From Microcaldota archaeon (lineage in GTDB: Archaea > Micrarchaeota > Micrarchaeia > CAILAH01): a stretch of DNA of 40,394 nt. Where the stretch lies: NCBI GenBank assembly GCA_026413685.1, contig JAOAKK010000003.1, forward strand, positions 1 through 40,394. Reading direction: 5' to 3'. A program made the position numbers and the translations under genes. This document shows positions 1 through 40,394 of the stretch, in pieces (position 1 is the stretch's first letter; every line of letters begins with the position of its first letter). The notes under the pieces are model-generated. The model searched no databases. It was not told the origin of the DNA and saw only the letters and a program-made list of their open reading frames with translations.

Positions 1-213
1 GTGTACAAGATTGGCAAGGGCACGTTGCGCCTTGGCCTTGCGTTTGTAGGCTCCGCTCATCAAGTTGTAGAGTTGGCTGTAGTGGCTGATGGCAAGGAAC
101 TAGTGAAAGGCATCTACAGGCCAGGTGACGACTTTACTTTCTCTGATGGCGTAAGCCTACACAACGTGGGAATAGAAAAAGTTGATTTTGTTACAAAAGA
201 GGCAAAGCAATAA
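1..213 (+). CDS. C-terminal part of a hypothetical protein (may start upstream of the window)
   Basis: Open frame from base 1 to TAA at 211-213; no family recognised; 5' end may be truncated by the window edge. Confidence 0.45.
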   Translation: MYKIGKGTLRLGLAFVGSAHQVVELAVVADGKELVKGIYRPGDDFTFSDGVSLHNVGIEKVDFVTKEAKQ

Positions 214-256
214 ATCAAAGCCTCTTTTCATTTTTTATTGTGGCCAATTAGATGCA

Positions 257-1504
257 TTAATCCTTGATTATCTCCCCTTTAAGGTATGCAACGCCCGCAG
301 AAACGATCCTGCACATTACAGTTTCACCTATACGGCCATCAGCCGCAACCTGCTTGTAATACTCATTCCTGCCCACCGTGCTCTTAACCTTCTCGAGCAG
401 TGTGACACCACACGTCCTGCCTACCCATAACGAATTTCTTTGCAGTGAGATTGAGTCGCACAACTTGCTCATTATAATGCTCCTCTTCTTTGCTGCGTTC
501 TTGTCCCACAACTGCATCCTTGCAGCTTCAGTGCCTGGCCGTACGCTGAATTTTGATACGTTTGTTGTATCTGCCTGCACGCGCTTTACAGCCTCAACAC
601 TTAACTCAAAATCCTCCTCGTTTTCACCAGGAAACCCGACAATGATATCATTCATTATGTTTGCGAGCCTGTCCTTTCTTATCTCTTTTATTATGCCAAA
701 GTACTCATCAACAGTGTTCTCCCTTCCCATCAGCTTAAGTATCCTGTCAGAGCCGCTCTGCAACGGCACATGGAAAAACTTGTAAAAGCACTCATTTTCC
801 ATTATAATATCGATAATCTCCATCTGCTCTTTTAGGTGTTTTGGGTTTATCATCCCTATCCGGATTTTCAGGCCCAGGTCGCCAATATCGGCAATCTGGC
901 TTAGCAGCCCTTTGAGTGATGCGCCCCTTTCAAGGCCGTATGCACCCATATCCTGTGATGTGAGGCGAAGCTCTTTTACACCAGCCTCATTTGCAGCCTT
1001 AATCCTTCTTATAACTTCACCGAGCCGCATGCTTCTCAGCTTTGGCCTTGCCAGCTTTGCAAAGCAGTAAGTACACGCGCTTGTGCACCCTTCTGACACG
1101 GCAATGCCCGCGATTGGCGGTGTGAAAGTGTATTCAAGCCCGCCCTTATCACAGGCATTGAAAAATTCCCCACAGCCTCCCCGGAGCGCATCTTCAACAG
1201 CGCTGCATATGTATTTGGTGCTATACGTGCCAATCAAAGTAGCATGTGGCGCGAACCTCCTGGCCAGCTGCCCATCAGCAGCTGCAATGCATCCACCAAC
1301 AACAACAGGCTTTTTAATGCCCTTGAGCCGCTCTATAATCCTTTTTTCGGTGGCATCCTTCACACCGCACGTGTTTATTATAATGACATCTGCATCATCC
1401 TCACTGCTTTCAACAAGCCCTTTTTTTATGAGCAGCTCTTTCATGAGTGCGGAGTCGTGCTGGTTAAGCGTGCACCCGTATGTCTCAATATAAAATTTCA
1501 TCAC
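257..1504 (-). CDS. MiaB/e-MtaB-like tRNA (t6A37) methylthiotransferase, radical SAM
   Basis: N-terminal YGCTLNQHDS and INTCGVKDATE (UPF0004-type Cys), radical SAM CTSACTYC (CxxxCxxC), TRAM-like C-terminus. Confidence 0.9.
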   Translation of the reverse strand: MMKFYIETYGCTLNQHDSALMKELLIKKGLVESSEDDADVIIINTCGVKDATEKRIIERLKGIKKPVVVGGCIAAADGQLARRFAPHATLIGTYSTKYICSAVEDALRGGCGEFFNACDKGGLEYTFTPPIAGIAVSEGCTSACTYCFAKLARPKLRSMRLGEVIRRIKAANEAGVKELRLTSQDMGAYGLERGASLKGLLSQIADIGDLGLKIRIGMINPKHLKEQMEIIDIIMENECFYKFFHVPLQSGSDRILKLMGRENTVDEYFGIIKEIRKDRLANIMNDIIVGFPGENEEDFELSVEAVKRVQADTTNVSKFSVRPGTEAARMQLWDKNAAKKRSIIMSKLCDSISLQRNSLWVGRTCGVTLLEKVKSTVGRNEYYKQVAADGRIGETVMCRIVSAGVAYLKGEIIKD

Positions 1505-1559
1505 AAAAATTAGGCTACTTAACCATTAAAAACACTGCTAGAAAGGAAAAAATGGAAAA

Positions 1560-2567
1560 TTAGCAGCTGCCCGTCGATACACCTTGTTCTGTTGAGAGTG
1601 TCTTGTTGCACTCGGCAGGCGGAGTGTTGAATGCAGAGCATATAAACTGCTTGAACGCCTCAGAGCTCCTCTGCCCGTTATACGTCTTGCCGTTAAGGAT
1701 AACGGTAGGAGACCCCTGCACATTATACTGGCTTGTTTTTGCGACCTCTGCATCAGCTATGCTGTTAAAGCTCTTTGCATATTCCTCTTCAAGGGCTTTC
1801 ACGTCTATGCCCTGCCTTGCAGCCGCTTCTTTCCAGCAAGACTCAACATTCTGCAGCGTACAGTTTTGGTTGACATCATAAGTGAATGCCATCCATTTCT
1901 TTGCACCGTATTTGTTGAAGACAATTTTCTCCCTTATATCCTGGTTAAGCTCTGCCTGGCCGTGCAATGATTGGTAAGCCCCATTTTTCCCTGAGATAAT
2001 GTACACAGGCTCAAAATCAATCTTCCCATCAAGCAGTGCGATCACATCAACAAACGCATTCTCCGCAACGTTGCCGTATGGGCAGAAGCTCATCACGAAC
2101 AGCTTTACAGTTGGCTTATCACTTTTTTCAGGTGGCTGTTTTGACATCTCAAGATCTTTCTTTGCAGCATTAACTTGTGCCTTAAGCGTGTTAAAATCAG
2201 TTGGCTGCTGCAGCAGGTATCTCAGGTCCTTGGTTGCGTAAAGCGTCTGTGGGAATGAGCCGTCAATTGTGAAGTCAATCGCAACAAGGTCCCCATCAAG
2301 CTTATAGCCGACATATTCGACGCTGTGCTCCTCGCCCGTCTGTATGTAAATTATGTCCTTGAACACCGAGCTAATCTCCTTTATCTTGTTTGTATCAGGA
2401 GTGTATGAGCCGGCCGCGGTGCCTATGCTGCACGTATTATTAATGTTGCTGGCCGAGGCTGGGTTGAGCGCAGAATACATGTAATACCCAATCCCAAGCC
2501 CTACCGCAAGCGTGAGGACAAGTGCAGCAAGCATCTGGCTGCTTAATTCAAATTGCTTATCAGGCAT
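1560..2567 (-). CDS. Membrane-anchored thioredoxin-fold (DsbA/GILT-like) protein
   Basis: N-terminal TM segment; MSFCPYGN active-site-like motif; cis-Pro-like GSPTVILNG near the C-terminus. Confidence 0.75.
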   Translation of the reverse strand: MPDKQFELSSQMLAALVLTLAVGLGIGYYMYSALNPASASNINNTCSIGTAAGSYTPDTNKIKEISSVFKDIIYIQTGEEHSVEYVGYKLDGDLVAIDFTIDGSFPQTLYATKDLRYLLQQPTDFNTLKAQVNAAKKDLEMSKQPPEKSDKPTVKLFVMSFCPYGNVAENAFVDVIALLDGKIDFEPVYIISGKNGAYQSLHGQAELNQDIREKIVFNKYGAKKWMAFTYDVNQNCTLQNVESCWKEAAARQGIDVKALEEEYAKSFNSIADAEVAKTSQYNVQGSPTVILNGKTYNGQRSSEAFKQFICSAFNTPPAECNKTLSTEQGVSTGSC

Positions 2568-2676
2568 TAAACCACCAAACGGCTATTATAAAGATGGAAA
2601 TGTTTTTAACAGCTTCTAATTCTGGAGGTGGGGCAAAACATATTTTAACAGGCCAGCACACAACATAACAGATGCT

Positions 2677-5214
2677 ATGCTTTCACAAAAGCTTGATTCA
2701 CTTTTCAGGAGCAGGTTCAGCTCTTACACACCTGTGCAGGAGAAGGCCATCCCAGTAATCCTTTCGGGTGCCGACACGCTCATAATCGCACCCACAGGCT
2801 CAGGAAAGACCGAGGCAGCGCTTCTCCCCATCCTTGACAGGATTAGCAGCAGTGCAGTGCCTGCACCCATATGCCTGCTTTACATTACACCGCTGCGCTC
2901 GCTAAACAGGGATATGGTAGAGCGCGTCCGGGCATGGTCACACGAGCTTGGCCTGCGCACTTCGGTACGGCACGGTGATACATCACAGCGCGAGCGCACA
3001 TTCCAGTCTAAGCATCCTCCCCATGTCCTGATTACAACCCCTGAAACGTTGCAGGCGATGCTCGGCACGGCTTCGTTTCGTGCGCACCTGCAGAACCTCA
3101 GGCACGTGATAATCGATGAGCTTCACGAGCTCATAGGCAGCAAGCGCGGTGCACAGCTTTCCCTTGCACTTTCACGCCTGCGTGCCCTCTCTTCTTTTCA
3201 GGCTGTTGCAATAAGCGCAACACTTACAAGCCCAAAATCCGCAGCGGAGTTTGTGTTCAGGGGGAGATGGTCACTCGTCCAGGAAGCGGCACCAAAGGAC
3301 ATAAGAATAGAGGTGATGCGCGCCGAAGGTGCAACAGAAGAGGCCCGCCTTGCACATATGTGCCGCATCATCAGCCAAAGCCTTGAGAACAGCAAGACGT
3401 TGGTGTTCACGAATACGCGCTATATGGCGGAGCTGATAGGCTCACACCTCATATCGATGGGTGCAAGCGTGGGGGTACACCATGGCTCACTCTCAAAAGA
3501 AGAGCGGGAGGCGATTGAGGATGATTTCAAGCAGAACAAGGTGCGCGGGCTTGTGTGCACATCATCGCTTGAGCTCGGCATTGACATTGGCGACGTTAAC
3601 CTCGTAATACACATAGGCTCACCAAAACAGGTGCGCAAGGCGCTCCAGCGCATTGGCAGGAGCGGCCACGCATTTGGCGGTGCACCACACGGCATAATAA
3701 TCTCACACAACGAGTTTGATTTTTGCGAGGCCGAAGTGATAAGTGCACGTGCAAAAAGCCACCAGCTTGAGGATGATGATATCATCTACCCTTCGCTTGG
3801 CGTCCTCGGGCACGCAGTAGCGGGCGAGCTCCTGGCCCGCGGCCAGGCTGTGGATACCGAGCTTTACAGCCAGCTTGCCTGTGAGACGCCCATCTACAGC
3901 AGTATTGGTGTTGATGAGTTTAGGCTTCTTCTCTCAGAGCTGCACAGGAACGGTGTGCTGTTTTATGATGGGCGCAATGTAAGGAAAACTAAGCGCACAC
4001 GCGAGTTTTACTTTACGCGGCTGAGCACCATCCCTACGAGCATAAAGTATGGGATGAGGTTTAACGGCCGCATGATAGGCTATCTTGATGAGAGGTTTGT
4101 GCTTTCACTCAATGAGGGAGATGTTTTTATAACCAGGGGCACGCCCTGGCGCGTGCTAAGCATTGAGAAGGGCATTGTCGAAGTTGAGCATTCACCATCC
4201 TATATCCTAGCAATACCCGATTGGGAAGGTGAGCAAATACCTGTCAAGCGCGAGATATGCAGCGACGTCAAGGCCAGGCTTGGGTTCGGCACAAAGCCAA
4301 AGGTGTGCACTTTTGGTGATATGCTCATAATATACACATTCCTTGGGAGCACGGCAAACAACGCACTTGCCCTTGCGCTTGCAAGCAGGCTTACAGCATA
4401 TTTCGGTGCCGGCGCAGTTGCAAAATCCTCACCATACGCAGTATTCATCAAGCTGCCATACCCGGTCTCCAAAGAGTCGCTAGCAAAGCTTTGCTCAGGG
4501 ATGAGCGTTGAGAACGAGATTGCTGCAATATTGCACAAGAATAGTACATTCTCATACCTGTTTTCGCAGGAGGCGTATTATTACGGGTTCTCAAGGGAGC
4601 ACGAGCGCTACTCGCCTTATTACATCTCAAGGCTGGCAGCACACCTTCCTTACAAGGAGGCGTGTGATTATTTTATGCACAGGTATTGCGACTGTGCAGG
4701 TGCACAGGAGCTTGTTAGCAGGCACCTTTCAAGCACAGATGGCTTTGATTTTGAAGTGCTCCATGGGCTTGACCACCTGGCATTATCCGCCCTTGACTAC
4801 ATGTCAGGGTCACAGGTGCTATTCCCAGACATTCCTGAGGGTGCAGCCATGGTGCTGCTCGACAAGATGCCATCAACGTTCAAGTTCATATGCGCAAACT
4901 GCGGCAACGTGTTCTATGGCCACATATCATCACTGCCAAAAAGCTGCGGCAAGTGCTCAAGCGTGCTGCTTGCGCCTTCACGTGAAAATGAGCGAAAGGA
5001 GCTGTCAAAGGCCGAGCTGATGCGCCGTGCATCACTTTACATATCATACGGGCGCCGCGCACTCATCGCACTCTCAACATATGGGGTTGGCACTGAGACA
5101 GCTGCGCGCGTGCTTTCACGGATGCATCGTGACGAGCATTCGCTTGCGCTTGACCTGCTGCGCGCACGTGAGCAGTTCATACGCACAAAGAAGTACTGGT
5201 CCCCTGGAAAGTAA
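2677..5214 (+). CDS. lhr: Lhr-like superfamily 2 DEAD/DEAH ATP-dependent helicase
   Basis: APTGSGKTEAALLP (Walker A), DELHEL (motif II), SATLTSP, QRIGRSGHAFG (motif VI), C-terminal CxxC-CxxC zinc ribbon. Confidence 0.9.
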   Translation: MLSQKLDSLFRSRFSSYTPVQEKAIPVILSGADTLIIAPTGSGKTEAALLPILDRISSSAVPAPICLLYITPLRSLNRDMVERVRAWSHELGLRTSVRHGDTSQRERTFQSKHPPHVLITTPETLQAMLGTASFRAHLQNLRHVIIDELHELIGSKRGAQLSLALSRLRALSSFQAVAISATLTSPKSAAEFVFRGRWSLVQEAAPKDIRIEVMRAEGATEEARLAHMCRIISQSLENSKTLVFTNTRYMAELIGSHLISMGASVGVHHGSLSKEEREAIEDDFKQNKVRGLVCTSSLELGIDIGDVNLVIHIGSPKQVRKALQRIGRSGHAFGGAPHGIIISHNEFDFCEAEVISARAKSHQLEDDDIIYPSLGVLGHAVAGELLARGQAVDTELYSQLACETPIYSSIGVDEFRLLLSELHRNGVLFYDGRNVRKTKRTREFYFTRLSTIPTSIKYGMRFNGRMIGYLDERFVLSLNEGDVFITRGTPWRVLSIEKGIVEVEHSPSYILAIPDWEGEQIPVKREICSDVKARLGFGTKPKVCTFGDMLIIYTFLGSTANNALALALASRLTAYFGAGAVAKSSPYAVFIKLPYPVSKESLAKLCSGMSVENEIAAILHKNSTFSYLFSQEAYYYGFSREHERYSPYYISRLAAHLPYKEACDYFMHRYCDCAGAQELVSRHLSSTDGFDFEVLHGLDHLALSALDYMSGSQVLFPDIPEGAAMVLLDKMPSTFKFICANCGNVFYGHISSLPKSCGKCSSVLLAPSRENERKELSKAELMRRASLYISYGRRALIALSTYGVGTETAARVLSRMHRDEHSLALDLLRAREQFIRTKKYWSPGK

Positions 5215-5272
5215 GAGCGTGGCAGTATTGCATGTGGTATTTGAATTAAAATATTCTTGCCATAATCTTCAT

Positions 5273-6448
5273 ATGCACCTCTACCAGAAGCATGCCCCAA
5301 AATCACTTTCAGAGTTTGCCGGCAACAGCGAGGTTGTTGAGGAAGTCCGCAAGTGGGCGCTGCTCATAGAAAGCGGCAAGAGGCAAAAGCCGCTTCTCCT
5401 GTATGGCCCTTCAGGTGTCGGCAAGACCGCCCTTGCATATGCGCTTGCTTCAGAGATGGGGTGGGAAATCCTTGAGTTTAACGCATCAGACACGCGCAAT
5501 AAGGATAACGTTGAGAGGATAATGGGTGCGGCCACATCATCGGCAGGGCTATTTTCACACCGCAAGCTTATCCTGGTAGATGAGGTTGACGGCCTTGAAG
5601 GTGCAGCGGACCGTGGGGGTGCATCTGCAATAGCATCTGTGATAGAGAATGCAACACAACCCATCATACTGACTGCAAACGATGCGTGGGACAAGAAGCT
5701 CTACTCATTGCGCTCTGCCTGCAAGCTTATCGAGATGAAGCATATCAACAAAAGGACCATACGCTCTGTGATTGCACGCATCGCAAAGGAGGAAGGCATC
5801 AGCATGCCCGAAGACGTGCTGGATAAGATAGCCGACAGCTCTGGCGGCGACCTCCGCTCGGCCATAATCGACTTGCAGGCATACTTACCCGGCTCGATGC
5901 GCGACCGTGACAAGCTCATCTTTGAGTGCGTGAAAAGCCTGTTCAAGGCGGAGACATACCAGGATGCGATGAAGTCGTTTGACGGCACAACAGTAGATTA
6001 CGGCCTGATGAAGCTGTGGATTGAGAGCAACATCCCCATCGAATACGAAAAGCCAGAGGAGATTGCACGTGCATATAATTTCTTGTCACGCGCAGATGTG
6101 TTTGATGGGCGTGTGCTTAACAGGCAGGCATGGAAACTCCAGAAGTACTCATATGCGCTCATACTTGCAGGTGTGGCGTTATCAAAGGGGCACAAGTACC
6201 ACAAGTTTTCAAAGTATGAATTCCCGCAGTTTCTCAGGCTGATGAGCATAAGCTCGGAAAAGCGCGCATTGCGCAAGTCAATCCGCAGGAAGGTTGCCGC
6301 GGCGTGCCATTGCAGTGTCAGGGATGCTGACCTATATTTCCCCCTGATTAAGCTTATGGCAAAAGAAGGCAAGCCGCTAGGCTTTTTCGGGCTTGATGAG
6401 AATGAGCTCAAGATGCTCGGTGCATCTGCAAATGAGGAGAGTGATTGA
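5273..6448 (+). CDS. rfcL: Replication factor C large subunit
   Basis: LLYGPSGVGKTALAYALA, FNASDTRNKD, LVDEVDGLEG, SSGGDLRSAIIDLQ. The ORF-track start at 5027 overlaps lhr; ATG 5273 (MHLYQKHAPKSLSEFAGN) fits better. Confidence 0.93.
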   Translation: MHLYQKHAPKSLSEFAGNSEVVEEVRKWALLIESGKRQKPLLLYGPSGVGKTALAYALASEMGWEILEFNASDTRNKDNVERIMGAATSSAGLFSHRKLILVDEVDGLEGAADRGGASAIASVIENATQPIILTANDAWDKKLYSLRSACKLIEMKHINKRTIRSVIARIAKEEGISMPEDVLDKIADSSGGDLRSAIIDLQAYLPGSMRDRDKLIFECVKSLFKAETYQDAMKSFDGTTVDYGLMKLWIESNIPIEYEKPEEIARAYNFLSRADVFDGRVLNRQAWKLQKYSYALILAGVALSKGHKYHKFSKYEFPQFLRLMSISSEKRALRKSIRRKVAAACHCSVRDADLYFPLIKLMAKEGKPLGFFGLDENELKMLGASANEESD

Positions 6449-6970
6449 TTGCGGAGGACGCAAGCAAGCCACAACACCACACGCGTGCACAGCTGCAGGC
6501 CTGTTGCAGCAGATGCAGTTGTCATAAGCGGGGATAGGGTGCTGCTCATACAGCGTGCAGCATACCCTTTCAAGGGCAGGCTTGCACTGCCTGGCGGGCA
6601 CCTTGCAGCTGGTGAGACACTGGAAGAGTGTGCAGCACGCGAGGTTCTTGAGGAGGCGGGCATACGCGTGTCCCCAAAGCGCATAATTGGTGTATACTCA
6701 AGGCCCGGGAGAGACCCCCGTGGCACTGTAAGCGTAGCCTTTTATTGCACTGCAAAAAGGCCACACCTGCATCCTGGGAGTGATGCGGCTGGCGCTTTGT
6801 GGGTACCTTTAAGCAGAGCGATAAGGATGCGGCTGGCGTTTGACCACAGCAGCATACTCAAGGATGCGCTTCACCAGTTGCGCTATGTGCATCGTGTTGG
6901 TGCACGCCCGCACAGAAAGGCGCAAGAGCACGGTGGTGAAGGTAAGGGCATTGGCAATAATGCCAGGTAA
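6449..6970 (+). CDS. NUDIX hydrolase
   Basis: Nudix box GGHLAAGETLEECAAREVLEEAGI; TTG start directly after the rfcL stop. Confidence 0.88.
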   Translation: MRRTQASHNTTRVHSCRPVAADAVVISGDRVLLIQRAAYPFKGRLALPGGHLAAGETLEECAAREVLEEAGIRVSPKRIIGVYSRPGRDPRGTVSVAFYCTAKRPHLHPGSDAAGALWVPLSRAIRMRLAFDHSSILKDALHQLRYVHRVGARPHRKAQEHGGEGKGIGNNAR

Positions 6971-6973
6971 AAC

Positions 6974-9055
6974 GTGGATATTATGATGCGCAAGCTTGCC
7001 ACATCATTGGTTCTTTTTGTGCTGGTTGTGCACGTTATAGCCGCACAATCAGGGAACTTTAATCCTACAATAGTATCATCAATCACAGTAGAATTGTCAC
7101 GCGGCGGGAAAATCACTTCAACAACAGGTGAGCTATCAAGCCTGGAAGTGAGCCTGGCCATACCGCAGCGCACGGATTACCAGCAGGTGAGCATACTGCT
7201 TCCACCAGGCGCGCAGGTGGCAAGGGAAAACGGCAACGATATTGCCCTGCTTACGCACGGGCAAGCTTTCAAGAGTTATGCATACTCGGTTTCTGCAAAC
7301 GTGACATCAAGGAGCAGGGGCGTATACGCACTCCCTAGCAAATACACGAAGGCTCACATTGCGCAGGAGTACCTCTCTGGGACTGAGCACATCATAATCA
7401 CGCCAGAAATAACAAGGCAAGCGCGCGCAGTCACAGCAGGCTACAAGGAGGATATTGATAAGGTAGCGGCGCTTGCAATATGGGTTAATAATTATGTAAG
7501 GTATGATCCCTCTGACTTGGGAAAGAACAGGGACTCTGCTGAAGTAATGAAAAGCCCGCACGGTGTATGTGTTGAGTTTACAAACCTGTTCGTTGCGCTT
7601 GCACGCTCGCTTGGGTATCCTGCACGCACAGTGCTCGGCTATGTCTATTCACCCGAGTATGGCTGGCAGCTGCATTCCTGGGCGGAGGTATATATTGGTG
7701 AATGGGTTGGTGTTGACCCAACGTGGCTTGAGGCAGGGTATATAGATGCAACGCATATCCCCATGTATTTCAGCAGCGATACGAGCACAGAGCTTGTTGA
7801 GCGTGCAAGTGCGGTTTCATCAAGTGAAGACAGTGAGATGGTGTGGGAGGGCAGAGGTGCGCTTGGAAGCGGCACTGAGGATATAAAAATACTCAATTAT
7901 ACTTTTTCAGTGCCGGAGTATCGCATAAGGCATGTGCCAGAGACACTTACAGCTGGTGATGAAGGCGCCATAATCATAGAGGTTGACAGCCCGTCATACC
8001 AGCTTTTCAGTGCGCGTGTTGCCCCGTGCGAAAGCGATACTGAGATTGTCAGGTTTGACCATGGCCCAACCACTGTATTGCTGCACCCAGGCAAGAATTA
8101 CGTGATGCTCCCATTCAGGGTTTCAACAATGCTGAATAAAGGCTACAGTTATTATTGCCCTGTATGGGTTTCGCATAATTTTGGCTCGGACAAGATACAG
8201 TTAGTGGTTGGTGCAATTCCCAAGCCGGCAAAGAAATTCAGTGCCATGCTCTCAAATTACTATCCGAGGAAAGCGGAGGTTAAGATAGCATCTTTGCATG
8301 GCGAAAATATTACGATTGTCAGCGAATTCGGCAAGGAAAGCGTGGCAATTTCGCCACGCTCAGCCAGGGGCGCAACGATTGATTTTAGCGATGGGTTTTC
8401 AGAAGTGCTGCTTGTGCACGATAGCACACACGCACAAGTTATCCGTCTTCCCTATTATGCACAGCCATATTCAAACTCAGTCTACAAAATCAAGGACTTA
8501 TCGCTTACAACATCGATTCCCTCTGACAGGGTGGGCAGGCTTTTGGTGGCTTTTGACACGGTTGGCAACATAACATATGAAGTCCAGGTTTATGCAGATG
8601 GCAAGCCCGTGGGCATTGACAAATCAAGTGCGCCATCATACATTCTTAATTATACGATATTTCCCGAGCCTGGCAGCCACACAATATCATTTGTGGTTGA
8701 TTTTGGCACTGAAAAATACAAATACGATGCCTCTTATGAGGTGTTTGACCCAAAAATTTCAGTGGATAAAGCTAGTATTGATGGGCGCAATTATACCTTC
8801 AGCGTTTCAGGCCCATACCAGGCATACGCAATTTATGTGGATGGGAAAGAAGTGAGCGGGGTGGAAGGCATTATTCTTACAAGTGGTGAGCATACCCTGG
8901 CAGTTGTGTGGATTGATAAGGCTGGTATTGAGAGGGTACATGAAGAAAAGTTTTATGCAGGCATAGGGGATGCAGGCATTTGCACGGCTGCTGGGCTGGT
9001 TTTTACCCTATCGCTTATATTAATTTACATAAAAAGTAAGAAACAGGTGGGTTAA
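6974..9055 (+). CDS. Secreted/membrane-anchored transglutaminase-like (TGc) protein
   Basis: N-terminal signal; GVCVEFTNLFVALARSLGYPAR...LHSWAEVYIGEWVGVDPTW (Cys-His-Asp triad); C-terminal TM helix and KSKK tail. Confidence 0.85.
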   Translation: MDIMMRKLATSLVLFVLVVHVIAAQSGNFNPTIVSSITVELSRGGKITSTTGELSSLEVSLAIPQRTDYQQVSILLPPGAQVARENGNDIALLTHGQAFKSYAYSVSANVTSRSRGVYALPSKYTKAHIAQEYLSGTEHIIITPEITRQARAVTAGYKEDIDKVAALAIWVNNYVRYDPSDLGKNRDSAEVMKSPHGVCVEFTNLFVALARSLGYPARTVLGYVYSPEYGWQLHSWAEVYIGEWVGVDPTWLEAGYIDATHIPMYFSSDTSTELVERASAVSSSEDSEMVWEGRGALGSGTEDIKILNYTFSVPEYRIRHVPETLTAGDEGAIIIEVDSPSYQLFSARVAPCESDTEIVRFDHGPTTVLLHPGKNYVMLPFRVSTMLNKGYSYYCPVWVSHNFGSDKIQLVVGAIPKPAKKFSAMLSNYYPRKAEVKIASLHGENITIVSEFGKESVAISPRSARGATIDFSDGFSEVLLVHDSTHAQVIRLPYYAQPYSNSVYKIKDLSLTTSIPSDRVGRLLVAFDTVGNITYEVQVYADGKPVGIDKSSAPSYILNYTIFPEPGSHTISFVVDFGTEKYKYDASYEVFDPKISVDKASIDGRNYTFSVSGPYQAYAIYVDGKEVSGVEGIILTSGEHTLAVVWIDKAGIERVHEEKFYAGIGDAGICTAAGLVFTLSLILIYIKSKKQVG

Positions 9056-10515
9056 TGCCTGACGAGCCAAAGGTTGGAATAGTAACAAAGGATGTTGCAG
9101 GTGCAACGCACGCAATTTTGTGCTTCAGCGGCAAAGAAGGCCCAGAGCCTGTGAATGAAGGATATAAGGGCCACGTGAAAAAGCTCAGGGAGGTTAAGTT
9201 TCTTGCCAAAGCTGGTGAGGTTGCGCTTGTTGATGGCATAATATTTGTTGGGCTTGGTGAAAAGGGCAAGTTTAAGCCACGGCACGCAAGAAAAATCCCG
9301 GGTGCGGCCATAGGGCTTGCGAAAGCTCTGCGCACGCGCTCGCTCTTAATAGACTCCCGCGGGCTCGATGTGCTGCCAGTGAAAAACCTGGTTTATGCAG
9401 CCTTCGTTTCTGTGCACAAATATGAGGAATTCAAGACAAAAGAGGAAAGCAAGGGCAAAGGTGCTGATGAAGTGTTCCCTGAAGAAGTGCTCATTTTTGT
9501 TAGTGACGGCCATGTTGCAGTTGCAAACGAGGCAAAGATAGTTGCAGAATCAATCAACTTTGCGCGTGACATTGCCAACAAGCCAGCAAACGTTGCCACG
9601 CCACAGCTTATGGCAGCCGAGGCTAAGAAGCTTGCATCGCGTGCAGGGCTTGGGTATAAGCTCATAACAAAGAAAGATATGCAAAGGATGGGAATGAATG
9701 CATTCCTTGCGGTTGCAAGCGGCAGCGGGAGGGAGCCTACACTTTCAATTCTTGAATACCGGTCACCTGGTGCAAAGAAGACCTTGGTTGTTGCTGGGAA
9801 AGGGCTGACTTTTGATAGTGGTGGTATTTCACTAAAGCCAAGCAAGGGAATGGAGGATATGAAGTTTGACAAGAGCGGTGCGTGTGCAGTACTTGGCATA
9901 ATGAAGGCTGTTTCTGAGATGCGGCCAAAGATTAACGTTATCGGGATGGTGCCTTGCACTGAAAACATGCCGAGCGGCACGGCAGCAAAGCCTGGGGATA
10001 TTGTGCGCGCATACAATGGCAAGACAATAGAGATACTGAACACTGATGCTGAGGGCAGGCTTGTGCTTGCGGATGTGCTCGCGTATGCTGAGAGGAAATA
10101 CAAGCCGGATTACATGATTGATATTGCAACGCTCACAGGTGCATGCGTGGTTGCGCTTGGGTCATATGCGATGGGGATGTTTTCGAATGATGACGAGTTT
10201 GCAGAGATGCTCAAGAAAGCAAGCAGTGAGGGATTTGATGAGGTATGGCACATGCCGCTGTGGGAGGAGTACTCAGAGATGAACAAGGGCAAGTTTGCTG
10301 ATATTGCAAATGTTACAAACACAGGAGAGGCAGGTGCAGTTACAGCAGCGGCATTTTTATCGAGCTTTGTCTCAAGCGCAAAGTGGGTGCATCTTGACAT
10401 TGCAGGGACAGCATACAGGAACAAGCCAATCCCGCCTGTTGATGTTGGGTGCACAGGCTCGGGTGTTTCTGTTGTGCTAGAAGTGATAAAGCTTATTGAG
10501 CGTGCAAAACACTGA
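9055..10515 (+). CDS. pepA: M17 leucyl aminopeptidase
   Basis: NTDAEGRLVLADVLAYAE signature, GKGLTFDSGGISLKPSKGMEDMKFDKSGA; ATG overlaps the previous stop (TAATG). Confidence 0.93.
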   Translation: MPDEPKVGIVTKDVAGATHAILCFSGKEGPEPVNEGYKGHVKKLREVKFLAKAGEVALVDGIIFVGLGEKGKFKPRHARKIPGAAIGLAKALRTRSLLIDSRGLDVLPVKNLVYAAFVSVHKYEEFKTKEESKGKGADEVFPEEVLIFVSDGHVAVANEAKIVAESINFARDIANKPANVATPQLMAAEAKKLASRAGLGYKLITKKDMQRMGMNAFLAVASGSGREPTLSILEYRSPGAKKTLVVAGKGLTFDSGGISLKPSKGMEDMKFDKSGACAVLGIMKAVSEMRPKINVIGMVPCTENMPSGTAAKPGDIVRAYNGKTIEILNTDAEGRLVLADVLAYAERKYKPDYMIDIATLTGACVVALGSYAMGMFSNDDEFAEMLKKASSEGFDEVWHMPLWEEYSEMNKGKFADIANVTNTGEAGAVTAAAFLSSFVSSAKWVHLDIAGTAYRNKPIPPVDVGCTGSGVSVVLEVIKLIERAKH

Positions 10516-10542
10516 AAAGGGCACGCATTCTGCATATGATTG

Positions 10543-10875
10543 TTGAGCGGCTGGGTGTAGGCCGCCTTTTGTCAGGCGCACTTCCAGAAAGGATATGCTC
10601 GCCGTGGCAGCATTTGTCTAAGCGCCCAAAAGGGCTTGCACGCTCACTGCCCTGCACAGGGGGCCGTTTCATCCTGCGTCCCACCGACGTCGTTGCCTCA
10701 TCCCTTAAAGTGGGGCAGGTGCCGTTTCTGTTCCCCCATCCGCAATATTAATGCAGTCAGGGCTCTGCGTGGGCGGACCTTCCTCAGTTGCTTTCTTTCG
10801 GTGCAGCTCTTTGGAGCCTTTCCAAAGAAATTGCATTAAAAGAAAGCCACCGTGAGCTGCCCACCAGCCGCTCAG
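10543..10875 (-). ncRNA. rnpB: RNase P RNA (archaeal)
   Basis: Minus strand contains CTGAGGAAGGTCCGCCC (plus 10771-10785, CR-I/P4-like), ACAGAAACGGCACC (10718-10731), GGGCAGTGAGCG, TTAGACAAATGCTGCCACGG (10602-10621, CR-IV/V-like) and GACAAAAGGCGGCCTACA. Perfect 10-bp P1 GAGCGGCTGG/CCAGCCGCTC (10864-10873 with 10545-10554). Ends approximate. Confidence 0.9.
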
Positions 10876-10892
10876 ATTATTAAGCCAACCCC

Positions 10893-10902
10893 TAAATTTA
10901 AG
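10893..10902. promoter_or_regulatory. Putative shared bidirectional TATA box (RNase P RNA / MFS)
   Basis: TAAATTTAAG containing the palindrome TAAATTTA; about 24 nt from the RNase P RNA 5' end and 29 nt from the MFS ATG. Confidence 0.5.
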
Positions 10903-10925
10903 CTTTTTGCAAGATATTTAGCAGT

Positions 10926-12116
10926 ATGCGGCAATCCCAGAAAGAGAAGGAAGGCGTAAGAAACATAACACTGCTTGGCATTGTAAGCTTCCTTAATGAT
11001 TTTAGCAGTGAGATGATAATGCCAATCCTGCCATTTTTCCTAGCTTCTCTTGGTGGCGATTCCGTCCTGATAGGGCTTGTTGGCGGGATACGCGATTCAA
11101 TAACAAGCTTCCTGAAAATACTCTTTGGGTATCTCTCTGACAAGATAGGAAAAAGAAAAGTGTTCGTTTATGCAGGGTATATCACATCTGCAGTATTCAA
11201 GTTTCTTCTTGCGTTTGCACCCACGCAGCTGTTTGCGCTTGCAGCAGCATCACTTGAGCGTGTTGGGAAAGGGATGCGTGATGCACCGCGTGATGCAATG
11301 ATAAGCCAATTCTTGCCGCATAAGAGCGGCGCCGGGTTTGGGCTTCACCAGGCACTTGATACGGTTGGGGCAATTTTTGGCTCGGTAGCAGTTCTTCTCC
11401 TGCTTATGTATGTGTTTAGCCCGCTTACCCCTGATGGGTACATGCAGATAATCGCTTTTGCCGGCGTTATAGCACTGCTTTCAGTTGTGCCGCTCATTTT
11501 TGTGAAAGAGCCGAAGTTTAAGCCAACCGGCAAGTATTATAACTTCATATCTGCCATACGGGCACTTCCAAGGGATATGCTAATCTTCATCGGGATAACA
11601 GCGGTATTCACGATTGCAAACTTCAGCTATATGTTTTTCATAATGAAAGCTGGATTAACAGAAGGGATACTCATACCAATAATGCTGTATATAGCCTACA
11701 ACATATTCCAGGCAGCATTTGCGTATCCAATAGGGAAGTATGCCGACAGGATAGGGAAGCGCACTGTCCTCATACTGTCATACATTGTGTTCTCGGCAAT
11801 CCTTTTTGGGTTTGCATTGCTCACTTCCGTTGAAGCGATGCTTTTGCTATTTGTGCTTTACGGGATAGCAACGGCTGCGTTTATCGGTGTGCAAAAGGCA
11901 TATGCAGCAGACCTGTCACCGCCTAGCCTTAGAGGGACTGCAATGGGGACTTTCCAGATGGCAGTTGGGATTGCAGCATTGCCTGCCAGCGTTATTGCAG
12001 GATACCTCTGGAAATTTATATCACCAGATGCAACGTTTATTTTCGGCGGTACGGTTGCACTGCTTGCAGCCGTGCTTATGGTTGTGTTCAGGCCAGCAAA
12101 ATTATCCAGTGGTTAA
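10926..12116 (+). CDS. MFS transporter
   Basis: About 12 hydrophobic segments; GLVGGIRDSITSFLKILFGYLSDKIGKRK MFS motif; RVGKGMRDAPRDAM. Confidence 0.85.
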   Translation: MRQSQKEKEGVRNITLLGIVSFLNDFSSEMIMPILPFFLASLGGDSVLIGLVGGIRDSITSFLKILFGYLSDKIGKRKVFVYAGYITSAVFKFLLAFAPTQLFALAAASLERVGKGMRDAPRDAMISQFLPHKSGAGFGLHQALDTVGAIFGSVAVLLLLMYVFSPLTPDGYMQIIAFAGVIALLSVVPLIFVKEPKFKPTGKYYNFISAIRALPRDMLIFIGITAVFTIANFSYMFFIMKAGLTEGILIPIMLYIAYNIFQAAFAYPIGKYADRIGKRTVLILSYIVFSAILFGFALLTSVEAMLLLFVLYGIATAAFIGVQKAYAADLSPPSLRGTAMGTFQMAVGIAALPASVIAGYLWKFISPDATFIFGGTVALLAAVLMVVFRPAKLSSG

Positions 12117-12119
12117 GGC

Positions 12120-13208
12120 CTATATCATAGCGCTATGCCTTTTTCTTGAGAGCTTATGCTCAAGCCCCTCAATTAGGCTGGCAGCGCGCTTGTGCCCTTC
12201 CATCTGATGGGCTATGCGTGAGAATATGCCAACGTTTTCCCTTATGCTGCACGTTCTAATCTTTCCTATGGCTATCTGAAGCGTGTCCGAATCTATGAAT
12301 TCAGGGTCCAGGACCACACCGCACCCAGCACGCTCTGCACCAAGCGCATTGTTCAGCCGCTCAGTGTATCCTTTGAGGGGTATCAGGATGACAGGCGTCC
12401 CCGCGCTTACACAGCTCATAATGCTTGTATGGCCCCCGTGAAGGATTGCAAACGGCGCCTCTGCAATCGCCTTGCTTATTTTTTCATCGCTCAAGCTGCC
12501 ATCTGCCAGGATAGGGTCATACCCAAGCTTGCCAAGAAGCTCTGCAATTGCATCCAGGTTCTTCTGCTGTGCGCGCGTCCCACCCATGCTCAGGAGCGGC
12601 CGCTTTGCATTCTTTTTCTTATGTGCAATCAGCGCTGTTGGGCCGGAAAAATGGAATTTCCTGGCGCCACCAAAAAAGCTAAGGTTGTCACGCGTAAAAT
12701 CAAATGGGGGTGGAAAGTCAGGAACAATGACAGCATCGGAGTTGTCAACAGCGCTCTTTGAGAACAAGTCTGTGCTGCTCTCAACAATCTTGCTTATTTT
12801 AGGGAACACATACCATAGCTTTGTGCAGTTTGCGATTGTAACGGTGCTTTTCCCGTACATTTTTGCAACGAAAAGGCCCAGCAAATACCCGTCAACAACC
12901 ACAACATCTGCCTTGCTATCATATATTATGTCATTTACCCTTTTGATAAGCCCAGGCCCAAGCTTCTTTGCATTGTCAAGAAGGCTTTCCTTTACATTAA
13001 CCTTTACACCATGCGTAACCACATCACCAAACGGCTTTAGATGGTATACGTCAGGATAGCCGTTTTCTTCAAGAATTTTTACAGCATTCCCGAACGCAGA
13101 TACAGATACACTATGCCTTTTTGCGAGTGTTTTCATGATAGGCAGTGCCCTGTAAACGTGCCCATTACCAATCCCATTTATCATAAAATGTATGTGCATA
13201 AATCCCAT
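12120..13208 (-). CDS. MurG/MGT-like (GT-B) glycosyltransferase
   Basis: MHIHFMINGIGNGHVYRALPIMKTLAKRH N-terminus; HGGHTSIMSCVSAGTPVILIPLKGYTERLNNALGAERAGCG donor-binding region. Upstream extension to 13352 unlikely. Confidence 0.82.
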   Translation of the reverse strand: MGFMHIHFMINGIGNGHVYRALPIMKTLAKRHSVSVSAFGNAVKILEENGYPDVYHLKPFGDVVTHGVKVNVKESLLDNAKKLGPGLIKRVNDIIYDSKADVVVVDGYLLGLFVAKMYGKSTVTIANCTKLWYVFPKISKIVESSTDLFSKSAVDNSDAVIVPDFPPPFDFTRDNLSFFGGARKFHFSGPTALIAHKKKNAKRPLLSMGGTRAQQKNLDAIAELLGKLGYDPILADGSLSDEKISKAIAEAPFAILHGGHTSIMSCVSAGTPVILIPLKGYTERLNNALGAERAGCGVVLDPEFIDSDTLQIAIGKIRTCSIRENVGIFSRIAHQMEGHKRAASLIEGLEHKLSRKRHSAMI

Positions 13209-13411
13209 ATTGTATAGAAAGTTTTTATTAAAAAAACAAGCTGGAAAAACCCATAATCCCAAAAATTTTCTATGGCCAGACCTTTGACATACTTGCGCTG
13301 ATGCACCTATTTGATTACGAAGAAGTGGGGTGAAAATCCGTATGGTGCTCAAACAGGCCGGTCAGCTCTAAAGAGCATATCCCACTGGTTGATGAAGTCT
13401 CAAAGGATATA

Positions 13412-14662
13412 GTGAAAAGGCAGGTTGGCGGGATGCTTGAGTATGATTCAGACACTTCAAAAGGAGTTCCCTCAGAAAAATTCCTGAAGTTCCTTGAGTC
13501 TGAGGTGGCGGAAGGGCTCTTGCCAGTAATATATCACCATTATCCAATAGGGGTTGGCTCATCTTTTATTTGTAACATTCACGAGTGGGCGGTGCAGAAG
13601 GGCATCCGTGATAGGATGCTTATAGTGCCTTATTTCCATACCTTAATGAATTACCATTCAGAGAGCGTGCTTAAAGAATCAATAAGCAATTTGGCAGGCA
13701 GGTACGATTTTGCAATAATGGTGAGCAAGGCAGCAAAGCGTGAGTTTGGCTTCCTCCTTGGCGACATGGAAAATTCATATGTAGTGCTTAACGGGATAAA
13801 CATGTCGCTCTACACGCCAGGCCCGTTCTTGAGCGCGCTCCAGCGCAGGAAGGTTGGGATTGACAAGAGCGTAAAAAAGCTCATCTGCTTTGTCGGCAGG
13901 TTATCGCCAGATAAGGGTGCGCATCACCTGCTCGATGTAATTTCATATTTTAACAGGAACAGCAGGCAGCACGATGATGTAGGGTTTGTGATTGCGACCT
14001 CATTCATCCTGGATCCTGGGTGTGCACCAAACATACTTGGCAGTTTCTTCAGGATGCACAGGCTCATTGAGCAGGACAGGCTTAAGTTTGTTGTTGATAT
14101 TTCAAAGTATACGTTTGCCGATGCATCAATATCCAATGATTACAAGCTGCTCTTCAACCTTGTTTCCGGCTGCTGCCCGGATGCGCTAGGAAAGATATAT
14201 GAGCACAAGTATAATGTAAAGGGATGCTCACGTGCAATAAGCCCGGGCGTTTTCGTTGATTGGCCAGTCCAGTCATTCTCAGACATTGCAGTGCAGCCAT
14301 CAGTGAAAGAGGCTTTTGGCCTTGCGATTGTTGAGGCAATTGCATCCGGCAACTATCTTCTCACCAATAAGGTTGGCGGGATCTCCGAAATATTCTCATC
14401 ACAGGAGCTTGGGATGATGTTTGATCCAGATACACCTAACCTTGCTGGCAAGTATATAGAGGCAATCACAAGCGTAAAATCCGTTCCAGGCCAGCCTCCC
14501 GAGGAGTATAGGACAGTTAGGGAGAGGTTTGATGAGCGAAAGATGTCAGACAAGGTTCGTGCAATCACGATGAAGTATGCCTCGATGAGCGGGCAGGAAA
14601 GGCGCGCGGTAAGGCAGCACACCAAAAAAGAAAAGTTTATTAATAATAACTTAAATAAGTGA
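13412..14662 (+). CDS. GT4-family glycosyltransferase, 5' end uncertain or disrupted
   Basis: ICFVGRLSPDKGAHHLLDVI, PSVKEAFGLAIVEAIASGNYLLTNKVGGISEIF. The start given by the ORF track omits the expected N-terminal Rossmann strands (see finding). Confidence 0.75.
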   Translation: MKRQVGGMLEYDSDTSKGVPSEKFLKFLESEVAEGLLPVIYHHYPIGVGSSFICNIHEWAVQKGIRDRMLIVPYFHTLMNYHSESVLKESISNLAGRYDFAIMVSKAAKREFGFLLGDMENSYVVLNGINMSLYTPGPFLSALQRRKVGIDKSVKKLICFVGRLSPDKGAHHLLDVISYFNRNSRQHDDVGFVIATSFILDPGCAPNILGSFFRMHRLIEQDRLKFVVDISKYTFADASISNDYKLLFNLVSGCCPDALGKIYEHKYNVKGCSRAISPGVFVDWPVQSFSDIAVQPSVKEAFGLAIVEAIASGNYLLTNKVGGISEIFSSQELGMMFDPDTPNLAGKYIEAITSVKSVPGQPPEEYRTVRERFDERKMSDKVRAITMKYASMSGQERRAVRQHTKKEKFINNNLNK

Positions 14663-14667
14663 TTTGG

Positions 14668-15069
14668 ATGCCAGCCATAATTATCCACCACAAGGTAAAC
14701 AACGGTAAGTTTTCGCAGCCGGAAGAGCTCCGTGCAGAGGGCAAGTTCCTCCTTAAGCTGTATACAACTGGCGGTGAGAAGCTGCTCAAGTTCACCATTG
14801 ACGGTTTCCTGAAACACGTAGTTGAGGAAATGAACAGGAGGCGCTTTGACAGGAACAGGCCGCCGTACACAGAGAATGATGTAAGAGAGCTCTTCATTAA
14901 GTTTATCAGGCACCAGAAGCTTGACATCTCCGACCCAGTTGTCCAGGCAATGTCATCAGCGCTGAGAGAGCTAGTGTTATCAGGTGTGCTGCTCCTGGGC
15001 ACAGAAAAAGATATCGAAGGAAACTTTAAGGCCAAAAAGCCTTCCCCAGAGGATATAAATAAAGGCTAG
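14668..15069 (+). CDS. Conserved-looking hypothetical protein (133 aa)
   Basis: ATG 14668; charged, helix-rich; no family recognised. Confidence 0.65.
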   Translation: MPAIIIHHKVNNGKFSQPEELRAEGKFLLKLYTTGGEKLLKFTIDGFLKHVVEEMNRRRFDRNRPPYTENDVRELFIKFIRHQKLDISDPVVQAMSSALRELVLSGVLLLGTEKDIEGNFKAKKPSPEDINKG

Positions 15070-15097
15070 CCCTTCCGCTGCTTTTATCGTGAAAAAC

Positions 15098-16123
15098 CTA
15101 TTGCATCTTATACCTTAGGAGTGCGATTGCGCCACCAAACGCCTTTACCTGCTCAGCCGCCTGGCTTTCAGCCGGCACGATTCTTATCTCGCCACCGCGC
15201 TCCTTAACAAGCTCAAGCAACCTCTCATAAGACTCATCTCCCCACAAGCTTGTGTCGAGTATGACTAGCACGCCAATGGCACCACACTCTGCCGCTTTGA
15301 TGAGCTCATCTTTCCCGTATGCAGCCAGCCCGTCACCGCGCCCCACACTACCCAAAAACCTCTCAATATCCCTGAACACTGTGTGCATCTGCTCCTCTTC
15401 CATAATACGGTGCATCTCATCGCTTTTCAGCAGCTCGTACACACCGCTCCTTTCGCTGTTTGATGCCGCAACAACCTTTACGCGCCTTGCAATGGCAGGC
15501 TTTTCATTTTTGAGGTATGCATAAAGGTTTTCTTTTGCAAACCCCGGCCCACCAAGAATAATTGTGCCCTCAATCTTTTCCATCTCGCTGGCAATCTCAC
15601 TGAAAAACTTCCCCGTGTCAATGTTTTTGTCCTTCTTTGCAGCCGTGTTGTGCAGCTCAAGCCCAAACTCAACACCATACTGCTTGAGCGAGGCAAACAG
15701 CGCATTTTCATAATCCACAAGGACAATGCTCACAAGGCTCCTTTTGCTTGCTTTCACGGCATTCCGTAGCATATCAAGCTCAAATTCTTTCCAAGCCTTG
15801 ATTATCCTGACCTGCTCACCTATCCCTATCTCAACCGTATGGTGTGCGCCAACAGGTGCGATGTCTTCAGGCCGTATCTCAATGATTTTCCCTGTAGCGC
15901 GCAGCCTCCCGGAATCCTTGTGGAGCTCGCATTTCTCAACCTCAAGGGCCACACTCACGCTTATCCTCTCCTCCCTGTTGCTGCCTGGCGGCTTGTATTT
16001 CCTGGTGCTGTGGGATTTGACAACTGCGCCAGGGGTTATGAGCTTGTATGTATGCCATAAGTCCTCCACAGTCTCAGGCACAATCGATACTACCCCTTCC
16101 TTCTTGTTTATCTCTGCTCTCAT
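15098..16123 (-). CDS. pelA: Pelota (aPelota/Dom34) mRNA surveillance and ribosome rescue factor
   Basis: MRAEINKKEGVVSIVPETVEDLWHTYKLITPGAVVKSHSTRKYK, GPGFAKENLYAYL, AAECGAIGVLVILDTSL. ORF-track start at 16270 overlaps the upstream gene; ATG 16123 preferred (16135 possible). Confidence 0.93.
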   Translation of the reverse strand: MRAEINKKEGVVSIVPETVEDLWHTYKLITPGAVVKSHSTRKYKPPGSNREERISVSVALEVEKCELHKDSGRLRATGKIIEIRPEDIAPVGAHHTVEIGIGEQVRIIKAWKEFELDMLRNAVKASKRSLVSIVLVDYENALFASLKQYGVEFGLELHNTAAKKDKNIDTGKFFSEIASEMEKIEGTIILGGPGFAKENLYAYLKNEKPAIARRVKVVAASNSERSGVYELLKSDEMHRIMEEEQMHTVFRDIERFLGSVGRGDGLAAYGKDELIKAAECGAIGVLVILDTSLWGDESYERLLELVKERGGEIRIVPAESQAAEQVKAFGGAIALLRYKMQ

Positions 16124-16143
16124 ACGTGCACCCATACATTTTT

Positions 16144-16707
16144 TCACTGGCCGTCCTGTTTCTTGCCTTTGCTGAACAAGCCAAGCCTGGCAGCTACATT
16201 CCATATGAGCATCTGCACCATTATGTATGGTGGGATAAGCGCCGGCCAGCCATACCTGGACAGGAAGCACTTATTCCAATTATCAACAATCCTTTTATGC
16301 AGTGCCCATTCTTCCCGGAGCACTTGTACTGCTTCACGCGCCTCCTCAAAATCCTTCTGTGTAGGTATCCTTCTCTTAGGGCATACCCTGTTTTCCATCA
16401 ATTCAACCGTGCCGCCATTGCTTACAAACGGGTATGCTGCGCATACGCTCGGCTTGCAGGCGTGTATGCCACAGCCATACTCCGCGTTATCGCGCATGAA
16501 CACGCAGCCGCCATCAATACGCATCTTCATCATCAGCCCATAGCATTTACCCCTGATGTTAAAGCACGTATCACTGCCACACTCCTTTTCACAAACATAA
16601 TAAAAGTCATTAATCCCTTCAGAAGAAATGACGAATATGTCAGCTGCACTGAGCGGGATTGAATAGCTGCCACAGCATGAATAGTCGCAGCCCCTGCAAA
16701 ACTCCAT
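16144..16707 (-). CDS. YkgJ-family cysteine cluster protein
   Basis: Cys-rich: FCRGCDYSCCGSYSIPLS, CYGLMMKMRIDGGCVFMRDNAEYGCGIHACKPSVCAAYPF. Confidence 0.75.
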   Translation of the reverse strand: MEFCRGCDYSCCGSYSIPLSAADIFVISSEGINDFYYVCEKECGSDTCFNIRGKCYGLMMKMRIDGGCVFMRDNAEYGCGIHACKPSVCAAYPFVSNGGTVELMENRVCPKRRIPTQKDFEEAREAVQVLREEWALHKRIVDNWNKCFLSRYGWPALIPPYIMVQMLIWNVAARLGLFSKGKKQDGQ

Positions 16708-16725
16708 GTATCAGATATGTACAAA

Positions 16726-16739
16726 CTTAATAAATAGCT
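16726..16739. promoter_or_regulatory. Putative shared bidirectional TATA region (YkgJ gene / ABCE1)
   Basis: CTTAATAAATAGCT in a 52-bp divergent gap; centre about 24 and 29 nt from the two ATGs. Confidence 0.45.
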
Positions 16740-16759
16740 TACATGACAAAATATCCACC

Positions 16760-18517
16760 ATGCCAGCGCCACGGCGTATAGCAGTGATAGACAGGGGCAA
16801 GTGCATACGTGAGAAGTGCGGATACCTGTGCAGGGGCATATGCCCGCCGGTCCGCATGGGGAAGGATGCCATAATTATTGATGAGAAAGGATTCCCCGTT
16901 ATTGATGAGGTGCTTTGTACAGGATGCGGCCTGTGCCCAAAGAAATGCCCCGTATCTGCAATCAAGGTAATCAACCTTGCAGGCGAAGCTGGCGACCCGA
17001 TTTTCCAGTATGGTGTGAACTCATTCCGCCTTTACAACTTTGCACTGCCAAAACCGTCTGCTGTTGTTGCACTTGTCGGCAGGAACGGGATTGGGAAGAC
17101 CACGCTCCTTGAGATAATGTCAGGCAAGCTGCTCCCAAACTTCATGGATTTCTCACGCAAGCTGGGCATTGATGAGGTCATTGCAAGGATAGCGCACAAG
17201 GAGCTTAAGAACTATTTTGAGCAGCTCAAGCCAGGCGGCTACCGTATCAGCTACAAGGTGCAAAATGTTGAGATGCTTGCGCGTGTAGCACCAGACAGCA
17301 CAGTTGAGAGTGTGCTCGCTGAATTTGACAATGGCGGCAAGCGCAGCTCCATCATAAGCAGGCTGAATATGGGAGGGTTTGTGCAGTCAAAGCTTTCGTC
17401 CCTGAGCGGCGGCGAGCTCCAGAAGGTTGCAATTGCAGCTGCAATGCTCAAAGATGCATCTCTCTATTTCTTTGATGAGCCTTCAATATACCTTGACATA
17501 TACGAGAGGATGCGTGTTGCGCGCGAGATAGCTGCGCTTTCGCAAACCAAACCAGTTGTTGTGGTTGAGCACGACCTTGCGCTTCTTGATTACCTGGCGG
17601 ACTACGTGTACATACTTTACGGCGAGCCTGGTGTTTATGGGGTTGTGAGTGGTGTTAAGAACGCACGGATGGGCATAAACGAGTTTATGGAAGGGTACCT
17701 GCGCGAGGAGAACATTAAGTTCAGGGAACGTGAGCTGCGCATTGAGCTGTTCTCTAGCTCGGAAGTATCCAAGAAAGTGCTTTTTTCATATGGCGAGATG
17801 GAGAAGTCGCTCGGCAGGTTCAGGCTTCACGTTGCACCAGGTGATGTGCGCTGTGGTGAAGTGGTTGGGATTGTGGGCCCAAACGCTATCGGCAAGTCCA
17901 CCTTCATAAAGCTGATTGCAGGTGTAGAGCAGCCAGACAGCGGTGATGCGCCGGCGGGGCTTAAAGTGTCTTACAAGCCGCAGTACATCGACCTTGGGTT
18001 TGAAGGCACAGTCCAGGAATTTGTAATTTTGAAAAAGATTGACCAGTCTTACATAAAAGAGTTTGAGCTTGAGCATCTTCTCTTTAAGCGTGTGCCAAAC
18101 CTCTCAGGCGGTGAGATGCAGCGGCTCGCAATCGCAAGCGCGCTTTCAGCAGATGCGGACATATACCTGTTTGATGAGCCATCAGCGTTCCTTGATATTG
18201 AGCAGAGGATGCGCCTCTCATCAATCATTAAGCGTGACATAGCCGGCAAGGAGAAGGTGGCGTTTGTGGTTGACCACGACCTTGTGTTCATAGATTCAAT
18301 ATCAAGCCGCATAATGCAGTTCTCAGGCCAGTCATCAGTGCACGGGAATGCATCGCAGCCATCAGACAAGGTTGAGGCTATGAACTCATTCCTCAAAGCG
18401 CTTGGTATTACACTCAGGCGCGACAAGGAGACACTGCGCCCAAAGATAAACAAGGAAGGCTCGGTGCTTGACCGTGAGCAGCGTGAGGCAGGCAACTATT
18501 ACTATCACGTGAAGTGA
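16760..18517 (+). CDS. ABCE1/Rli1 ribosome recycling ATPase
   Basis: N-terminal Fe-S clusters CIREKCGYLCRGICPP and CTGCGLCPKKCP; two ABC cassettes (GRNGIGKTTLLE, LSGGELQKVAIAAA, GPNAIGKSTFIKL, LSGGEMQRLAIASAL). ATG at 16760. Confidence 0.96.
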   Translation: MPAPRRIAVIDRGKCIREKCGYLCRGICPPVRMGKDAIIIDEKGFPVIDEVLCTGCGLCPKKCPVSAIKVINLAGEAGDPIFQYGVNSFRLYNFALPKPSAVVALVGRNGIGKTTLLEIMSGKLLPNFMDFSRKLGIDEVIARIAHKELKNYFEQLKPGGYRISYKVQNVEMLARVAPDSTVESVLAEFDNGGKRSSIISRLNMGGFVQSKLSSLSGGELQKVAIAAAMLKDASLYFFDEPSIYLDIYERMRVAREIAALSQTKPVVVVEHDLALLDYLADYVYILYGEPGVYGVVSGVKNARMGINEFMEGYLREENIKFRERELRIELFSSSEVSKKVLFSYGEMEKSLGRFRLHVAPGDVRCGEVVGIVGPNAIGKSTFIKLIAGVEQPDSGDAPAGLKVSYKPQYIDLGFEGTVQEFVILKKIDQSYIKEFELEHLLFKRVPNLSGGEMQRLAIASALSADADIYLFDEPSAFLDIEQRMRLSSIIKRDIAGKEKVAFVVDHDLVFIDSISSRIMQFSGQSSVHGNASQPSDKVEAMNSFLKALGITLRRDKETLRPKINKEGSVLDREQREAGNYYYHVK

Positions 18518-18697
18518 GCAAAAGAAAAATGGAAATAAAGAGTTAATTTACACCCGCACCAGCATTTTCTGGGATCTGGTAAAACACGATATTCCCGGAG
18601 TTGCCGGCACCACCGCTTATCACAATCTGTGAGCGTGAAGGCGGCATAGTTTTGGCAGTTGCGCTAACTTTCTTTTCACTGTAAAGGTGATGGTTAA

Positions 18698-19162
18698 TTA
18701 CAGGAGCGAATCAAGGATGAGGTGCGAAGCATACCCTGCAAAAAATGAGAACGCGGCAAACACTGCATTATGCACATTAACCAATGTAAGCAGGGCGTAT
18801 GCAAGCAGGGAAGATAACACAGCAATCCCCCAAGAATGTATTATGCCCCTGTGCTTAGGTATAAAGAATTCACTCAGTGCAACAAGCCCTATACCACCAA
18901 AAACCCCACATAGAATTGCAACAGCAAGCCCAACCCCTAACCATAGCATAATTATGAATATGAGTATTGCACCAGCACATATGCCAACTTTCCTGTATAC
19001 TTTCCTTGCAGTGCCCTGGGGATGGTCTATATCAGGCACTAACGATCCACCAATCGCTATGATGCCACAAATAACCTTCTCCTGAACGCTCGCTGGGAGC
19101 ATCGCGGCCAGCAGTATTCCAACCACCGCCCCACCAACCACGTGCGCAAGTGCATTTGGCAT
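18698..19162 (-). CDS. YdjM-like (DUF457) membrane-bound metal-dependent hydrolase family
   Basis: MPNALAHVVGGAVVG, GSLVPDIDHPQG, GYASHLILDSL; several TM helices. Confidence 0.75.
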   Translation of the reverse strand: MPNALAHVVGGAVVGILLAAMLPASVQEKVICGIIAIGGSLVPDIDHPQGTARKVYRKVGICAGAILIFIIMLWLGVGLAVAILCGVFGGIGLVALSEFFIPKHRGIIHSWGIAVLSSLLAYALLTLVNVHNAVFAAFSFFAGYASHLILDSLL

Positions 19163-19237
19163 AACCTCCTTTCCCTCTCCAATATTATATATTTATTTTA
19201 TACAGGCTGGAAGCAACCTGCGGGCACGCGCATAGCC

Positions 19238-19348
19238 CTATATCAGCACCGCTGTCACTCCCTTCTTCCTCTCGAATACCACATCCCCTTTCTCACTTAG
19301 CATCCTTATGAGGTCTTTCATTCTCAACCCTTCCACTCCCATTCGCAT
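19238..19348 (-). CDS. Putative small protein (36 aa)
   Basis: MRMGVEGLRMKDLIRMLSEKGDVVFERKKGVTAVLI; GGTGGT Shine-Dalgarno-like element immediately upstream of ATG 19348. Confidence 0.35.
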   Translation of the reverse strand: MRMGVEGLRMKDLIRMLSEKGDVVFERKKGVTAVLI

Positions 19349-19443
19349 ATTACCACCAGAGAATGTTTTGGTATGGGTATATATTGCGCTTTTGGGAGTG
19401 GCTTTCCGCTTGCCAGTGTGAAGCAAACCAAGCCGCTCATTCG

Positions 19444-21597
19444 CTAGCCAAGTGTTGCATAGAAATAATACGTGTCAGGGATATTCCCATTCTGAGAGAA
19501 GGGGACAATCAGCTCAAAATTAGCCGGCTCGCCATTGAATGCTATACCGCTTTCATTTATTTCTGTGCAGAACAGCATATTCTCTTTTGTGGGTGATTTC
19601 TTTGTTTTGAGCGAGCACGTCCTAAACCCTTTAGCGGTCCCGGTATCTGCGTAATCTGCACCAGTTACATTAGCAGTCCCCAATGACAAGTTGCACCCAA
19701 ATCCCCTAAATGTGTTCTTCCCGTTATCTGCAACATTCCCGAACCCCCACGCAAGGTCAACATCCCTTCCGGTAGCCCCTGTAACGTTTATGTTTAGCAT
19801 GGATGAGTTCGTTGATACACAAACAGAGCCTCCCTGTGCAGGTGTCCAATCCCACTTGTATAAGTAGTTCAGCAAATCCCCTATCTTGCTTGTAAGATAT
19901 ATGCTGCCAATAATGTTGCCGTAGAACGCTGCCCACCTTTGTGTAAGTGTGGCCCCAATAATATTGAAATCGCTTACATTCCCACCCTCAATATTAGCGC
20001 GTGCTGTGCTACCAATCCCCTTCCATCTTTCAAGGTCAACCCTGTCAGTCACGTTTGCCTTATATATTGAAGCCAGCGTGTAATTTGAATCAGTGCCGTT
20101 TCCAAGAATACCATACATGCTCGCAGGCACAAGCCCTGACACTGTAAGCTTGTTTTCAGCAATGTTCAAAAGTGCATTTACGTGCACCCAGCCATTGCCA
20201 TCATTTTTTGCAAGCTGGAATGATTCTTCATCATACCCGGCCACTTCACCTGATGCCCAAAGCCATTCTATCTTGCTTATTGTGCCATTCCCCGTGATGT
20301 TTACAAACTTTCCCCTAAATGAAGACCTCCCAGGAGGAAGGGGGTACGTGTTTTTTACCCATCTAATCGAGAAGTTTTCACCTTTGCTTAATGTATCAGC
20401 AATGTTTAGTGTTGTTGCATTTATAGCCGTGCCAAGCGGGCCGCCAATGGTGAGGTTTGTTGTGCTGATTGAGGCGGATAAGTCTAAAGATCTTGTGTAA
20501 AGGCCAATTGAGCTGTTGTAGATTATTGAGTTAGTCAGTTTGGTGCCATAAGAGTCAAGCAAGTACACCCCATAATCCTTATTGTTATAGGTTTTGAGCC
20601 TGTGAATAACAACATCATTGGCAGTATCAACAAGAAGGCCTGTTCTTGAATTGTATGCGGTGTTATTGTCCATAACCGCCCTATTTGATAATATGCTGAT
20701 TGCAAATCCCTGCTCTAAGATTCCACTTGCGATATTGTGCTTGAAAGTACAGTTCTCGCTTCTCTCGACGACAAATCCCGTAGTGCTGTTAATGGCTTTA
20801 TTTTTTATGAGTGTTGTGTTGCCAGAATAAATCACGTGAAAGCTCGTCTCGGCCGTATTCTTCAGCACGTTATTGTAAAAGTAGTTATGGTATGACCCCT
20901 CCCCATGGATTCCGTACAGCTGGTTTTCCAGGGTATTGCCTGTAAAATTATTGCGTGATGAGTGAGTGATCAATATACCGTAATCTATGCTGTTATATAT
21001 GCGGTTGTTTTTGACGGCATTGTTTCCTGTAAAATCCATAAAAATGCCTATATTAGAGCCACGCACTATGTTATCCTCAATCGTGTTATGCGACGATAGC
21101 GAATATATCAAGATTCCGCTATTTTGGTTTGAGAGTGCGGTGTTGTTTATGATTGTGATATTTCGCCCACCAGCTATTGTGAACCCACCATCGTTATCAT
21201 TTACAACTATCTGCCTGGCTGTCGAGTTTCTCATCTCGTTGAAAAACACGCCATGCGTGTAGCCGCTAATGCTTGCACAATTTTTTACAGTTACATTTTT
21301 TATGGCAGGCTCAACTACAAGGATCCCATACGTTATGAAAGGGACCCCACTATTGTATATCTTGTGGCCATTACAGTCAAAAACAACATCGCTCGAGGCA
21401 ATTTTTACACATGCATATCCAGAGACGATTATGCCAGGGTTTGGCGCACCAACGTAATCCTCAGGCATAACATACGTCCCTGGCGCTGTGATGGGTGCAG
21501 GGCAGGCCGCAGCATTAATACTGTTGAATGCAAAAACCAGTACACCCACAAACACAAAGAATATGCCTATTCGCAACCTACCACTCCTTCCCAGCAC
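19444..21597 (-). CDS. NosD-like right-handed parallel beta-helix surface protein
   Basis: Signal peptide; SSDVVFDCNGHKI; repeated NNTA/NxxxxNxxYGI coils; long extracellular C-terminal module. Confidence 0.85.
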   Translation of the reverse strand: MLGRSGRLRIGIFFVFVGVLVFAFNSINAAACPAPITAPGTYVMPEDYVGAPNPGIIVSGYACVKIASSDVVFDCNGHKIYNSGVPFITYGILVVEPAIKNVTVKNCASISGYTHGVFFNEMRNSTARQIVVNDNDGGFTIAGGRNITIINNTALSNQNSGILIYSLSSHNTIEDNIVRGSNIGIFMDFTGNNAVKNNRIYNSIDYGILITHSSRNNFTGNTLENQLYGIHGEGSYHNYFYNNVLKNTAETSFHVIYSGNTTLIKNKAINSTTGFVVERSENCTFKHNIASGILEQGFAISILSNRAVMDNNTAYNSRTGLLVDTANDVVIHRLKTYNNKDYGVYLLDSYGTKLTNSIIYNSSIGLYTRSLDLSASISTTNLTIGGPLGTAINATTLNIADTLSKGENFSIRWVKNTYPLPPGRSSFRGKFVNITGNGTISKIEWLWASGEVAGYDEESFQLAKNDGNGWVHVNALLNIAENKLTVSGLVPASMYGILGNGTDSNYTLASIYKANVTDRVDLERWKGIGSTARANIEGGNVSDFNIIGATLTQRWAAFYGNIIGSIYLTSKIGDLLNYLYKWDWTPAQGGSVCVSTNSSMLNINVTGATGRDVDLAWGFGNVADNGKNTFRGFGCNLSLGTANVTGADYADTGTAKGFRTCSLKTKKSPTKENMLFCTEINESGIAFNGEPANFELIVPFSQNGNIPDTYYFYATLG

Positions 21598-21673
21598 TAT
21601 GCGTGCTTCACTTCAATATCAATACAAACGTTTTTATATGTTGCATTCCATTGCATTGTGCCGGACGCTTTGC

Positions 21674-24529
21674 TCAGGAAATAGTGCACGCAGACCAGCC
21701 GCAATCCTTGCAAGACATGCACCCAGACTCTTTTGCAACGTTTGTGCTGTCGCACGAAGGGCAGATGAGAACGCTCTGTGAGATCTTGTGATTATGCACA
21801 ATATTCCCAGCAGATTCTACAAGAAGCTTGGCGTAGGCATGCTCTTTCCCGATCACCACCGCTTCGTTCCCGCTTATGATTGGGTTTATAACCCCAATTT
21901 CACCATTTCCGATAACGGGGTTTACTAGGGGCTCAACCGCAGTTGTAACCGCACCCTCGGCACCAACGGCAATGCTCAGCTGCACAATCTCGCTTTCAAC
22001 AACACTCTTGAGTGGTGCATTTAATGAGGGCTCAGCACTGCGCACTCCCGGCCCAGCAAACTTTATGTAATCTGCAATGTAGGGCCTCTCTATAATAAGT
22101 GTCCTTATAACGCCAAGCGTATAATCACTGACTTTTGCCTCAACACGCTGCCCTTTCTTCTCGTTGTTAAGGTTTAGCACTTGCCTGCTCTTTGACTCAT
22201 CCCTGTATATAGTTACCCCCTTGCACCCAAGCTCATGCGATATGAGGTATGCCTGCTCCACATCCTCCACCGTAATATTAGATGGCATATTAATCGTCTT
22301 GCTAATGCTATCTGTAATCCACATCTGCATTACAGCCTGCGCCATTATGTGGTCTGCCCAATGTATATCCATAGCAGTCACAAACACATCTTTTATATCC
22401 TGCGGCATGACCGAATCAGGCAGGTTTTGTATGCTGCCGTAATTCTCAACAATGCTCTTGACCAGCTCGTTTGAATAAAGCCCCCTTTTCTTTATCTCCT
22501 CCTCAAATATCTCGTTTGTGTAATAGAAAGAGCCAACAGAGACCCTCTTCTCAAATGCAAGTGAAAACACCGGCTCAATGCCAGTGCTTGCATCTGCAAT
22601 CATCCCGATTGAGCCTGTTGGCGGTGCGGTTGTGACCATAGCATTCCTCAGGCCGTTTCTTTTTATTTTTTCAACAAGCATGTCCCAGTCGCATGTCCAT
22701 TCATCCCTGTGGTAGAACCCTTCCACGGGAAGCTCACCTTTTGGATAGTCAGTCTCATTGTATATTGGGAACGTGCCCCTCTCAACAGCAATCTCGCTTG
22801 ATGCGTCAAGTGTGTAATATGTAAGGTGCTCAGCAAGCTTCTTCATGAAATTGAACCCTTCTTTGCTGTTGTATTTTATCTTGAGCTTGAACAGTGCATC
22901 CGCAACACCCATCAGCCCAACACCTATCCTTCGCGATTTCTTTGTGGTCCTGTCTATTTCTTCGATGGGATATTTGTTGATGCTTATCACATTGTCAAGC
23001 AGCCTTGCAACAAACCTGGTCGTCTCATGGTATGCATCCCAATCAAATATGTATTCGCCGGACTCATTCTTGACTACATAATTGCCAACGTTGATGCTGG
23101 CCAGGTTGCAGGACTCGTAGGGGTAGAGCGGCTCCTCACCGCATGGGTTCGTGACACGCACATCCCCACGCAGCCTTTTCATGATGTTTCTCTTGTTTAT
23201 GTTGTCAAAGAACAGGACACCAGGATCTGCAGACGCCCATGCATTGTACGCAATAAGGTTGAAAAGCTTCCTTGGGTCGGTTTTCCTGACTATAGCGTTG
23301 GTTTTTGGGTGCCTGAGCGGGTAATCCTCCCCCCTCTCAAGGTAAGGCCAAAAGTCGCCTGTAATCCCAACCGAGATGTTGAAATTCTCCAATACGCCCT
23401 CTTTCCCTTTTGCGGTTATGAATTTTTCAATGTCAGGGTGCCAGATCTCAAGAATTCCCATGTTTGCAGCCCTTCTCACCCCACCCTGCTTAATCACTTC
23501 AGATACTGCATCAATCATTTTCATGAATGATATCGGGCCGCTCGCCACTCCAGTTGTGGATGCAACAATGTCTCCCTCCGGCCGCAGCTTTGAGAAGTTC
23601 ATTCCCGTCCCGCCACCGCTCTTGTGTATCATTGCACAATCGTGGGCCAGCTTCATTATCGATTCCATGTCATCCTCAACATCAAGCGTGAAACATGCAG
23701 AGAGCATCCCAAGCTTTCTCCCGGAATTTACGAGTGTTGGGGTATTGGGCATGAAATCCTTGCTTGTCATAAGGTCAAACGCGCGCTGTGCAACCGCAGC
23801 GGCACGCGTGAATTCGCCACTCTCGAGCATTTTCAATATCTCCGCAAAGCTAACTTTCATCCTGCCTTCCTGCGCAAGCTCCCTGTAGAGTGCAATCATC
23901 CTGCTGAAGTTCCACTTGTTAATCTTGTACCCATTAAGGCTATACCTGTTATCATAATCATCAAGCCTTTGTGCATACCCTGCAAGCTCAATGTCGGCAT
24001 CCTCTTTCCTAATAATAAACTTCGGCTCCTTTGAGTATACGCGCGTGTCATAAAATATCTCAGGAAGCGACATTGCAAGTGCAACGCGCTGGAACATCTG
24101 CTTGGGTGTTTCAGCTGGCATCTCCTTATCATCCTTTATCAGGTACCGTGCAGCTAGGAGCCGCAATGCGTTCACGCTGAATCTCTTGTCAACCTCATCC
24201 AATTCGGTCTTGTTTAGTATTTTCTTCTTTTCTTCCCTGAGCTTTGTTTTCTCGTTCCTGTATATGATGTACGATTTTGCAACCTTGAACAGGTTGGCTT
24301 TCATCAGTGCAACTTCTATTATGTCCTGGACTTCCTCAACAGTAGGTGTCCTCTCCTTGAAAACTGCCTCTATGCTCTTGAGGACGTCTGCCACAACCTT
24401 CTCAAGGACATCGGGCTTGTATGAGTTTTCGGCAATCATTGCCTTCTTAATGGAATTCTTAAGCCTGTTTATCTCAAAAGGGACTTTTCTTCCATCACGC
24501 TTGATGATTTCTTTAAGTGAACTGCTCAT
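21674..24529 (-). CDS. nrdJ: Class II (adenosylcobalamin-dependent) ribonucleoside-diphosphate reductase
   Basis: N-terminal ATP-cone; FMPNTPTLVNSGRKLGMLSACFTLDVEDDM, GGTGMNFSKLRP, NPCGEEPLYPYESCNLASINV; C-terminal CPSCDSTNVAKESGCMSCKDCG. Start MSSSLKE at 24529. Confidence 0.94.
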   Translation of the reverse strand: MSSSLKEIIKRDGRKVPFEINRLKNSIKKAMIAENSYKPDVLEKVVADVLKSIEAVFKERTPTVEEVQDIIEVALMKANLFKVAKSYIIYRNEKTKLREEKKKILNKTELDEVDKRFSVNALRLLAARYLIKDDKEMPAETPKQMFQRVALAMSLPEIFYDTRVYSKEPKFIIRKEDADIELAGYAQRLDDYDNRYSLNGYKINKWNFSRMIALYRELAQEGRMKVSFAEILKMLESGEFTRAAAVAQRAFDLMTSKDFMPNTPTLVNSGRKLGMLSACFTLDVEDDMESIMKLAHDCAMIHKSGGGTGMNFSKLRPEGDIVASTTGVASGPISFMKMIDAVSEVIKQGGVRRAANMGILEIWHPDIEKFITAKGKEGVLENFNISVGITGDFWPYLERGEDYPLRHPKTNAIVRKTDPRKLFNLIAYNAWASADPGVLFFDNINKRNIMKRLRGDVRVTNPCGEEPLYPYESCNLASINVGNYVVKNESGEYIFDWDAYHETTRFVARLLDNVISINKYPIEEIDRTTKKSRRIGVGLMGVADALFKLKIKYNSKEGFNFMKKLAEHLTYYTLDASSEIAVERGTFPIYNETDYPKGELPVEGFYHRDEWTCDWDMLVEKIKRNGLRNAMVTTAPPTGSIGMIADASTGIEPVFSLAFEKRVSVGSFYYTNEIFEEEIKKRGLYSNELVKSIVENYGSIQNLPDSVMPQDIKDVFVTAMDIHWADHIMAQAVMQMWITDSISKTINMPSNITVEDVEQAYLISHELGCKGVTIYRDESKSRQVLNLNNEKKGQRVEAKVSDYTLGVIRTLIIERPYIADYIKFAGPGVRSAEPSLNAPLKSVVESEIVQLSIAVGAEGAVTTAVEPLVNPVIGNGEIGVINPIISGNEAVVIGKEHAYAKLLVESAGNIVHNHKISQSVLICPSCDSTNVAKESGCMSCKDCGWSACTIS

Positions 24530-24912
24530 AAAAACCCCACCCACGCAGCAAAACACATAGCATTAGCTTTTGCTTACCCCCACGCACCAATACATTGCGG
24601 CATTTCTTATTTAAGCTTAAAATTCAGGCGGGGATTTTACACCCATATATAACTTTAACTTCTCAGGCGGTAACAGGATTTCTTTGCTGTTTTATTGCCA
24701 ATAAACAAAGTAGTTAATCTATTTAAGCAAAAAAGTGATTATAAACTCGCAATTCGCTTTTATAAGCTTCTTATAGTTAAAAATATCAAAAAAAGCGCTA
24801 TTAGGGGTTTTAACTTTGTTTTAACTCTAAGCACTCTTTTTTATGAAAATGTTTTTAAACAAGAAATCTCCATATACTCACAGCTGCAGTATGCGAAAAA
24901 TGGGATGTATGG

Positions 24913-25572
24913 GTGGAGCTGATGATGAAGGAAGGCTTAATCGAGCCCTATATCTGCCTTAATAGGCACTTCCAGTCTGCATCGGATCGCTCCAGGCGTA
25001 CTTTGCGGCTCAGGAGCAAGATTAAATATATGATAGCCAGCAAGCCACTTCCGGATCCAGCCTGGCTTGCCAAGCAAGAGCCGAGCGTGCAGCTTGGGTA
25101 TGCAATTGTTCATGCAGTAAGGCGCGGGGACAGCGGGGCCGTGAAAATGCTTCTCGAGAATGGTGCAAACCCCAACTCGGTTGATGAGGAAGGCACACCG
25201 CTTATAGTGATAGCTTCTATGTGCAACAGGATTAATGTTGTATCACATCTGCTTCGTGCAAACGCATGCATTGACGTGCGCACAAGCATTGGCGATACGG
25301 CACTAATGTGGTCTGCATGGCTGGGGGAGGCTAAGCTTGCAAAGATGCTCATAGCCGCGGGTGCAGATGTCAACGCACGCAACTTCTCAGGCTCAACAGC
25401 ACTTATGCTTGCGTGTGCAAGTGGCAGCCTTCGCATAGCAAAGATGCTCGTTAATAAAGGTGCAGGCATACTTATTGAGGACCATTGGCGCCATACCGCA
25501 ATTGATATTGCGCAAATGTGTGGCAACAGCGATATTGCAAACTACTTATTGAGGAAGCATTTTTGCCTCTAA
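24913..25572 (+). CDS. Ankyrin-repeat protein
   Basis: Tandem ANK units, e.g. GDSGAVKMLLENGANPNSVDEEGTPLIVIASMCN and GEAKLAKMLIAAGADVNARNFSGSTALMLACASG. ATG at 24922 is an alternative start. Confidence 0.88.
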   Translation: MELMMKEGLIEPYICLNRHFQSASDRSRRTLRLRSKIKYMIASKPLPDPAWLAKQEPSVQLGYAIVHAVRRGDSGAVKMLLENGANPNSVDEEGTPLIVIASMCNRINVVSHLLRANACIDVRTSIGDTALMWSAWLGEAKLAKMLIAAGADVNARNFSGSTALMLACASGSLRIAKMLVNKGAGILIEDHWRHTAIDIAQMCGNSDIANYLLRKHFCL

Positions 25573-25650
25573 TCCACTTGGCCAAGCGCACCCAGCACAG
25601 CCGGATATCCTGGCTGCACATTTTTAACATTAAGCGCATACACGTTACTT

Positions 25651-26337
25651 ATGAAGCCGGTAATCACACTTTCAATAGGCGGTAGCCTTATGGTCCCGGG
25701 TGAGCCCGATGTTGCGTATATCCAGAAAATAGCAAACCTCCTTGTCAAGCTCTCAAGGAAGTATAAGTTTGCAATAGTGACTGGGGGAGGTGCAGCTTCG
25801 CGGGTTTATGCGCGTGCGATGAGGAAAATCACGCCGAATGAGTTTTTGGCCGACCAGGTAGCCATAATGAGCACATGGCAGAATGCATACCTGATTTTGG
25901 CAGCATTGCACGGCAAGGCATACAAGACACTTCCTAAGACGTTTGATGAGGCGGCACAGGCGCTTGAGACGAACGATTTTGTTGTCATGGGAGGGACATT
26001 GCCAGGTATAACAACCGATACGGATACGGTGCTCCTTGCTGAAAGGGTCGGCTCAAAGCGTATTGTTAACATCAGCAATGTTGATGCGATTTACACGGGC
26101 GACCCAAAAAAGGACAAGGGCGCACAGAAAATCAGGAAAATGACTGCTGATGAGCTTGTAGCCCTTGCTGCAGTTAAGGACACCAGGAAGGCAGGCGAGA
26201 ATTTTGTGTTTGACGTGCTGGCCTGCAAGCTTCTTGCCCGTTCAGGCATAGAGGCGCATTTTGTCACAGGGAGGAATATTGTTGATGTCGAGAGGGCCAT
26301 TTGTGGCATGCCGCACAGCGGGACAGTTGTCAGGTAG
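25651..26337 (+). CDS. pyrH: Uridylate (UMP) kinase, archaeal type
   Basis: MKPVITLSIGGSLMVP, AIVTGGGAASRVYARAMR, GTLPGITTDTDTVLLAERVG, NISNVDAIYTGDPKKD. Confidence 0.9.
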   Translation: MKPVITLSIGGSLMVPGEPDVAYIQKIANLLVKLSRKYKFAIVTGGGAASRVYARAMRKITPNEFLADQVAIMSTWQNAYLILAALHGKAYKTLPKTFDEAAQALETNDFVVMGGTLPGITTDTDTVLLAERVGSKRIVNISNVDAIYTGDPKKDKGAQKIRKMTADELVALAAVKDTRKAGENFVFDVLACKLLARSGIEAHFVTGRNIVDVERAICGMPHSGTVVR

Positions 26338-26378
26338 CCATCAGTCATGTTTTAACGATTATACCCAAAATATAAAGG

Positions 26379-27269
26379 ATGCGCATCGGGTACCCTTGCA
26401 TTAACAGGAGTGTCGGCTGCACCGCAAGCACCACGTTTAGGCTTGCATCCTACTCTAGTGTGCGGCTGGAAACGTGCATACGCAACAACATCTCGTGCCT
26501 CAGGAAGATACTGCAGTTTAATGCAGGGAATGGCCTCTTGTTTTTCCGCATCCCCTCAGGGCTGGTACCGTTTGCATCACACCCGATATGCACGTATGGC
26601 TGGGCAGGGAGGTTTGCGAAGGATTTCAGGGAAATCGGCCGTTACATAAGGGAGAATAATATGCGCATCTCAATGCATCCAGACCAGTTTGTATTGCTCA
26701 ATTCCACAGATGAGGAAGTGGTGCTGCGCAGTGTTTCAGAGCTTAAGTACCACGCAAAAGTGCTGGACCTGATGCGCCTGGGCCGCGATGCAAAAATACA
26801 GCTACACGTTGGTGGCGTATACGGCGACAAGGAATCTGCACTTGAAAGGTTTGCCGAAAGGTATGCCCGCCTCCCGCGGCAAGTCAGGAAAAGGCTGGTG
26901 GTTGAGAACGATGGCCACTTGTTCTCGCTAAGCGACTGCCTCAAGCTGCACAGCCTTACAGGCATTCCAGTGCTTTTTGACAGCTTTCACCATTCGCTCA
27001 ACAATAATGGCGAGAGCATGCGTAATGCAATCCTGCTTGCGGAGGCCACGTGGGCAGTGCAGGACGGCCCGCTTATGTGTGATTACAGCTCACAGCAGAG
27101 GGGCGCAAAGCGCGGGACGCACGCAAGCACAATCAACCTGCCTGATTTTGCAGCATTCGTTTCACAGGCCAAAGGCATAGAGCTTGATATTATGCTGGAG
27201 ATAAAAGACAAGGAAAAAAGCGCAATAAAAGCAGCCAGGCTCATAAGCGAAGCCAAGCCCGGCAATTAG
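26379..27269 (+). CDS. uvsE: UV damage endonuclease UvsE/UVDE
   Basis: MRIGYPCINRSVGCTASTTFRL, MHPDQFVLLNS, HVGGVYGDKESALERF, ENDGHLFSLSDCL, FDSFHHSLN, MLEIKDKEKSA. Confidence 0.9.
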   Translation: MRIGYPCINRSVGCTASTTFRLASYSSVRLETCIRNNISCLRKILQFNAGNGLLFFRIPSGLVPFASHPICTYGWAGRFAKDFREIGRYIRENNMRISMHPDQFVLLNSTDEEVVLRSVSELKYHAKVLDLMRLGRDAKIQLHVGGVYGDKESALERFAERYARLPRQVRKRLVVENDGHLFSLSDCLKLHSLTGIPVLFDSFHHSLNNNGESMRNAILLAEATWAVQDGPLMCDYSSQQRGAKRGTHASTINLPDFAAFVSQAKGIELDIMLEIKDKEKSAIKAARLISEAKPGN

Positions 27270-27305
27270 CAGGCACTGCTGCCCAAATTCTATTCAGCAG
27301 CTTGA

Positions 27306-28022
27306 TTAGTGCCTGTGCTCGTGTGCATCCTCTTTCTCTTTGGAGTCTTCACCAGTAAGGTCCCATTCGCCCTTAAACTGCAATTTCTTTGCACCGTGCT
27401 CTTTCAGCTCGCGTGCAACCAGCGCAACCGCTGCAGAATCACGCGCCCTCTTATCATCAAACTTGTTTGCCCCCAAATCAACAGAAACATTCTCACCAGA
27501 GGCCTTAATGTCAGCTTTCATCTCATATTTCTCAGCCAGCAGTTGTGCCTTTTCATCAAGCGATTTTGCGTCCTTGAGCACCTTAACCTCATATCTGAGC
27601 GGGACACCTGAAAGCGGGTGGTTAAAGTCAACAACAACCCTCCCGCTGTTAACTGCCCTGATGGTTGCGGGCGTATTATCAATATTAATGACCTGGCCCG
27701 GCACGGGGTTAATGTTTGCTTCCTTGAATTGCCTGAGCGGTATTATCCTTACAAGGTCCTCATCTCTTTTGCCAAACGCTTTCTCAGGTGCAATCTCAAG
27801 CTCCTTTGGCTCATTCTCTTTCATCCCTATGATGCCCTCGTCAACACCCTCAAGCAGCTCACTGTGCCCGGCACGCACAACAACAGCACCGTATCGCTTT
27901 TTTGGGTCAAAAATCCCACTTTTCTTTGCCTTCTCAGCATCAGTGGTATCTATGACCTCACCGCTCTTTGTGTAAGCAGTGTACTCTATCTTGACCAAAT
28001 CTCCTTTTTCTACCGCCATCAT
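27306..28022 (-). CDS. FKBP/SlyD-type peptidyl-prolyl cis-trans isomerase
   Basis: MAVEKGDLVKIEYTAYTKSGEVIDTTD, ELLEGVDEGIIGMKENEPKELEIAPEKAFGKRD, VVDFNHPLSGVPLRYEVKV; His-rich tail. Start 28019 or 28022. Confidence 0.92.
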   Translation of the reverse strand: MMAVEKGDLVKIEYTAYTKSGEVIDTTDAEKAKKSGIFDPKKRYGAVVVRAGHSELLEGVDEGIIGMKENEPKELEIAPEKAFGKRDEDLVRIIPLRQFKEANINPVPGQVINIDNTPATIRAVNSGRVVVDFNHPLSGVPLRYEVKVLKDAKSLDEKAQLLAEKYEMKADIKASGENVSVDLGANKFDDKRARDSAAVALVARELKEHGAKKLQFKGEWDLTGEDSKEKEDAHEHRH

Positions 28023-28083
28023 AACACCTTTTGGCACTATTCAAATCCAAAACACTTTAAACTTTATCTCTTTAATCAACCAC

Positions 28084-29331
28084 ATGAAAATAAGCCTGAC
28101 ACGTGCCCAGATGATACAGGCAATTGTGATTTTAATTGCCGTTGTTTTCGTCTTATCAACGCTTGGGACATGGTTTACCCACCAGCCCGTAAACGGCGGC
28201 CAGACAAGCCAGGCAACGAACTTGTCTGAGGATGAGCTTGATGCCTCAATAGGCATGGGCAATGTTGTCCTTGTGGTTCGCTCATACTCACCTGTCATAA
28301 GGCTTGCAAGCCCGGGCATTGCCGCAAAGGCATACCTTAAGCAGCTACAGGCAGGCAACACCATCCTTTACCTTGATGAGTCAAACCCTCAATATATCAC
28401 GATAACGCTTTCAAGCGGGGAGGACACGCTTGAAGTTGCATCAAAGCTGGTATCACTGGACAAGAACGCGACAATGCTGCTTGAGGCATATGTAAGCAGC
28501 GACCAGGAGTTTGAGTTTTTGCTCCAGAATGGCACAAAGGTTAAGGCAAAAATCCCATTAAGCAAGATAAGCGTCTCGAGGCCCTACAAAAAGGGTGAGC
28601 AGCTTTATTTTAGTGCCCTTGTCCAGCTGTACAAGGGGCAGGTTATAGGTGCAAAGCTGACACCATTGGCACGCACCGAGAAGGTTGACCTGCCAGTGCT
28701 TCCCCTAAACTGCTTTTCAGAGCATTATGCGCGATTTTACTTTATGTGGCATGACAGGGAAGGCGTGCGCAGCTCGCTCAGCAGGCTTAACGAGTCTTTG
28801 AAGTCCATCAACGCAACGGCCGTTCAGATGCAATATGTCAGCGACACTACTGTATACGCAACTGATGGTTTCAGCAAGGCGCAGGTCCAGGAGATACGAA
28901 AGCGGCTTCCAGGCCTTTACGTTGTCCAGTTCAACAAGCTGGTGTTCTATGATAATTACACATACACTGAAGATGAAATAAGCAAAGTGATAGCAGATGT
29001 GACAAACAACACTGTTAACGTCTCATTCTCGCCGCCAATGCTTGAGATGAGGTTCAATTATGCAGGAAACGAAACCCTTCTCGAAAACACACTTAATGCA
29101 ATAGGATACACCACCATATCGAAAGAGATATACAAGGTATGTAACGCCTCGACGGGTGACATAACGATATCCATAGGCGGCAAGATGTATCGAGTCAGGG
29201 ATATGCACGTGCTTGCACTGTTGCCAACTAGCGCAAAGCCAGGTGCGCCCGAGGTTGGCAGTTTTGAGGCATACATAGTTGGTGACGAGATAGTGCGTGC
29301 AGAGCCCGTGCTTGAGACAAAATACAAGTAA
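28084..29331 (+). CDS. Hypothetical membrane-anchored extracytoplasmic protein
   Basis: One N-terminal TM segment (MIQAIVILIAVVFVLSTLGTWF); NxS/T-rich downstream; no family recognised. Confidence 0.75.
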   Translation: MKISLTRAQMIQAIVILIAVVFVLSTLGTWFTHQPVNGGQTSQATNLSEDELDASIGMGNVVLVVRSYSPVIRLASPGIAAKAYLKQLQAGNTILYLDESNPQYITITLSSGEDTLEVASKLVSLDKNATMLLEAYVSSDQEFEFLLQNGTKVKAKIPLSKISVSRPYKKGEQLYFSALVQLYKGQVIGAKLTPLARTEKVDLPVLPLNCFSEHYARFYFMWHDREGVRSSLSRLNESLKSINATAVQMQYVSDTTVYATDGFSKAQVQEIRKRLPGLYVVQFNKLVFYDNYTYTEDEISKVIADVTNNTVNVSFSPPMLEMRFNYAGNETLLENTLNAIGYTTISKEIYKVCNASTGDITISIGGKMYRVRDMHVLALLPTSAKPGAPEVGSFEAYIVGDEIVRAEPVLETKYK

Positions 29332-29409
29332 TCACGACGGCATCCACATACGGGGAAATGGAATTTGCCTATGGATTGCTTTTTATTTTGCCTTTTCCTA
29401 ATACTTTGC

Positions 29410-29790
29410 ATGCCTTTGAAGAACTCATACTCTAAGGGTGCGCGGTTTGAGCGTGAGCTTGCAGACCTTCTCACGCAGCGCGGGTATATGGTTGTGCGTG
29501 CCGCTGGCTCAGGCGTTTATACAACCGCACCCGACCTGCTTGCGTTCAGGAAGATGGAGGCATACGTGTTTGAGTGCAAGGCGTGGAACAGCGGCCGCCT
29601 GTCACTTAGAAAAGAGCAGTATGAGCTTCTGAAGAAATGGGAAGAGTGCACGAGCGTTTCAGCGTATGTTGCGTGGCGTGTCCCGCGTGCAGGCTGGCTG
29701 TTCATCAGGGTAAGTGAATTGTCCGAGAATGCATCCATATCACTTGAGAAGGCGCGCCTGATAAACAGGACGGTTGATGATTTGGTGTAG
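29410..29790 (+). CDS. hjc: Holliday junction resolvase Hjc
   Basis: SKGARFERELADLLTQRGYMVVRAAGSG...APDLLAFRKMEAYVFECKAWN. Confidence 0.9.
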   Translation: MPLKNSYSKGARFERELADLLTQRGYMVVRAAGSGVYTTAPDLLAFRKMEAYVFECKAWNSGRLSLRKEQYELLKKWEECTSVSAYVAWRVPRAGWLFIRVSELSENASISLEKARLINRTVDDLV

Positions 29791-30828
29791 GTGTTTTCAG
29801 TGAAGCGCAGCAAAACAAATGTGCAACACAGCATAGCATTCGGGCTAAAGGTTTGCAGGAAGGACGGTGAGCCTACCAGGAGAAAGCTGGCCGAGCTTGG
29901 CATCCTTGATAACAGCCGCGCCATTAAGAGCGATTCCACGCACGTATACTTGCCCATCATAACAAAAGACCACCCGTATTTGGAAGGCAGGGAAATCGTT
30001 GAGGCAGAGTTTAAGCCGCGGGAGCAAAAGCCAGGGACGCTTGCTGAGTCACTTGGCCTTAAGGATATCCGCTCGTTTGATATCATTGGTGACATTGCAA
30101 TCATAGAAATACCCGATGAGTTGCGCAGCATGGAGAGTGAGATAGGCAACATGCTCCTCAAGCTCCACAAGGGTGTCAAGGCAGTTTTTGCTAAGGATAG
30201 CAGTGTGATGGGTGATTACAGGGTGCGCGGGGTTAGGCACATTGCAGGAGAGCACAGGACTGAGACTATCCACAAGGAGCACGGCTGCAAGTTTAAGGTT
30301 GATGTGTCAAAGGTATACTTTTCACCCAGGCTTTCGCACGAGCGTGAGCGTATCCTTGCGCAGGTAAAGGATGGTGAGCATATTCTTGCGCTGTTCTCTG
30401 GTGTTGCACCATTCCCAATCATAATTGCAAAGGAGCGCAATGTGATAGCATATTCAATCGAGCTGAACCCCGAAGGGCACAAGTATGCGCTTGAGAATGC
30501 CAGGCTAAACAAGGTCGATGGGAAGGTTTTTCCCATACATGGTGACGTGAGGGAAGTTCTTAAGGACAAGAGGTTTATTAGCTGGGCCGACAGGATAATA
30601 ATGCCACTGCCAAAAGATGCACTTGGGTTTCTCCCTTATGTTTCGCACGCTGCTAAAAGCGGATGCATAATCCACGTATATGGGTTTGCACAAAAAGGCA
30701 AGGAGCAGGAGCTGTGCAACCAGGCACTGGCACTGCTCGGCAGGCCGGCTGAGGTTATTTATGCGCGGCGTGTCAGGACATATTCACCAGATACAGACCA
30801 GTTCGTAATTGACATCCGCGTCTTATGA
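29791..30828 (+). CDS. trm5: tRNA (guanine37-N1) methyltransferase Trm5
   Basis: FDIIGDIAIIEIP, HKEHGCKFKVDVSKVYFSPRLSHER, LFSGVAPFPI, IELNPEGHKYALENARLN, MPLPKDALGFL. GTG start. Confidence 0.9.
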   Translation: MFSVKRSKTNVQHSIAFGLKVCRKDGEPTRRKLAELGILDNSRAIKSDSTHVYLPIITKDHPYLEGREIVEAEFKPREQKPGTLAESLGLKDIRSFDIIGDIAIIEIPDELRSMESEIGNMLLKLHKGVKAVFAKDSSVMGDYRVRGVRHIAGEHRTETIHKEHGCKFKVDVSKVYFSPRLSHERERILAQVKDGEHILALFSGVAPFPIIIAKERNVIAYSIELNPEGHKYALENARLNKVDGKVFPIHGDVREVLKDKRFISWADRIIMPLPKDALGFLPYVSHAAKSGCIIHVYGFAQKGKEQELCNQALALLGRPAEVIYARRVRTYSPDTDQFVIDIRVL

Positions 30829-30842
30829 TAAATTACTGCAGC

Positions 30843-31316
30843 CTAGCCGCTGCCTGCGCCCCTGATTGCATCCCGTAGGCGCGCAACAACAACATCCATA
30901 TCGCTTATCGCATCGCTCTCAACAACCTTGTAAAATATAAGCTTGTTCTCAACCTTCTCATTTGATGCGTACATCTTCTCGATTTCAAGCGTGTGGAGTG
31001 AGTAAATCCCTTTCAGCTCATCAATCGCATCAACAACAGCCTTCCTTATGGAAGGGTTTCCAGACCCGACATAAACCTTTTCAAGCTTCTTGACGCATTC
31101 ATCCAGCTTGCTCCCTATCCTCTCAACTGATTCGCGTTTTCTCTGGCTGTCAATTATAAACCCAGCTACTTCACCAAGCCCCTTCCCTACAACACCCAAC
31201 AAGCCGCTGCCCAATGCGCCGCCACCAGAGAGCTTTTCCTGCTCGCTTATAAGCTGTAATGCCTCCCTGCTGCTCTTTTCATGAATATTTTGGTGTGTGG
31301 CAGCTTTGGTGCTCAT
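30843..31316 (-). CDS. Hypothetical protein (157 aa)
   Basis: Complete ORF with a TATA-like element 27 nt upstream of the ATG; Gly-rich segment then predicted helices; no family recognised. Confidence 0.65.
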   Translation of the reverse strand: MSTKAATHQNIHEKSSREALQLISEQEKLSGGGALGSGLLGVVGKGLGEVAGFIIDSQRKRESVERIGSKLDECVKKLEKVYVGSGNPSIRKAVVDAIDELKGIYSLHTLEIEKMYASNEKVENKLIFYKVVESDAISDMDVVVARLRDAIRGAGSG

Positions 31317-31338
31317 GCTACAAAAATAGCATCCACAT

Positions 31339-31347
31339 TATTTAAAC
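31339..31347. promoter_or_regulatory. Putative shared bidirectional TATA box (157-aa protein / NFACT)
   Basis: TATTTAAAC containing TTTAAA at 31341-31346; about 25 nt from ATG 31368 and 27 nt from minus-strand ATG 31316. Confidence 0.55.
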
Positions 31348-31367
31348 ATAACATATATAACCTATTC

Positions 31368-32486
31368 ATGCAGCTCGCTGACCTTGAGTATTTTTATGTT
31401 GCGAAAGAGATGAATGGGAGGTTTATGGGCTCGCGCATAGGCAAAATATACCAGGTTACAGGAAGGCTGTTCAAAATCCAGGTCTCAAATGATGATGGGA
31501 AGTTTACGCTCATAATACAGCTGCCAGATTACCTCACCTCAACAAAGCGGGACATACCTTCACCTGAGCGGCCCTCAAATTTCATAATGGCCTTGCGCAA
31601 GCGGCTTGCTAATGGGATAATAGAAAGCATTGAGCAGCCAGGGTTTGAGCGCATAATCATATTCAATATTTCATCGCACGGCAAGCATTATAGGCTTGTT
31701 GTTGAGCTGTTCTCGCACGGCAACATCATACTCTGTGATTCAGCCCGCAATAACGCGATAGATGTAATCTACAGGAAGGAAAGCTGGCGGGACAGGGAGC
31801 TTAAGAGAGGTGTCCCATACGTGCTCCCGCCATCTAAGTTATCACCATTCCTGATTGAGCCGAGGCACATCTCACTCAACGGAAAAAAGACGCTTATGGC
31901 AGGGATACTCTCACAGGTTTCGGTGGCGCCAAAATACCTTGAGGAAGCGTTTGTGCGTGCAGGCATTGACCCGCACATTGGGCGTGAGCTCCACCCAGAG
32001 GACCGTGAGCGCCTGCTTTATATGATTAAGGGCGTGTGTGCCGAGGGAAACTATTATACGTATTCAAAGGATGGGAAGATTGTTGATTATTCGGTTGCGC
32101 ACCTCACGAAATACGAAAGTGGCGGCTATGAGAAAGCCAGGTACAAGTCAGTGCTTGAAATGATAGATGCGGCATACGAGCCGGTGCTTTCAGAGGAAGA
32201 GGAGGTTGGGGCTGCGAAGGGCGAGGATGAAAAAGGCAGGCACCGCGAGGCTGCAATGGCAAAAATGAAAGAGCGCCTCGCTGCACTTGAGGCTGAGGAG
32301 TTGCGTGCGCGCGCATCCGCAATGCACATACATAAGGATTACCATAAGGTAGAGCATATGATAGGGCTTGTGCGCCAGATGAGAAAGCAGGGAAAAAGCG
32401 AGCGTGAGATAAGCAAGGCACTTTCGCAGATTGATAAGGATGCGCAGTATAAGAACGGGATGATAATACTCAGGATAAGGTGTTAG
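31368..32486 (+). CDS. NFACT-N/FbpA-like (Rqc2/RqcH family) protein lacking a recognisable NFACT-R domain
   Basis: DLEYFYVAKEMNGRFMGSRIGKIYQVTGRLFKIQ, LRKRLANGIIESIEQPGFERIIIFNI, ELFSHGNIILCD, IGRELHPEDRERLLYM; ends after a coiled-coil at DKDAQYKNGMIILRIRC. Confidence 0.85.
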   Translation: MQLADLEYFYVAKEMNGRFMGSRIGKIYQVTGRLFKIQVSNDDGKFTLIIQLPDYLTSTKRDIPSPERPSNFIMALRKRLANGIIESIEQPGFERIIIFNISSHGKHYRLVVELFSHGNIILCDSARNNAIDVIYRKESWRDRELKRGVPYVLPPSKLSPFLIEPRHISLNGKKTLMAGILSQVSVAPKYLEEAFVRAGIDPHIGRELHPEDRERLLYMIKGVCAEGNYYTYSKDGKIVDYSVAHLTKYESGGYEKARYKSVLEMIDAAYEPVLSEEEEVGAAKGEDEKGRHREAAMAKMKERLAALEAEELRARASAMHIHKDYHKVEHMIGLVRQMRKQGKSEREISKALSQIDKDAQYKNGMIILRIRC

Positions 32487-32498
32487 GGGGCTGTTGAA

Positions 32499-34559
32499 AT
32501 GCCAAAATATTACATCACAACCGCAATTCCATATGTGAATGCATCACCACATCTTGGGCACGCACTCGAGTTCATACAGACAGATGTGCTGGCGCGATAC
32601 CATAAGCTCCTTGGCGATGATGTGTATGTTGTTACGGGTGCGGATGAGAACAGCCTTAAGAACGTCCAGGCAGCCGAGGCAAAAGGCACAACACCGGAGG
32701 CATTATGCGCTGAGAATGCCGCATTGTTCAGGAAGCTTGCTGACACGCTTGGCCTTTCATACAGCTCTTTTGTGAGGACTTCCGTGAGCCAGGAGCATAA
32801 GAAAGGCGTGCAGATGCTCTGGGAGCTGTGTGCCAAGTCAGGTGATATTTACAGGAAAAATTACCGCGGGCTTTACTGTGTAGGGTGTGAGGCGTTTTAT
32901 GAGGAGCACCAGCTTGAGAACGGCATGTGCCCTGAGCACAAGAAGCCGCTGGAAATTGTTGAGGAGGAAAATTACTTCTTCAGGCTGTCAAAGTACCAGA
33001 AGCAGCTTGAGGAGATGATTGCAAGCGGCAGGCTGAAAGTCGTGCCAGAATCGCGCATGAACGAGATGCTGCATTTCATACGTGAAGGCCTGCAGGATTT
33101 TAGCATTTCGCGCTCTATGAAGCGCGCTAAGGGATGGGGGATCCCCGTGCCTCATGACCCAAACCAGATAATGTATGTGTGGTTTGATGCGCTTGGGACG
33201 TATCTTACCGGGGCGGGATACGGGTCTGACAGTGCAAAATTCTCGAAATACTGGCCTGCTGATGTGCACGTTATAGGGAAGGGAATCCTCAGGTTCCATG
33301 CAATCTACTGGCCGGTAATGCTGCTTTCAGCAGGGCTCCAAATGCCAAAATCAATCCTTGTCCACGGATACATAACCGTGGAGGGTGAAAAGATGAGCAA
33401 ATCACTCGGCAACATTGTCGACCCGTTCAGTGTTGTTGAGAAGTTTGGGATTGATGCGTTCAGGTATTGCCTTTTGAGCGAGGTCTCAACATTTGAGGAT
33501 GGTGACTTTTCAGAGAAAGTGCTCATTGAGAAAAACAATAATGAGCTTGTTGCAAATGTTGGCAACCTTGTTAACAGGACGATTGTGTTTGCGAAGAATA
33601 ATTTTGATGGCAAAGTGCCATACGGCCCGCTTGCAAAAGGCGATGAGCAGTTTATTGCGTTGCAGAAAGAGAAAATTGCAAAGGCTTCCGCTTTGCTTGG
33701 CCAGATGAGGCTTAAAGAGGCGATATCAGCAATAATGGAATTCTCAAGCAATGCAAACCGCTACTTCCAGGAAAATGAGCCGTGGAAAGCTGTAAAATCT
33801 GACAAGCTGAGGGCAGCAGCTGTGCTTTACGTGCTTGCAAACCAGGTAAAGGACCTTGCAATACTTCTCTGGCCTTACATCCCGCACGCAAGCGATGAGA
33901 TTTTCAGGCAGCTTAATGTTGAGAGGCCGTCCTGGAAAGATTTGGGGGCGCTTACGCTCAAGCCAGGGCATATGCTTGGCGAGCCAAAGCCAATCTTCAG
34001 GAAGATTGATGCAAGCGTGGGCGGCACACCAGGGGCAGCACAAGCGAGCAGAGGTGCCAAGCCGGCCAAAACCCAGCCGCCCGGCGAAAAGCTAACGATT
34101 GCGGGCATCGATTTGGAGATAGGCGAAATACTCTCCGTGGAGAAGCACCCGAACGCTGAGAAGCTTTTCATCGAAAAGGTAAGGCTGGGTGATGGTGAGC
34201 GCCAGATTGTATCAGGCCTTGCGCAGTTTTACACACCCGAAGAGCTTGTGGGCAAGAAAGTCATAATTGTGAAGAACCTTAAGCCAGCAAGGATTCGTGG
34301 TGTAGAGTCTGCCGGGATGCTGCTTGCAGCAGCCTCCGGTGATGAGGTTGAAGTGCTGTGTGCCCCCGATTCAAGGCCTGGCGACAAGGTAGTTGCGGAA
34401 GGCATCCTGCCAGCACCGCGCAAGGAAATAACCATCGAAGAGTTTGGGAAGGTTGTGCTTGAAGTGAAAGGGTATGAGCTTTATGCAGAAGGGAGGAAAC
34501 TGCTTGCTGCGGGCAGGCCTATAAGGGCATTAAGGGTCCCAAATGGGAAAGTTGGGTAG
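32499..34559 (+). CDS. metG: Methionyl-tRNA synthetase with C-terminal EMAP-II/Trbp111-like tRNA-binding domain
   Basis: YITTAIPYVNASPHLGHALEFIQTDVLARY, GEKMSKSLGN, CVGCEAFYEE, C-terminal EILSVEKHPNAEKLFIEKVRLGDGERQIVSGL. Confidence 0.95.
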   Translation: MPKYYITTAIPYVNASPHLGHALEFIQTDVLARYHKLLGDDVYVVTGADENSLKNVQAAEAKGTTPEALCAENAALFRKLADTLGLSYSSFVRTSVSQEHKKGVQMLWELCAKSGDIYRKNYRGLYCVGCEAFYEEHQLENGMCPEHKKPLEIVEEENYFFRLSKYQKQLEEMIASGRLKVVPESRMNEMLHFIREGLQDFSISRSMKRAKGWGIPVPHDPNQIMYVWFDALGTYLTGAGYGSDSAKFSKYWPADVHVIGKGILRFHAIYWPVMLLSAGLQMPKSILVHGYITVEGEKMSKSLGNIVDPFSVVEKFGIDAFRYCLLSEVSTFEDGDFSEKVLIEKNNNELVANVGNLVNRTIVFAKNNFDGKVPYGPLAKGDEQFIALQKEKIAKASALLGQMRLKEAISAIMEFSSNANRYFQENEPWKAVKSDKLRAAAVLYVLANQVKDLAILLWPYIPHASDEIFRQLNVERPSWKDLGALTLKPGHMLGEPKPIFRKIDASVGGTPGAAQASRGAKPAKTQPPGEKLTIAGIDLEIGEILSVEKHPNAEKLFIEKVRLGDGERQIVSGLAQFYTPEELVGKKVIIVKNLKPARIRGVESAGMLLAAASGDEVEVLCAPDSRPGDKVVAEGILPAPRKEITIEEFGKVVLEVKGYELYAEGRKLLAAGRPIRALRVPNGKVG

Positions 34560-34666
34560 ATGTTTCTTGTGAAGCTCGACAAGTATTTATAAAACCTCGA
34601 CATTTTTTTTGCCCATTGCACACATTTAAATAGTTTTATGCATATGTCTAATCGCTTGGTGGTTTT

Positions 34667-34927
34667 ATGCCGAAATATGTTCTAGCGAAACAGCTCGCAG
34701 GAAAGAAAATAGTCACGAGCAACGGTGAAGAGCTCGGCAGGCTTGTTGACATTAAGGTTGCCGAGACAGGAGGGAGGCTACAGACACTCGTCCTGGAGGC
34801 AAGCTTTGATAGTGTACTGGCATCAAAGATGCAGAAAGATGACCAGGGGCACACAGTATTGCCTTATGATGCGGTTATGGCAGTGTCTGACTACATAATC
34901 GTAGACAGGAAATCTCTTGCACTTTAA
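34667..34927 (+). CDS. PRC-barrel domain protein
   Basis: VLAKQLAGKKIVTSNGEELGRLVDIKVAETGGRLQTLVLE; GGTGG SD-like element upstream of the ATG. Confidence 0.85.
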   Translation: MPKYVLAKQLAGKKIVTSNGEELGRLVDIKVAETGGRLQTLVLEASFDSVLASKMQKDDQGHTVLPYDAVMAVSDYIIVDRKSLAL

Positions 34928-34939
34928 GATTCTGGTTTT

Positions 34940-35578
34940 ATGATTGCAGGAATTGACGAGGCGGGGCGCGGCTCCGTTCTCGGGCCTCTTTCAATTGCGC
35001 TCGTGTGTGGCGAGGAAGAGGATTTTCTATCCCTTGAGCTTGCAGACTCAAAGCTGCTCACACGCAGCGAGCGCGAGGCACTGTTTCCTGAGATACGCAA
35101 GAAGTTTTACACATCTTTTGTGCTTGTTACTGCAAAGGAGCTCAATGAAATGATGAAAAGGTTCTCGCTCAATGAGATTGAGGCGATAAAGGAGGCATAC
35201 CTGCTCGATGAGCTCCCTCTTGAGCCCCACGAGGTCATCGTGGACTCGCCCGATGTGCTGGAGCAGAATTTTGCACATCGCATAGCAAGGCATATGGCAA
35301 GAAAGCTTACCATCAGGGCCGAGCACAAGGCAGATTTAAATTACCCTGTTGTGAGTGCAGCATCAATAGTTGCAAAAGTGATCAGGGACTGGGAGATTGA
35401 CCGCATACGTGATGAGGTCGGGTATGACTTCCAGTCAGGATATCCTTCTGATGAGAAAACAGTTGCAGCCGTCCGTGAAATGCTCCGCACTGGCAAGGGC
35501 AAGGAGTATGTCAGGATGCGATGGAGCACTGTTGAGTCAATCATTGCAAGCCAGCAGAAGCTCCACGACTATTTTTAA
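34940..35578 (+). CDS. rnhB: Ribonuclease HII
   Basis: MIAGIDEAGRGSVLGPLSIALV, VSAASIVAKVIRDWEIDRI, DFQSGYPSDEKT. Confidence 0.95.
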   Translation: MIAGIDEAGRGSVLGPLSIALVCGEEEDFLSLELADSKLLTRSEREALFPEIRKKFYTSFVLVTAKELNEMMKRFSLNEIEAIKEAYLLDELPLEPHEVIVDSPDVLEQNFAHRIARHMARKLTIRAEHKADLNYPVVSAASIVAKVIRDWEIDRIRDEVGYDFQSGYPSDEKTVAAVREMLRTGKGKEYVRMRWSTVESIIASQQKLHDYF

Positions 35579-35609
35579 GCCAACTCGCATTACAAATAAT
35601 CCTGGCAAA

Positions 35610-36950
35610 TTATGATATCTGCTCGCCAATCTCTTTTCCGAATCTTTCTAAGAACACGTTAAGCTTGTCCGCCTCGATTGTCGCACCCGCAGCAATATCG
35701 TGGCCGCCACCAACCCCTATCCCGTTGCACGATTTCTCAAGTGATTTCCCAAGGTTCAGGCCTTTTGCAATGAGTGCTCGCGTCCCCCTGCTGCTGAGCT
35801 TAATCTTTCCTTCTGCATCAAGTGCAATCGCAAGCACGGGCTTTTCAGGAGGTATTATGCTGTAGAGCATCCCCGCAACAATACCAATAATCCCATCATC
35901 AATCATCCCGCGCCCATCAACAAAGTAGAACGGCCCCATATCAACAACAGATTTCTGTGCGTATTCAATGCCGTCACGCAGCTGTTTCCTGTGCAGCTCG
36001 AGCAGTGCCTGCGCCCTTTGGTATGCGCCTTCCATCTTCAGCATGACCGCAACTCCAATATCAGGCTCGTTATGCCTGCCGCACGCATTTAGCAGTGTTG
36101 AGAATTCGCTCGCATCGCGCATCTCCGTCCTAGGCGGATATGTAAGGAGCTCGTAAACCTCACCAATAATCGAGCCGGCATCCCTCTTATGTCCTTTCTC
36201 ATAAAGGTAGGAGACGAGCGCAGAGCGCAGGCGCATCTTTTCATCCTCGCTCAAGCCCATGTATGACCTCCACTTGCCTTCAGCATCCTTTACGGCAATG
36301 CCTATCTTCTCATAAAAATCAAGCACGTTGCTCTCATTCCCCGTCAGCCCTGGCAGGAACGGCTCTGTTGAGTATAAGAGGAATGGCACAAGCGGCCTGC
36401 TCACCCTACCAAACATGCAAATATCCTTGTAGGCGTTAACATAACCTCCAGCTATCCCTTCCTCAAGCATTTTCTTGTTCCAGCCGTATAAAGGCGCCTG
36501 CACGTCACCCACCGCACCAACAATGCCAATGGGCGCAAGCTCCGGCAACCCAAACGTGAAATATGCAGTTGACGCGCCGCTCAGCTCACGCGAGCCGTCA
36601 ATCCCAAACAGCCTGGGATTAACCTGCAGGATTGGGCCTTCCTCGCATAAGTGATGGTCAATTATTACAATGCGTCGCTTGCCCATTTTTGATAGCTCTT
36701 CCTGCACGCTTCCGCCAAAGTCCGCGAGTATCACATCACGCTCTTTCCTTTTTGCAATCTCCTCAAGCTCTTTTTGTGCAAGCTTCCTGAAGCACAGGCG
36801 CGAGTATCCTTTTCCCATTTTTTCAAGCGCCGCTGCAACAAGCGCACCGCTGCTTATCCCATCCGCATCATAATGGTGGACTATGAGCACATCATCCATC
36901 CTGCTTATTTCCTCACGAGCCTCTTTGCACCTGGCAAGAAAGCTGCCCAT
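35610..36950 (-). CDS. DHH/DHHA1 phosphoesterase, archaeal RecJ-like
   Basis: VLIVHHYDADGISSGALVAAAL, VIIDHHLCEEGP, C-terminal GVGGGHDIAAGATIEADKLNVFLERFG. ATG 36950 preferred over TTG 36971. Confidence 0.9.
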   Translation of the reverse strand: MGSFLARCKEAREEISRMDDVLIVHHYDADGISSGALVAAALEKMGKGYSRLCFRKLAQKELEEIAKRKERDVILADFGGSVQEELSKMGKRRIVIIDHHLCEEGPILQVNPRLFGIDGSRELSGASTAYFTFGLPELAPIGIVGAVGDVQAPLYGWNKKMLEEGIAGGYVNAYKDICMFGRVSRPLVPFLLYSTEPFLPGLTGNESNVLDFYEKIGIAVKDAEGKWRSYMGLSEDEKMRLRSALVSYLYEKGHKRDAGSIIGEVYELLTYPPRTEMRDASEFSTLLNACGRHNEPDIGVAVMLKMEGAYQRAQALLELHRKQLRDGIEYAQKSVVDMGPFYFVDGRGMIDDGIIGIVAGMLYSIIPPEKPVLAIALDAEGKIKLSSRGTRALIAKGLNLGKSLEKSCNGIGVGGGHDIAAGATIEADKLNVFLERFGKEIGEQIS

Positions 36951-36972
36951 AACACAAAGTTCGGTTTCCAAG

Positions 36973-36982
36973 GTTTAATAAT
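36973..36982. promoter_or_regulatory. Putative shared bidirectional TATA region (DHH protein / DUF2085)
   Basis: GTTTAATAAT; about 26 nt from ATG 37004 and 28 nt from minus-strand ATG 36950. Confidence 0.45.
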
Positions 36983-37003
36983 TATTCGCTTTATATACGA
37001 CCA

Positions 37004-37657
37004 ATGGAAAAGTTCTGGATTGGCTTCACAGCGTATATGGTGCTTTCACTATTCCTGGTTGCGTTCGCTTTTGGGGGGCCAATAGCAGCACATCTGGGTT
37101 ATGCAGATGTGGCAAAAGGCCTTTACACTGCAGGTGCACCCTTGTGCCACCAGTGGGTTTACAGGTCATATTGCATTTTTAGCACGGGGAGTGCATGGCT
37201 TCTTGAGGAGTGCATCCCACACTCACATAACGGCACGGTAACAGTACGCACGATGTTTACACCAGCATCACACGCGTGGGATGGCATATTCTCATATTCA
37301 ACATCACAGCTTGGCAGGAACAGGGGTGAGATGGTTGAGCGTGACGGCATGGTAGGGTACAAGCTGGTTGTATGCTCACGCGACACGGCAATCTATCTTG
37401 GGATGGTTTTTGCAGGCATAGCGTTCCTTTACATCCGCAGGCATATTCGTGAAACGCCTTCGCTATGGCTGCTCCTCATAGGGCTTATGCCGATGGGAAT
37501 AGACGGGACAGGGCAGCTGCTTGGGCTGTGGGAAAGCACAAACACTATACGCAGCTTGACGGGATTTGTTGCTGGCGCGTTTGTGGGATTCTATCTCATC
37601 TCCCTGCTTTCAGACATAATAGCAAAATATGATTCACGGCGTGAAATTAGAAAATAA
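37004..37657 (+). CDS. DUF2085-like membrane protein
   Basis: APLCHQWVYRSYCIF, VCSRDTAIYLGMVFAGIAF, GIDGTGQLLGLWESTNTIRSLTGFVAG; several TM helices. Confidence 0.8.
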   Translation: MEKFWIGFTAYMVLSLFLVAFAFGGPIAAHLGYADVAKGLYTAGAPLCHQWVYRSYCIFSTGSAWLLEECIPHSHNGTVTVRTMFTPASHAWDGIFSYSTSQLGRNRGEMVERDGMVGYKLVVCSRDTAIYLGMVFAGIAFLYIRRHIRETPSLWLLLIGLMPMGIDGTGQLLGLWESTNTIRSLTGFVAGAFVGFYLISLLSDIIAKYDSRREIRK

Positions 37658-37728
37658 CCCTCTCGTCATTTGTCGTAAAAAAACGTGCTTTGGAAGTATT
37701 TTTAAGCATTGCGTGGTCTTAACTTCGT

Positions 37729-39144
37729 ATGCCTCTCTCATTTGAGAACACTTCTGAGATTAAGATACCTCAAAGCCCTCTTGAGAGGGTAATCGGGCAG
37801 GAGCACGTTCTTGAGATTGCACACATTGTTGCAAAGCAGAGGAGGCACTTGCTCTTGGTCGGACCGCCCGGCACAGGCAAAAGCTTCATCGCAAACACGA
37901 TTTCTTCAGCATTGCCCAGGCCAACGCAACAGGTTGCAGTATTGGGCAATCCGGAAAACCCTGACAGGCCAATCCTTGAAATCAAGACTGCTGAGGATAT
38001 TGAGCGCGAGAAAAAGGAAATTCTCAAGGCAAGGCTCATCGACCCGCGCGATGCGCCATACTATGTTTCTGAGCGGCTTGGGTTCAGGTGCAGGAAATGC
38101 GGCACAATAAGCGATCCCGAATCAAACATCTGCCTTTATTGCGGTGCTGAGAAATACAGGCGCAACCGCAACATTGAGGATATGTTCTCAAGCGCACCGC
38201 GGATATCGCGTGATGACAAGGTGCTCATGAAAAGAGTTACTCCTGAAGGCAAGGAGGAAGAGCTTACGTATGAGCGTGCGGGTGCAAAGGTGAAGGTGTA
38301 CAAGAATAAGCCGCGCGCATTGGGCGAGCAGCAAAGGAAAGTGCTTGTGCATCTTGACAGGAATACGTTTGTGCAGGCCACGGGCGCTTCCGAGTCAGAG
38401 CTGCTTGGTGATGTGAGGCACGACCCATACGGCGGGCATAAGGATATCGGGATCCCTCCGCATGAGCGTGTTGTCCCGGGCGCAATACACGAGGCGCATG
38501 AGGGTGTGCTGTTTATAGATGAGCTGTCCACGCTTGGCGAGCTGCAGAGATACCTGCTTACTGCAATGCAGGAGAAAAAGTTCCCCATAATGGGCAGGAA
38601 CTCGACAAGCACGGGTGCAGTGGTCAGGGTTGACAATGTGCCATGTGATTTCATACTGGTTGGTGCTGTCAACATAAACGATGTCCACGCAATCCTGCCA
38701 CCACTGCGCTCACGCATCATAGGTTCCGGGTATGAGGTGTTGCTGAATACCGTAATGCCAGACACTGAAAGGAACCGTGAGAAAATGGTGCAGTTCATTG
38801 CACAGGAGATTGCAAAGGATGGTCGCATACCTCATGCATCTTACGGTGCGTGCATGCGCATAATTGATGAGTCAAAGCTGCGCGCAAAGCAGATGGATGG
38901 CAAGGATGGCCTAACCTTAAGGCTGCGTGACTTGAGCGGCATCATAAAAATGGCAGGGGATATTGCAATATTTGATGGAGCCCAGCTAATTGAGAAAGAG
39001 CATGTTGAGCGGGCAATCAAGCGTGCGCAGTCAATAGAGGAGCAGCTTCTTGATACATATGGCAGTGCATTCCGTGCAGGGCAGAGTGATTATGCAGCTC
39101 TTTCAAGGAGCAAGAGCAGAGGCTATGCAAGCGAAGTAAGGTAA
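37729..39144 (+). CDS. LonB-like AAA+ ATPase with zinc-ribbon insert and no Lon protease domain
   Basis: RRHLLLVGPPGTGKSFIANTI; ATGASESELLGDVRHDPYGG, PGAIHEAHEGVLFIDELSTL, AMQEKKFPIMGRN, LRLRDLSGIIKMAGDIA are LonB-type. CRKC...CLYC at 38089-38142. Stop at 39144. Confidence 0.88.
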   Translation: MPLSFENTSEIKIPQSPLERVIGQEHVLEIAHIVAKQRRHLLLVGPPGTGKSFIANTISSALPRPTQQVAVLGNPENPDRPILEIKTAEDIEREKKEILKARLIDPRDAPYYVSERLGFRCRKCGTISDPESNICLYCGAEKYRRNRNIEDMFSSAPRISRDDKVLMKRVTPEGKEEELTYERAGAKVKVYKNKPRALGEQQRKVLVHLDRNTFVQATGASESELLGDVRHDPYGGHKDIGIPPHERVVPGAIHEAHEGVLFIDELSTLGELQRYLLTAMQEKKFPIMGRNSTSTGAVVRVDNVPCDFILVGAVNINDVHAILPPLRSRIIGSGYEVLLNTVMPDTERNREKMVQFIAQEIAKDGRIPHASYGACMRIIDESKLRAKQMDGKDGLTLRLRDLSGIIKMAGDIAIFDGAQLIEKEHVERAIKRAQSIEEQLLDTYGSAFRAGQSDYAALSRSKSRGYASEVR

Positions 39145-39162
39145 TTTAACACGGGTATTGTG

Positions 39163-39978
39163 ATGCATGGAAAGCAGGGTGCAAGCCACTCAAGCGGAGT
39201 TGCAGATTCTGTTTATTCGTTTTATTCTGAATACCCCTACCCTCTCGTATACCCTTTCTCTAAACGGCATGAACAGCTGATGAGAAAGTTCATACGGATG
39301 TGGGGGCTTAGGTGCGAGAGTGAGTTAAAAGGCCTCTCAATCCTTGATGCTGGCTGCGGGACGGGTGAAAAATCAGTCTACCTTGCATCATTGGGTGCAA
39401 GCGTCACAGCGCTTGATATCAACAAAACACAATTGTCATATGCGCAAGCGCTGGCAAGGAGGCACAGGGTTGGCGAGAAAATAAAATTTGTGTGCGCAGA
39501 CATACTTGCACTTGATTTGAATGATAAGTTTGACCTGGTCCTGTGCAGTGGCGTGCTCCATCATACACCGGATGTGCGCCTTGGGTTTTCACGCCTCGCA
39601 AGGCATCTCAGGCAGGATGGCCGCATTCTCATAGGCCTGTATAATAAATACAGCAGGATTCACTATAGGCTGCTTAGGTGGGCACTCCACAAAGCGTATG
39701 GCAACGACCCAAAAAGGATAATGGAGTTTGTGAACGGCTTCCCACTTTCATTTCTTTTGCGCGGCAAAGCATCGCAACAGACGCTTTATGACCGGTATGC
39801 AATCCCTTATGAGTCGTATCACTCGTTAAGGGAAATACGCGAGATGTTTAGGGATAATAACATAAGCATAATGCATGTTTCCCCTCCAATTTTGTTTGAC
39901 AACGATATGATATCCCAGCTCTCCTGGCTTATAAAAGGAAAGTCGTTTTTTATGGTCTCTGGGAAAAGGCATCAATAA
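39163..39978 (+). CDS. SAM-dependent class I methyltransferase
   Basis: ILDAGCGTGEKSVYLASLGASVTALDINKTQLSYAQ, DLVLCSGVLHHTPD. GTG 39160 is an alternative start. Confidence 0.88.
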   Translation: MHGKQGASHSSGVADSVYSFYSEYPYPLVYPFSKRHEQLMRKFIRMWGLRCESELKGLSILDAGCGTGEKSVYLASLGASVTALDINKTQLSYAQALARRHRVGEKIKFVCADILALDLNDKFDLVLCSGVLHHTPDVRLGFSRLARHLRQDGRILIGLYNKYSRIHYRLLRWALHKAYGNDPKRIMEFVNGFPLSFLLRGKASQQTLYDRYAIPYESYHSLREIREMFRDNNISIMHVSPPILFDNDMISQLSWLIKGKSFFMVSGKRHQ

Positions 39979-40008
39979 ATATTTTATTCCATAACTAATT
40001 ATGTGGGC

Positions 40009-40394
40009 ATGCCTGGTTTTAATATTATAAGGGTGGCGGTAACAGCATTGCTTTTATTGAATATTATTGCTTATGCGGCCGAATGCCCGGTGATAATTGC
40101 GCCTGGGAATTATGTATTAGCTTCTAACCTTTCAGGAGCACCTCATTTTTTGCCTCACCTTTATGGCAATGTTTGCGTTTATATTTCTTCTTCAGATGTT
40201 GTTTTTGATTGCAATAATTACGTAATAAACGGAGAAAGCGCACCGCCAGGGCTTCCTTCATTTGGAGTTTATGTTGAAGAGCTTTACAATAACGTGACAA
40301 TAAAAAATTGCAATGTTAAGTCATATAATTATGGCATATTCTCACAAACCTCAAACTTCGTGCATATAATAGGAAACAAGGTTGATAACTGTAC
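40009..40394 (+). CDS. NosD-like beta-helix surface protein, N-terminal fragment cut by the window edge
   Basis: Hand translation from ATG 40009: MPGFNIIRVAVTALLLLNIIAYAAECPVIIAPGNYVLASNLSGAPHFLPHLYGNVCVYISSSDVVFDCNNYVINGE...; resembles the 19444-21597 product. Not in the ORF track because it has no stop in the window. Confidence 0.85.
   Translation, partial: MPGFNIIRVAVTALLLLNIIAYAAECPVIIAPGNYVLASNLSGAPHFLPHLYGNVCVYISSSDVVFDCNNYVINGESAPPGLPSFGVYVEELYNNVTIKNCNVKSYNYGIFSQTSNFVHIIGNKVDNC

Follow-up and report, generated by a model that had tools for sequence, protein, structure and literature searches.

The stretch of DNA analyzed here (the window, 40,394 nucleotides from a Microcaldota archaeon) carries on its forward strand, at positions 37729-39144, an open reading frame (ORF) that starts with ATG, ends with TAA and encodes a LonB-type AAA+ ATPase of 471 amino acids without a protease domain. 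Residue conservation was read from two alignments, one of 25 relatives of the same class (A1) and one of 42 sequences from four phyla (A2). In both, G45, P47, G48, G50, K51, and S52 of the Walker A motif GPPGTGKS (residues 45-52; 37861-37884), L261, D264, and E265 of the Walker B motif VLFIDE (residues 260-265; 38506-38523), and the sensor 1 residue N315 (38671-38673) are invariant. The segment GDVRHDPYG, common with LonB (residues 227-235; 38407-38433), is invariant or nearly so according to A1, A2, and the alignment to the structure 3k1j. R327 and R329 of the arginine-finger region PLRSRI (38707-38715) are invariant in A2, and in the sensor 2 region TLRLRDL (38920-38928) R400 is invariant and R398 at least 90% conserved in A1 and A2. 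The protein is probably a hexameric ring, and the residues needed for assembly and ATP hydrolysis are conserved.

The original prediction, made from the letters alone, had read the AAA+ motifs as those of an archaeal LonB and the Ser-Lys protease domain as absent, and both points were borne out by profile searches and structure prediction. The protein scores 367.8 bits against TIGR00764 (archaeal LonB), under the whole-protein cut-off of 516.6 bits because the protease part is missing; members from Thermoplasma, Altiarchaeales, and Thorarchaeota score 319-363 bits against the same cut-off. No match to PF05362 (Lon_C, the S16 protease) was found among the matches listed for the window protein (25 of 42 Pfam families, E ≤ 1), although these include ones far weaker in score. 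The ORF ends directly past the AAA lid, and the next one encodes a class I methyltransferase, which starts at GTG 39160 or ATG 39163; its closeness had been recognized before, at a distance of about 16-19 nt, and 15-18 nt separate it from the stop. The solved structures closest by sequence (phmmer) and by fold are 3k1j and 4zpx, both Thermococcus LonB, and the AlphaFold single-chain model (mean pLDDT 89) superposes on 4zpx_B with a target-normalized TM-score of 0.89. PADLOC gave generic AAA+ matches only, so that membership in a defense system was rejected, and PHROGs gave generic ATPase matches only. Compared with the LonB protease of TIGR00764, the protein has a LonB-type AAA+ module whose nucleotide-binding residues are intact but lacks the score, the S16 domain, and the membrane hairpin. 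Its identity as a LonB-type AAA+ module without a protease domain is secure, and it is very probably a non-proteolytic Lon-type remodeler.

At the site of the LonB membrane hairpin the protein has an insertion (residues 88-211; 37990-38361), bounded by the break of the phmmer alignment to 3k1j at query residues 87 and 212 and by a hydropathy scan. From Walker A to the LLGD motif no hydrophobic segment is present, the highest Kyte-Doolittle mean over 19 residues being 0.48 as against 1.9-2.9 in full LonBs, just as had been predicted. The insertion carries a zinc ribbon (residues 121-138; 38089-38142) whose four cysteines, C121, C124, C135, and C138, are invariant in A1 and A2; the original prediction had placed this ribbon correctly but misread its spacing as CxxC-x30-CxxC, where the true pattern is C-x2-C-x10-C-x2-C. 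This pattern occurs in every scanned orthologue with a complete frame and motifs, and the Pfam model Zn_ribbon_3 matches the window protein with an E value of 6e-4, below its cut-off. With four invariant cysteines, and with one stop-free frame recurring in separate assemblies from the same family, the feature is far beyond chance. The hydropathy, the invariant cysteines, and the lack of PF05362 among the listed matches support the proposal of a soluble, non-proteolytic, Lon-derived ATPase with a ribbon.

The place of the protease domain is taken by a C-terminal tail (residues 440-471; 39046-39141) that is conserved by lineage and may dock to a partner. Micrarchaeota tails are of the EV[AGR] type, and the window protein ends in SEVR, that is, without a strict C-terminal hydrophobic-Tyr-X motif. 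A penultimate Tyr or Phe is found in 38 of 43 sequences grouped as Thermoplasmatota (of the five others, three are Micrarchaeota loci, L109-L111, placed there by mistake), in 19/19 rows from Altiarchaeota, and in 20/23 from Asgard, some rows repeating one genome. Tails outside Micrarchaeota read, for example, GYE, SYE, MFH, YFF, or LYG, following the pattern [GSM][YF]x or YFF, with the strict LYG in a few Asgard members.

Our survey shows that the family is old and conserved in four archaeal phyla. Among 60 relatives from the same class (Micrarchaeota), 42 have an orthologue of about 470 amino acids without a protease domain, contig ends truncating a few of these; further orthologues were found in at least 88 of 243 Thermoplasmatota, at least 58 of 196 Asgard, and at least 22 of 29 Altiarchaeota genomes; the larger groups were evenly sampled under strict thresholds, so that the counts are lower bounds. 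None of the 148 genomes of the Methanophagales phylum yielded a member. Across phyla the orthologues keep the same architecture at about 470-510 amino acids, and, judged by length, the protease domain is absent throughout; relatives with a full one, which would have told against the original prediction, did not turn up. In a quick maximum-likelihood tree the family forms one clade apart from LonB (SH-aLRT 100) on a long stem, and its members sort mostly by phylum, with Micrarchaeota and Altiarchaeota each forming one clade; the order at the root inside the family is not secure, as the tree tool warns of long branches meeting between Thorarchaeota and LonB. Either the protease may have been lost here, or the family may have split off before the protease was joined. 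No experimental work on any member was found in the literature searched. A proteome study of Cuniculiplasma (PMC7285479) reports the expression of LonB (CSP5_1287) as well as of a "protease Lon homolog" (CSP5_1716), which may belong to the protease-less family. One assembly, Methanobacteriaceae 41_258, holds a 55%-identical member together with a normal Methanobacteriaceae LonB, probably on a contaminating contig.

The ATPase gene and lonB occur together in most genomes searched; on the other hand, one Thorarchaeota (Asgard) genome, G063, yielded the protease-less protein and no LonB match. The host genome encodes a separate full-length LonB with the membrane hairpin and the active-site serine motif GVEGDSASIS. 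The only other Lon_C in this genome (locus L002, G000:C46:9823-10206) belongs to a frame of 570 aa that has a hydrophobic segment at its C-terminal end and may encode a COG1750-type serine protease of the membrane; no AAA partner was seen adjoining it. The suggestion that the window protein might be the ATPase half of a split protease is therefore unsupported, since the host has a full LonB and its other Lon_C is not a soluble partner, whereas the rest of the original interpretation, a soluble, non-proteolytic, Lon-related zinc-ribbon ATPase, stands.

The survey also turned up variants of Lon outside the family. In some Micrarchaeota LonB is encoded by two genes: in genome G018 these lie on the same contig about 90 kb apart on opposite strands (L161:3317-4447 and L160:2699-4075), and in G026 at L163:4332-5702 and L164:5107-6087. 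The first half ends in an intein N-terminal sequence (TIGR01445 match in L161), and the second opens with an intein C-terminal-like segment followed by the protease half, so that the arrangement looks like a natural split intein; the same is suggested in G045, G054, and perhaps others. G012 has a LonB with a full in-frame intein at the same site (L162:2167-5457; Intein_splicing and LAGLIDADG matches), and the LonB frames of G031, G050, and G053 are similar to it in length. In bacteria, LonB-like ATPases (L088:5989-7224 and L093:5431-7245, to be compared with L090:5431-7755) keep the membrane hairpin, and the protease is missing in those of Leptospiraceae and Brevibacillus and degenerate-looking in that of Paenibacillus; the Leptospiraceae and Paenibacillus genes sit among apparent cobalamin genes. 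These hairpin-bearing bacterial proteins are an independent branch of protease-less Lon proteins.

Clustering of neighboring genes revealed one gene common to half of the loci, immediately upstream and on the same strand, which encodes archaeal DnaG (NF003108, 439-526 bits against a cut-off of 300). The two genes were counted as linked when dnaG lay in the same orientation no more than 1 kb upstream of the ATPase gene. Among genomes with both genes on one contig, they are adjacent by this measure in 81/83 Thermoplasmatota, 44/48 Asgard, and 12/19 Micrarchaeota; six Altiarchaeota loci (L128, L130, L132, L134, L135, and L137) show the same order of dnaG and then the ATPase gene. In a single-contig Thermoplasmatota genome that appears to be Thermoplasma acidophilum, the dnaG and ATPase gene matches share about 15 nt. 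Pelota (TIGR00111, 303 bits) is encoded directly after the ATPase gene in Thorarchaeota and in related loci of Asgard, so that the order is dnaG, the ATPase gene, and the pelota gene. Given one to three thousand genes per genome, such counts cannot be due to chance; the linkage of the family to dnaG is strong, and a functional partnership with DnaG is likely. No prior description of the link was found in the open-licence literature, which is no proof of priority. The linkage to an exosome subunit gene thus seen in four phyla does not extend to the window's genome, where dnaG lies on another contig (C15) with other neighbors, nor is the ATPase gene beside dnaG elsewhere in the window's own family; the partnership in this lineage is therefore drawn from relatives, and the original prediction could not have seen the link because the adjacency is absent in this lineage. 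The window's own neighbors (genes for a DUF2085 membrane protein, a RecJ-type nuclease, and the methyltransferase) are conserved only within the same family and were rejected as a guide to function. The nuclease gene (35610-36971, reverse strand) encodes an archaeal RecJ-family protein (NF053576, above cut-off) and adjoins RNase HII at 34940-35578, both ordinary housekeeping neighbors.

In the archaeal exosome, DnaG is a subunit of the cap and binds RNA (PMC4227792, PMC7667871); according to the former, it prefers A-rich RNA, its C-terminal domain is conserved where the exosome exists, and a primase role has also been reported and disputed. We tentatively favor, at somewhat under an even chance, a soluble, probably hexameric, non-proteolytic Lon-type motor that has common ancestry with LonB and acts as a partner of DnaG, probably in exosome or RNA-surveillance work. 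The ATPase would work with DnaG in one process, and this process may be RNA surveillance or decay because DnaG is an exosome cap subunit and pelota, of mRNA surveillance, follows in Thorarchaeota. The ribbon would be where the motor binds DnaG or RNA-protein substrates, ATP would be used to thread or remodel proteins and so open RNA to the exosome, and docking to a partner would fall to the conserved tail, on the side of the ring where a protease domain would sit. This remodeling mechanism we hold a shade more doubtfully than the reading as a whole. Gene linkage is no proof of physical interaction. A bolder version, which we consider rather unlikely, has an ancient ATP-driven ring devoted to the exosome of archaea, which would be recruited through DnaG and the zinc ribbon and would strip or unfold proteins from RNA for the exosome and, in Asgard, for pelota-dependent ribosome rescue. 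One family (f4) and a few others keep the dnaG and RNase PH (exosome) genes and lack the ATPase gene, which is therefore not essential to the exosome; for the same reason, gene loss following exosome loss was rejected. The host assembly, only 64% complete, yielded no RNase PH gene.

Could the gene simply be a LonB pseudogene or an assembly error that has forfeited its protease domain? The truncation relative to LonB is genuine and is the sole point in favor, but orthologues that are stop-free, of the same length class, and conserved at their C termini occur in more than 200 genomes of four phyla, so that a frameshift or pseudogene was rejected and the chance of either is negligible. The concern, raised with the original prediction, that the stop at 39144 might be a sequencing error found no support, as independent assemblies of the same family share the stop-free frame. 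The ATPase could also serve a two-part protease, unfolding proteins with its tails docked on the 20S proteasome, as with PAN and Cdc48, or working with a separate Lon_C protein. The conserved tail, with its penultimate aromatic residue in most Thermoplasmatota, all Altiarchaeota examined, and most Asgard, resembles the HbYX motif (PMC11475706), and 20S proteasome genes are present in all 60 relatives. In most tails, however, the residue that should be hydrophobic in HbYX is not, being often Gly or Ser, and Micrarchaeota have EV[AGR] tails despite possessing proteasome genes, so that proteasome absence was rejected as the cause of these tails. The usual neighbor is dnaG and no proteasome gene, and a soluble Lon_C was not found, the hydrophobic C terminus of L002 and the lack of an AAA partner seen beside it leading us to reject a split protease of that kind; on balance, a two-part protease is improbable.

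An explanation closer to LonB would make the protein its regulator or adaptor, a soluble paralogue that joins membrane LonB in mixed rings or brings it substrates. The AAA+ module is common to both and most genomes have both genes; nevertheless, the family is a separate clade on a long stem, its insertion differs from that of LonB, no linkage to lonB is seen, and G063 has the gene and no LonB match, making this role very unlikely. A replication or repair factor acting with DnaG as primase, for example an AAA+ loader or remodeler at forks, draws on reports that DnaG acts as a primase in vitro and interacts with MCM (cited in PMC4227792), on dnaG having PolB3 or RPA genes nearby in some archaea (PMC2643942), on MCM, RuvB, and ComM being among the AAA+ relatives by fold, and on the RecJ-type nuclease and RNase HII genes near the window gene. 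The same survey of gene context reports dnaG near PolB3, RPA, or PACE12 genes and, in the part available, mentions no Lon-like gene. Yet Thermococcus DnaG interacts with the exosome rather than with the replication network (PMC4227792), the Asgard linkage extends to the translation-surveillance gene pelota, and the best matches by fold and sequence are to Lon, a protein-threading motor; we thus regard a replication role as unlikely.

The family differs from each of the systems that come closest to it. Of these, archaeal LonB (TIGR00764; Thermococcus onnurineus Lon, 3k1j and 4zpx) has the same AAA+ module, with 35-37% identity over the structure alignment and like Walker A and B, GDVRHDP, sensor, and arginine-finger residues; it has the S16 protease and the membrane hairpin, whereas the family has neither but an invariant zinc ribbon, a conserved tail of its own, and dnaG linkage. 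LonC of Meiothermus (MtaLonC, 4fw9 series), the next-best structural match with a Lon-type fold, also splits the two activities of Lon, keeping the protease without ATP-powered unfolding (available part of PMC3391209), and the family is the reverse case. PAN and Cdc48 are likewise ATP-driven rings without their own protease, with a tail whose penultimate residue is aromatic, as in most members outside Micrarchaeota, but they belong to a different AAA+ subfamily, and in our family the strict HbYX is mostly missing and no linkage to proteasome genes was seen. The likely partner is the archaeal exosome cap (Rrp4, Csl4, and DnaG), given the family gene directly downstream of dnaG in four phyla; the available parts of the sources describe no ATP-driven ring in this complex.

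As the family matches only the LonB protease model by score, annotation by similarity would name as proteases proteins that have no protease domain. It is the mirror image of LonC, the two activities of Lon thus separating both ways. With its linkage to dnaG in four phyla, a Lon-type motor that lacks the protease offers a testable handle on the archaeal role of DnaG and on whether an ATP-driven helper assists the exosome of archaea, and its reach into Thermoplasmatota, apparently including T. acidophilum, makes it testable in a cultivated organism. If true, an exosome-dedicated ring would join Lon-type unfolding to RNA decay.
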